Source of the DNA: Mogibacterium sp. | GTDB lineage: Bacteria > Bacillota > Clostridia > Peptostreptococcales > Anaerovoracaceae | Reading direction: 5' to 3' | DNA: 47,406 nt | NCBI GenBank assembly: GCA_017434025.1 | Contig: JAFRGC010000065.1 | Span: 1 to 47,406, forward strand | In this document: one piece after another, positions 1-47,406 of the stretch | How positions within the stretch are numbered: position 1 is the first letter of the stretch | Layout of the letters: each line of letters begins with the position of its first letter | Notes under the pieces: generated by a model | Told to the model about the DNA's origin: nothing | Databases searched by the model: none | What the model saw: only the letters and a program-made list of their open reading frames with translations | Translations under genes and position numbers: made by a program

Positions 1-139
1 TGTCCGTAGGGCCACGATTTCGCTATTGCTTCTTCTCGCCTGCACCTCACGATGCAAACCTTGCAAGTCACTGTGGGGTTCGTCGGCAACTACGCCCCTT
101 GTGGACTTTCACCACAGACTGACGGCATGCCCGTCATAC
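1..139 (-). mobile_element. Group IIC intron, 5' part of the ribozyme (continues past left edge)
   Basis: On the minus strand the sequence starting at 139 (GTATGACGGGCATGCCGTC) is followed by GTCTGTGGTGAAAGTCCAC and later by GACTTGCAAGG and GAAGCAATAGCGAA. From memory this matches, block by block, the domain I start of bacterial group IIC introns such as the Oceanobacillus iheyensis intron (GUGUGCCCGGCAUGGGUG, then AGUCUAUAGGGUGAGAGUCC, then CGCAAGG and GAAGGAAGC). The intron begins two bases after the T-tract of an intrinsic terminator, which is the known target preference of class C introns. The 5' end is GTATG rather than the usual GTGYG. The rest of the ribozyme and any reverse transcriptase would lie left of the window, so activity cannot be judged. 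Confidence 0.72.
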
Positions 140-141
140 AT

Positions 142-167
142 AAAAAAGCCTGCGTCAAACGCAGGCA
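142..167 (-). terminator. Intrinsic terminator of the tRNA-Leu transcript
   Basis: On the minus strand a perfect 7-bp stem GCCTGCG / CGCAGGC (166-160 and 154-148) with a 5-nt loop is followed by six T residues (147-142). It lies two bases after the encoded CCA end of the tRNA. It also serves as the insertion site of the adjoining group IIC intron. Confidence 0.9.
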
Positions 168-168
168 T

Positions 169-253
169 TGGTGCGGATGAAAGGATTCGAACCTTCACGA
201 TGTTACTCACACGGACCTGAACCGTGCGCGTCTGCCAATTCCGCCACATCCGC
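169..253 (-). tRNA. tRNA-Leu (anticodon CAG)
   Basis: An 85-nt class II tRNA with CCA encoded (171-169). The acceptor stem GCGGATG / CATCCGC is perfect, the anticodon stem is CACGG / CCGTG around loop TTCAGGT with anticodon CAG at 219-217, a long variable arm follows, and the T arm carries GGTTCGAATCC. The long variable arm and CAG anticodon identify a leucine tRNA reading CUG. It has its own promoter and terminator, so it is probably a single-gene transcript. Confidence 0.95.
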
Positions 254-260
254 ATATATT

Positions 261-280
261 GGCGTGCTCTTTCGCACGCC
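261..280 (-). other. Perfect hairpin at the 5' end of the tRNA-Leu precursor
   Basis: Minus-strand GGCGTGC, loop GAAAGA, GCACGCC: a 7-bp perfect stem ending 7 nt before the mature tRNA 5' end. It starts at about the predicted transcription start, so nearly the whole 5' leader of the pre-tRNA would be this hairpin. There is no T-tract, so it is not a terminator. It may protect the leader or present the RNase P site. Confidence 0.6.
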
Positions 281-284
281 ATGA

Positions 285-313
285 ATTATACACTATCGAT
301 TGTGAGATGTCGA
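285..313 (-). promoter_or_regulatory. Sigma-A type promoter of tRNA-Leu
   Basis: On the minus strand a -35 box TCGACA (313-308) and a perfect -10 box TATAAT (290-285) are separated by exactly 17 bp. The predicted start is near 278, just ahead of the tRNA. Confidence 0.75.
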
Positions 314-340
314 GTAGAATTTTAACAAATTAGCGATTTT

Positions 341-631
341 CTAATTCTCTTCTTCCTCTGCCATGATAGCATCGAACTCAGCTGCCGCTGCGTCGAACTC
401 TTCTTCGCTCTCGATCTCGAGGATCTCGAACTCATCATCGGCGAGCTGCTTATATCCATAGATATATACATCGTCTGTTCCGTCTTCCGGTGCCAGAGCG
501 ATATATTCCTTGCCGTCCAGCTCGAATGTGCCCATTACATAGCAATCTACTGCTGTATCATCATCAAATTCCAGAGTGATAATATCTTCTTCCTCTTCCT
601 CGATGTTTACGTTCTTGATATCCTCAGCCAT
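341..631 (-). CDS. DUF1292 family protein (YrzB-like)
   Basis: A 96-residue, strongly acidic protein with the DUF1292 pattern: an acidic stretch, then ITLEFDDDT, then a beta-rich core (CYVMGTFELDGKEYIAL), then the DDVYIYGY segment and a Glu/Asp-rich tail. Members are small soluble Firmicutes proteins with no known biochemical role, often encoded near yrrL/yrzL-type genes; I can assign no function. The start is supported by AAGGAGA eight bases upstream. It has its own promoter (665-693) in the gap after uvrC and precedes the tRNA-Leu unit. Confidence 0.88.
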   Translation of the reverse strand: MAEDIKNVNIEEEEEDIITLEFDDDTAVDCYVMGTFELDGKEYIALAPEDGTDDVYIYGYKQLADDEFEILEIESEEEFDAAAAEFDAIMAEEEEN

Positions 632-664
632 AGTGCGGTTCTCCTTTCCTGCAAATGCTTAATC

Positions 665-693
665 AATATAACATGTAAAGCAACAAAATTCAA
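665..693 (-). promoter_or_regulatory. Promoter of the DUF1292 gene
   Basis: On the minus strand a -35 box TTGAAT (693-688) and a -10 box TATATT (670-665) are separated by 17 bp in the 71-bp gap between uvrC and the DUF1292 gene. Confidence 0.65.
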
Positions 694-702
694 GTGTGCC
701 GT

Positions 703-2613
703 CTATTTCCCGGCAAAGAACTCGACAATGCTCTCTGCCGCTGCGGATGTCATGCCATCCAGTGATGACAGCTCCTCATATCCCGCGTTCCTGATAGCTT
801 CGATACTTCCATATTTATTGAGAAGCAGTGCCCTTCTCTTCGGCCCGATGCCCGGGATATCCTCCAGTACGGAACGTATCATCTTCTTGCCTTTCACTCC
901 GGACATATATGTGATAGCAAATCTGTGCACTTCTTCCTGTATCGTGCCGCAATAGCTGAACAGGAGTCTGTTGTCGCGCAGATCGATCTCACGGCCGTCG
1001 TCAAAGACGATAGCTCGTGTACGGTGGGCATCGTCTTTGGCGAGCCCGACTACCGGGATCGCGATGCGGAACGCATCGACGACGGCCTTCACTGCGTGCA
1101 CCTGTCCGAGGCCTCCGTCAATGAACATGATATCAGGATAAGTGCTGAACCCTTCGTCACCGTTCCTTGCCCTCTTAAGTCTCCTGTATATCACTTCTCT
1201 CAGGCTGCCGTAGTCATCCCCTTCTGCTGTCCTCACTTTGAACTTCCTGTAGTCATTTCTCACCGGCTTGCGGCCTTCATACACTACCATTCCGGCTACT
1301 GTATCAAGTCCGTTGAAATTCGATATATCATATGCCTCTATCCGGTATTCTCTGTCATCATCCTCAGGGATCAGCACCGGAGCTGATCCATTGATAGAGC
1401 ATGCGTATTCGATTATCCCGGCGATCTCGTTCTTCAGAGCGTCTTTGCGTTCCCGTTCTCTTTCCGCTCTCTCGTCAAGGGATTTTACCAGTTCGAGAGT
1501 ATCCTCTTCCGCCATTCGGAGCAGTGCTTTCTTCTCGCCTCTTTCCGGAACAGCGATCCGCGTTCTGTGCAGCGTGTCGGTCTTGCCCTCTGCATTCGCA
1601 GCATTTACGGTATCAAGGAATCCCGCCAGCAGTTCTTCATCTTCGATATGTACCGGCAGCAGGATCTCTCTCGGCAGCATTGACATCTCAGGGTAATATT
1701 GCTTGATAAAAGATGAGAGGATCTCTCCCGCATTATCGTTGCCGTCTGATGAGATATCGCCTCTGATATATGTGATCTCTCTGCCGACCATCTTGCCGTC
1801 TCTGACTTTGTATTGCGCGACGACTCTGCTCTGCTGTGTGATCACCGGCATCAGGATATCCACATCACGGTCTCTGACCATCGATGCTCTCTGCGTCTCA
1901 CTGAGCGCTCTGAGAGATCTTATGTAGTCTCTGTATCGCGCTGCTTCTTCATACTCCAGAGCTTCCGAGGCTTCATTCATCTTCCTCTCGAGTTCGGCAG
2001 TAATGTGCGAGTCATGTCCGGTAAGGATGTCCAGGATCTCATCTGTCATCCTCTTATATTCCGCGTCATCTGCCTTACCTATGCACACACCAGGGCACTT
2101 GCCGATATAGTAATTGAGGCATGGCCTTACACCTGGTCTGAATTCCTGTTGTCTGCATTTCTTGAGAGGATACATCTCATCGATCATCTTGAGAATCCTT
2201 CTGACCGCTGTGCCGTCCGTATACGGCCCGAAATACCTGTTGCCGTCCCTTATCAGCCTTCTGGTACTGATCACCCTTGGATAAGCCTCAGTGACCGTCA
2301 TTTCGATGTATGGATATGATTTATCGTCCTTGAGGAGAATGTTGTATCGAGGCAGATATTTCTTGATAAGGTTGCACTCCAAAACAAGAGCTTCCATCTC
2401 CGTCGCGCAGCTTATATACTCAAATTCTGCGATATTGGAGACAAGAGCTCTTACCTTGGGATCTGCCTGCGAGGTCTTGCGGAAATACGATCGCACTCTG
2501 TTGCGGAGGTTGACCGCTTTGCCTACGTAGATGACCTCGCCGAGGCTGTCCTTATGCATATAAACCCCCGGCGTTGTCGGGAGTTTCTTGAGTTCTTCCT
2601 CAATTACGAACAC
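703..2613 (-). CDS. uvrC: UvrABC excinuclease subunit C
   Basis: The nuclease of nucleotide excision repair, which cuts the damaged strand on both sides of the lesion after UvrAB loading. The 636-residue protein has the full family architecture: an N-terminal GIY-YIG domain (GVYMHKDSLGEVIYVGKA, residues about 16-33), a UVR motif (ITAELERKMNEASEALEYEEAARYRD region), the RNase H-like C-terminal nuclease domain (YDISNFNGLDTVAGMVV and FIDGGLGQ) and a C-terminal helix-hairpin-helix pair (LEDIPGIGPKRRALLL). The start is a GTG five bases after the stop of the upstream carboxypeptidase-like gene, with which it must be cotranscribed. Confidence 0.96.
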   Translation of the reverse strand: MFVIEEELKKLPTTPGVYMHKDSLGEVIYVGKAVNLRNRVRSYFRKTSQADPKVRALVSNIAEFEYISCATEMEALVLECNLIKKYLPRYNILLKDDKSYPYIEMTVTEAYPRVISTRRLIRDGNRYFGPYTDGTAVRRILKMIDEMYPLKKCRQQEFRPGVRPCLNYYIGKCPGVCIGKADDAEYKRMTDEILDILTGHDSHITAELERKMNEASEALEYEEAARYRDYIRSLRALSETQRASMVRDRDVDILMPVITQQSRVVAQYKVRDGKMVGREITYIRGDISSDGNDNAGEILSSFIKQYYPEMSMLPREILLPVHIEDEELLAGFLDTVNAANAEGKTDTLHRTRIAVPERGEKKALLRMAEEDTLELVKSLDERAERERERKDALKNEIAGIIEYACSINGSAPVLIPEDDDREYRIEAYDISNFNGLDTVAGMVVYEGRKPVRNDYRKFKVRTAEGDDYGSLREVIYRRLKRARNGDEGFSTYPDIMFIDGGLGQVHAVKAVVDAFRIAIPVVGLAKDDAHRTRAIVFDDGREIDLRDNRLLFSYCGTIQEEVHRFAITYMSGVKGKKMIRSVLEDIPGIGPKRRALLLNKYGSIEAIRNAGYEELSSLDGMTSAAAESIVEFFAGK

Positions 2614-2618
2614 CTTGT

Positions 2619-4514
2619 TTACTTCGCCTTCCCTGATTCCTTCTTTGCCGAAGCTTTCCTCTCAGCGCGTGTTACTTTCTTCTTTTCTCTCTTCGGTTGA
2701 TTCTTACGCTCCTCTTCCAGTTCAGCTTCCAGCGCTTCTCTGCGCAAGTCGGTAGTTCTGAGGCCTTCTCTGTCATATGATGATGTATTATAGGTCCAGT
2801 TCCTTCTCCTCCTGTCCTCATCCATCTCGAACTGCTGTCTTGCTATCTCCTGCAGACGGCGTTCTCTCCTTGCCTGTCTGAGTTTCTTCCTGCGCCTCTT
2901 GACATAGAGTATGCGCAGTCCGAGGAGGAGCAGCAATAGCAGTATCAGGCATATGATGACAGTTGCCATGTTGGAAATATATATCTGCGAAGGAGGCCAC
3001 CCCTTCGGAACATCCTGTTTGATCACCAGATCTACTGTTCCCTTGAGTTCATCGGCAACATAGATCCTGTATTCTCCGACCCTGTCTCCCGCTTTCATCG
3101 GTGCCTCAAGGTCATCGTCCATAACCACTCTGGTCTCTATAAGCGATTCACTGCCTTCAGGAGGCACATATGCAAAACCTTTCGTCGCTGTATAGGCGAA
3201 AACCGTCGTGAGCATGCCGCCGCGGATCCGCGCAATCCCTACTCTCTTGCCCTCCTTGACGATCGTATTTCTCGTAACGATCGTGTTGGCATACTCGAAA
3301 AGCGACCTCGCCTCATAAGCTACTTTGTCCGCGCCAGAGTCCATCAGCACAACGATAAGCTGCATATCATCTATCGTAGCGACACCGGCATACTGTGATC
3401 CTTTCACAGGCTTGCCGACCGTTCCCATGATACCGCCCTTGGTCTGCGGGTACAGAAGCGAGCCGTCATCGTTGAGCAGCAGCGGATTGGTGCTCCTGAA
3501 TCCAACGACTCTCTCCGAGGCTTTGGTTGTCGCGGCAAATTCTACCGTCTTCTTCTCCAGGGCTTGTCTGATCAGAGGATATCTGATCGCCGCCTGTGTG
3601 ATCACAGCGCAGTCCTTGGCTGTCGAATACTGCGAAGTGCTGTACCTGCCGGTAGGATTGGAGAACTGTGTGTCCATCAGACCAAGCTCCATTGCCTTGG
3701 AGTTCATCATGCGGATGAATATCTTGCGCTTGGAGGCGCTGTATCTTGCCAGTGCTTCTGCAGCCTGTTCGGATCCGCCTACGAGCATCGCATCGAGCAG
3801 TGATCCGACTGTGATACTCTCTCCGGCATTGAAGCTGTTACCGTACTCCATCAACTTGTCGGTGACGTCGTAAGTGTTCTGGAGCTCATCCTCATTGTAC
3901 ATGTTGTCGATCGCTACCATCGCTGTGACAAGCATCGTTATTTTGCCAGGCGACATCTTACGTTCTGCGTGATGCTGTATGACCGGTTCGCTGGTAGATC
4001 CGGACATGACAAAATACGATGACGATGATACCGCAGGCATCGTAGGTTTGCGATTAACGATCGAATTAGCTACAGCCTCCGCTTCCTGGGCCGGATCAGC
4101 TGCTGCATCCGGCTGCGCTGCGTCTGTTCCTGCAGCAGGAGCGTTGGGATCAGCTGCAGGTGTTTGCCCTGCCTGAGAGCCTTCAGCCGGTGCACCTTCA
4201 GCTGTCTTGGCAGCATCTGTGCTTTGCTGCGCAGTTCCTGCACCTCCCTGTGAGGCATCAGTTCCCTGCTGTCCGGCCGGGGTCTCCGTCTGCGCGCCTT
4301 GCTGCTGAGCCTGCTGTACCATCTCCCCTTCGGTCTTCGGCTGATCTGCCTGAGGCTGTTCCTGCTGGGTCTGGCCTTCTTCTCCGGCAGCATAGGCGAC
4401 AAAAGCGGCATTATAACTGATGGTGGTCATCAGTGTCAGCGCAATAAGCACTGATATGATGGCCACCGTTCGTCTTCTTATTCGCAGTGTTCCGATATGG
4501 ATATATTCAGACAC
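2619..4514 (-). CDS. D-alanyl-D-alanine carboxypeptidase-like membrane protein with degenerate active site
   Basis: A 631-residue peptidase S11 (DacA-like) homologue. Order: N-terminal membrane segment or signal (about residues 15-42), a 110-residue Gln/Ala/Pro/Thr-rich linker, the penicillin-binding-protein-like domain (about 155-400), a small beta domain, a transmembrane segment (ATVIICLILLLLLLLG) and a very basic cytoplasmic tail. The SxxK motif is present (Ser188-Lys191, SPGK). The SxN position reads GSE (247-249) and the KTG position reads KGG (359-361), so normal D,D-carboxypeptidase activity is doubtful. The start is GTG with GGAG nine bases upstream, 24 bp after serC. Family recognition is firm; catalytic function is not. 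Confidence 0.82.
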   Translation of the reverse strand: MSEYIHIGTLRIRRRTVAIISVLIALTLMTTISYNAAFVAYAAGEEGQTQQEQPQADQPKTEGEMVQQAQQQGAQTETPAGQQGTDASQGGAGTAQQSTDAAKTAEGAPAEGSQAGQTPAADPNAPAAGTDAAQPDAAADPAQEAEAVANSIVNRKPTMPAVSSSSYFVMSGSTSEPVIQHHAERKMSPGKITMLVTAMVAIDNMYNEDELQNTYDVTDKLMEYGNSFNAGESITVGSLLDAMLVGGSEQAAEALARYSASKRKIFIRMMNSKAMELGLMDTQFSNPTGRYSTSQYSTAKDCAVITQAAIRYPLIRQALEKKTVEFAATTKASERVVGFRSTNPLLLNDDGSLLYPQTKGGIMGTVGKPVKGSQYAGVATIDDMQLIVVLMDSGADKVAYEARSLFEYANTIVTRNTIVKEGKRVGIARIRGGMLTTVFAYTATKGFAYVPPEGSESLIETRVVMDDDLEAPMKAGDRVGEYRIYVADELKGTVDLVIKQDVPKGWPPSQIYISNMATVIICLILLLLLLLGLRILYVKRRRKKLRQARRERRLQEIARQQFEMDEDRRRRNWTYNTSSYDREGLRTTDLRREALEAELEEERKNQPKREKKKVTRAERKASAKKESGKAK

Positions 4515-4538
4515 TTGCTATTACTCCATTAGTTCAGA

Positions 4539-5630
4539 TTACTTATTCTCAGCTTCAAATTCTTTCATGTACTCGATCAGTGCATCAACACCTTCTTCAG
4601 GGAAAGCGTTGTAGATCGAAGCTCTCATACCGCCTGCGATCCTGTGTCCCTTAAGGTTGATCATGCCTCTCTCCTTCGCGCCGGCAATGAACTTCTTATC
4701 GAGATCAGGATTGCCTGTTACGAACGGAATGTTCATGAGAGATCTGTCTTCCTTAACAACAGTACCCTTGAACAGTTCTGAAGAATCAAGATAGTCATAG
4801 ATCTTCTTAGCCTTGCGGACATCCTTCTCGTGCATTGCAGGAATGCCTCCGTTAGCGAGCAGATACTTGAATACTTCACCTGCAACATAGATTGTATAGC
4901 AAGGAGGTGTATTGTACATCGATCCCTTATCAGCGTGTGTCTTGTAGTCAAGATAGATCGGAGTGTTAGCAGGAGCCTTTCCTACGAGATCCTTTCTGAT
5001 GATGACAACTGTCATGCCTGCAGGAGCAACGTTCTTCTGTACGCCGGCATAGATGAGGCCGAACTTAGTTACATCTACTTCCTCGGAGAGAATGCAGGAT
5101 GACATATCAGCTACGAGCAGATGATCGCCGAAATCCGGGAGTTCATTGTAGTGAGTTCCGAATACGGTGTTGTTGTAGCAGATATAGACATAGTCAACAT
5201 CATCTCTGATATCTTCTTTGCTGACCTTAGGAATGTAAGTGAACTTCTTATCCTCAGAAGAAGCAACACATCTTGCATCGCCGAATTTGCAAGCTTCTTC
5301 CCAAGCCTTCTTACCCCACTGTCCTGCTACGATGTAGTCAGCCTTGTGTGTACCGGTCATCAGGTTGATAGGTACCATTGAGAACTGAAGAGTTGCACCG
5401 CCCTGAAGGAAGAGTACATAGTAGTCATCAGGAATATTCATGAGCTTCCTTAAATTCGCCTCAGCATCATCAATGATCTTCTGGAACTCAGGGGATCTGT
5501 GGCTCATCTCCATTACAGACTCGCCGGTTCCCTCATAATTGAGCATCTCAGCAGCGCACTTTCTGAGAACAGGTTCAGGAAGAACAGAAGGACCTGCGGA
5601 AAAATTGAATACGCGATATTCATCAGCCAT
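4539..5630 (-). CDS. serC: Phosphoserine aminotransferase
   Basis: A PLP enzyme that converts 3-phosphohydroxypyruvate and glutamate to phosphoserine, the second step of serine synthesis. The 363-residue chain starts with the family signature FNFSAGPSVLPEPVL, has the LQGGAT phosphate/PLP-binding segment and the Schiff-base lysine in YAGVQKNVAPAG. Length is normal. It diverges from serA, the preceding enzyme of the pathway. The start is supported by CGGAGG nine bases upstream. A U-rich hairpin lies in its leader (5655-5695). Confidence 0.97.
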   Translation of the reverse strand: MADEYRVFNFSAGPSVLPEPVLRKCAAEMLNYEGTGESVMEMSHRSPEFQKIIDDAEANLRKLMNIPDDYYVLFLQGGATLQFSMVPINLMTGTHKADYIVAGQWGKKAWEEACKFGDARCVASSEDKKFTYIPKVSKEDIRDDVDYVYICYNNTVFGTHYNELPDFGDHLLVADMSSCILSEEVDVTKFGLIYAGVQKNVAPAGMTVVIIRKDLVGKAPANTPIYLDYKTHADKGSMYNTPPCYTIYVAGEVFKYLLANGGIPAMHEKDVRKAKKIYDYLDSSELFKGTVVKEDRSLMNIPFVTGNPDLDKKFIAGAKERGMINLKGHRIAGGMRASIYNAFPEEGVDALIEYMKEFEAENK

Positions 5631-5654
5631 TGGTTTATACCTCCGTAACTAATT

Positions 5655-5695
5655 AAAACAAAAAGCAAAAGAGTTGTGTGGAAGCCTGCACAACT
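5655..5695 (-). terminator. Candidate attenuator hairpin in the serC leader
   Basis: On the minus strand AGTTGTG (5695-5689) pairs with CACAACT (5678-5672) around a 10-nt loop and is followed by a U-rich run, CTTTTGCTTTTTGTTTT. It sits between the serC promoter and the ribosome site, where an intrinsic terminator would act as an attenuator. The stem is only 7 bp and rich in A-T, so efficiency is uncertain. Confidence 0.45.
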
Positions 5696-5740
5696 TGTGG
5701 TTTCTTTCAAGTATATATCAGGACATTCCATAACAACTAA

Positions 5741-5769
5741 ATTATACTTCAATGGCTGTGTTTACGCAA
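5741..5769 (-). promoter_or_regulatory. serC promoter
   Basis: On the minus strand a -35 box TTGCGT (5769-5764), 17-bp spacer and perfect -10 box TATAAT (5746-5741). It gives a leader of about 105 nt. Confidence 0.72.
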
Positions 5770-5772
5770 TTA

Positions 5773-5801
5773 TTGAAAGGTCTAAATATTCGTTGTATAA
5801 T
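5773..5801 (+). promoter_or_regulatory. serA promoter
   Basis: A -35 box TTGAAA (5773-5778), 17-bp spacer and perfect -10 box TATAAT (5796-5801). Its -35 box is separated from the serC -35 box by only 3 bp. A perfect small inverted repeat GCGGA-CAA-TCCGC (5810-5822) follows at the expected transcription start. Confidence 0.75.
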
Positions 5802-5908
5802 TCATTCAAGCGGACAATCCGCATACTTTTGTTGTGTCACGATCGGCACTGCCGGTCGCGTAGAATGATTATTAACCTTTTACTTTTTTTCAAATTACGG
5901 AGGACATA

Positions 5909-7045
5909 ATGGCAAAGTATTATATCGGTACTCTTAACAACATCTCCCCTAAGGGTCTCTGCAGACTCACTGACAATTTTGAGCTGACCGACGACGTCGA
6001 TAAGGCTAACGGTATCATCTTAAGATCATTCAAGATGCATGATATGGAACTCTCTGACAATCTTCTCGCTGTCGGAAGAGCCGGAGCCGGCGTCAACAAC
6101 ATTCCTCTTGATAAGTGTGCTGAGAAAGGCATCGTAGTATTCAATACTCCTGGTGCTAACTCGAACGCCGTTAAGGAGCTCGCAGTGGCCGGCATGATCA
6201 TGGGTGCCCGCAATATTTATGAAGGTATTGCATGGGGACAGACTCTTGAAGGTGATGTCGCAGCAAACGTTGAGAAAGGCAAGAAGCAGTTCGCAGGAAC
6301 TGAGATCGCAGGCAAGACTCTCGGAGTCATCGGTCTCGGCGCTATCGGAGCTAAGATCGCTAACGCAGCTGAAGCACTCGGTATGAGAGTTGTCGGTTAC
6401 GAAGCATTCACACCGCATCCATGTCTGACTGCTGATGTTGAACTCAAGAACAGCACAGAGGAAATGGTTCCTGAGTGCGATTTCATCACCATCCACGTTC
6501 CTTCCCTGCCAACCACCAAGGGAATGATCAACAAGGATCTCATTGCTAAGATGAAAGACGGCGTTATCTTCATGAACTACGCAAGACCTGACCTCATCGT
6601 TGTTGAGGACGTTGTAGAGGCTCTCGAGTCCGGCAAGATGAGAAAGTACATGACAGACCTTCTCGAGCCTGAGTATATCGGCAAGAAAGGCATCGTAGCT
6701 ACACCGCACCTTGGTGCATCCACAGCTGAGGCTGAGGAGAACTGCGCTATCATGGCTACTGACCAGCTGATGGATTACCTGGAGAACGGCAACATCGTCA
6801 ACTCTGTAAACTTCCCGAGAGTTACTCTTGAGCGCAAGGGTGCGGCAAGACACTGCTTCCTCCTCAAGAACGATAAGACTGCTGATGAAGTCAAAGCTAA
6901 GATGGCAGAGTTCTATGGCGACAAGCTCGTAGGATTCGCAGGCAGCAAAGTAAGAAACAGTGAGTTCGGATATTTCATCGCTGATCTTGCTGAAGAGACT
7001 GCACCATTTGAATGTGACTGCATCATCAAGACAAGAGTTCTCTAA
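5909..7045 (+). CDS. serA: D-3-phosphoglycerate dehydrogenase
   Basis: The first enzyme of serine synthesis, an NAD-dependent D-2-hydroxyacid dehydrogenase. The 378-residue protein shows the NAD site GVIGLGAIGAKIANAAEALG, the catalytic Arg in NYARPDLIVVEDVVEAL, Glu in LLEPEYIG and His in TPHLGAST. The last 70 residues look like a shortened ACT domain but lack the NxPxxxG type loop that binds serine in feedback-regulated enzymes. The start has ACGGAGG seven bases upstream. It lies divergent to serC, and a strong terminator follows. The assignment of substrate rests on homology and on the serC neighbour. Confidence 0.93.
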   Translation: MAKYYIGTLNNISPKGLCRLTDNFELTDDVDKANGIILRSFKMHDMELSDNLLAVGRAGAGVNNIPLDKCAEKGIVVFNTPGANSNAVKELAVAGMIMGARNIYEGIAWGQTLEGDVAANVEKGKKQFAGTEIAGKTLGVIGLGAIGAKIANAAEALGMRVVGYEAFTPHPCLTADVELKNSTEEMVPECDFITIHVPSLPTTKGMINKDLIAKMKDGVIFMNYARPDLIVVEDVVEALESGKMRKYMTDLLEPEYIGKKGIVATPHLGASTAEAEENCAIMATDQLMDYLENGNIVNSVNFPRVTLERKGAARHCFLLKNDKTADEVKAKMAEFYGDKLVGFAGSKVRNSEFGYFIADLAEETAPFECDCIIKTRVL

Positions 7046-7070
7046 TTCGGATCTGTTGATCTGCAAAATT

Positions 7071-7101
7071 AAGACCCGGTCTGATCCGACCGGGTCTTTT
7101 T
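7071..7101 (+). terminator. Terminator of serA, possibly bidirectional
   Basis: GACCCGGTC (7073-7081) pairs perfectly with GACCGGGTC (7088-7096) and TTTTT follows. The minus strand reads TTAATTTT after the same stem, so it may also stop the convergent cysteine desulfidase operon. Confidence 0.92.
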
Positions 7102-7133
7102 CGTGTCTTCGTTATTTTCACGCAGTTCTGTGA

Positions 7134-8405
7134 TTAGTTCTGCATCATGATATCTATGATCTTATCGTCAGTACCTCTCATGCCTTCCCGCGCGATCTCG
7201 CCCACTGCCTTAATGGTATTCTCGACACCTTTGATGACGATTCCGTCTCCATCATAGAACTGTCTGTCGTGCTTATCCATCTGCATACCAAGCAGTCCTG
7301 CCTCAACAGCAGATGCGATCTTGGCAGCGCAGCTCGACTTCGCACCGTCGCATATCATGCCTGAATTGATTGCAAGCGCGTTGACAATGGTATGCCTTAT
7401 CTCTCTGGCACCTCCGCCATACAGATAGCAGATCCCAGCTCCGGCTCCGACTCCGGCGCTTGTCGCACCGCAATATGCAGACAAGCTGCCGATACCGGTC
7501 TTGATATGGATGCTGATCAGATTGGAGATGACCAGCGCCCTGTAGAGCATATCTTCGGAAACACCGAGTTCACGGGCGTAGATGACAACAGGGATCGAGA
7601 CTGTCATTCCCTGATTGCCGCTGCCGGAGTTGATGACTACCGGAAGTTCGCATCCGTTCATTCTTGCATCTGATCCTGCTGCAGCGTATGCTTTCGCCCT
7701 GTTGTGTACACTGCCTCCGTAAGATCTCAGCAGGGTTTTTCCGATGGACGCGCCGTATTTCTCATCCATCCCGACCTGAGCGATTCTCATGTTGTATTCG
7801 ATCTGTCTGGAGATCACAGGCCTGATATCCTTGATGTCTACTTCCAGCGCAAAGTCAACTATGTCATTGACAGTCAGAAGCTTGCGGCTTTCCGGTACAG
7901 GAACGATCTCGTCCGAAAAATCCTTCTTGAAAACACACTCCCCGTTCTTCGATATCTCGACAACGTTAGTGTGGCTCGAGAATATATGCGCATATGCCTG
8001 ATCATCACCGGCATAAACTCTCACCTGGATGTCGAAAGGACAGTGATATGTGGATTTATTAATGCTGATCTCTGCTGTATCCAGAAATCGATCCAGTTCT
8101 TCGAGCTGAGCTGCAGTCACCTCGCTGATGACCTCCAGCTGCTTTGATGCAACACCATAGCATATGCCCGCGGAAACTGCTGTCCTCAGACCCTTGCGTC
8201 CGCTGGTGTTAGGTACGATGACACTTTTGACATTCTTGACGATATTGCCGCTGACAGTCAATTCGACTTTCTCAGGCAATCTTCCCAGCTGTTCTCTGGC
8301 GATCGCTCCTGCGTACGCGACAGCGATCGGCTCAGTACATCCCATCGCAGGTATGAGTTCCTCTTTGAGGATGTCCACGTAAGTTCTGTAAAGCATTTTA
8401 TCCAT
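7134..8405 (-). CDS. cyuA: L-cysteine desulfidase (CyuA/YhaM, UPF0597 family)
   Basis: A cytoplasmic 4Fe-4S enzyme family related to the alpha chain of L-serine dehydratase; characterised members break L-cysteine down to pyruvate, ammonia and sulfide. The 423-residue chain has the signature ELIPAMGCTEPIAVAYAGA near residues 16-34 (conserved cluster Cys in MGCTEP), later SGSGNQG, AYCGATSAGVGAGAG and MICDGAKSSC, which supply the remaining conserved cysteines. The start has GGAGG nine bases upstream. It is the last gene of the operon that begins upstream of butyrate kinase. A related deaminase specificity (serine or threonine) cannot be excluded. Confidence 0.88.
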   Translation of the reverse strand: MDKMLYRTYVDILKEELIPAMGCTEPIAVAYAGAIAREQLGRLPEKVELTVSGNIVKNVKSVIVPNTSGRKGLRTAVSAGICYGVASKQLEVISEVTAAQLEELDRFLDTAEISINKSTYHCPFDIQVRVYAGDDQAYAHIFSSHTNVVEISKNGECVFKKDFSDEIVPVPESRKLLTVNDIVDFALEVDIKDIRPVISRQIEYNMRIAQVGMDEKYGASIGKTLLRSYGGSVHNRAKAYAAAGSDARMNGCELPVVINSGSGNQGMTVSIPVVIYARELGVSEDMLYRALVISNLISIHIKTGIGSLSAYCGATSAGVGAGAGICYLYGGGAREIRHTIVNALAINSGMICDGAKSSCAAKIASAVEAGLLGMQMDKHDRQFYDGDGIVIKGVENTIKAVGEIAREGMRGTDDKIIDIMMQN

Positions 8406-8449
8406 TTGTCTCGTCCTCCGGCAAACGCGAAATGCACTTGTTATGTCGG

Positions 8450-11110
8450 CTATTTGCGCTTAAAGACCAAAACGCTGCCTCCAAAGCCTCCGCCTATAAG
8501 TCTTACCGCGAGAGTATCAGGCCTTGACCTGTATTCTTTGATTGTTCTGGACAGGTCATTTTCCTTGACCCCAGGAGGAACAACGTTCTGCAGCAGGTTC
8601 TCGGAACTGAGTCCGGATTCATTGATGCACTGCATGAACTTGTCAATATTGCCTGTCTTAAGAGCTATCGCCGCGGCAAGGACTCTTTCGTTCTCATCGA
8701 AATAATGTCTTGCTCTGTTGACCTGCAGTTCGGTAAGTTCTCCTCTGCTGACCATTTCCTGGAGCATCGGGAGTTTTCTCCTGAACTGTTCATCATTGAT
8801 ATCGCCAAGCCTGCTGACACCCAGTGCAGCTGCGACTTTGAACATATCGTCCGGTACGGATGCGTATTCACTGTCCAGAGATGCGTGGTCGTCCTTGGTC
8901 ATAACGATTTCAGTAGCAAAATCAGCATCTTCAAGATCGAAGTCGATGAGTTCGATCTCCGGTTCAGGTCCATTGAAATCGATCATCGCCATCTTGCCGA
9001 GACTGATCGCCAGCTGGTCCATCATACCACACGGTTTACCGTAGTATTCACGTTCAGCGAACATAGCGATTTTGGCCATTTCTACCGCATTTGCTCTGCC
9101 GCCGTAATATCTGTCGTTGATGATGCGGCACATGAGGATCTCGAACGCAGCAGAAGAACTGAGTCCGCTGCCTACAGGAACCTCTGTCTTGATGTGGACA
9201 TCAAATCCGTTGTTCTTCCCTTCGAATTTCCCGAACAGATCTATGAAACCTTCCAGCAGTCCTGTTACGATGGCGGCAGTTGTTCCTTTCTTGAATTCTG
9301 TCCTGTCGGTAATGCTGACTTCAAACGGCTCGAAGCCTTCTGAAGCTACTCTGATGACATCGCGATGGTTCTCCGCAACGTAAGCACGGATCTTATGCGG
9401 TGTCGGTGCTACCAATACCTTGCCCCCCTGATGATCAGTATGGTTTCCAATGATCTCAATTCTTCCTGTCCCAACATAGGATTTGAATTTGAGAATGTCT
9501 CTGTCGTATGTGAGGATCCCGTTTGTCTCATCCTCGACATCTGACACCTGAGTATAAACGGCTGCGCTCAGACCCTTATCTGTCATAGGTAAAATCTCCT
9601 TATCATATAATTTGCCCATATCTTCCAGTAATGCCGCTTCACTGCTGCATTTCCGGTAGCCATAGGTCTTCTCAGTGTTAAAGCAATGATCTTCGATCTT
9701 GCATGCGTATCCGCCGAACTCCGACAGGACGAGAGGCCTGTCGCCGGCTGTTATGTCGATTTTTTTGAAATATACGTGGTAGCTGTCTACATCACTTCTG
9801 GTCTGCCAGAACCATCCTGAAGTGCTGTCGACAAATCTTGTGTTGTCCAATGCCTTCAATCTGTCATATGCTGTATCAGCTTCGAACTGTCCCCATCCCT
9901 CGTTGAAAATCGTCCAGTAACATATGGATGGATGATTGTACAGCAGCTTGACAGTCTCTTCCATAGATTCGAGGAAGATCTTCCGGCGCCCCGGATCCTT
10001 GTGTCTGTCTCTGTCACTTCTGTTCCTGAATCCTATCGTCGGAAGTACTGAATCGCGGATATAGTAATAATCTGAATTATTCACCATATCCTGGAATACC
10101 ACCATGCCGAGCCTGTCGCAGTCATAGTAAAACTGCTCTGGCTCGATCTTGATGTGTTTCCTGAGCGTATTGAATCCCAGACTTTTCATGGCCCGGATAT
10201 CACTTTCGAAGCCTCTCGGTGTCGCAGGAGTGTAGATACCGTCTTGCCAGTAGCCCTGATCCAGCAGTCCGTTGAAGAAGTAAGGCTTTCCGTTGAGGCA
10301 CAGCCTCTTGTATCCCCCTGATTCTTCTATGGTCAGCGTCCTCAGCGCGAAATACGATGATATGCAGTCTGCTGCTGTCTCTATCGTAAATTCATAGAGA
10401 AACGGATCTTCCGGAGTCCAGACATGAGGCCTGTTGATATCGATATGGATCGAAGCACATTTCTCCGAAGAAGTCTCTTCAGTATGCATCTTGTGCCTGT
10501 CACCCAGGAGTGTTATGATCCCCGTCTCTATTCCATACGCCCTGATCTCAACCCAGTCAAGACCGGTGTCGATCTTGAGAGATTTGACATGCACTTCAGG
10601 GACAGACTCGAGCCAGACACTCTGCCAGATACCGGAGACCGGTGTATACCACATACCCCCGTTATCTCTCTTCTGCTTGCCCCATGGGTACTTGTGATCA
10701 AGATCATCGACTGCTTCAACACGCACAGTATTCACGGCGTCAAAATCTGTGAGATCCGTTATGTCGATCTCAAACGGCAGATACCCGCCCTCATGGTAAC
10801 CGGCTTCCTGGCCATTGATCAGAACTTTCGCTTTCTGATCCACTGCTCCGAAGTGAATGAGCAGTCTGCGGTCTATCCAGCCCATCGGGAGAGAGAATTC
10901 TCTCTCATAGATCATCTTCTCTCCCTGCGCTATTCTCCTGCCGATCCCGGACAAAGAACTCTCAGGGCAGAACGGAACATTGATGGTCTCCCACTCCTCT
11001 GTGCTGTTCTGACCGCTCCGTTCAGTCCTGAATTTCCATTCTCCGTTGAGACTGCGCCAGTCTTTCCTGACCAGCTGCGGTCTCGGGTACACATTCCAAG
11101 TGCTGCTCAT
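8450..11110 (-). CDS. Fusion of GH2 beta-galactosidase-like hydrolase and galactokinase
   Basis: An 886-residue single reading frame. Residues 1-542 are a glycoside hydrolase family 2 enzyme with N-terminal sugar-binding and Ig-like domains and a TIM barrel; acid/base Glu404 (FNEGW) and nucleophile Glu464 (SEFGG) are present. From residue 543 the chain continues as a GHMP galactokinase: sugar-binding GRIEIIGNHTDHQGG, ATP loop PVGSGLSSSAAFE, catalytic Asp in CGMMDQL, and C-terminal GGGFGG. The galactokinase lacks its usual N-terminal residues before the APGR motif (about 25 in E. coli, more in clostridial forms). The junction codons (9482-9493) are in frame. Galactokinase suggests the GH2 part releases galactose; beta-glucuronidase-like specificity is possible. 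Ribosome site AGAGGG; 15 bp after buk. Confidence 0.9.
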   Translation of the reverse strand: MSSTWNVYPRPQLVRKDWRSLNGEWKFRTERSGQNSTEEWETINVPFCPESSLSGIGRRIAQGEKMIYEREFSLPMGWIDRRLLIHFGAVDQKAKVLINGQEAGYHEGGYLPFEIDITDLTDFDAVNTVRVEAVDDLDHKYPWGKQKRDNGGMWYTPVSGIWQSVWLESVPEVHVKSLKIDTGLDWVEIRAYGIETGIITLLGDRHKMHTEETSSEKCASIHIDINRPHVWTPEDPFLYEFTIETAADCISSYFALRTLTIEESGGYKRLCLNGKPYFFNGLLDQGYWQDGIYTPATPRGFESDIRAMKSLGFNTLRKHIKIEPEQFYYDCDRLGMVVFQDMVNNSDYYYIRDSVLPTIGFRNRSDRDRHKDPGRRKIFLESMEETVKLLYNHPSICYWTIFNEGWGQFEADTAYDRLKALDNTRFVDSTSGWFWQTRSDVDSYHVYFKKIDITAGDRPLVLSEFGGYACKIEDHCFNTEKTYGYRKCSSEAALLEDMGKLYDKEILPMTDKGLSAAVYTQVSDVEDETNGILTYDRDILKFKSYVGTGRIEIIGNHTDHQGGKVLVAPTPHKIRAYVAENHRDVIRVASEGFEPFEVSITDRTEFKKGTTAAIVTGLLEGFIDLFGKFEGKNNGFDVHIKTEVPVGSGLSSSAAFEILMCRIINDRYYGGRANAVEMAKIAMFAEREYYGKPCGMMDQLAISLGKMAMIDFNGPEPEIELIDFDLEDADFATEIVMTKDDHASLDSEYASVPDDMFKVAAALGVSRLGDINDEQFRRKLPMLQEMVSRGELTELQVNRARHYFDENERVLAAAIALKTGNIDKFMQCINESGLSSENLLQNVVPPGVKENDLSRTIKEYRSRPDTLAVRLIGGGFGGSVLVFKRK

Positions 11111-11125
11111 TACAGTCCCTCTGAT

Positions 11126-12271
11126 CTAACGGACAGGTACGGTTCCAGGCTTGACACCCGGAAGAATGCTGATCCTGTCCTCAGCAGCTGCTGCGATCTC
11201 TCCGAAATCCTGCAGCTTCTCTTCTCCGCGGAGTACTCTCAGGCAGCCGGCAGCAAGAGCTTCCATCTCAAACTCACCTGCCATGACCTCTACTGGTGCA
11301 ATGAACGATACATGCTCTGAAATATATCCTGACAAGAACTTGGAATAAGCCATTCCACCGGTCAGAATAATGCGGTCGACCTTGCCGCAAACTGCCGCAG
11401 CAAGCTTGCCGATGTCTTTGGCTACTCCATATGCCAGTGCTTCGTATACGATCTTCGCATACTCATCGCCGCCTTCGATCATTTTCTCGACCTCGATCGC
11501 ATCCGCTGTGCCGAGATGAGCTTTGAGGCCTCCATTTCCGTGGAACAGTTTCATTGCCTGTTTGTATGTATACTTGCCGCTGTAGCAAAGATCGACCAGT
11601 CTCTTGGCACTGACTCCGCCGCCTCTTTCCGGTGTGAAGTTACCTTCGTCATCATTGACGCTGTCGATATTGACACCATTCTTATACAGTCTTATAGAGC
11701 TTCCGCCGCCGAGATGTGCAACTATGAAGGTGCAGTCTTCGAACTTCTTTCCGAGTCTCTCTTCTGCACACTTGATAGCCATCGCTCTGGTGTTAAGTGT
11801 ATGGCCTACCGTAAAGTGAGGGATTTCCGGAACACCGCTTACTCGTGCAACAGGCACTTTCTCATCGGTTCCGATAGCGTCATAGATGCAGACCGGAATA
11901 CCATACTCTTTGTTCAGATCAAACGCGATCATGCTTCCGATCAGGGAAGGATGCTTGGCAAGATCCTCCGGTCTGGTCAGGAAGTCTATCATCGCCTGGT
12001 CGATCCCTATAGCACCGTGTGGGCAAGGGATGATATTGCCTCCTCTGGAAACAGCAGCTGTAAGGGCGTCAAAGCCCATGCCGTTCTTCTCCAACGACTC
12101 TTTGATCTTGTTGTATCTGAACTCATACTGTTCGGTCACATCGCCATAAGGAGCCAATTCTTCAGTAGTGTGGCGGATGGTGTCATTGAAGAGTTCCTTA
12201 TCATCTTCATAAACGGCGATCTTACTCGATGTGGAACCCAGATTCATCACCAGGATCGTCTCTTTGCTCAT
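11126..12271 (-). CDS. buk: Butyrate kinase
   Basis: An ASKHA-fold kinase that converts butyryl phosphate and ADP to butyrate and ATP, the energy-yielding last step of one butyrate route. The 381-residue sequence starts LVMNLGSTSSKIAVYED (phosphate-1 motif) and contains the family blocks SRGGNIIPCPHGAIGID, HTLNTRAMAI, AHLGGGSSIRLYKNG and ILTGGMAYSKF. It is about 20 residues longer than typical Buk at the C terminus. No phosphotransbutyrylase gene lies in this window, so its partner must be elsewhere; branched-chain acyl kinase is a possible alternative. The ribosome site is GGAGG seven bases upstream. Confidence 0.93.
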   Translation of the reverse strand: MSKETILVMNLGSTSSKIAVYEDDKELFNDTIRHTTEELAPYGDVTEQYEFRYNKIKESLEKNGMGFDALTAAVSRGGNIIPCPHGAIGIDQAMIDFLTRPEDLAKHPSLIGSMIAFDLNKEYGIPVCIYDAIGTDEKVPVARVSGVPEIPHFTVGHTLNTRAMAIKCAEERLGKKFEDCTFIVAHLGGGSSIRLYKNGVNIDSVNDDEGNFTPERGGGVSAKRLVDLCYSGKYTYKQAMKLFHGNGGLKAHLGTADAIEVEKMIEGGDEYAKIVYEALAYGVAKDIGKLAAAVCGKVDRIILTGGMAYSKFLSGYISEHVSFIAPVEVMAGEFEMEALAAGCLRVLRGEEKLQDFGEIAAAAEDRISILPGVKPGTVPVR

Positions 12272-12292
12272 TGATTTCCTCCTTGCAGTTTT

Positions 12293-12580
12293 CTAGTATA
12301 CTTCAACTTCTTCTTTTCTGATCTCTACGTCAGGGATCTCAACGAAATCAGCATCAGCTACATCGAATTCGACAGCATCGTCAACAGTCTCAGCTTCTAC
12401 ATCGACTGCATTGTTGCGGATCTCTTCTTCTTCAGCGGCCTCTTCCATTGCTTCTTCCATTGCAGCAGCTTCCGCTTCCCTCTCAGCTCTTGCGGCATCT
12501 CTGCGCCTGAATTCATCCCTCAGATTCAGGAATTTGAGGACACCGTATATGATTGCGAGGATACATAATAGCGTAAACAT
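12293..12580 (-). CDS. Small single-pass membrane protein with acidic tail
   Basis: Ninety-five residues: an N-terminal membrane segment (MFTLLCILAIIYGVLKFL), a short basic stretch (RDEFRRRDAARAERE), an alanine/glutamate-rich probable coiled coil and an acidic C-terminal half. I do not recognise a family. The charge pattern predicts the acidic tail in the cytoplasm. GGGAGG lies six bases before the ATG. It sits between mscL and buk, so it is probably translated in the same operon. Confidence 0.75.
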   Translation of the reverse strand: MFTLLCILAIIYGVLKFLNLRDEFRRRDAARAEREAEAAAMEEAMEEAAEEEEIRNNAVDVEAETVDDAVEFDVADADFVEIPDVEIRKEEVEVY

Positions 12581-12613
12581 GTTAAACCTCCCGATGGTAT
12601 GATCATTAAAATG

Positions 12614-12997
12614 CTATTTCTTGAGCAGATCCCTGATCTCTGTCAGCAGTGCGATATCTTCAGGAACCGGTGCAGGTTCTTCCGGTGCCGGCTCTTCTTC
12701 CTTGACAACTGCAGCTTTCGCCTTGTTGAGTGCCTTGATGATCAGGAAGAGCACCCAGGCAACGAGCAGGAACTTGATGATCGCATCGATGAAGAGTCCG
12801 TACTGCAGAGAAGCGGTCCCTACTGTAACGACTCTTTCTGCAAAGCTGACTCCGCCGGTGATCATTCCGAGAAGCGGTGTGATGATGTTGTCGACCAATG
12901 CTGTAACGATTGCCGTGAAAGCACCGCCGATGATGATGCCGACAGCCATATCCATTACATTGCCCTTACTGATAAACTCTTTGAATTCCTTAAGCAT
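12614..12997 (-). CDS. mscL: Large-conductance mechanosensitive channel
   Basis: A homopentameric membrane safety valve opened by high membrane tension during hypo-osmotic shock. The 127-residue protein has the amphipathic N helix (MLKEFKEFISKGNVMDMAVG), TM1 with the pore-lining AVGIIIGGAFTAIVTALV, a short periplasmic loop, TM2 (IIKFLLVAWVLFLIIKAL) and a C-terminal charged bundle after a Glu/Pro-rich linker. Length is normal. Confidence 0.96.
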   Translation of the reverse strand: MLKEFKEFISKGNVMDMAVGIIIGGAFTAIVTALVDNIITPLLGMITGGVSFAERVVTVGTASLQYGLFIDAIIKFLLVAWVLFLIIKALNKAKAAVVKEEEPAPEEPAPVPEDIALLTEIRDLLKK

Positions 12998-13041
12998 AAG
13001 TTCTAACCCCTTTCTTTATCTATAACTGATAATATTGATAA

Positions 13042-13707
13042 CTATTTGATATTCTGCGGCCTTATGGCGAAAATGCACTTGCCCAGATCGAATTCCTGCG
13101 TATCGTAGAAGCTGTAGCTCGTATGGCGTATCACATGGCCGGCAGCTGCAGCTTTGTCCAGGAAGTCCTCAATACTTCCGATATTGTCGAGCCCGAAATA
13201 ACCGGTTCTGGTCTTGAAATGCATCGGGATCGCGACCTTCGGCGAAGTTCTGCGGATCAGATCAAGCGCTTCGTCTGCGTCGTAGGTGTAAGTCCCTCCG
13301 ACAGGAATGAGCGCAACATCTGCCCCCTGCAGAAGCTCCATGTTCTCGGGTGTCAGCAGATCGTCCATCACCTCTCCGATATCACCGTAATGGATGAGTT
13401 TCTCTCCGGTCTTTCTGTCCGTGATGATATGGATCCGGTTCGGACCTCTGAGCGTTCCTTTCTCCGGATCGTGCCATGTATCGATATACTGCACTTCGAA
13501 AGGGCTTTCTTCCTGAGGTTCCAGCACGACAGCATCCCTGAAATTGTGATCGAAATGTTCGTGTGAGCACAGCACTTCGCTTGAGATATCCTTAACACTG
13601 CCCAGGCCCGGAACGGAATCCGGTGCATAAGGATCGAATACTATCGAGTAGCCGGTCTCACTGTCCCGTATCTTGAAGCAGGCATGTCCTATGTATTTGA
13701 TTAGCAT
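13042..13707 (-). CDS. Metallo-beta-lactamase fold metal-dependent hydrolase
   Basis: A 221-residue hydrolase of the UlaG/YtkL-like branch. It starts LIKYIGHACFKIRDSETGYSIVFDPY, with the metal-binding HxHxDH motif in CSHEHFDHNF, a later GDIG and PVGGTYTYDADEA, and the terminal-side His in AIPMHFKT. Two bound metal ions are expected. The substrate is unknown. It is 14 bp downstream of the lipid kinase gene and probably cotranscribed with it. Confidence 0.88.
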   Translation of the reverse strand: MLIKYIGHACFKIRDSETGYSIVFDPYAPDSVPGLGSVKDISSEVLCSHEHFDHNFRDAVVLEPQEESPFEVQYIDTWHDPEKGTLRGPNRIHIITDRKTGEKLIHYGDIGEVMDDLLTPENMELLQGADVALIPVGGTYTYDADEALDLIRRTSPKVAIPMHFKTRTGYFGLDNIGSIEDFLDKAAAAGHVIRHTSYSFYDTQEFDLGKCIFAIRPQNIK

Positions 13708-13721
13708 ATTTCCCTCCTATG

Positions 13722-14627
13722 TTATCTGATCAGAGAAATGGCTGAGTCCATTGTAGTGATGGTGCAGACATCACTGCCTTCCTCGTACTCACCATCCAGT
13801 GTCCAGTGGGTCCCCTGGTCTGGCACAACTTCAACGGTCCTGGCTGAGAAGAATTCGATCTGACTGGATTTCAGCGTGCCGTTCAGCATGCTGACTCCAA
13901 TATCATTGAGTTCTATGATATCTTTCGGCATCCTGATCAGGAACACTTCCATCAGGCCGTCATTCATATCCACTTCACTTGCGGGAAGCTTGAGTATTCC
14001 CGCCACAGATGTTGAATTACAGACTGCGCCGAAGAGGAAATCCCCTTCTATGACCTGTTCATCCGGAGTGCCTTTGTCAGTTGTGACCTTGGCATGGATC
14101 GGTTTGATCGTCATGATATCCTTGATCCCGCCAAGGATATACGCTGTATGCCCGAGCATATTCTTAATAGTCTGCGGTACTGAATAACTCGTGGAAGTGA
14201 AAGCGCCAAAGCTTGCTATGTAGCTGAAATACCTGCCGTTGAAGCAGCCTACGTCAAACGATTCGGCTTTTCCTTCGATAATAAGATCCGTGCAGTCGTA
14301 TATTGACCCGGTAAGTCCTATGGAGTTGGCGAAGTCGTTCGTTGAACCGGATGGAATGTACCCGATCTTCGTCTTATGGCCTGCAGCGATCATTCCGTTG
14401 ATCACTCCGTTGAGCGTCCCGTCGCCGCCTGAAACGACTACGACATCGACCTCCCCGCCATATTCCATTGCAAATTTTCTTGCGTCCCCTCTGGCTGCAG
14501 TCATAAGGATCTGCGTCAGATAACCTGCTTTGGAGAATCTCTCTACGAGCTCTGACAGATGCTTAGGTGCCAGCATCACTCCTGATCTGGGATTCATTAT
14601 CAGGAGCAGCTTACGTCTGGTGTGCAT
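13722..14627 (-). CDS. Diacylglycerol kinase family lipid kinase (YegS/DagK-like)
   Basis: A 301-residue lipid kinase. The nucleotide-binding signature VVVSGGDGTLNGVINGM is present at about residues 77-93, followed by IGYIPSGSTNDFANSIG, and later the C-terminal beta-sandwich with WTLDGEYEEG. Such enzymes phosphorylate diacylglycerol or related lipids at the inner membrane face; the exact lipid is not determined by the sequence. The start follows GGAGGAAATC. The gene lies between the YihY-type membrane protein and the MBL hydrolase with gaps of about 15 bp. Confidence 0.9.
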   Translation of the reverse strand: MHTRRKLLLIMNPRSGVMLAPKHLSELVERFSKAGYLTQILMTAARGDARKFAMEYGGEVDVVVVSGGDGTLNGVINGMIAAGHKTKIGYIPSGSTNDFANSIGLTGSIYDCTDLIIEGKAESFDVGCFNGRYFSYIASFGAFTSTSYSVPQTIKNMLGHTAYILGGIKDIMTIKPIHAKVTTDKGTPDEQVIEGDFLFGAVCNSTSVAGILKLPASEVDMNDGLMEVFLIRMPKDIIELNDIGVSMLNGTLKSSQIEFFSARTVEVVPDQGTHWTLDGEYEEGSDVCTITTMDSAISLIR

Positions 14628-14642
14628 TGCCTTGATTTCCTC

Positions 14643-15818
14643 CTATAAGTATTTATTAGTCAGGGAATCGTCAATAGGATCGGCATCAATGAATGTGCCC
14701 TCCTGCAATTCATCCTCTATCTCTTTCTCGATTCTAAGCCTGATCCTGCGCTCCTCTTCGAGTTCCTCGATCTCCCGTTCTCGCTTCTCTTCATATCCCG
14801 GATCAAATTTCCTGGACATCTTGACTGCAAGACTGTCAAGAGATCTGTCCGCCATATCGTAGTCACCGATGATGAGTTTGTTGAACATCTCCTCGCCACG
14901 GGTCGGATACTGTGTGATCAGGTATTCTTTGATCTTGGCCGGCGTGAGCCGCCCTCTACGCATATGGATATCCCAGGACTTATTGAACATCATTCCGATG
15001 CAAAGCACCCAGCTGATCAGATAGAACCACAGCATCATAGCTACGATGTTAGAGAACGCGCCGTAGATAAGGTTGTAATTCGTTGCTCTCGAAGTATACA
15101 GAGAGTAGATCCAGGTGACCAGCATTATGCCGGCAGTCGCCACGATCGCTCCCGGAACGACCGCTGTCACAGGTACTCTGATACGCGGAAGCAGATAGTA
15201 ATTGGCCAGTATCATAACGAAGAACAGCCAGCCCAGCATCGGTGTCCTGAGCGAAGCGATAAGCTCGCCGAGGAATTCACTGTGGAATATACGGTGAGCG
15301 ATGATATCACCGTAGACATATACGATCAGGGAGAAAGCGACTACGAGTATCGACATCAGCGCGATAGGGATCGCTTTGACTCTCTCAGTGAAGAAATTGA
15401 ACCGGTATCTTCCGTAGCTGAGCGTATATGTCGTAAGTCTCGACAGTGAAAACGCCAGTGATGATGATGACCACAAAGCGAGTATAATCATCAGGATGTT
15501 GGACACGGCGGTCGATGATGCCGTGAACAGACTTGTCAGGAACGCACCCATCTCAGACGACAGATGATTATCCAGCCATATCCTGATAAAGTCCATCGAT
15601 ATATCGAAGATACCGAGGACCTGCGTAAGTACGATCAGCATCGGTACAGAAGACATGAAGAAGAAGTACGCGATCTGAGCGGCAAAACCTGCATAATAAG
15701 GGTCATCGAACTGACGCCACAGATGGAAGCAGACTTTAACAAACCTCTTCCATGTGAAAGGCACTTTAGGTCGGTCATCTTCATTATCCTGTACTGTATT
15801 GCGCCAGAAATCGCTCAT
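14643..15818 (-). CDS. YihY/BrkB family inner membrane protein
   Basis: A 391-residue polytopic protein of the YihY (UPF0761) family. It has the characteristic N-terminal FAAQIAYFFFMSSVPMLIVL segment, about six transmembrane helices to residue ~280 (including YGAFSNIVAMMLWFYLISWVLCIGMMFN) and a cytoplasmic tail that ends in a Glu/Arg-rich predicted coiled coil (about 335-375). The family was once annotated as RNase BN, which is wrong for this fold; the transport or lipid role is not known. It lies 13 bp from the XTP pyrophosphatase gene. Confidence 0.9.
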   Translation of the reverse strand: MSDFWRNTVQDNEDDRPKVPFTWKRFVKVCFHLWRQFDDPYYAGFAAQIAYFFFMSSVPMLIVLTQVLGIFDISMDFIRIWLDNHLSSEMGAFLTSLFTASSTAVSNILMIILALWSSSSLAFSLSRLTTYTLSYGRYRFNFFTERVKAIPIALMSILVVAFSLIVYVYGDIIAHRIFHSEFLGELIASLRTPMLGWLFFVMILANYYLLPRIRVPVTAVVPGAIVATAGIMLVTWIYSLYTSRATNYNLIYGAFSNIVAMMLWFYLISWVLCIGMMFNKSWDIHMRRGRLTPAKIKEYLITQYPTRGEEMFNKLIIGDYDMADRSLDSLAVKMSRKFDPGYEEKREREIEELEEERRIRLRIEKEIEDELQEGTFIDADPIDDSLTNKYL

Positions 15819-15831
15819 AATTCAAGATCCT

Positions 15832-16488
15832 CTATCCCAGCAGTCTCTCCAGTTCAGCTAATGCCTTGGCTCTGTGGCTTATCGTATTCTTGAAATCGGT
15901 TCCCAGTTCTGCAAATGTATTCTCATATCCCGCAGGAATGAAGACCGGATCATATCCGAAGCCCTGCGTTCCTCTGGTCTCTGAAGCGATCGTGCCTCTG
16001 CACTCTCCCCTTGCTGTCAGGACATAAAGTTCACCGTCCTTGACAGCTGCTTCCGGAACGCCCTTCCCGTCAGGATAGATCAGCGTAATAACGGTCACGA
16101 ATCCTGCGCCTCTTTCCTCTTCCGGAACACCGTCAAGCGCAGCAAGCAGCTTGACATTATTGTCAGCATAAGTGCAGCCTTCTCCGGCATATCTGGCACT
16201 GTAAACTCCCGGCTCCCCATTGAGAGCGTCTACCATAAGTCCCGAATCGTCAGCAATCACAGGGCTGTCCAGATATTTCCCGAATCCCGGTACCTCTCTA
16301 ATCATATCCAGGATCGCACGTGCCTTGATATAGGAGTTCTCCTCAAAAGTAGTACCTGTCTCCTCTATGTCATCCTTAGGCAGTCCGGCGTCATCTCTCG
16401 TGATGACATCCATATCGTATTTCTCAAGGATCGCTCTGATCTCTTTGATTTTGTTCTTGTTCTGGGATGCAAGTATAGCTGTTCTCAT
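15832..16488 (-). CDS. rdgB: XTP/dITP pyrophosphatase
   Basis: The Ham1/RdgB house-cleaning enzyme that hydrolyses deaminated purine nucleotides (XTP, ITP, dITP) to the monophosphate, keeping them out of DNA and RNA. The 218-residue protein has ILASQNKNKIKEIRAIL at the N terminus, the catalytic VIADDSGLMVDALNGEPGVYSARYAG block and the C-terminal GYDPVFIP and SHRAKAL signatures. The start follows CCGGAGGAACTG. An extended -10 promoter lies upstream (16550-16558). Confidence 0.95.
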   Translation of the reverse strand: MRTAILASQNKNKIKEIRAILEKYDMDVITRDDAGLPKDDIEETGTTFEENSYIKARAILDMIREVPGFGKYLDSPVIADDSGLMVDALNGEPGVYSARYAGEGCTYADNNVKLLAALDGVPEEERGAGFVTVITLIYPDGKGVPEAAVKDGELYVLTARGECRGTIASETRGTQGFGYDPVFIPAGYENTFAELGTDFKNTISHRAKALAELERLLG

Positions 16489-16549
16489 CAGTTCCTCCGG
16501 AGTTCAGTATTGTCAGGATCGGCGCACAAAATGCGCAATCAATCATATA

Positions 16550-16578
16550 ATTATACCACTAATCGTGGTCTATTCACA
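16550..16578 (-). promoter_or_regulatory. Extended -10 promoter ahead of rdgB
   Basis: On the minus strand TGG directly precedes a perfect TATAAT (16558-16550). The -35 position (TGTGAA, 17 bp upstream) matches poorly, which is usual for extended -10 promoters. It overlaps the 3' end of the SCIFF maturase gene. Confidence 0.5.
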
Positions 16579-18018
16579 GCCTGCCTGTTTCTCATTCTTC
16601 GCGACTGCAAGCATAAGTGCGCATTCGATCCTCTTGCGCTGCAGTTCGCATCCAAATTCATACACTTTGTTGATATCTCCGTTCGAATGATAGTTATTGG
16701 CAGCGCATCCGCCGGCGCAGTACAGTTTGACCCAGCAGTCTTTGCAGGCATTCCTGGTGTAGAGGTTATTTCCTCCGGAGAAAATTCCGACTGTCTCCGG
16801 ATGAGTGATCCCCTCATAGATATTGCCCACGATCATGTCATCATCTCCGACAAACTGATGGCAGGGATACAGGTCTCCGGTCGGTGTCACCGCGAGGTAT
16901 TCGGTCGCAACTCCGCAGCCTGATACCCTCTTGTAGATGCACGGTCCACCGGTCAGATCCACAGTGTAGTGGTAGAAGTTGAAGCCTTCTCCTCTCATTT
17001 CCCTGTCATACATCTCCATTGCGAGTTTCTCGTATTCCTCAAACAGCTGAGGCAGGTCTTCCTTGTGAAGTGCGTACGGAACAGAAGGATCCGACACCAC
17101 CGGTTCGATGGAAGTCTCTTTGAATCCCATATCCGCCATCGCGAGAACGTCTCTGGAGAAATCCTTGTTATATGCTGTATATGTGCCGCGCATGTAATAT
17201 TCCGAAGAACGCCGCTCAGCGCCAGGTTCTGTCCTTGAAGCAACAAGTGCCTTGAAATTATCCATGATGCTGTCATATGTTCCGTCGCCGGACTTGGTAT
17301 GTCTCATGCGGTCATGAGTCTCTCTCCTGCCGTCCATGCTAAGCACGACATTCCCCATCTCCCGGTTGGTGAAATCGATCACATCATCATCGATCAGGAC
17401 CCCATTGGTCGTCAGAGTGAAATTGAATATTTTATTGTGTTTCTTCTCAAGTTCGCGGCCATATCTGACGAGTTCTTTGCAGACATCCCAGTTGATCAGC
17501 GGTTCTCCTCCGAAAAAATCAACTTCGAGGTGTCGTCTGCTGCCCGAGTTCTCGACCAGATAGTCAAGCGCTCTCTTGCCTACCTCGAGACTCATGATCC
17601 CGCTCTTCCCGGAATAATCGCCCTTTCCTGCAAAGCAGTATTCACAGTCCATGTTGCATCCGTGCGCTACATGCAGGCAGATCGCTTTGAGTACAGACTG
17701 TTTGATCTTGAGATCTGACGCTGCAGCCTCAAACAGGTCTTCTGACCATAACAAATTATCAGCCACCAGATCTGCCAGATCGTCCATGACCTCATAGGTA
17801 TCCTCTGCAGGCACTTCATATGCTGCAAGGATCTCTTCTGACACAGTTCTGCGGATCTCCTCGTCATTGAGGACCTCTGCTGCAGTTCGGTCTCCTCTGC
17901 GTATGACCTCATCCACTTTGGCGATGATATCATAGGCTACTTCATCTACTGAATGTACTGATGCGCTGTTAGCATCGACTATTATGTTGTAATTATTGAA
18001 TTTGTATTGATGTATCAT
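16570..18018 (-). CDS. scfB: SCIFF ranthipeptide maturase, radical SAM/SPASM enzyme
   Basis: A 482-residue enzyme that forms thioether bonds in the SCIFF peptide encoded just upstream. An N-terminal PqqD-like peptide-recognition region (about 1-100) precedes the radical-SAM cluster motif CNMDCEYC (Cys121, 125, 128), a TIM-barrel core with FFGGEPLINWDV, and a SPASM domain with Cys in GPCIYKRVSGCG, YPCHQF, CKDCWVKLYCAGGC and a terminal GCELQRKRIEC, enough for two auxiliary 4Fe-4S clusters. All catalytic motifs look intact, although the cognate peptide has lost one Cys. It is separated from the peptide gene by an intrinsic terminator, so it is made by read-through. Confidence 0.94.
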   Translation of the reverse strand: MIHQYKFNNYNIIVDANSASVHSVDEVAYDIIAKVDEVIRRGDRTAAEVLNDEEIRRTVSEEILAAYEVPAEDTYEVMDDLADLVADNLLWSEDLFEAAASDLKIKQSVLKAICLHVAHGCNMDCEYCFAGKGDYSGKSGIMSLEVGKRALDYLVENSGSRRHLEVDFFGGEPLINWDVCKELVRYGRELEKKHNKIFNFTLTTNGVLIDDDVIDFTNREMGNVVLSMDGRRETHDRMRHTKSGDGTYDSIMDNFKALVASRTEPGAERRSSEYYMRGTYTAYNKDFSRDVLAMADMGFKETSIEPVVSDPSVPYALHKEDLPQLFEEYEKLAMEMYDREMRGEGFNFYHYTVDLTGGPCIYKRVSGCGVATEYLAVTPTGDLYPCHQFVGDDDMIVGNIYEGITHPETVGIFSGGNNLYTRNACKDCWVKLYCAGGCAANNYHSNGDINKVYEFGCELQRKRIECALMLAVAKNEKQAGCE

Positions 18019-18033
18019 GATTCACAACTCACT

Positions 18034-18061
18034 AAAAAAAGCGCTGCCCGGAAGCAGCGCC
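18034..18061 (-). terminator. Terminator between SCIFF peptide and maturase genes
   Basis: On the minus strand GCGCTGC (18060-18054), loop, GCAGCGC (18047-18041), then seven T residues (18040-18034). It sits 11 bp after the peptide stop codon and 16 bp before the maturase start. It should give high peptide and low maturase transcript levels. Confidence 0.9.
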
Positions 18062-18071
18062 TTGCAGTATC

Positions 18072-18221
18072 TTATTTCTCCTTGCGCTGCTCGCAGTGCT
18101 GATTTGCAACGCTGCAGGAAGTCTTGCTTGCAGACTGGCAGGATGTCTGGCACTCGCCGCAGCCGCCGTTGATACTTGACTTAGCCATATCTCTTGTTGT
18201 GATGGTCTTGATTCTCTTCAT
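18072..18221 (-). CDS. scfA: SCIFF ranthipeptide precursor, five-cysteine variant
   Basis: A 49-residue precursor starting MKRIKTITTRDMAKS and carrying the SCIFF core GGCGECQTSCQSASKTSC followed by SVANQHC. Usual members have six Cys in 45 residues; this one has five (21, 24, 28, 36, 43). Position 32 is Ser (AGC) instead of Cys, and position 37 is Ser (AGC) instead of Thr. These are the donor and acceptor of the Cys32-Thr37 thioether reported for characterised SCIFF peptides. The start is at 18221 because AGGAGGA lies seven bases before it; an upstream in-frame ATG at 18254 has no ribosome site. It has its own promoter and is followed by a terminator and scfB. Confidence 0.93.
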   Translation of the reverse strand: MKRIKTITTRDMAKSSINGGCGECQTSCQSASKTSCSVANQHCEQRKEK

Positions 18222-18288
18222 GATATTGTTCCTCCTGTATCGGTCTATGCGCACCTAATACGCATGATCCTTGTCTTGTACGCCTGTT

Positions 18289-18318
18289 AGAATACCATTA
18301 AATCTCAGGCTGTGTCAA
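18289..18318 (-). promoter_or_regulatory. scfA promoter
   Basis: On the minus strand a perfect -35 box TTGACA (18318-18313), 18-bp spacer and -10 box TATTCT (18294-18289), giving a leader of about 60 nt before scfA. Confidence 0.75.
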
Positions 18319-18329
18319 TGTTGAGTATA

Positions 18330-19112
18330 CTACTCTGCGGTCTTAGGCGCAGCGGTGATCTTATATGTGAATACCGCTTCCTTCTTCATATCGCGGTTGA
18401 CGATCCTGATTCTGTCGGCCTTGCCGTCAGTGCTGTCAGCCTTGACCAGAATGTCTGCGTGTTCACCGGCAGCGATGTCAACGGTGACATCCTGTCCCGG
18501 AATTGGCGGCAGATCCCAGTTCCTGGTATCCGGATTGAAAGCTGTATGCAGGAATCTGATCTTTCCGACTGTCACATCGAAGTGATAGATGCAGTCTACA
18601 TTGACGCTTGGCAGCAGGCATTCGCTCTGCTTGTTGCCCAGCTGTCCCCAGAGATTGACGACAGCAGAAGCAGTCCTGTAAACAAGTCCTCTGTACTCAT
18701 TCCTGGAGTTGACGGCTTCGCTGATGATCACAACATTGCATGGGCAGTTGTTGATGACATATTCCGCAGTAGTGCCGATGCTGTTCAGCATATCCTCTCT
18801 GGATGATTTGGTCATGATGATCTCATCGATACCAAGTTCCCTGGCAGCTCTGATGATCCTGACACCTGCCTTGCCTACGGCTGCTCTCTTGGTGAGCTTG
18901 TATCCATCAAAGAATTCCCCGACTACATCGAGTTTCTCGTCAAGAGCTTTGTGCGCTTCACTCTCCTCATCTGGTCTGAGAACATAATCCTGGCTCTCAT
19001 CGATCATCAGAAGGACGATCTCAGCATCTTCCGGTGTGTAGTGATCCAGGACATAATGCATGGCTTTGAGACTTCTTTCGGTCTCTTCGATTGGCAGAAG
19101 TATTTTCTTCAT
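18330..19112 (-). CDS. Universal stress protein domain fused to an unknown beta-rich domain
   Basis: A 260-residue protein. Residues 1-140 are a UspA domain (MKKILLPIEETERSLKAMHYVLDHY start, then GVRIIRAARELGIDEIIMTKSS and the C-terminal strand CNVVIISEAV). The usual ATP-binding G-2x-G-9x-G(S/T) motif is not clear (DMLNSIGTTAEYVIN at that position), so nucleotide binding is uncertain. Residues about 150-260 form a beta-rich domain I do not recognise, with the repeated feel of a sandwich fold (VTVDIAAGEHADILVKAD). The start at 19112 is chosen because GGAGGAA sits five bases before it and itself contains the alternative upstream ATG. The gene is probably monocistronic. Confidence 0.8.
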   Translation of the reverse strand: MKKILLPIEETERSLKAMHYVLDHYTPEDAEIVLLMIDESQDYVLRPDEESEAHKALDEKLDVVGEFFDGYKLTKRAAVGKAGVRIIRAARELGIDEIIMTKSSREDMLNSIGTTAEYVINNCPCNVVIISEAVNSRNEYRGLVYRTASAVVNLWGQLGNKQSECLLPSVNVDCIYHFDVTVGKIRFLHTAFNPDTRNWDLPPIPGQDVTVDIAAGEHADILVKADSTDGKADRIRIVNRDMKKEAVFTYKITAAPKTAE

Positions 19113-19174
19113 ACTTTCCTCCATTCCGGCTATATCAAAACATTACTCTGATTTATTAGTATACTACAAATTTG

Positions 19175-20257
19175 TTATTTAAGGAACTTCTTGTTGAGCG
19201 TCATGATGAATATTTCAAGTTCCGCGTACAGAACCATCAGATCATCATCATAAGACAGCACTACATCGTTCTGACATCTGCCGACTGTATCGAACAGAAT
19301 GTTCGGAGATCCGCCGATCACAGCCTTGAGTTCTCCGTCCTGCTCTATCGTATAGTTGCAGGAAACATTCGCTCTGAGGCAGGCCGGGAAGCTTTTGATC
19401 GTAAATTCGCCTGCTTCAGTCTTTGCGGTAAACGCGTCAAGGCCTTTGATCTTATGTCTTGTTATCTCTCCGAAGTGTTCTCCATCAGCGTACATGTCGT
19501 AACCGGCACTGTCTGTGACCACACCTTTGCCGTTGCTGGCTCTCGGAACAACTGACGCCATCTCATTTCCGTCTGCATCCAGAACTCTTGCAACGAATGG
19601 ATTGTAAGTGCTCTCTACTCTCAGCAGATCATTGCCCTCTTCATCCTTGAACCATCCTTCGTAGGAATTATGGTAATAGAATTTGAAGAAGTCGAGATCC
19701 GAAGGTATAGGAGTATTCCTGTCAGCGTCGAGCTTCTCGATCAGTTCCTGGAGGTGTCTGATCAGCATGACCGACGCGAGTTTGAGAGAGACGAATATAG
19801 CATAACGTTTTGGCGTTACCTCTATATCAGTGTCGTTGATAAAATCTCTGAATCTGTATTCGTCCGACTCATCCCTGATTATGTTATCGATTTTGGTGAT
19901 GTGCTTGATATCCAGTTTGCTGCCGCTCCTGGAGATGACGACACAGTCTTTGAATGAATTCGGCCCGAATACGATACTGTCTCCGCTGAAGCCCTTGTGC
20001 TCTGCGATCCAGGCCTTGCCCAGAGGGGTCTCGATATCCTTGAGCTTCTCGTACAGTTCACGGATATCCATATCAGTCCTGATCACTTTCTCATAGATGC
20101 TGCGGTCATTGAACCTGCCGCCTCCTCTGGTGAAGAATATACCAAAAGATAACAGGAGGATGATGCCTCCCATTATCCATTTGCCGACTGAAAACGATAG
20201 GAGACCCATGATGGCAGCGAGTACTCCCACCCAGGTCATGATCCTGTCTTCTTTCAT
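19175..20257 (-). CDS. Unknown membrane-anchored protein with C-terminal tubby/LURP-one-like region
   Basis: A 360-residue protein of no family I recognise. Two N-terminal membrane segments (TWVGVLAAIMGLLSFSVG and WIMGGIILLLSFGIFF) form a hairpin, leaving the rest cytoplasmic. A middle part with SIYEKVIRTDMDIRELYEKL is followed by an alpha/beta region, and the last 150 residues are rich in short strands (LLRVESTYNPFVARVLDADG, YDMYADGEHFGEITRHKI, YTIEQDGELKAVIGG) that remind me of the tubby C-terminal-like/LURP-one fold, ending in a helix (VLYAELEIFIMTLNKKFL). That resemblance is only visual. It is 33 bp downstream of the phosphoglucomutase gene. Confidence 0.7.
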   Translation of the reverse strand: MKEDRIMTWVGVLAAIMGLLSFSVGKWIMGGIILLLSFGIFFTRGGGRFNDRSIYEKVIRTDMDIRELYEKLKDIETPLGKAWIAEHKGFSGDSIVFGPNSFKDCVVISRSGSKLDIKHITKIDNIIRDESDEYRFRDFINDTDIEVTPKRYAIFVSLKLASVMLIRHLQELIEKLDADRNTPIPSDLDFFKFYYHNSYEGWFKDEEGNDLLRVESTYNPFVARVLDADGNEMASVVPRASNGKGVVTDSAGYDMYADGEHFGEITRHKIKGLDAFTAKTEAGEFTIKSFPACLRANVSCNYTIEQDGELKAVIGGSPNILFDTVGRCQNDVVLSYDDDLMVLYAELEIFIMTLNKKFLK

Positions 20258-20290
20258 CGCAGGAACTCCTTCCGGTGATAGGTTGCTGTA

Positions 20291-22000
20291 CTATGCCTCG
20301 AGCAGCTTGTTGACTGCCTCGCGGATCGCTTTGCGGTTGGATTCTGCTTCTTCTGCGGATGAGCCGGAAGCCATAACATAAGTCTTGACCTTAGGCTCTG
20401 TACCCGAAGGTCTTACTGCGACAGCGCAGCCGCCTTCGAGATCATAGAAGAGAACATTGCTCTTGGTGAATCCAGGAACGTCTGTGAGATAGTCCGTGAT
20501 ACCGGTTATAGGGAGACCGATCTCTGACGGCTGATCAGCACGAATGTTGGTCATGACAGCTTTCATCTTGTCCTGTGCGTCATAACCCTCAAATACAGCT
20601 GATTCAGTATTCTCGATATAATATCCGTACTTCTTGTACAGTTCCTGGAGGCCGTCATATACGGACATGCCCTTTGCCTTATAATAGCAGCCTGTTTCTG
20701 CCAGCATCATTGCCGCGAACACAGCATCCTTGTCTCTTGCGTATGATCCGCCGAGGAATCCTATGCTTTCTTCAAATCCGAAGATAAAGTGCTCATCGCC
20801 GAAGTCTTCGTGTTCTTTGATCTTCTCTCCGATGAACTTGAATCCTGTGAGGACTTCATACATCTTCACGTCGTTCATTTCGCAGATCCTGTTAGCCATG
20901 ACAGTGGATACGATGGATTTGCATACGAAAGGCTTCTCAGGCATAGTGCCTGTCTCTCTTCTGGCTGTGATGATATAGTCCAGCATCAGGCATGCGATCT
21001 GATTGCCCGAGAGGACCTTATATTCGTCTCCTGCCTTGACTACAGCGCCGCATCTGTCACTGTCAGGGTCTACGCCGATAACGAACTCCGCGCCGTTCTT
21101 CTTCGCATATTCGATAGCCAGCGCAAAGCCTTCTGTGTTCTCAGGGTTTGGTGACTTGACTGTCGGGAAATTGCCGTCCGGTACCATCTGCTCAGCAACC
21201 GGGATGATCGCTCCGTATCCCTGTCTCCTGAGGATCTCCGGTACCAGCTTGTATCCTGCTCCGTGGAATGGTGTGAATACGATCTTCATCTCTGAAGCGA
21301 CCTGATCGATATACTTCCTGGTGATCGATGTCTCCATTACTCTCTTCAGGTATGTCTCATCCATCTCGTCACCGAGCATCACGACAAGACCCTTCTCCAG
21401 AGCCTCATTCAGATCCATTCTCTTGACATCCTTGAAAATATCGATCCTTGCGATCTCTGCAGAAACTACATCAGCATGCTCAGGTCCCAGCTGAGCGCCG
21501 TCAGCCCAGTATGCCTTATAGCCATTGTATTCTTTCGGATTGTGGCTTGCTGTGATGTTGATACCTGCGATCGAGCCGGTCTCTCTGACTGCGAAAGACA
21601 GTTCCGGTGTAGGTCTGAGGTCATCGAACAGGTAGACTTTGATACCGTTAGCTGCCAGTACCGATGCTGCTTCCTCAGCAAACAGTCTTGAGTTGAGTCT
21701 CGAATCGTGAGCTATCGCGACACCATTGCCTTCTTCGGAATCTCCGCCGATCTGTCCGCCTTTCTCGATGATGAGATTGGCAAATCCCTGAGTCGCATAC
21801 CTTACGGTATAGACATTCATTGCACCGATTCCGGCTTTCATGATGCCTCTCAGGCCGGCAGTTCCGAAAGTCAGCATTGCCTTGAATCTGCCCTCGATCT
21901 CAGCCTCGTTGCCGGCGATGCTCTCTAGTTCCTGCTTCGTTGCAGCATCTACTGCGTCCGAGCTCAGCCAATAGTTGTACTCTTCCATGTAAGTTCTCAT
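20291..22000 (-). CDS. pgcA: Alpha-phosphoglucomutase / phosphomannomutase
   Basis: A 569-residue alpha-D-phosphohexomutase that interconverts glucose 1- and 6-phosphate. Motifs: RGIMKAGIGAMN near the N terminus, the phosphoserine loop ITASHNPKEYNGYK, the metal loop GVDPDSDRCG, the sugar-specificity loop GFEESIGFLGG (GEESxG type) and the phosphate-binding RPSGTEPKVKTY near the C terminus. The length and order match the PgcA-type mutases of Firmicutes. It links galactose and glucose 1-phosphates to glycolysis and to cell-wall precursors. Gene symbol by family resemblance. Confidence 0.95.
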   Translation of the reverse strand: MRTYMEEYNYWLSSDAVDAATKQELESIAGNEAEIEGRFKAMLTFGTAGLRGIMKAGIGAMNVYTVRYATQGFANLIIEKGGQIGGDSEEGNGVAIAHDSRLNSRLFAEEAASVLAANGIKVYLFDDLRPTPELSFAVRETGSIAGINITASHNPKEYNGYKAYWADGAQLGPEHADVVSAEIARIDIFKDVKRMDLNEALEKGLVVMLGDEMDETYLKRVMETSITRKYIDQVASEMKIVFTPFHGAGYKLVPEILRRQGYGAIIPVAEQMVPDGNFPTVKSPNPENTEGFALAIEYAKKNGAEFVIGVDPDSDRCGAVVKAGDEYKVLSGNQIACLMLDYIITARRETGTMPEKPFVCKSIVSTVMANRICEMNDVKMYEVLTGFKFIGEKIKEHEDFGDEHFIFGFEESIGFLGGSYARDKDAVFAAMMLAETGCYYKAKGMSVYDGLQELYKKYGYYIENTESAVFEGYDAQDKMKAVMTNIRADQPSEIGLPITGITDYLTDVPGFTKSNVLFYDLEGGCAVAVRPSGTEPKVKTYVMASGSSAEEAESNRKAIREAVNKLLEA

Positions 22001-22016
22001 TTGTGCTTCCCCTTTC

Positions 22017-23876
22017 TCATGCTACATGTTCGAACTGTGAATTATACAGGTCTGCATAGAATCCGCCCTTCTTCAGGAGTTCTTCGTGTGTACCCTGTTC
22101 TACTATATCACCGTGATCCATTACCAGTATAAGGTCTGCGTTCCTGATAGTCGATAGTCTATGCGCAATTATGAAGCTTGTTCTGTCCTTCGTGAGGGTA
22201 TCCATGGCTTTCTGGATCTCTTCTTCCGTCCTGGTATCGACCGAAGAGGTTGCCTCATCCAGTATCAGCAGCTTCTTATCTGCAAGTATAGCTCTGGCTA
22301 TAGTCAGCAGCTGTCTCTGTCCTTCGGATATATTGGTGGCATCTTCATTGAGCACCATCTTATATCCGCCCGGCAGAGTCTTGATGAAATGATGGGCTTT
22401 GGCTGCTTTGGCTGCCGCAATGATCTCCTCATTCGTCGCATCTTCTCTGCCGTATTTTATATTCTCGCGAATGGTTCCCTTGAACAGCCATGTGTCCTGC
22501 AGGACCATCGCAAAATTCTCTCTGTGTTCGCGCCTCGTCAGCTCGCGGATGTCACGTCCATCGACCCTGATCGCACCGCTGTTGACATCGTAGAAACGCA
22601 TCAGGAGTTTGACGATCGTTGTTTTGCCTGCTCCCGTCGGTCCGACGATGGCGATCTTCTGACCTGGTTCGATCTTTGCGCTGAAGTCTTTGATGACTGT
22701 AGTTCCCGGTTCATATCCAAATGATACATGATCGAACTCCACAGCGCCACTTACTTCTCCGAAGTCATCGATCGCTCCCGGGGCATCGATCTCTTCTTCT
22801 TCATCAAGGAATTCGAATACTCTCTCAGCAGCTGCAGCCATTGACTGTACCTGATTCATGATCTGCGCGATCTCCTGTATCGGCTGTCCGATGTTCTTGA
22901 CGTACTGAACGAAAGCCTGGATATCGCCTACCCCGATCGCGCCTTTCACACACAGTATACCACCGGATATCGCAACTCCGGCATATCCGAGATTGCTGAC
23001 GATCCTCATAAGAGGTCTCATGAGGCCTGACAGGAATTGTGATTTCCACGCAGATTCGTATAATTTCTCGTTGGCTTTGTCAAATTCATCTGTTACAGCC
23101 TCTTCACGGTTGAACGCTTTGATCACAAGATGTCCTGAGAAGTTCTCTTCTACATGGCCGTCTATGATGCCGAGGTATTCCTGCTGCGCCCTGAAATGCG
23201 GCTGTGATACTTTGATCAGCACTGACATCACCAGAGCCGAGAGTGGGATGACCATCAGCGCTATGAGTGTCATTGTGACATTGATCGTCAGCATAACGAC
23301 TATGATGCCTATCATGCTGACAATAGCCCATATGAAATTGGATATGCTCTGGCTGAGCGCCTGACCGAGGGTGTCGACATCGTTGGTGATCCTGGACAGG
23401 ATCTCGCCGGTCTGTACGCGTTCGAAATAGCCTACCGGCATGCGATTGATCTTCTCAGAGATGTCATTTCTCATCCTGTAGACGATCTTCTGTGTGATGT
23501 TCGTCATGATCAGTGCCTGCAGCCACTGGGCGAAAGCACCGACAGCATAGAGCATGATCGTGAGGAGCAGGACCTTGCCGATAGCGTCGAAATCGATCCC
23601 GCCTGTACCTTTCAGTTTGGCCATAACACCTGTAGCCAGGAGTGTCGTTGCTCTTCCCATCACCTTAGGCCCTACCGTCTCGAATACGGTTGCTACCGCG
23701 GATATCAGCACGACAAAGACGACAGCAAGTTTGTATCCTCCCATGTAGCTGAGGGTATCACTCACGGCCTTGCGGAAATTCTTCGGCTTCTCGCCCGGAG
23801 CCAGTATAGCACTCGGGCCTCCACCTCTCCTCTTGCGCCTGTTATTCTGCTGTGATCTGTTCTCTTCCTGTGCCAC
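22017..23876 (-). CDS. ABC exporter half-transporter, subunit B of a heterodimer
   Basis: A 619-residue type IV ABC exporter half with a basic N-terminal tail, six transmembrane helices and a C-terminal ATPase. Walker A is GPTGAGKTT, the signature is ISEGQRQ instead of LSGGQ, and Walker B is LLILDEATSSVD with the catalytic Glu. Together with the upstream partner, this forms one competent and one degenerate ATP site, as in TM287/288-like exporters. Substrates of such pairs are commonly drugs or lipids and cannot be read from the sequence. The gap to the partner gene is 12 bp. Confidence 0.94.
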   Translation of the reverse strand: MAQEENRSQQNNRRKRRGGGPSAILAPGEKPKNFRKAVSDTLSYMGGYKLAVVFVVLISAVATVFETVGPKVMGRATTLLATGVMAKLKGTGGIDFDAIGKVLLLTIMLYAVGAFAQWLQALIMTNITQKIVYRMRNDISEKINRMPVGYFERVQTGEILSRITNDVDTLGQALSQSISNFIWAIVSMIGIIVVMLTINVTMTLIALMVIPLSALVMSVLIKVSQPHFRAQQEYLGIIDGHVEENFSGHLVIKAFNREEAVTDEFDKANEKLYESAWKSQFLSGLMRPLMRIVSNLGYAGVAISGGILCVKGAIGVGDIQAFVQYVKNIGQPIQEIAQIMNQVQSMAAAAERVFEFLDEEEEIDAPGAIDDFGEVSGAVEFDHVSFGYEPGTTVIKDFSAKIEPGQKIAIVGPTGAGKTTIVKLLMRFYDVNSGAIRVDGRDIRELTRREHRENFAMVLQDTWLFKGTIRENIKYGREDATNEEIIAAAKAAKAHHFIKTLPGGYKMVLNEDATNISEGQRQLLTIARAILADKKLLILDEATSSVDTRTEEEIQKAMDTLTKDRTSFIIAHRLSTIRNADLILVMDHGDIVEQGTHEELLKKGGFYADLYNSQFEHVA

Positions 23877-23888
23877 TTATCTCTGTAA

Positions 23889-25967
23889 CTATCCGGCTGC
23901 TTCGAGCTCGATCTCTGAGAGCTGAGATCTCGCTATATCTCTGTATACTTCACAGTTCTTCATGAGTTCGGAATGCGTACCCTTGCCTGCGATCTTTCCG
24001 TCATCAAGGACGATGATCTGCTCTGCATGAAGGATCGTTCCGACTCTCTGTGCTACGATGATTCTTGTTGAATCTGCAGTCTTCTCTGCGAGTGCTCTCC
24101 TGAGCGCAATATCTGTCTTCATATCCAGAGCAGAGAAAGAATCATCAAATATTAGGATTGCAGGCTTCTTGATTAGTGCGCGCGCGATCGCGAGTCTCTG
24201 CTTCTGTCCGCCTGAAACATTCGCTCCTCCCTGGGAGATCTCGCTGTTAATGCCTTCCGCTTTCTCTGCGATGAATTCCATGGCCTGCGCGGTAACTGCT
24301 GCCTCCAGCACCTGCTCGTCAGTCGCGTCCTCATCGCCCCAGCGGATATTGTCTCCGATCGTACCGGAGAAAAGTATTCCCTTCTGCGGTACGTATCCGA
24401 TCTCATCTCTGAGGGAGTGAAGTGTGATATCTCTGACGTCCCTGCCTCCGACCGTTACACGGCCTTCGGTAACATCAAAGAATCTCGGGATCAGGCTGAT
24501 GAGTGTTGTCTTGCCGCATCCTGTCGAGCCGATGATGGCTGTCGTCTCCCCCGGTCTCGCTTCGAAATCTATGTCAGTCAGCACGTTCTCTTCCGCATCG
24601 GGATACATGAATGACACATGTTCAAATCTGACGGTCCCGTCCGGAGTACCGCTGTTCTCAGCCTGTATGTCTTCCGCTCCGTCTTTGTTGCTGATCGAGG
24701 TCTCAGTACCGAGCACCTCATAGATCCTGTCGGCAGCGACGCCTGCTCTCGGCAGGAATATAGCCATACTGGCGATCATCAGGAATGAGAATACGATCTC
24801 CATAGAATACGCGATAAACGCAGTCATGGTACCAACCTGAAGCTCTCCCATGTCGATCCTGCGTGCTGCGACCCATGTGATCCATATGGACAGTCCGTAC
24901 ATGATGATCATGAGGAACGGAGACATGGATATCATGGTCCGGTTGACGAAGAGCTGGTTGCGGTAGAGGTTCTTATTGGCCCTGTCGAACCGCTTCTCTT
25001 CAGTCTCCTCTCTTCCGAAAGCTCTGATGACCTGTATGCCGGTTAGTATCTCACGCGATACGGCATTGAGCGCGTCGACGAGAGACTGCATGATCTTGAA
25101 TTTCGGCATCGCTACACGGAACAGCAGCGCTACCATAAGCAGTATCGCGATCACCCCGGTGACAACGATGAAATTCATATGCGCATGAGTCTGATAGACC
25201 TTGATGATCGACCATGTGCAGATACACGGCGCGAAAAGCATCATCCTCAATATCATCGTCGAGGTCATCTGGACCTGCTGGATATCGTTGGTGGCTCTGG
25301 TAATGAGGGACGATGTCTGGAATTTCGTCATTTCAGCTGTCGAGAATGACATCACGTTCCGGAAAAGCCTGGATCTGAGATCCTTGCCTATACTCGCACC
25401 GACTCTCGCCGCAAGGAATGAGATCCCTGTAGTGAAAGCCATGACAATAACCGACATGAGTATCATCAGTCCGCCGATACGCCACATGTAACGGTTCTGT
25501 ACCGCCAGCATATCGAGACCGGCATTCTCATCGCAATTGCCGGCAAACTGTATGCCCATCGCTCTGAGATTCTGATCACTGTCATCGAGATCAGCCGGCA
25601 GCTGTTCTCCTATACTGTCAGCGTAACATCTGGCAACAGGTTCCAGATAATAGTCATCGTAATAGTCCAGCTGCTCCTCATCCAGTGCGATCCTCTTGAA
25701 GATCTGCTCTCCGTCCTTCTCTTCATACAACCCTGACAGCTCGCTGAACTGTTCTTCTGTCATGTAATCCTTAAGCATGCGCAGATCATTGTCAGTCGCT
25801 GCTTCAGGGAGGATATGCTCAATACCTCTGTTCTGTATGCCTGTATCTATGAGGTTCTGGGTATACTGCGGAAGATTCATCTCACAATAAGCCTGCCCTG
25901 CCATGAGCAGCAGGACAAGCAGTGCTGTTTTCTTATATGGTAACAGTGTTTTGAAAAGATTCTTCAT
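23889..25967 (-). CDS. ABC exporter half-transporter, subunit A of a heterodimer, with extracytoplasmic insert
   Basis: A 692-residue half-transporter. Walker A is GSTGCGKTT, the signature VSGGQKQR is canonical, and Walker B LIFDDSFSALD carries Asp in place of the catalytic Glu, the mark of the degenerate-site subunit. Between TM1 (ALLVLLLMAGQAYC) and TM2 (GGLMILMSVIVMAF) lies an acidic insert of about 120 residues that should face the outside; it contains two Cys. ATG at 25967 is taken as start with a weak AGAG site; an in-frame TTG three codons upstream is possible. Confidence 0.93.
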   Translation of the reverse strand: MKNLFKTLLPYKKTALLVLLLMAGQAYCEMNLPQYTQNLIDTGIQNRGIEHILPEAATDNDLRMLKDYMTEEQFSELSGLYEEKDGEQIFKRIALDEEQLDYYDDYYLEPVARCYADSIGEQLPADLDDSDQNLRAMGIQFAGNCDENAGLDMLAVQNRYMWRIGGLMILMSVIVMAFTTGISFLAARVGASIGKDLRSRLFRNVMSFSTAEMTKFQTSSLITRATNDIQQVQMTSTMILRMMLFAPCICTWSIIKVYQTHAHMNFIVVTGVIAILLMVALLFRVAMPKFKIMQSLVDALNAVSREILTGIQVIRAFGREETEEKRFDRANKNLYRNQLFVNRTMISMSPFLMIIMYGLSIWITWVAARRIDMGELQVGTMTAFIAYSMEIVFSFLMIASMAIFLPRAGVAADRIYEVLGTETSISNKDGAEDIQAENSGTPDGTVRFEHVSFMYPDAEENVLTDIDFEARPGETTAIIGSTGCGKTTLISLIPRFFDVTEGRVTVGGRDVRDITLHSLRDEIGYVPQKGILFSGTIGDNIRWGDEDATDEQVLEAAVTAQAMEFIAEKAEGINSEISQGGANVSGGQKQRLAIARALIKKPAILIFDDSFSALDMKTDIALRRALAEKTADSTRIIVAQRVGTILHAEQIIVLDDGKIAGKGTHSELMKNCEVYRDIARSQLSEIELEAAG

Positions 25968-25994
25968 CAGCAGCAACTCTAATACAATAATTTA

Positions 25995-26582
25995 TTATTT
26001 GTCTGAATAAAGCCGGTTCCTCGTTTCATCGTAACGTCCGGCATTCTCAAGCACACGGGCGATATCATCCACAGATCTCACCTCGTGGATGTTCTCCCTG
26101 TCCTTCTGTGTGAAGAATTCTTCCTCCGCCATGCGGTCGAAGAATCTGAATAAATAGTCGTAATATCCGTTTATGTTGTACAGCATCACCGGTTTGACGG
26201 TCTCGCTCAGTCTGCCAAGCCTCGTCAGTGTGATGACTTCAGTGATCTCATCCAGTGTCCCGGTACCGCCCGGAAGCGCGATAAATGCATCTCCCTGAGC
26301 GATCATGCTGCTGCGTCTCTCCGGCAGATCAGGAACGATCTGCAGATCGGTCAGCCTTTCATGGATCTCTTCTGCCGTTATGAAAAACCCCGGTGTGACT
26401 CCGATCACCTCTCCCCCGTTGTCGAGGACTGCGTTGGAGATGACTCCCATTGAGCCGACATCACCTGCGCCATAAACCAGACGGTGTCCGTTCTCAGCCA
26501 TCCACCTTCCGAGTTCTTCAGCCCGGACAGTAAATTCCGGATCCTTGCCATGTCTCGCGCCGCAATAAACAGTAATGTTCAT
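25995..26582 (-). CDS. LOG family protein (TIGR00730-type Rossmann fold)
   Basis: A 195-residue member of the LOG/lysine-decarboxylase-like family; some members release free bases from cytokinin or nucleoside monophosphates (phosphoribohydrolase). It starts MNITVYCGARHG, has LVYGAGDVGSMGVISNAVL and the defining LPGGTGTLDEITEV (PGGxGTxxE) motif preceded by RRSSMI (catalytic Arg region). The start at 26582 follows GGAGACAGG; an in-frame TTG upstream is less likely. Substrate in this organism is unknown. Confidence 0.9.
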   Translation of the reverse strand: MNITVYCGARHGKDPEFTVRAEELGRWMAENGHRLVYGAGDVGSMGVISNAVLDNGGEVIGVTPGFFITAEEIHERLTDLQIVPDLPERRSSMIAQGDAFIALPGGTGTLDEITEVITLTRLGRLSETVKPVMLYNINGYYDYLFRFFDRMAEEEFFTQKDRENIHEVRSVDDIARVLENAGRYDETRNRLYSDK

Positions 26583-26610
26583 ATCCTGTCTCCGCAATAA
26601 AAATCTGGAT

Positions 26611-27651
26611 CTAGATACCTACAGAAGCATCCGCCATCCTCCTGATAACGGTATCTTCTTCATCGTCTTCCTTGTTCCATTCCGGATCATAGAAGAGGTT
26701 GAGTCTCAGCTCATTGGAGATCTCTCTGAGGAGTTTGATACCGGCTATGCTGTTGCCCTGTGCATCAAGCGCCGGCCCGAAGACTCCGATCCCTGCACGC
26801 TTGTCCGATACCGACAGCAGTCCGCCGCCGACACCCGATTTGGAAGGTATGCCTACTTTGATCGCAAAAGTTCCGGAGCCGTCGTACATTCCGCATGTCA
26901 GCATCAGTGTTTTGACGATACGTGAAGTACGCGATGACATGAAACGCTTACCCGTGAGCATGCATACCCCGTCATTGGCCAGTTTCTTGCCGAGGTTGGC
27001 AAGTGACTCTGCTGTGACATTGAGTGAACACATTTTGGTATAGAATCTGAGAGTATCTTCTACGTCTGTGGTGATGATCCCCTTGCTCTCGAGAAGATAA
27101 GCGATCGAGCGGTTCCTCGAGCACGTTCTCATCTCAGATTCGTAAACGTCCTTATTGAGGACGATATCACGGTCTGAACAGATCTCACGGGCGAATCTCA
27201 CCATATCCTGGAATGATACCTCCGGCAGCAGCATACCGCATACAGCCAGAGCGCCTGAATTGATCAGCGGATTATATGGCTTCGAGTTGTTGAGGTCGAG
27301 TTCAACGAGCGAGTTGAATGCTTCACCGGATGGCTCTGCGCCGACCTTCTTGAACACACTCTTGAGTCCGCACAGCTCCAGAGCAACGATCAGCATCAGG
27401 ATTTTGGACACGGACTGCATTGTAAATCTCGTGTCGTAGTCGCCCATGCAGATCTTCTCACCTACCAGCGGATAGAGGCATATGCCCAGCCTGTTCGGAT
27501 CCATTTTGCCCAGTTCCGGAATATAGGTCGCTACCGCGCCTTTGGGGATTTCCAGTCTCGCGACTTCCATCGCTTTCCGGATGATCTCTCGTGACTTATC
27601 AGTATCTATCATCTGATAATGTCTGTCGATAGTATTATTAGTACTTGGCAT
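26611..27651 (-). CDS. glsA: Glutaminase
   Basis: A serine-dependent beta-lactamase-fold glutaminase that converts glutamine to glutamate and ammonia. The 346-residue chain shows GAVATYIPELGKMDPNRLGICL, the catalytic Ser-x-x-Lys in FTMQSVSKILML, NSLVELDLNNSKPYNPLINSGAL, the Tyr/Asn-rich NRSIAYLLESKG region, and GVGGGLLSV. It is about 35 residues longer than usual, mainly at both ends. The start at 27651 is chosen from AGAGGTG eight bases upstream; frame continues upstream but without homology. A TATAAT box (27708-27703) with a weak -35 probably drives it. It diverges from the CsoR-like gene. Confidence 0.93.
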   Translation of the reverse strand: MPSTNNTIDRHYQMIDTDKSREIIRKAMEVARLEIPKGAVATYIPELGKMDPNRLGICLYPLVGEKICMGDYDTRFTMQSVSKILMLIVALELCGLKSVFKKVGAEPSGEAFNSLVELDLNNSKPYNPLINSGALAVCGMLLPEVSFQDMVRFAREICSDRDIVLNKDVYESEMRTCSRNRSIAYLLESKGIITTDVEDTLRFYTKMCSLNVTAESLANLGKKLANDGVCMLTGKRFMSSRTSRIVKTLMLTCGMYDGSGTFAIKVGIPSKSGVGGGLLSVSDKRAGIGVFGPALDAQGNSIAGIKLLREISNELRLNLFYDPEWNKEDDEEDTVIRRMADASVGI

Positions 27652-27756
27652 AGCTGCACCTCTTTCCACTCCATGACGATTTAGCCATAATCTAACTAAT
27701 ATATTATACCTCAAACGACCTTTTGGAGGAAGCATTTCATCAGCCGGCGATTTGCC

Positions 27757-27801
27757 TATCCCCTCCGGGGGCTTACTAATCGAGCACGAATTTGTTACAA
27801 T
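27757..27801 (+). promoter_or_regulatory. Promoter of the CsoR-like gene with G/C-tract operator candidate
   Basis: A -35 box TTACTA (27773-27778), 17-bp spacer and -10 box TACAAT (27796-27801). Immediately upstream and reaching the -35 box is TATCCCCTCCGGGGGCTTA (27757-27775), an A/T-flanked pair of C and G tracts of the type bound by CsoR/RcnR/FrmR repressors. Binding there would block the promoter, so the gene is probably autoregulated. Confidence 0.55.
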
Positions 27802-27845
27802 AGTCAAGGAAATACGCTTGATCCGCTTTGCTACGGAGGATAGTT

Positions 27846-28244
27846 ATGGCAGATAATCACGGACACAGTCACGATCACGAACACATGCACGAACACACAC
27901 ACCTTGACGAGAACGGCAATCCTTATACGCATACGCACGTTCATGCTGACGGAGACCATCATCACGATCATGGACACATCCATTCAGAGGAGCATACCAA
28001 AACTGTGCTCAACAGGATGTCTCGCATCATCGGTCATATGGAGTCTACTCGCAGGATGGTTGCTGACGGCCGTGACTGTTCGGATGTCCTCATACAGCTC
28101 AGTGCGATCGAATCCGCCATTAATTCCGTCAGCAGAGTCATTCTCAAAGAACACCTTTCGACCTGTATCGTAGATGCAGTCAAGAAAGACGACATGGAGT
28201 CCATAGAAGAGCTCAGGAAAGCGATCGACAAGTTCATCAAATAG
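27846..28244 (+). CDS. CsoR/RcnR/FrmR-type metal- or aldehyde-sensing repressor with His-rich N terminus
   Basis: A 132-residue protein. The C-terminal ~80 residues are the all-helical DUF156 repressor: KTVLNRMSRIIGHMESTRRMV, the first ligand Cys in GRDCSDVLIQLSAI and the His-x3-Cys pair in EHLSTCI, so the Cys-His-Cys set of copper-type CsoR proteins is complete. The first ~50 residues contain 18 histidines in HxH repeats, resembling metal-binding tails. ATG at 27846 is chosen from GGAGG six bases upstream. No metal exporter is adjacent, so the inducer (Cu, Ni, Zn or an aldehyde) is open. Terminator follows at 28272. Confidence 0.88.
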   Translation: MADNHGHSHDHEHMHEHTHLDENGNPYTHTHVHADGDHHHDHGHIHSEEHTKTVLNRMSRIIGHMESTRRMVADGRDCSDVLIQLSAIESAINSVSRVILKEHLSTCIVDAVKKDDMESIEELRKAIDKFIK

Positions 28245-28271
28245 GAAGCGGTCCATAATAACAAAAAAGCA

Positions 28272-28308
28272 GGGCAGATTCCCGCAGAGGGAATCTGCCC
28301 TTTTCTTT
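28272..28308. terminator. Bidirectional terminator between the repressor and rubrerythrin genes
   Basis: A perfect 12-bp stem GGGCAGATTCCC / GGGAATCTGCCC (28272-28283, 28289-28300) with TTTTCTTT following on the plus strand and TTTTTT following on the minus strand shortly after the stem. It fits termination of the two convergent transcripts. Confidence 0.92.
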
Positions 28309-28326
28309 ATGTGCATGTGAAAGGAA

Positions 28327-28866
28327 TCAGTAATTCTCAGCGTTGACCTCGAAATATGCCTGAGGATGTGCACAGACAGGACAGATCTGAGGCGCTTTCG
28401 TTCCGACAACAATATGTCCGCAGTTGCGGCACTCCCACACCTTGACTTCACTCTTGGCAAATACTTCCTGTGCCTCAACATTGTGGAGCAGTGCGCGATA
28501 GCGCTCTTCATGATGCTTCTCGATCGCCGCTACCATGCGGAACTTGTCAGCGAGGTCCTTGAATCCTTCTTCTTCGGCTGTCTTGGCAAAACCTTCGTAC
28601 ATATCTGTCCATTCGTAGTTCTCGCCGTCAGCAGCCGCTGCCAGATTCTCAGCAGTCGTTCCGATGCCGTCCAGCTCTTTGAACCACATCTTAGCATGTT
28701 CTTTCTCGTTATCCGCAGTCTTGAGGAAGAGCGCGGAGATCTGTTCGAAGCCCTCCTTCTTAGCCTTGGAAGCGAAATATGTATACTTGTTCCTTGCCTG
28801 TGACTCGCCTGCGAAAGCAGCCAGCAGGTTCTCATATGTCTTAGTTCCTTCGTATTTGTTTGCCAT
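28327..28866 (-). CDS. rbr: Rubrerythrin
   Basis: A cytoplasmic peroxide reductase of anaerobes. The 179-residue protein has the di-iron four-helix bundle (Glu in [19 protein letters not shown], ExxH in [10 protein letters not shown], Glu in [11 protein letters not shown], ExxH in [13 protein letters not shown]) and a C-terminal rubredoxin domain with two CxxC knuckles (WECRNCGHI and CPVCAHPQ). The start at 28866 follows AAGGAGA. It is downstream of the flavodiiron gene but behind a hairpin (28886-28915), so its level may be set separately. Confidence 0.96.
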
Positions 28867-28885
28867 TGCAATTCTCCTTTCTATA

Positions 28886-28915
28886 CAAAACTGCGGGATC
28901 ATGACTGATCCCGCA
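28886..28915 (-). terminator. Intercistronic hairpin, partial terminator between fprA and rbr
   Basis: On the minus strand TGCGGGATCA (28915-28906), loop GTCA, TGATCCCGCA (28901-28892), then GTTTTG. The stem is 10 bp and perfect but only four T residues follow, so incomplete termination or a processing/stability role is likely. No promoter fits between it and rbr. Confidence 0.6.
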
Positions 28916-28924
28916 TAACTGTCC

Positions 28925-30094
28925 CTATCTGTAAGCTGCCGCGATCTCCTCTGCAAGAGCTTCGATCTGCGCCCTGCTCTCATCGTTGAGAGCAGAAACG
29001 ATCTTGACTCCGTTCTCAGTATATTCGAGGTTCTTGCATCCTTCGAGCATGCTCTTCATGGTCTTGGTCGCTACCGGTGCCCATGAACCATTTTCGATGA
29101 ACGCGACTCTCTTGTTCTGATAGAGTCTCTCTGTCAGGGAGTGGATGTATTCCTTCATGAACGGGACGATATCGTTATTGAAAGTCGTGGTCGCAAAGAC
29201 CTGAGTGTCATATCTGAATCCGTCCTCAACGCACTCTGCCATGTCGCTGCGGGCAAGGTCGTTCACTGCGATCTCCGGTACACCCTTCTCCTCAAGCTTA
29301 GCTGCCAGGAGTTCCACTGCAGCCTTGGTATTGCCGTACACAGATGTGTAGGAAATCACTACTCCCTGTGTCTCAGAAGCGTATGAAGACCATGTGTTAT
29401 AGAGATGGAGATAATAGCCGAGATTCTCTTTCAGCACCGGTCCGTGAAGCGGGCAGATCGTCTGGATATCGAGTTTTGCCGCCTTCTTGAGGAGTGCCTG
29501 CACCTGCATTCCATACTTGCCGACGATTCCGAAATAGTAACGTCTGGCCTCGCATGCCCAGTCTTCCTCAGCGGTGTCGTGTGCTCCGAATTTACCGAAA
29601 GCATCCGCGCTGAAGAGGACTTTGTCAGTGCTGTCGTATGTCATGATGACTTCTGGCCAGTGGACCATAGGCGCAGCGACAAAGCTCAGCTTGTGGCTGC
29701 CAAGATCGAGCTCATCACCTTCTTTGACAACGAGTCTTCTATCGGCATATTCCTCACCTTCGAAGAAGTTCTTCATCATGTTGAAGGCCTTAGCGGATGA
29801 GACGATCACGGTTGACGGGAACTCGGCCATGAACCCTCTGATGCTTCCTGAGTGGTCAGGTTCCATGTGCTGGATCACCAGATAATCCGGTGTTCTTCCG
29901 GACAGAGCGCTCTTAACATTGCCGATCCACTCGTCGGTAAAGTTGCCGTCGACAGAATCCATGACTGCAGTCTTCTCATCAACGATAACATATGAATTGT
30001 ATGCCATTCCTTCTGGAACTATATAGTGGCCTTCAAACAGGTCGACGTCATGATCGTTGACTCCTGCGAAGATAATGTCTTTGGTGATTTCCAT
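28925..30094 (-). CDS. fprA: Flavodiiron protein (FprA type)
   Basis: A soluble oxidase that reduces O2 to water or NO to N2O, fed by rubredoxin-like donors. The 389-residue protein has a metallo-beta-lactamase-like domain with the di-iron ligands HMEPDHSG (HxExDH), VHWPEV, FSADAFG and CPLHGP, followed by a flavodoxin domain starting near residue 250 ([22 protein letters not shown] phosphate loop; later ENGSWAP). It lies 35 bp downstream of desulfoferrodoxin and upstream of rubrerythrin, forming an oxygen-defence operon. Confidence 0.95.
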
Positions 30095-30129
30095 TGATTG
30101 TGATCTCCTTTACTGTTGAACTTCGGTTA

Positions 30130-30507
30130 CTATTCTGCCTTCCAGAGCGAGTGCAGGTTGCAATAAGCATATACTGCTTCAACTTCATCGCCTTCGCAGA
30201 TCGCGAATTCTACCTTAGGCGCATCGCCAGGTTTGAGAGCCTTTCTCTGATTGCCCTGCTTGGTCTTGAGCGATACCCACTCAATGTAGTGCGCATCGAC
30301 CATCGGATGCTCTGCAGCACCTACAGTAACAAATACCTTGTTTTCTTTGACTTCAAATACAGGTACGTGCTTCTCTACTGAAGCATCGCTTGTGCCTGCA
30401 ATGATCTCTTCCATTGGTTCTCCGCAGCAGATCACAGGAACGCCTGTCTTCTTAACGATTGCTACGATCTGTCCGCAGTGCTTACATCTGTAGAACTTCA
30501 TTTCCAT
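30130..30507 (-). CDS. dfx: Desulfoferrodoxin (superoxide reductase)
   Basis: Reduces superoxide to peroxide without forming O2, which suits an anaerobe. The 125-residue protein is the two-domain type: a desulforedoxin domain with CxxC...CC (YRCKHCGQI, VICCGEP) and a superoxide-reductase domain with ligands in EKHVPVF, EHPMVDAHYIEW and YCNLHSLW. ATG at 30507 follows GGAGG at eight bases; an internal ATG two codons later is also possible. First gene of the dfx-fprA-rbr unit. Confidence 0.96.
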   Translation of the reverse strand: MEMKFYRCKHCGQIVAIVKKTGVPVICCGEPMEEIIAGTSDASVEKHVPVFEVKENKVFVTVGAAEHPMVDAHYIEWVSLKTKQGNQRKALKPGDAPKVEFAICEGDEVEAVYAYCNLHSLWKAE

Positions 30508-30567
30508 GTTTATATCCTCCGTATCTTCATTGATCATAGATGCGTTATATGTTTATTCAATTAATAT

Positions 30568-30610
30568 ATTTTACCACATTTCACAGATTCTATCATGTAG
30601 TATCTGTGAA
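30568..30610 (-). promoter_or_regulatory. dfx operon promoter overlapped by a 31-bp inverted repeat
   Basis: On the minus strand an extended -10, TGG followed by TAAAAT (30576-30568). A perfect inverted repeat TTCACAGAT / ATCTGTGAA (9-bp arms at 30580-30588 and 30602-30610, 13-bp spacer) covers the -35 region. No T-tract follows on either strand, so it looks like a protein operator rather than a terminator. It does not fit the PerR or Rex consensus as I know them. Confidence 0.5.
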
Positions 30611-30623
30611 TCGATTGTCAATA

Positions 30624-31925
30624 TCAAAATGAGAGGACATGAGCTGCGGTAAGAGCCGCCAGGATCAGTATTGTTACCGCCCAGATGCGCCCTGCTGCGG
30701 CAGAGTTCTTGCGGAAATCATTCCCCCATACCAGTCTGAAATATTCCGAAGAGTACATGATCAACGCGAACACAACGCACGCGAAACAGATAACCGTCAG
30801 CATTCTCGACGTCCCTCTGCTGATATCCGGATAAAGTATCAGGGCTGACATGCAAATGTATACTGAGACAGAGCTCAATACCCCGTACCACCTGTTGCTG
30901 TAGTCACCGTTGAATCTGTTGAAAATGCCGTAAACGTATATCGTCCTGCACACCTCCATGAAGATGAAGAAGTACAGCAGCACCCAAGCCCATCTGTAGG
31001 ATTGAGCAGCGAGGATCATCAGCAGCGCCTGATTGAGCCTGTCGGCAAATATCGCGATCATTTTACCGGCCTGCGTGGTATAGCCCTTCTCGGGTGCAAG
31101 GTACAGTTCCGCTCCATAGAACAGAGCTGAGACTGCAATGTATGTCGCCAGTCTGTCATAATCTGCGATCCTGAACAGCCCGATGATGATCGGGATAAGG
31201 AGCAGCCGGACGGCAGTGATCGCATTGACGATATTGAGGACTGATCTGCGGCTGAACTCTCTTCTGATCATCGCGAGGAACTGCGGCAGCGACTCATTGA
31301 AAGTGAAGAACCAGGCTATCATGATGACAGGAAATGCCGCAACGACATCGATCACCGAATGCTGTTTGACGACAAAGGTCGATATGCATATCAGAACGAC
31401 CGCCAGTGCCATCCAGAGTCTGGTATAAACTGTCAGAGCTTTTCTCTTCGAATATGCGAAAGCGAAGAATATCCCCATCGATCCTATTACATGCATAGAC
31501 GGAGTGATGTTGGTCGGAGTATCCACTGTATACGCGATCGACATCATCCTCGTGAAGATATTGCTGTGTTCGAACACTTCCGGTCTCAGTTCCTGACATG
31601 TCGGATAGATGATATACACCGCAAACGATATGCAGAATCCTATTGCCAGAAATGCCATGAGCTTGCGGAAGATCTCTTTCTCCGTGAAGAGCATATAGAT
31701 GATCACTCCTGGCAGAAGCACATGCCAGGAGAAATAGGCGATTGCGAAGTACTCATTGAAGACAATCAGATCATCAAGGAATGAGTGAACGACATGATAC
31801 TGAGCGCCGGGATTGGCCCTTTCTACCACGAAGTAAGCTGCAAGATACAGCACGATCAGCCACAGGTATCTTGCATCTCTTCGGTCAATGCTTCTTATCA
31901 TTTTCCGGATGTTCCAGCGATCCAA
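30624..31925 (-). CDS. PAP2 membrane phosphatase fused to a degenerate CDP-alcohol phosphotransferase-like domain
   Basis: A 433-residue polytopic protein. Residues 1-215 form a PAP2/IPC-synthase-like domain with YPTCQELRPE (RP motif), TPSMHV (catalytic-site His145) and KQHSVIDV (His189, Asp193). Residues ~229-420 align by eye with CDP-alcohol phosphatidyltransferases such as PgsA: NIVNAITAVRLLLIPIIIGL matches NIPNxLTxxR, and residues 265-296 match the signature block in length, but D1 is Tyr270, D2 is Glu273, G is Leu274, AR is AP and D3 is Ala291; only the last Asp (295) is kept. The start is TTG with GGGAGG six bases upstream. Role in lipid metabolism is likely; the substrate is unknown. 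Confidence 0.8.
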   Translation of the reverse strand: MDRWNIRKMIRSIDRRDARYLWLIVLYLAAYFVVERANPGAQYHVVHSFLDDLIVFNEYFAIAYFSWHVLLPGVIIYMLFTEKEIFRKLMAFLAIGFCISFAVYIIYPTCQELRPEVFEHSNIFTRMMSIAYTVDTPTNITPSMHVIGSMGIFFAFAYSKRKALTVYTRLWMALAVVLICISTFVVKQHSVIDVVAAFPVIMIAWFFTFNESLPQFLAMIRREFSRRSVLNIVNAITAVRLLLIPIIIGLFRIADYDRLATYIAVSALFYGAELYLAPEKGYTTQAGKMIAIFADRLNQALLMILAAQSYRWAWVLLYFFIFMEVCRTIYVYGIFNRFNGDYSNRWYGVLSSVSVYICMSALILYPDISRGTSRMLTVICFACVVFALIMYSSEYFRLVWGNDFRKNSAAAGRIWAVTILILAALTAAHVLSF

Positions 31926-32001
31926 CTTGATCCTCCCTGAAAGTGATTCTCACCAAATGTATTATACTCCCGTCCGTTTCAATCTCAATAAAATCGGGGA
32001 G

Positions 32002-32754
32002 CTAGAAGCTCCCCGTTATTTTCGCTGTGAAAACTGCTTTATCTGCGGAATTGACCGCGCCGATCTCCATACTGCCATCCTCTGCAAATCGCCGGACATA
32101 TCTGAGCATCTCTCCTTCAAAACTCTGGGAAATGAAATTCACCTCTACTTCAGAGATGTCCATCTCCTTCATCTGATCTGCCGTAAAGCAGCCGAGCATC
32201 GCTCTGACGTAATTGACGTTATTCATGTGACCGCCGAGATCGATGTCTATCGACCGGATCGTGTATGTCCCGATTTCCTCAGCGTCTTCGAACTTCTTCG
32301 CCAGTCTTATGAAAGGTCTGTCATCCGGCGGTGCCTCGTTAAAATCGAGATCCGGATACAGTCCGTCCATGTGAACGAGTTTGCCTGTATCCCTGCTGAT
32401 GACTGCCCAGACGCTCCTGCCGTATGCCAGGATCTCATCCCCCGCCATGATCGCGTAGTCCCTCTCGCAGCTTGCTCTGTCCGAGGCCTGGATCCAGGTG
32501 CTGGATACGACGGGGTCCATCATCTCCGGCATTCTGTTGATATGGATCCTGGTCTTGGTGATGATCCAGAAGTAATTCCGTCTGTTCATCCCTTCCGGTC
32601 CTATATCGAAATTATCCGCATGCAGAGTAGCCGTATCCTGGAAAATATCCAGCGCGGCAGGAATACTAAGCCGCGAATTGCCGTCGCACATGCTCGGCAG
32701 TATCCTGATATCCCTGTAATATCTGCATCTGCTCTCATTCATGTATTCACTCAT
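32002..32754 (-). CDS. Acyl-ACP thioesterase
   Basis: A double-hotdog thioesterase (FatA/FatB-like, bacterial form) that releases fatty acids from acyl carrier protein. The 250-residue protein has the N-terminal CRYYRDIRILPSMCDGNSRL, the WIITKTRIHINRMPEMMD block and the C-terminal catalytic region DIDLGGHMNNVNYVRAML (Asp-x-Asn-x-His-type neighbourhood). The start at 32754 overlaps the stop of the upstream thioesterase by 8 bp (ATGAGTGA) with GGAG seven bases ahead, so the two are translationally coupled. Confidence 0.9.
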   Translation of the reverse strand: MSEYMNESRCRYYRDIRILPSMCDGNSRLSIPAALDIFQDTATLHADNFDIGPEGMNRRNYFWIITKTRIHINRMPEMMDPVVSSTWIQASDRASCERDYAIMAGDEILAYGRSVWAVISRDTGKLVHMDGLYPDLDFNEAPPDDRPFIRLAKKFEDAEEIGTYTIRSIDIDLGGHMNNVNYVRAMLGCFTADQMKEMDISEVEVNFISQSFEGEMLRYVRRFAEDGSMEIGAVNSADKAVFTAKITGSF

Positions 32755-33169
32755 CTTCCGGCTCCAGTTCTGCAAGAAATGCGTTATAGAAATCAGGATG
32801 TTCTCTGTTCATTGCAACAGGCTTACCGTCCCTGCTGACATACCCGTGCTCAGATTTGCCGCGCGCTCTGATCTCTCCCGTCGCTGCATCTGTTATTTCA
32901 TAGCTGAAAGAGCATTTGACGCGGCTCATCTTTGTTAGCCTAACTCCGATCCTGATCCTGTCGCCGAACCGGATGGCATGGATATACTTGCATGAGACTT
33001 CGATCACAGGGCTGAGGATATCTTCCCTCTCCAGCCTCTCGTAAGGATATCCGACCTGATCCATGAATGCGACTCTGGCTTCTTCAAAATATCTGATGTA
33101 ATTCGAGTGATGTACGACAGCCATCTGATCTGTCTCGTAATAGTTGACGTTTCTCTCGTAATATCTCAC
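32747..33169 (-). CDS. Acyl-CoA thioesterase of the YbgC/FadM (4HBT) family
   Basis: A 140-residue single-hotdog protein with the family signature YYETDQMAVVHHSNYIRYFEEAR, which carries the catalytic Asp and the conserved His-x-Asn-Tyr. It hydrolyses acyl-CoA thioesters; chain specificity is not evident. The start is GTG with GGAGGG six bases upstream. It overlaps the acyl-ACP thioesterase downstream, which suggests a joint role in fatty acid release or turnover. Confidence 0.9.
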   Translation of the reverse strand: MRYYERNVNYYETDQMAVVHHSNYIRYFEEARVAFMDQVGYPYERLEREDILSPVIEVSCKYIHAIRFGDRIRIGVRLTKMSRVKCSFSYEITDAATGEIRARGKSEHGYVSRDGKPVAMNREHPDFYNAFLAELEPEDE

Positions 33170-33199
33170 TGTAGTCCCTCCGATACACTCTCCCGTATC

Positions 33200-33748
33200 T
33201 TATTCAGCGTGGACTAATATATAGTCATGTCCTGCAGCTGTCAGGAATCTCTGCCAGATATCTTCCCCTCTGATCCTGAGGCTGGAGGTGTTGATGCACG
33301 GATGGCACCCGATAAACTCCTGCTCCAGCAGATCGCTGTCTACCAGCAGCTGCACCACATGATCCTTATCGTTGATGAGTCCCATGACACTGGCTGAACC
33401 GGGAGTAGTATCCAGATATTTCTCCATGTATTCAGCCTCGGCAAAATGCAGTCTCGAACTGCCCGCCTGCTTCGATATATCGCTGCTTCTGAACACCTTC
33501 TCAGCCGGTATCATCAGCATATAGAACTTCGTCCTCTGGCGGTTGGCAAGGAACAGATTCTTACAGATTTTCGCTCCGAGGGATTCCTCCACTTCCTCCA
33601 GCGTTTCCGGATGCGCCGAATCAGCCGGGCCATGGTCTATCCTCTCGTATTCTATTCCCAGATCGTCCAGAAAATCATACACTCTGATTTCTTTGTCCAG
33701 CCTGCCTTCAGTGTTTTCCGGTCTCCCCTTGTATCTCGTAAGGCCCAT
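33200..33748 (-). CDS. prdX: Prolyl-tRNA editing protein (ProXp-ala/PrdX-like)
   Basis: A YbaK-fold domain protein that deacylates mischarged Ala-tRNA(Pro). The 182-residue chain has HPETLEEVEESLGAKICKNLFLANRQ with the conserved Lys, PGSASVMGLIND (GxxSP-like loop) and the GCHPCINTSSLRI substrate-loop motif typical of ProXp-ala. The start codon shares its A with the TAA stop of the ROK gene (TAATG), so translation is coupled. A free-standing form is expected where ProRS lacks its own editing domain. Confidence 0.88.
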   Translation of the reverse strand: MGLTRYKGRPENTEGRLDKEIRVYDFLDDLGIEYERIDHGPADSAHPETLEEVEESLGAKICKNLFLANRQRTKFYMLMIPAEKVFRSSDISKQAGSSRLHFAEAEYMEKYLDTTPGSASVMGLINDKDHVVQLLVDSDLLEQEFIGCHPCINTSSLRIRGEDIWQRFLTAAGHDYILVHAE

Positions 33749-34683
33749 TACATCTCCAGGTTTCTGTTCTCTCTGCTGAGGAAATAATAAACAGCGCCGA
33801 CCATTCCTGCATCGTTGCCGAGCGTAGCGGACTTGAATTCGAGTCCTTCAGCGAAATCCGGCATGATCCTGGAGATGACCTTCTCTCTGAGTGGCTCGAT
33901 CAGGAGTTTCTGCTGTCTGGAGACGCCTCCTCCGATCAGTACCAGCTGAGGGTCGAATACATGGACAAATCCTGCAATGCCGTATGCGATCTCATCGATC
34001 CAGTCGTCTATGATGCTGAGAGCCAGCTTGTTGCCCTGCTCTGCTGCGGCAAAAAGATCTCTGCCGTTGTTCCAGAGCGGTTCTACAGCTTCAGCAGCAC
34101 GTATCAGTGCGGAGGTCGCTGCATAGCGCTCAAAGCACCCATCGATACCGCATACGCAGTGAATTCCTCCCGCGTGCGTCGGGAAGTGGCCTACCTCACC
34201 TGCATAACCTCTCGATCCTTCCAGCAGTCTGCCGCCGGTGATCACGCCTCCGCCGACGCCTGTTCCAAGAGTCAGGCCGAGCACGTCTGTGTATCCTTCA
34301 GCTGCACCCTTCCAGAACTCTCCGAGGATCGCGCAGTTTGCGTCATTGGCCAGTGTCGCAGGAAGACCGAATTCATCACGGAGTTCACTGCACACTTCTG
34401 TGAATGACCATCCCGGTACATTGCCACCGTTCTCAGCAACGCTTCCTGTCGAAGAATTGATATTCCCCGCTGCGGAAACACCAATGCCTGCGAATGCCTC
34501 TGCATCAGGGCCTTCTTCACTGATCAGCGTTCTTACATTATCCTTGATCAGCTGCATAACTGTAGGACTGCCCTCTGAGACCTTATATGGGATCTCCCTG
34601 CGGTGCAGTACAGTGCCGTTCTCATCGACGATACCCATCTTGATCGATGTACCGCCAACATCTACTCCGATGAATCTTCTCAT
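33748..34683 (-). CDS. ROK family glucokinase
   Basis: A sugar kinase that phosphorylates glucose (or a related hexose) at C6. The 311-residue protein starts RRFIGVDVGGTSIKMGIVDENG (ATP phosphate loop), has LANDANCAILGE with the catalytic Asp, GLTLGTGVGGGVI, and the ROK zinc motif HCVCGIDGCFERYA (His plus three Cys). It lies 16 bp after ftsH. Confidence 0.92.
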   Translation of the reverse strand: MRRFIGVDVGGTSIKMGIVDENGTVLHRREIPYKVSEGSPTVMQLIKDNVRTLISEEGPDAEAFAGIGVSAAGNINSSTGSVAENGGNVPGWSFTEVCSELRDEFGLPATLANDANCAILGEFWKGAAEGYTDVLGLTLGTGVGGGVITGGRLLEGSRGYAGEVGHFPTHAGGIHCVCGIDGCFERYAATSALIRAAEAVEPLWNNGRDLFAAAEQGNKLALSIIDDWIDEIAYGIAGFVHVFDPQLVLIGGGVSRQQKLLIEPLREKVISRIMPDFAEGLEFKSATLGNDAGMVGAVYYFLSRENRNLEM

Positions 34684-34699
34684 ATCTGCCCTCTTTCTG

Positions 34700-36517
34700 C
34701 TATTTATTCAATATAGCCATGAACTCTTCGCCAGTGATCGTCTCTTTCTCATAGAGGTGTTCTGCAAGCTCGTCGAGCTTGTCGCGGTTCTCTGTGAGGA
34801 TCTTATACGCTTTCTCATGCTGTTCCTTGACCAGTTCAACGACCTTCTGATCGATCTTCGCCTGTGTCTCTGCGGAGCATACGAGGGAGGTGTCTCCTCC
34901 CAGATACTGATTCTGCAGCGCTTCCAGAGCGACCATATCGAAATCGTCACTCATGCCATAGCGCGTGATCATAGCACGCGCGAGTTTGGTCGCCTGCTCG
35001 ATATCATTGGCTGCTCCGGTAGTGATCGAACCGAAAGCGATCTCTTCAGCAGCACGTCCGCCGGTGAGTGTCGCGATCTTGTTCTCCAGTTCTTCCTTAT
35101 TCATGAGGTAGTGATTGCCCTCATCTACCTGCAACGTGTATCCCAGCGCGCCGGATGTCCTCGGTACGATGGTGATCTTCTGGACCGGCGCTGAATTGGT
35201 CTGCCTGGCAGCAACCAGAGCGTGCCCGATCTCGTGATAAGCTACGATCTTCTTCTCATTGTCGGTGAGGATCGCGTTCTTCTTCTGATATCCCGCGATG
35301 ACTACCTCGATGCTCTCCTCGAAATCGGTCTGGCTGGCTGCCTTACGGCCGTCACGCACTGCTCTCAGAGCAGCTTCATTGACGATATTCGCAAGCTCAG
35401 CACCGGATGCGCCAGACGCCATTCTGGCGATCGCAGCGTAATCGATATTCTTTTCGACTTTGATTTTCTTTGCATGCACCTTGAGGATCGCTTCTCTTCC
35501 CTGAAGGTCAGGCAGTTCCACCGGTACACGGCGGTCAAAACGTCCCGGACGTGTCAGCGCAGGGTCGAGTGACTCAGGTCTGTTGGTCGCCGCCAGGATG
35601 ATGACACCGCTGTTGCCTTCGAAGCCATCCATCTCTGTCAGCAGCTGATTGAGGGTCTGCTCTCTCTCGTCATTGCCGCCGAGATTGCCGCTGTTCCTCT
35701 TCTGGCCGATCGCATCGATCTCGTCGATGAAGACGATGCATGGCGCCTTCTCCTTCGCCTGTCTGAAGAGGTCACGGACTTTGGACGCTCCCATGCCGAC
35801 AAACATCTCAACGAATTCTGAACCTGACATCGAGAAGAACGGAACGTTTGCCTCGCCCGCAACAGCTTTGGCGAGCATGGTCTTGCCGGTTCCCGGAGGA
35901 CCGACAAGCAGTACGCCCTTAGGCATCAATGCGCCGATCTCCTGATACTTCTGAGGGTCATGCAGATACTCTACGATCTCCTGCAGGTTCTCCTCGGCTT
36001 CATCGACACCTTCAACATCGTCGAACTTGAGTCCGTCAGACGACTGAACATAGACACGCGCATTGCTCTTGCCCAGATTGAACATCATCGATCCCGGACC
36101 GCCGCCGGCTCTGTCCATCAGTTTCCTGCTCAGATACTGCCCCAGTAAGTAGAATATTGCCAGCGGGAGGATCCAGCTGAGGAAGAAGCTCGCGAGCGGC
36201 GACATCTCCTCAACGATCTTGCTGGTGAATTCCGCGCCGGATGCGTGCAGTCTGTTCACGAGGTCCGGATCATTCATGACTCCCGTACGGTAGACAGTGT
36301 TGCCATCCTTTCCGGTAAACAGGATCTGATTCTCCTGTATCTGTACGGACTTGATCTGTCCCTTCTCTGTCATGGTCATGAAAGTACCGTAGTCGACTTC
36401 CTTGATCTGCTGCTGGGTCAGCATCGGCGCGATGAAAGCGTTGAATGCCAGCATCAGTATCATGACGATAACATAGAAATAGATAAGTGATCTGTTTGGT
36501 TTCTTTACTTCATTCAT
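34700..36517 (-). CDS. ftsH: ATP-dependent zinc metalloprotease FtsH
   Basis: A membrane-bound AAA+ protease that degrades misfolded membrane proteins and regulators. The 605-residue protein has two N-terminal membrane segments ([18 protein letters not shown] and [16 protein letters not shown]), Walker [19 protein letters not shown], Walker [11 protein letters not shown], the arginine-finger region [20 protein letters not shown] and the zinc motif HEIGHAL. Length is normal. The start follows GATGAGGAAACACT. It has its own extended -10 promoter. Confidence 0.97.
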
Positions 36518-36553
36518 AGTGTTTCCTCATCTGATCATTTTGTTGAATAGTTT

Positions 36554-36562
36554 ATTATATCA
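36554..36562 (-). promoter_or_regulatory. Extended -10 promoter of ftsH
   Basis: On the minus strand TGATATAAT (36562-36554): TG, one base, perfect TATAAT. No good -35 box is seen. It lies 37 bp before the start codon, in the gap after msrA. Confidence 0.6.
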
Positions 36563-36582
36563 CTATTCCCCGTATTTGAGTC

Positions 36583-37077
36583 TTATGCTTCCTGATTCAG
36601 ATCGAAGAACCTTGTCGGAATATGACAGTAGCCTCCCGGATTCTTGTCCAGATACTTCTGATGATACTCTTCCGCTGAGAAGAAATTGATGATCGGCTCC
36701 ATCTCTACCGCCAGAGGCTGGCCGGCCTTCTCCTCCTCTGCATCATAAACTTTCCGGATCTCATCGATCTGATCCGGTTCTGTGTAGTAGATGCCTGTCC
36801 TGTACTGGATACCGACATCATGCCCCTGCTGGTTCACCGACAGAGGATCGATGACCATGAAAAAATAATTGAGCAGTTCAGTCAGTGGCAGTCTGGTCTC
36901 ATCATAAACGATACGAACTGTCTCGGCATGCCCGCTGCTGCGGCACACATCCTGATAGGTCGGAGCGCTGTCAGGGCCATTCGCGTAGCCGACCTCTGTC
37001 TCCAGCACCCCATCGAACTGATCGAAGAACTTCTGTGTTCCCCAGAAGCATCCTCCTGCAAGATATATGGTTTTCAT
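36583..37077 (-). CDS. msrA: Peptide methionine-(S)-sulfoxide reductase
   Basis: Repairs oxidised methionine. The 164-residue protein starts MKTIYLAGGCFWGTQKFFD with the catalytic Cys in GCFWG, followed by VGYANGPDSAPTYQDVC, the RSSGHAETVRIVYDE block and YRTGIYY, then AEEYHQKYLDKNPGGYC. The start at 37077 follows GGAGGGAAGCT; a longer in-frame extension upstream has no ribosome site and no homology. Neighbour of a MATE transporter upstream. Confidence 0.95.
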   Translation of the reverse strand: MKTIYLAGGCFWGTQKFFDQFDGVLETEVGYANGPDSAPTYQDVCRSSGHAETVRIVYDETRLPLTELLNYFFMVIDPLSVNQQGHDVGIQYRTGIYYTEPDQIDEIRKVYDAEEEKAGQPLAVEMEPIINFFSAEEYHQKYLDKNPGGYCHIPTRFFDLNQEA

Positions 37078-37121
37078 AGCTTCCCTCCATCCGATCCGGC
37101 AAACGGATCTGTTTATATTAT

Positions 37122-38513
37122 CTATTGACTTTCTATCGTCAGGTTCCTGAGCCACCGCTCTCTCCTGAGCCACAGGTGGAAGACACCGATCTTCAGAATA
37201 TCGATGATCTTAACACAGAAATACAGCCCTACAGGCCCTATTTCAGTATATATCGCAAGCAGGAAAACGATAGGTATCATGACAAATACCGTGATCGTCG
37301 CATCTGCATATGCTCCCATCGCGGTATCTCCGCCTGCCCTCGAGACCGCCAGCTGGCACATCATATACACCCACGGCGGCATGAGCGCAGCGATCAGATA
37401 CACCATCCTCCTGCAGAGCAGCAGTGCTTCATCACTGAGTCTGCCGAATACCACAGGGATCAGCAGAGTCGTGCCAAGCGCGAAGAAGAATACGAATATG
37501 CCCATGATGAACGAACCGGTCAGAAGCCAGTTCTTCTGTTTGCGGGCTTCTTCAAGGTTGCCCGCGCCGAGTGTGCTGCCCAGAATAACGCCAGTAGCGG
37601 ATGTGATACCGCTGAAAGCGACAAAGAACAGATTGGCTATGGCAAAACTCGCCGCCATTCCCGATACGACATCCGCACCTCCCCGTCCGTTGTAGAGCGC
37701 AGTGGTGATCGTCTCAGAGAACACCCATGCCATCTCGCTGATCAGTACCATCCCGCCTTTCCTGAGGATCGTAAAGAACAGCGGCAGATCCAGATCGAAT
37801 AGTCTGGATGGTCTGACGATGAATGCAGGCCTGATCCTCATGCATACGATGATGTACAGGATCAGTTCGAGCGATCTGGCTATGACCGTAGCAAATGCCG
37901 CGCCCCTGACTTCCAGCCTTGGCATACCCAGATTACCATAGATCAGCAGCCAGTTGAACAGTGTGTTCGTAAGGGTCGAAATGACCGAGATCACCAACGG
38001 TGTCCTCACCTGTCCCATATCTCTCAGGGAAGTGGCGATGCACATCGAAATGGTCATCTGCAGCCCGGCGAAGACCATGACGCGGATATACGCTACGCCC
38101 TGATCGAGGATAGCCGGAGCATCGGTGTTGCCGATGAGCATCAGTGACAGCACTTGCCTCGGGAAGACGATACACACCAGGAGATACGGTATGAATGCAA
38201 GCAGTCCGATGATGATCTTGAATCTGAACGCCTGCTGCATCCCTTCCCGGTCTGCCGCTCCATAATACTGTGTCAGATATATGCCCCCTGACATGCAGAT
38301 CGTATTGAGGAAAATGATGAACACAAAAAGGACCTGCCCCGCTACATTGACGCCCGACATACAGACGTCGCCGAGGCCGGCCACCATGAAATTATCGATA
38401 AGCGAAACCAGGCTCTGGATCAGCTGCTGCAGCATGATAGGCAGCGCGATCGCAAGAGCCCTCGCGTAGAATTTTCTGCTTCCCAGAAGATGTGTTTTTC
38501 TGTCTGTCATCAA
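37122..38513 (-). CDS. MATE family efflux transporter
   Basis: A 463-residue cation-coupled multidrug/toxin exporter with 12 predicted membrane helices in two halves. The N-terminal half opens with ALAIALPIMLQQLIQSLVSLIDNFMVAGLGD, characteristic of the family, and the second half begins with GMVLISEMAWVFSETITTALYNGRGG. The substrate is unknown. It diverges from the thrS T-box leader and has a candidate promoter at 38545-38573. Confidence 0.93.
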   Translation of the reverse strand: MMTDRKTHLLGSRKFYARALAIALPIMLQQLIQSLVSLIDNFMVAGLGDVCMSGVNVAGQVLFVFIIFLNTICMSGGIYLTQYYGAADREGMQQAFRFKIIIGLLAFIPYLLVCIVFPRQVLSLMLIGNTDAPAILDQGVAYIRVMVFAGLQMTISMCIATSLRDMGQVRTPLVISVISTLTNTLFNWLLIYGNLGMPRLEVRGAAFATVIARSLELILYIIVCMRIRPAFIVRPSRLFDLDLPLFFTILRKGGMVLISEMAWVFSETITTALYNGRGGADVVSGMAASFAIANLFFVAFSGITSATGVILGSTLGAGNLEEARKQKNWLLTGSFIMGIFVFFFALGTTLLIPVVFGRLSDEALLLCRRMVYLIAALMPPWVYMMCQLAVSRAGGDTAMGAYADATITVFVMIPIVFLLAIYTEIGPVGLYFCVKIIDILKIGVFHLWLRRERWLRNLTIESQ

Positions 38514-38544
38514 GTTTCCCTTTGCAATAGATGTACTCCAGTCA

Positions 38545-38573
38545 CAATAACATCAAATCTGTTCTGCAGGCAA
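38545..38573 (-). promoter_or_regulatory. Candidate promoter of the MATE gene
   Basis: On the minus strand TTGCCT (38573-38568), 17-bp spacer, TTATTG (38550-38545). The -10 match is moderate. Confidence 0.4.
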
Positions 38574-38590
38574 CTAAATCCAACAATTTA

Positions 38591-38619
38591 TTGACTTTTT
38601 CAGACTGCAATGATAACAT
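38591..38619 (+). promoter_or_regulatory. Promoter of the T-box/thrS transcript
   Basis: A -35 box TTGACT (38591-38596), 17-bp spacer and -10 box TAACAT (38614-38619) with an upstream TG (extended -10). Confidence 0.7.
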
Positions 38620-38625
38620 TTGCCG

Positions 38626-38867
38626 GTAAAGCGTTGACGAGGACAGTAAGTACACCGGATGGCTTCAAGAGAGAGGGATGGCAGCTGGAATCATCCCAGG
38701 CCTGGTGCACCGAACACCACCTCTGAGCGGCACCAATCCTGCCCGCTTTGGCCGCGTTATCAGCCTGAATGAGTGCCGGTGAGAATACTCGCCGGAAGAT
38801 GGGTGGAACCACGGATACTATGAGTATGCGTCCCTTCTGACAGCACGTCGGAGAGGGGCTTTTTTTG
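38626..38867 (+). promoter_or_regulatory. T-box riboswitch (threonine) with terminator
   Basis: A leader RNA that senses uncharged tRNA-Thr. Stem I carries the AGTA bulge (38645), the GCTGGAA distal motif, and a specifier segment GAACACCACCTCTGAGC in which ACC (38716-38718), a threonine codon followed by A, is the likely specifier. The T-box proper TGGAACCACGG is at 38804-38814. The terminator stem (about 38829-38859) is followed by TTTTTTT. Uncharged tRNA should favour the antiterminator and allow thrS expression. A second hairpin (about 38891-38914) lies before the ribosome site. Confidence 0.93.
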
Positions 38868-38938
38868 TCCCCCGGCGTATCATCAGAATGCCTGGAGCCT
38901 CGTATGCTCCATAGGCAAGAAAAAGGAGGAAAACTGAA

Positions 38939-40978
38939 TTGATTATCACACTTAAAGACGGAAGCAAGAGAGAATATGACCAGCCGATGTCCGCTTACGA
39001 TATCGCCAGAGATATCAGCGACGGTCTCGCAAGAGCTGCATGCATCGCTGAGGTGGATGGCAAGACCTGCGATCTGAGAACCATGATCGATAAGGACTGC
39101 GATCTGAACATCCTGACCTTTGATTCGGATGCAGGCAAGAAGGCTTACAGGCATACATGCTCACACGTCCTTGCTGAAGCAGTAAAGCACCTCTATCCGG
39201 ATGCTAAACTTGCGATCGGACCTTCGATCGACAACGGATTCTATTATGACTTCGATATGCCGCCTCTCACAAGAGAGGATCTGGATAAGATCGAGGCCGA
39301 GATGAAGAAGATCATCAAGAAAGGCGAAAGACTGACCTACTTCACTCTGCCTAGAGAAGAAGCGATCCAGATGTACAAAGACAAGGATGAACCATACAAG
39401 GTCCAGCTGATAGAGGATCTTCCGGAAGACGAAGAGATCTCGTTCTATCAGCAGGGAGATTTTGTTGAGCTCTGTGCAGGTCCTCACATCATGAGCACCA
39501 GACCGATCAAAGCTTTCGCGCTTACATCGAGCTCGGGCGCTTACTGGAGAGGCGATGAGCACAACAAGATGCTTACACGTATATACGGAACAGCTTATAC
39601 CAAGAAGGAAGAACTCGAAGAATACCTGGCTTACCTCGCAGATATCAAGAACCGCGACCACAACCGCCTGGGAAGAGAGATGGAGCTCTTCACTACAGTA
39701 GATGTTATCGGCCAGGGACTGCCGCTCTTCATGCCTAAGGGCACCAAGGTCATCCAGAAGATGCAGAGTTGGATCGAAGATCTCGAGGAATATGAATGGG
39801 GTTATGTCCGTACAAGGACTCCTCTCATGGCTAAGTCCACACTCTACAAGATCTCCGACCACTGGTATCACTACAAGGACGGAATGTTCCTGCTCGGATA
39901 TGACAACATGGATGAGATCATGGCTGCGGAAGACCGCTCGCATGAGATCCACGGCGTAGAAGACCTCAAGCTCATCGAGAACGACGCTGACAGCAACGTA
40001 ATGGCTCTGAGGCCTATGACCTGTCCGTTCCAGTACTATGTGTACAAAGCACGCCAGAAGAGCTACAGAGACCTGCCGTACAGGATGGGCGAAACTTCCA
40101 CCCTCTTCCGTAATGAGCAGGCCGGCGAGATGCACGGGCTCACGAGAGTACGTCAGTTCACGATCTCTGAAGGACACCTGGTCTGCACTCCGGAGCAGAT
40201 CAAGGATGAGTTCAAGGGATGTGTTGAACTCGCTAAATACTGCCTGACAACCCTCGGACTTGAAGGAGATGTTTCATACCGCCTGTCCAAGTGGGATCCT
40301 GCGCACGCTGAAGACTATCTCGGAACAGCCGAAGAGTGGGAATACAACCAGGGATTCATGAGAGACATTCTCGACGAGATCGGACTTGAGTACACAGAGG
40401 CTGAGGGAGAAGCTGCTTTCTACGGACCGAAACTCGATATCCAGGCCAAGAACGTATACGGCAAGGAAGATACTATGATCACGATCCAGCTTGATACCTT
40501 CCTGGCAGAAAGATATGACATGTACTATATCGACAAGGACGGTCAGAGAAAACGCCCTTACATCATTCACCGTACATCGATCGGATGCTATGAGCGTACT
40601 CTGGCATGGCTCATCGAGCACCATGCAGGCAATCTGCCGACATGGCTCTGCCCTGAGCAGGTCAGGATCCTCCCGATCTCTGACAAGATCGCAGATTATG
40701 CAGAGGAAGTCCGCAAAGAGCTGCGCAGAAATGGTGTGGATGTTACTGTTGATGACAGCAGCGAACGTATCGGTTACAAGATCCGCCGCGCGCAGATGGA
40801 AAGAGTTCCTTATATGCTGGTTCTCGGCGCCAAAGAAGCTGAAGAAGGCAAAGTATCCGTTCGTTCGAGATACCTCGGCGATGAAGGCGTCAAGCCTCTC
40901 GGTGAGTTCGTAAGTGCTCTCTGTGAAGAGATCCGCACTAAGGAGATCCGCAAGATCGAGAAGAAAGAAGACAAATAG
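38939..40978 (+). CDS. thrS: Threonyl-tRNA synthetase
   Basis: A class II synthetase. The 679-residue protein has the N-terminal TGS domain (IITLKDGSKREYD), the editing domain with HTCSHVLAEAVKH (HxxxH) and CAGPH, the catalytic domain with the zinc ligands Cys in RPMTCPF, His in MHGLTRVRQF and His in YIIHRTS, and the anticodon-binding domain (EQVRILPISDKIADYA). Relative to the E. coli enzyme, an insert of about 30 residues (GYDNMDEIMAAEDRSHEIHG region) precedes the first zinc ligand. The start is TTG with AAAGGAGG nine bases upstream. Controlled by the upstream T-box. Confidence 0.96.
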   Translation: MIITLKDGSKREYDQPMSAYDIARDISDGLARAACIAEVDGKTCDLRTMIDKDCDLNILTFDSDAGKKAYRHTCSHVLAEAVKHLYPDAKLAIGPSIDNGFYYDFDMPPLTREDLDKIEAEMKKIIKKGERLTYFTLPREEAIQMYKDKDEPYKVQLIEDLPEDEEISFYQQGDFVELCAGPHIMSTRPIKAFALTSSSGAYWRGDEHNKMLTRIYGTAYTKKEELEEYLAYLADIKNRDHNRLGREMELFTTVDVIGQGLPLFMPKGTKVIQKMQSWIEDLEEYEWGYVRTRTPLMAKSTLYKISDHWYHYKDGMFLLGYDNMDEIMAAEDRSHEIHGVEDLKLIENDADSNVMALRPMTCPFQYYVYKARQKSYRDLPYRMGETSTLFRNEQAGEMHGLTRVRQFTISEGHLVCTPEQIKDEFKGCVELAKYCLTTLGLEGDVSYRLSKWDPAHAEDYLGTAEEWEYNQGFMRDILDEIGLEYTEAEGEAAFYGPKLDIQAKNVYGKEDTMITIQLDTFLAERYDMYYIDKDGQRKRPYIIHRTSIGCYERTLAWLIEHHAGNLPTWLCPEQVRILPISDKIADYAEEVRKELRRNGVDVTVDDSSERIGYKIRRAQMERVPYMLVLGAKEAEEGKVSVRSRYLGDEGVKPLGEFVSALCEEIRTKEIRKIEKKEDK

Positions 40979-41010
40979 CGGCTCAGCACCGAAATATGCT
41001 GCAATCAAAG

Positions 41011-41044
41011 ACGCAGGCACGGAACAGTCCGGCCTGCGTTTTTT
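41011..41044 (+). terminator. Terminator of thrS
   Basis: ACGCAGGC (41011-41018) pairs with GCCTGCGT (41032-41039), with an inner CGGA / TCCG pairing, and a run of six T residues follows. Confidence 0.9.
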
Positions 41045-41075
41045 GTTGAAATAATATGGTGCGCGTTCGCTCCCC

Positions 41076-42008
41076 TCACTCACCTTCGAAAAGCGGTGTC
41101 GAGAAGTAACGCTCTGCTGTATCAGGAAGGACGGTCACTACGGTTTTGCCCGGGCCGAGCTTCTCTGCCAGCATGATCGCCGCTACGACGTTGGTCCCGG
41201 AAGAGATCCCGCACAGAAGTCCCTCTTCTTTCGCCAGTCTCTTGGCCATATCCAGCGCGTTATCGTCTGGAACTATACAAGTATTATCGTAAACCTCAGT
41301 GTTCAGTATGTCCGGAATGAGTCCATCGCCGATTCCCATCTGAATATGAGTTCCAATGCTGCCGCCTGCCAGGATCGCAGCGTCTTCAGGTTCTGCCGCC
41401 CAGATCTCAATGTCAGGATTGTGCTCTCTGAGGACTTCCCCGATACCCGTGATGGTACCGCCGGTGCCAATCCCTGAGCAGAATCCGTGGATCGGCCCAT
41501 CGACCTGCTCCAGGATCTCCCGAGCTGTCTGATTCTTCTGTGCAAGTACGTTATTAGGATTCGTGAATTGCTGAGGAACGAACACGCGTGGATCCTCGTC
41601 TCTCATCCTGAGTGCTGTAGCGAGACATTCGTGGATACATTCACCGATATCGCCTGCGTCATGTACAAGCCGTACTTCTGCGCCGTAGTGGCGGATGAGT
41701 TTGCGCCTCTCCTCGCTGACTGAGTCAGGCATGACGATGATCGTGCGGTAGCCTCTGACTGCACCGACCAGAGCAAGACCTATGCCCTGATTGCCGCTGG
41801 TAGGTTCGACGATGATCGAATCCGGTCCGATCTCCCCGGACTTCTCAGCTGCTCTGATCATATTGAAGGCTGTACGTGTCTTGATTGATCCCCCTACATT
41901 CAGCGCCTCGAATTTGACATATACATCTGCATTTCCCGGAGGATTGACCCTGTTGAGTCTCACCATCGGAGTATTGCCTATTGCCTGCAGGATATTGTCG
42001 TAAACCAT
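41076..42008 (-). CDS. cysK: Cysteine synthase (O-acetylserine sulfhydrylase)
   Basis: A PLP enzyme that makes cysteine from O-acetylserine and sulfide. The 310-residue protein starts VYDNILQAIGNTPMVRLNRV, has the Schiff-base Lys in VGGSIKTRTAFNMI (usually GGSVKDR), the substrate loop PTSGNQG (Gln where most have Thr) and the PLP phosphate loop GIGTGGTITGIG. The KTR and NQG changes are also seen in CysK paralogues, so beta-replacement with another substrate is possible. Single gene, convergent with thrS. Confidence 0.92.
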   Translation of the reverse strand: MVYDNILQAIGNTPMVRLNRVNPPGNADVYVKFEALNVGGSIKTRTAFNMIRAAEKSGEIGPDSIIVEPTSGNQGIGLALVGAVRGYRTIIVMPDSVSEERRKLIRHYGAEVRLVHDAGDIGECIHECLATALRMRDEDPRVFVPQQFTNPNNVLAQKNQTAREILEQVDGPIHGFCSGIGTGGTITGIGEVLREHNPDIEIWAAEPEDAAILAGGSIGTHIQMGIGDGLIPDILNTEVYDNTCIVPDDNALDMAKRLAKEEGLLCGISSGTNVVAAIMLAEKLGPGKTVVTVLPDTAERYFSTPLFEGE

Positions 42009-42162
42009 TGTTTGCCCCTCTTCCCTTTTCGATATAACAAAACTTATAATACTCCAAACGTTCAGATAATGCCTATATCTTACTGCGTATTATTCGAAAA
42101 AAGACAATAGATAATGTGCTACAATACAATAGATATGTGATCATAAGCTATGAGGTGTGACG

Positions 42163-42810
42163 ATGAGCAGAACGGTTCATCTGGCCGCAGACTGCGAGCC
42201 GGGACTGAAGAAATGGTTCTCAGAAAAAGGATTTGAGGTCGAATCCGTCCGGACGGAGGGTATCGTTTCCGTGCCTGTTTCCAATCATCCTGACATGTTC
42301 ATGTGTAAAATGGGCTGTGCGGAGGACTCTGAAATCGTACCGGCTGACTTTTCTGTCCTCTCACCCGACTATCCTCATGATATCGCGTATAATGCCGCCT
42401 GCACGGGCAGATTTTTCATACATAATCTCAGATATACAGCTCCGGAATTAATGGCAAGAGCTACTGATCTCGGCATGACGCCGGTCAATGTCAGGCAGGG
42501 ATATGCCAAGTGCAGCATCGTCATTGTAGATGAGGATTCGATCATCACCTATGACCAGGGCATCGCTTCGGCATGCAAAGACGCGGGAATAGATGTACTG
42601 ACTGTCGAACCGGGCCACGTTCTCCTGCCCGGCTATAATACGGGCTTCATCGGAGGAGCAAGCGGACGCATCGGCAATACAGTGTATTTTAACGGGGATC
42701 TGACTGCACATCCTGACTGCGGCAGGATCATCGAGTTCATTGAGGCCCGCGGTCTCAAGGTAAAATGGTTCAGTGAATGGCCATTGACAGATATCGGATC
42801 TATTATCTGA
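42163..42810 (+). CDS. DUF6873-like GME-fold protein
   Basis: A 215-residue protein that I tentatively place in the DUF6873 family with a guanidino-modifying-enzyme (propeller) fold, known mainly from Clostridia and without assigned activity. Recognisable blocks are VPVSNHPDMFMCKMG, VRQGYAKCSIVIVDEDSIITYDQGIA and YNTGFIGGASG. ATG at 42163 is used, with GAGGTG five bases upstream. It precedes a radical-SAM gene by 18 bp, so the two are probably cotranscribed. Confidence 0.72.
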   Translation: MSRTVHLAADCEPGLKKWFSEKGFEVESVRTEGIVSVPVSNHPDMFMCKMGCAEDSEIVPADFSVLSPDYPHDIAYNAACTGRFFIHNLRYTAPELMARATDLGMTPVNVRQGYAKCSIVIVDEDSIITYDQGIASACKDAGIDVLTVEPGHVLLPGYNTGFIGGASGRIGNTVYFNGDLTAHPDCGRIIEFIEARGLKVKWFSEWPLTDIGSII

Positions 42811-42828
42811 ACGAGGAAGGAATCAGAT

Positions 42829-43878
42829 TTGAAGAAGCACGCTATCATACCGATCTTCATACCCCACCGCGGATGTCCGAATGACTGCGTATTCTGCAAT
42901 CAGCGCAAGATCACAGCCAGGACAGACGATGTCACGCCGGAAGATGCCAGACAGATCATCGATACCTGGCTGACGACTTTAAGATGCCCTGATAACACGC
43001 AGGAGAGCCGCGGCATCGTCGAAATCGCATTCTATGGCGGCAGTTTCACCGGATTGAGCATCGTAGAACAGTCTTCTTTCCTTGCGGTCGCTCTCGACTA
43101 TAAGCAGAAAGGCCTGGTTGACAAGATCCACTTGTCTACCAGACCGGATTATATCGACAGAGATATTCTTGACAATCTCAGGAAATACAGCGTGGACACG
43201 ATCGAGCTGGGTGTCCAGTCATTTGACGATGAAGTTCTCAAGAAATCGAACAGAGGACATACCGCACAGGATGTCTATCATGCTGTTAAACTGATCAAAG
43301 CATACGGATTTGAGCTAGGGATACAGCTCATGATCGGTCTTCCGGGCGATTCCCTCGAGTCATGCATCATGTCTGCAAGGGAGACCGCCGGCCTGCGGCC
43401 GGCCCTCGCGCGCCTGTACCCGACCATCGTCCTCGACGACACCGAACTGTACAATATGTACAGGCGCGGCGAGTACACTCCTCTCTCACGAGAGGAGGCC
43501 GTCTCCCGCTCTGCGGAAATGTATAAGATCCTGGATGACGCCGGGATCACGATCATGAGAGTCGGACTCAAGAGCACTGATATCATCGGGGAAGGCGGAG
43601 CCATCAACGGCGGCACCTATCACCCGGCCTTCCGCCAGCTCGTAGAAGGACAGATAGCAAAGGAGCGGATAGAACCGCTCCTCCTTGAAATTCTCCATGA
43701 TCAGCATCATGTTCCGGTCACCATCAGTTCCAACAGCCGCTGGTTTTCCAATATGATCGGTCATAAAGCCTGCAATAAGGCATATTTTGCATCTGCTTAT
43801 CCCGCTCTGCGCATCAGTTACAAGACCGATGACAAGCTTCCGGACGGACAATTTACAGTGATCAGTACAGGCCATTGA
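42829..43878 (+). CDS. Radical SAM protein, Elp3/coproporphyrinogen-oxidase-like
   Basis: A 349-residue radical-SAM enzyme. The cluster motif is in HRGCPNDCVFCNQRKI (Cys-x3-Cys-x2-Cys), followed by IAFYGGSFTGLSI, STRPDYID, VDTIELGVQSFDDEVLKKSNRGH and LGIQLMIGLPGDS, the order seen in Elp3-type and HemN-type enzymes. The acetyltransferase half of Elp3 is absent, so it is not a full Elp3; tRNA modification is one possibility. The start is TTG (TTG AAG AAG) with GAGGAAGG eight bases upstream. Confidence 0.86.
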   Translation: MKKHAIIPIFIPHRGCPNDCVFCNQRKITARTDDVTPEDARQIIDTWLTTLRCPDNTQESRGIVEIAFYGGSFTGLSIVEQSSFLAVALDYKQKGLVDKIHLSTRPDYIDRDILDNLRKYSVDTIELGVQSFDDEVLKKSNRGHTAQDVYHAVKLIKAYGFELGIQLMIGLPGDSLESCIMSARETAGLRPALARLYPTIVLDDTELYNMYRRGEYTPLSREEAVSRSAEMYKILDDAGITIMRVGLKSTDIIGEGGAINGGTYHPAFRQLVEGQIAKERIEPLLLEILHDQHHVPVTISSNSRWFSNMIGHKACNKAYFASAYPALRISYKTDDKLPDGQFTVISTGH

Positions 43879-43913
43879 ACAGCTGTCTGACTCCCCTGTT
43901 TCTGCCAGTAGTA

Positions 43914-44864
43914 TCATCTCTTCCCGGCTCTCTCTGCCTTCTCTCTGTTGCGCTTATCGTTTATGATCCTGACGTGCTCGTCAGTGATGAGTTCAACATT
44001 ATTCTCCTTCGCCCACGCAATGCATCCGTTCAATACTGTCTTGAGAAACGGGCGCGGTACTTTCACGAAATTCGCCAGCGCTTCATCGGTGAACCGGATC
44101 TTGTCGTCACAGCGGTCCGCTGCATAGCGGATGGATTTGAGATCTATCTCCTTAGGTGCCGGGATCGGCTCGGAGATAGGTTTCTTCCACTTCGGGAACT
44201 GCGTATACCAGAAGTTTGTAGAATCCCTGTATCCATAATCCACCGGTACCGGTGGGAAATTGTTCTTCGTCACACCGTCTACGATGGCATCGTAATACTT
44301 CTCTTTCATCAGGATGTCATCGACCTTGAGGATGAAATGTGCGCCGTATTTCGAAGTGATCCCGTTGAAATCGTTGTAAGGGCCGTCGTGTCCGTCATCA
44401 ATATCCTCGGCACGGAACCGCCCAGCATTCTCCAGTTCGCGGTCCCATGTGCATTCCATGACCTGGAAAGCCTCCGCGATCACCTGCGGACGATCCTTAT
44501 CTGACGGATCCGCCTGCCCGTCCTCCATGGTGAAAAGAAGTTTCTCCTTCATCTTCTCCTCTGATGGCCCCGGAAATCCAAGCCTTACCGCTTCTTTAAA
44601 GTACTTCTTGTCGTCCGGAATGAAATTGATCGCGCACTTACCTCTCTGCAGGATGTTGTGGCAGGTATTCGATGTATTTCTACAATCCAGCAGCATCGCA
44701 TAGTAGTCCTTGCCGGCAATATAGTACGGGAAGCACAGCGAATATGACCCGATATTGAGGCTCCCGTCGTCATTTACAGTACTGATACATACCGTCGGCA
44801 TCGGGAAGAACGCCGATGTCTGATAGAAATTGTCAACGATCCTTAGATTCTTGAATGAACTCAT
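43914..44864 (-). CDS. Flavin-reductase-like split-barrel protein with a C-terminal PCP_red-like segment
   Basis: A 316-residue protein. Residues ~1-200 look like the FMN-binding split barrel of flavin reductases (PTVCISTVNDDGSLNIGSYSLCFPYYIAG, DCRNTSNTCHNILQRGKCAINF, and FILKVDDILMKEKYYD). The last ~55 residues (IRFTDEALANFVKVPRPFLKTVLNGCIAWAKEN, then ITDEHVRIIND) resemble by eye the PCP_red motif found in light-independent protochlorophyllide reductase subunits and in some anaerobic redox proteins. The enzyme's substrate is unknown. The start at 44864 follows GGAGAGTAGTG. Convergent with the radical-SAM gene. Confidence 0.75.
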   Translation of the reverse strand: MSSFKNLRIVDNFYQTSAFFPMPTVCISTVNDDGSLNIGSYSLCFPYYIAGKDYYAMLLDCRNTSNTCHNILQRGKCAINFIPDDKKYFKEAVRLGFPGPSEEKMKEKLLFTMEDGQADPSDKDRPQVIAEAFQVMECTWDRELENAGRFRAEDIDDGHDGPYNDFNGITSKYGAHFILKVDDILMKEKYYDAIVDGVTKNNFPPVPVDYGYRDSTNFWYTQFPKWKKPISEPIPAPKEIDLKSIRYAADRCDDKIRFTDEALANFVKVPRPFLKTVLNGCIAWAKENNVELITDEHVRIINDKRNREKAERAGKR

Positions 44865-45062
44865 AACACTACTCTCCGTTAATTTTTTAGTTATTAATGA
44901 TTTTACCACAAAACAAACATGCCCGGTCTTCAGCGTTTGTCCATAATTTATTTATATAGCTATAAGAAGCAGACTTTGATAAAATTAATTGATAATAATG
45001 TCGATTCCATCATGATTATTTTGATTCATTTCCACTGTTACAAGTATATGGAGACGAAGAAT

Positions 45063-47406
45063 ATGAGAAAGAGATCTGATATATTAATCGACCGGCTTCT
45101 GTCCTGCGGACTGGCTCTGGTACTGATACTATCTCCTGCTGCTTCTGTTTTTGCTGCGGAAGACGGTACTGCGGAACAGGATCATTCAAGCGGCCAGCCG
45201 GTTGCGACAAATGTACAGGAGAATTCGCCAGAGCAGGCAGTCACTCCTCCGGCAGCAGACCCTGCAGCAACAGAGCCGGCAACAACAGAACCTGCTGAAG
45301 CAGAGCCTGCAGCTCCTGAACAGACTGCGGAAGAGATTTCTTCGCCTGCCCTTCTGCCGGATGCAGTTACAGAAACACCAGCTGATGTCACTGAAACGGC
45401 AGAGCCGGAACCAGTCCAGAATGCTTCCGGAGATGCGATAACAACGGATACTGCAGACAATGATTCTGCTGGCACGAAAGCGGTCCGCACTTTATCTGCG
45501 CCTGCACCGGTCAGAGGCACCGCAAGCTCTTCAAGTAACGCCACTGCGGCTTCTGTCCGCATCGGAACCACTACTTTTGGCACTGATGAGGATGTGTCAT
45601 CCCAATGGTCTGAGGGCAAGGGCTGGAAGAATATCGCCGGACAGTATGTAGCGATGGTAGATTACAATGGCAGCAAAACAGAGATCTCTTCGGACGGAGA
45701 TGTCGTGACACTGGCTGTCGCCGGGATCAACAGGATCAAATCGCTCAAGGGAGACTGTTCTTATCAGATCGTCGGTACCGGTATCGTTCTGATCGACAGC
45801 ATAGATATCGAAGGCGACAACACCATCTCTCTGCTCACTAATACTGCTCTCTATGATGAAGGAAGCGCCGCTGTATTCCTCTTGCAGAAAGACGGCAGCT
45901 ACCTTCTTATCAACCGCGATATCACCGGTATCCTGGATGAGGATTATTCCCTGGATAATGTCAGCCTGAGGATACCGAAAGGTTCTTCTCTTCTGCTCAA
46001 CGCTATGGCGATCCGCACAGAGACCTGGATCGCTGATAATGAAACAGAGCGGACAGAGTTCAAAGTAATTAAAGATGTCATGAAATCGGAGGACTTCCAG
46101 CCAGTCCATGTTGGCGGCCGGATCGATACAGAATCATACGCTTCCAGATTGGTACTCGGTGAGAACAGTTCCCTTACAGTTGACAGTGAAGCATCCATTC
46201 GTCTGGAGAAGATCCAGTGCAACACGTTCGGACAGGAATTCCAACCGGCAGCATCTGAGCTGGTCATCAAGGGCATCCTGGATATCAAGGGTGTTCTGGA
46301 AGGGGGCTTCGTGGATGTTGTGAATGGCGGCAAACTGGCAGGCAACGGCACTATCCTTTCTTCCGATGTCACCCTGGAAGCCGGCGGGAAACTGTCGACA
46401 GATGCTGTTTTCGACAGCAGTTTCCTCACGATCAAAGGCGATAATGTGACTTTGAACACGCCGGAGATCAAGGACAGTGCCATATATATCAAGGGGAAGG
46501 ATATCAGCATATCTGAACTGAAAGCTTCCGGTGTTTCCTGGGTAGGCGTCGATACCGGGCATGCTGCAGACACAATAGTCGGTGTGGCTACTGCCAGTAT
46601 CGGCAATATCACACTAAGCAAAGACAGCAGTCTCAGGATCGCATGCAATGATCACCAGGTCGCTCCTTTTTCCCCGGGTGAGCTTCCAAGATATGTGGAA
46701 GACGGTTCCCTGAAGATCACCGGATTGATCACCGGAGGGGCTGTTTATGTTGTCGGAGGCTGCGTTGAATACGTCAGTACGCAAACCCGTAATATTCCTG
46801 TCGTCCCGTCAGGATATGCTTCAAGAGTAAACATCTCGCAATTCGACATTGCATCACAAGACTATCCGTTTAACATGTCCTATGCAGACGCAGCGAACAG
46901 AGGAACGTCCGAAACGATTCCTTTCATGAGACTCAAAGTAATGGATTCTCTGGTCTCGCAGAAGATACTGGTCCGTGAATGGATCGCCTTTGAAGAAATA
47001 AACTCGGAAGAAGACTCTGAAGAAGAAGCCTTGACATCGCTGCAGAGAGTGAAAGACACGCCGTTTACTTGTGCTTCTTTCCTGGAAACTTACGGTCTGG
47101 AAGGCTATAACGACGAGCAAGAGTACTTCACTGCAGTAGAGATCATTGATAAGAATCTTGGCCGCCAGCGTTACTTTATAGATGATCCTACCCCATTCAC
47201 TCTGAATGACGCTATCCTGGTTCGCGTACTCGATTGCTATGGTATGGGCGGTCAGGGCGGTTCATCTGCTACTCATACTACAGCTGCTTTCACCGGAAGC
47301 GGCGTGATCGGCAGCCTTGGATCGGGTTCTGTGAAGTCAGGAAACAGCAAGACAGTTTATACCTCTGATAAGCCTTCGTCCCCGGATCCAAAACCTGACG
47401 ACAACA
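45063..47406 (+). CDS. Large secreted surface protein, N-terminal part (runs off the window)
   Basis: An open frame of 781 codons with no stop before the window end. It starts MRKRSDILIDRLL, with a signal peptide ending VFA (cleavage after residue 31), then about 120 residues rich in Thr, Ala, Pro and Glu, then a beta-rich region of repeating short strands and turns (LVIKGILDIKGVLEGGFVDV, NGGKLAGNGTILSSDVTLEAGGKL) that looks like a parallel beta-helix. No catalytic motif is seen. The visible end becomes Ser/Gly/Pro/Lys-rich, which suggests a wall-spanning or linker section and a missing C-terminal anchor. Start supported by GGAG nine bases upstream. Adhesin or wall protein is inferred. Confidence 0.83.
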   Translation, partial: MRKRSDILIDRLLSCGLALVLILSPAASVFAAEDGTAEQDHSSGQPVATNVQENSPEQAVTPPAADPAATEPATTEPAEAEPAAPEQTAEEISSPALLPDAVTETPADVTETAEPEPVQNASGDAITTDTADNDSAGTKAVRTLSAPAPVRGTASSSSNATAASVRIGTTTFGTDEDVSSQWSEGKGWKNIAGQYVAMVDYNGSKTEISSDGDVVTLAVAGINRIKSLKGDCSYQIVGTGIVLIDSIDIEGDNTISLLTNTALYDEGSAAVFLLQKDGSYLLINRDITGILDEDYSLDNVSLRIPKGSSLLLNAMAIRTETWIADNETERTEFKVIKDVMKSEDFQPVHVGGRIDTESYASRLVLGENSSLTVDSEASIRLEKIQCNTFGQEFQPAASELVIKGILDIKGVLEGGFVDVVNGGKLAGNGTILSSDVTLEAGGKLSTDAVFDSSFLTIKGDNVTLNTPEIKDSAIYIKGKDISISELKASGVSWVGVDTGHAADTIVGVATASIGNITLSKDSSLRIACNDHQVAPFSPGELPRYVEDGSLKITGLITGGAVYVVGGCVEYVSTQTRNIPVVPSGYASRVNISQFDIASQDYPFNMSYADAANRGTSETIPFMRLKVMDSLVSQKILVREWIAFEEINSEEDSEEEALTSLQRVKDTPFTCASFLETYGLEGYNDEQEYFTAVEIIDKNLGRQRYFIDDPTPFTLNDAILVRVLDCYGMGGQGGSSATHTTAAFTGSGVIGSLGSGSVKSGNSKTVYTSDKPSSPDPKPDDN

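Follow-up and report, generated by a model that had tools for sequence, protein, structure and literature searches.

A lineage of five-cysteine SCIFF peptides that includes Mogibacterium is fixed for serine at both published cross-link positions

Few clostridial peptides are as conserved as the SCIFF precursors. All clear homologues of the family appear to be functionally equivalent according to the accessible part of one study (PMC5300114). A thioether between Cys32 and Thr37 was obtained in vitro for Tte1186a and CteA (Bruender 2016; Grove 2017), and in E. coli a bond from Cys32 to the gamma-carbon of Thr34 was found in CteA (Hudson 2019), both as related in the available excerpts of two reviews, which leave the discrepancy between Thr34 and Thr37 standing; in one of these excerpts the engagement of the other cysteines is left open as well. 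The locus described here lies in a window of 47,406 nucleotides from Mogibacterium sp. (contig JAFRGC010000065.1), this being the whole stretch of DNA that was analysed. An earlier note on this DNA had treated the Cys32-Thr37 thioether as the established bond of the family, which agrees with the in vitro products as reviewed; the acceptor is disputed, however, and Thr34, the residue assigned in E. coli, is retained in the window.

The SCIFF locus of the window

The SCIFF precursor gene is located on the minus strand (18072..18221) and encodes 49 amino acids and a stop, with the ATG at 18221-18219, the stop codon at 18074-18072 and a coding part without stop of 18075-18221. An AGGAGG sits nine bases 5' of the ATG, within an upstream region (18222..18330, minus strand) in which a promoter-like pair TTGACA ... 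TATTCT, 18 bases apart, can be read by eye. The translated peptide, MKRIKTITTRDMAKSSINGGCGECQTSCQSASKTSCSVANQHCEQRKEK, reaches 75.7 bits with TIGR03973 (cut-off 50) and 74.3 bits with PF13165 (cut-off 27), and its 49 residues align without gaps with SCIFF residues 1-45. Its cysteines number five, at positions 21, 24, 28, 36, and 43, where the family description calls for six within about 45 residues; on sequence grounds it is thus a five-cysteine variant homologous to SCIFF and an atypical member of the family. Translation and alignment bear out the serines that had been reported from the letters alone: codon 32 (18126..18128, minus strand) is AGC, in place of the cysteine codon TGY of most SCIFFs, and codon 37 (18111..18113, minus strand) is again AGC, where peptides of the C32/T37 type (T type) have threonine and those of the C32/G37 type (G type) have glycine. 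Neither published partner residue remains, and a single base suffices for either change; peptides with S32/S37 are termed S type. Codon 34 (18120..18122, minus strand) encodes threonine, the acceptor of Hudson (2019) according to the two reviews as far as available.

The start of the maturase gene lies 53 bases downstream of the SCIFF stop. This gene (16570..18018, minus strand; 16573-18018 without stop) encodes a SCIFF maturase of the radical SAM/SPASM kind with 482 amino acids and a stop, as indicated by its TIGR03974 score of 663.5 bits (cut-off 425), its match to CteB and its cluster cysteines; against the exception model NF040492 (not_ScfB) it reaches 519.4 bits, under the cut-off of 855. 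CteB is the closest solved relative (490.6-492.9 bits; 5wgg 490.6 over residues 1-470), and the N-terminal part of the window maturase aligns with the peptide-binding part of CteB. Eleven cluster-type cysteines (C121, C125, C128; C360, C368, C386, C425, C428, C434, C438, C457) each match a cysteine of CteB, so that, by alignment, both the radical SAM motif CX3CX2C and the SPASM cysteines appear to be in place and the earlier statement that the maturase kept its cysteine ligands holds. Codon 370 (16909..16911, minus strand), two residues past the cluster cysteine Cys368 in the alignment, encodes valine.

The 53 bases between SCIFF stop and maturase start (18019..18071, minus strand) contain a terminator-like hairpin followed by seven T, with a fold of the gap at -19.5 kcal/mol. 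By a simple rule, such a hairpin with a T run is found in the SCIFF-maturase gaps of 93/94 S/S, 2/2 S/A and 0/1 S/G loci, and the same rule gives 13/19 for C/G and 54/92 for C/T; perhaps the hairpin sets a high ratio of peptide to enzyme. The genes flanking the locus, one with a Usp domain upstream and one of the Ham1 family downstream, show no apparent link to peptide modification. A second intact SCIFF, which the earlier note had held against its own claim, was not found in the window's own genome, where a search with E up to 10 (89 contigs, 83.8% complete) returned a single copy; rescue by a second six-cysteine SCIFF is rejected within this 84% complete draft.

Distribution and conservation of SCIFF types

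A total of 373 SCIFF copies were read, counted as copies and not as independent events, in a survey that copies too divergent for the family model would escape. The main types are C32/T37 (219 copies), S32/S37 (102) and C32/G37 (48), and Ser32 is present in 105 of the 373. Core positions 28-31 and 33-35 are invariant, Cys28 and Thr34 among them (373/373). Position 36 is cysteine in 371 copies, both exceptions being C/T copies; these were encountered at phylum level (L360 and L367), where Cys36 has given way to leucine and isoleucine while Cys32 and Thr37 are kept. Within the core, variation is greatest at 32 (C 268, S 105) and at 37 (T 219, S 102, G 49, A 3), the positions of the published partners. 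All 105 copies that have no Cys32 carry serine there, and Ser32 together with Thr37 was observed in none of the 373 copies. The two positions changed jointly in the window, as had been noted, although this is not always the case, since the C32/G37 type altered position 37 and carries Cys32.

Searches with the family models served as background, with 0/14 control genomes above the cut-off. Within the window's genus, 43 SCIFFs were found and 22 read, all of them with Ser32 (22/22); Ser32 also occurs in named strains of Mogibacterium, Baileyella, Mobilibacterium, Anaerovorax, and Alterileibacterium. When named genomes were scanned with the window peptide as seed, 224 relatives were found, and the best 80 loci, a choice that leans towards the S type, comprise 78 with Ser32 (76 S/S, 1 S/A, 1 S/G) and two with C32/G37. 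Among the relatives searched with the models, 105/119 genomes contain a SCIFF, and the 82 copies read amount to 50 C/T, 23 S/S, 1 S/A, and 8 C/G (Ser32 24/82). The ordinary C32/T37 type is found in nine genomes of other genera of the same family (L116-L124). At the level of the class, SCIFF is present in 328/391 genomes; 178 loci with 181 copies, besides 15 genomes already among the relatives, were read from a non-random mixture of best-scoring, listed and weaker-scoring genomes, yielding 141 C/T, 36 C/G, 3 S/S, and 1 C/A (Ser32 3/181). Six of the C/G copies belong to three tandem loci (L196, L199, and L202), each of which holds a pair of G-type copies inside one open frame, every copy with its own leader. 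From the phylum, 30 of 309 maturase-bearing genomes were read, all with a SCIFF, namely 28 C/T and 2 C/G (Ser32 0/30).

A recent mutation, an assembly error or a decaying gene in a single genome can be given practically no probability: no support for it was found beyond the fact that the window genome is an 84% complete draft, and against it the Ser32/Ser37 pair recurs, with synonymous variation, in many MAGs and in seven strain-named records (L067, L068, L071, L072, L075, L087, and L088). In 100 S/S copies, codons 21-40 make up 70 distinct nucleotide cores that translate into only 4 distinct amino-acid cores, and the S-type core is, judging from its codons, under strong purifying selection. 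Ser32 is encoded by AGC or AGT in all 103 S32 copies of a 253-copy set, one base away from TGC/TGT, and Ser37 by AGC, AGT, or TCT in the same set. A lone mutation or base-call error is likewise ruled out by the 105 Ser32 copies and their synonymous variation. Ser32/Ser37 is therefore the fixed state of a lineage and not a recent lesion; the homologue search that the earlier note had called for recovered the pair in 102 of the 373 copies, and what had seemed a striking double loss in one genome turned out to be shared across that lineage of gut bacteria.

Several individual loci deserve mention. The MAG name RGIG2439 covers two different S-type SCIFF loci, L069 and L094, i.e., either paralogues or a mixed bin. 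L104 is the only S32/G37 copy; it has a G-type maturase, its contig title gives a coverage of 1.98, and a base error is possible. In L077 the maturase is split over two frames and the tail of the SCIFF is unlike that of its relatives, as if frameshifted. No maturase was present within the 1500 bases fetched on either side of the SCIFF in L005, L008, L011, L012, and L013, where the two genes may not adjoin.

Maturases of the serine type

Co-occurrence of peptide and maturase was assessed in 31 genomes chosen from the relatives, with maturase searches at E up to 1e-60. The maturase is present in 17/17 tested SCIFF-bearing genomes of the window's genus, its own included (the peptides of eight of these were read, all Ser32), and missing in 13/14 relatives that have no SCIFF; in the remaining one, G093, it lies at the end of a contig, and the SCIFF may be cut off. 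Among maturases, dN/dS was computable for 6 of 66 pairs, with values of 0.045-0.069 and with saturated synonymous change in the remaining rows printed, and between the window maturase and eleven relatives dN is 0.12-0.19, dS being beyond computation for ten. The S-type maturase is, as far as these ratios indicate, under purifying selection.

Phylogenies were built from 157 rows, i.e., the window copy and 156 maturases thinned from 223 of at least 350 residues, and with more care from 76 thinned rows. In both trees the S and G types form a clade apart from the T type (support 99 with 157 rows and 100/99 with 76 rows). On one side of the 157-row tree, 79/79 rows from many families have C32/T37, while Thr37 occurs in 0/78 rows on the other. 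The joint states at positions 32 and 37 take four changes on the 157-row tree and five on the 76-row tree, the possible minimum being four. Unconstrained trees place the G type within the S type, but a topology that unites the S rows in one clade could not be rejected (p-AU 0.491, 76 rows); one loss, several losses or a regain of Cys32 are therefore all compatible with the data. Long branches in the 76-row tree belong to L232 and L098, and the C/G locus L232 falls among G rows in the 157-row tree and among S rows in the 76-row tree.

The eleven cluster cysteines are kept across all types, and their columns are cysteine in all 55 S/S rows save one row at position 457. Only 4 of 442 usable columns (120, 132, 370, and 460) fully separate the S from the G type, each of them within four residues of a cluster cysteine, as are 73 of the 442 columns (hypergeometric p 0.0007, with a four-residue limit that was chosen after these columns had been seen). 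At other divergence thresholds the enrichment is weaker (p 0.024-0.09). On average, the S and G types even diverge slightly less close to the ligands than elsewhere (0.167 vs. 0.175; rank test p 0.01). Clustering of S-G differences near the iron-sulfur ligands would thus be a lead and not a proof. Position 370 is valine in 56/56 S rows of the tree, serine in 21/21 G rows, and alanine or serine in 75/79 T rows, Val370 being found in 3/79 T rows as well. A later-fetched set of 120 loci supplied 103 maturases (in the other 17 loci none lay within reach) and gave Val370 in 2/2 S, Ser370 in 21/22 G, and Ala or Ser in 71/79 T maturases; its G-type members carry Thr120 (21/22), Gln132 (22/22), and Phe460 (18/18 with a residue there), and its T-type members Asp120 (73/79). 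At positions 120 and 132, many S rows share their residues with the T type. Similarly, the maturase tables exclude 21 of the 250 loci behind the 253-copy set in which no maturase could be reached; a residue table made by regular expression missed 28/229 maturases, and the alignment-based tables avoid that expression and cover the 157 tree rows only. In these alignments the maturase columns clearly co-vary with peptide type, the tie between residue 370 and Ser32 resting on very few evolutionary events. Alignments to CteB and to sulfatase-maturating enzymes, taken with the partly available description in PMC6231123, suggest that residue 370 would lie beside the first auxiliary cluster, at its open site.

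Cross-link chemistry and comparison with known systems

The S type differs from CteA in the residues that form its bond: Ser32 and Ser37 stand where CteA has its Cys32 donor and its in vitro Thr37 acceptor, and Thr34 is present. Neither published bond, to Thr34 or to Thr37, is possible in the S type, since Cys32 is absent, and the residue certainly lost is this donor. Loss of Thr37 may matter less, as many C32 peptides carry Gly37. Because glycine has neither a beta nor a gamma carbon, no beta or gamma bond can be made at position 37 of the G type, and Gly37 in 36 of the 181 class copies read rules out Thr37 as the gamma-carbon acceptor of all SCIFFs. As conservation extends to both the peptide core and the maturase, an alternative reaction is inferred, and the S type would be best explained as a functional, lineage-fixed SCIFF together with a maturase that has co-evolved with it. 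If this enzyme works like CteB, its N-terminal domain would bind the leader and the radical SAM cluster would generate a 5'-deoxyadenosyl radical. Most likely the maturase continues to form a thioether, with the invariant Thr34 as acceptor and another conserved cysteine as donor, candidate donors being Cys36, two residues past Thr34 and thus the mirror image of Cys32, and Cys28. That a donor can follow its acceptor is known from NxxcA, where Cys23 is joined to Asn20 according to the available part of a review. The invariance of Thr34 alone does not mark it as the acceptor, given that Gln29, Ser30, Ala31, Lys33, and Ser35 are equally invariant. A thioether from Cys36 or Cys28 to Thr34 would nevertheless be the most economical alternative, and the different cross-link that had been proposed among several options appears to be the best reading.

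That the S type is a co-evolved pair with such a thioether to Thr34 is a view that can be held with moderate confidence. A broader scheme, possible but on balance doubtful, would distinguish three dialects with retuned residues near the clusters: a gamma-carbon bond in the T type, a bond restricted to the alpha carbon, the kind found in sactipeptides, in the G type if made at position 37, and either a serine-based ether or oxidation or the use of another cysteine in the S type. It is unlikely that the physiological bond or bonds of all SCIFFs bypass positions 32 and 37 and use invariant residues, with the Cys32 bond seen in vitro and in E. coli as one product of a tolerant enzyme. Such a bond would agree with the variation of positions 32 and 37, the other seven positions between 28 and 35 never varying in 373 copies, and with the reviews, whose available parts disagree on the acceptor and in one case leave the other cysteines open; the T side of the maturase tree, with Cys32 and Thr37 in 79/79 rows from many families, argues that both residues matter there, and outside S/S and S/A copies Ser32 was met only once among the copies read (L104).

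It is rather improbable that the S-type maturase, in place of forming a thioether, acts on a serine, for example by oxidizing Ser32 or Ser37 to an aldehyde in the manner of anaerobic sulfatase maturases, or by making an ether bond. Second to CteB among the solved relatives come the sulfatase-maturating enzymes, which oxidize serine or cysteine according to two reviews as far as available; moreover, all 105 copies that depart from Cys32 have serine and no other small residue, and Ser37 is encoded by both AGY and TCT. Yet the match to a sulfatase enzyme is weak (52.1 vs. 492.9 bits), TGY to AGY is a simple one-step route from cysteine to serine, and S32/A37 and S32/G37 copies occur. Very improbable, finally, is a loss of the cross-link that would leave the five-cysteine peptide unmodified or disulfide-linked and the maturase retained either to serve as a binding partner or to act on a different substrate. 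The reported donor is indeed missing, and peptides of the T, G, and S types all persist, but the maturase has kept its cluster cysteines, seems to evolve under purifying selection and is missing from nearly all relatives that have no SCIFF (13/14).

The five-cysteine form is found in Mogibacterium kristiansenii and Baileyella intestinalis. Strains of both are presumably part of a published collection of pig isolates. The accessible part of the corresponding study states that its SCIFF precursors all possess the six-cysteine motif (PMC7738495). Among the literature matches listed, no title reports a serine-type SCIFF, which is weak evidence given a coverage that leaves most subscription journals outside. 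The SCIFF family as such is known; its reaction site, as this comparison shows, is not uniform. For the dispute over Thr34 or Thr37, this means that natural Cys32/Gly37 peptides cannot use position 37 as a gamma-carbon acceptor, and in the S type, enzyme-substrate pairs for studying maturase action without the known donor are already at hand, some of them in named strains.

Compared with SCIFFs of the CteA/Tte1186a type (TIGR03973, PF13165; ranthipeptide), the window peptide is similar in length, leader, core and the kind of neighbouring maturase, but has five cysteines instead of six, and both the donor Cys32 and the in vitro acceptor Thr37 are serine. Its leader begins with MKRIKTITTRDM, whereas T-type copies mostly start with MKHIKTL or similar. 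CteB (PDB 5WGG, 5WHY; TIGR03974, ScfB) is a near full-length homologue of the window maturase; the latter keeps every cluster cysteine and differs from CteB near the cluster ligands, with Gly120 in place of Asp, Val370 in place of Ser and Gln460 in place of Glu. The G-type SCIFF, described from sequence, shares a maturase clade with the S type, from which it differs by keeping Cys32 and by its Gly37. Finally, freyrasin PapA/PapB and QhpC/QhpD involve related radical SAM/SPASM enzymes that form non-alpha thioethers (Cys-Asp and Cys-Glu), according to reviews in their available parts; their acceptors are Asp or Glu, whereas the only acidic residues near the core cysteines of the S type are Glu23 and Glu44.
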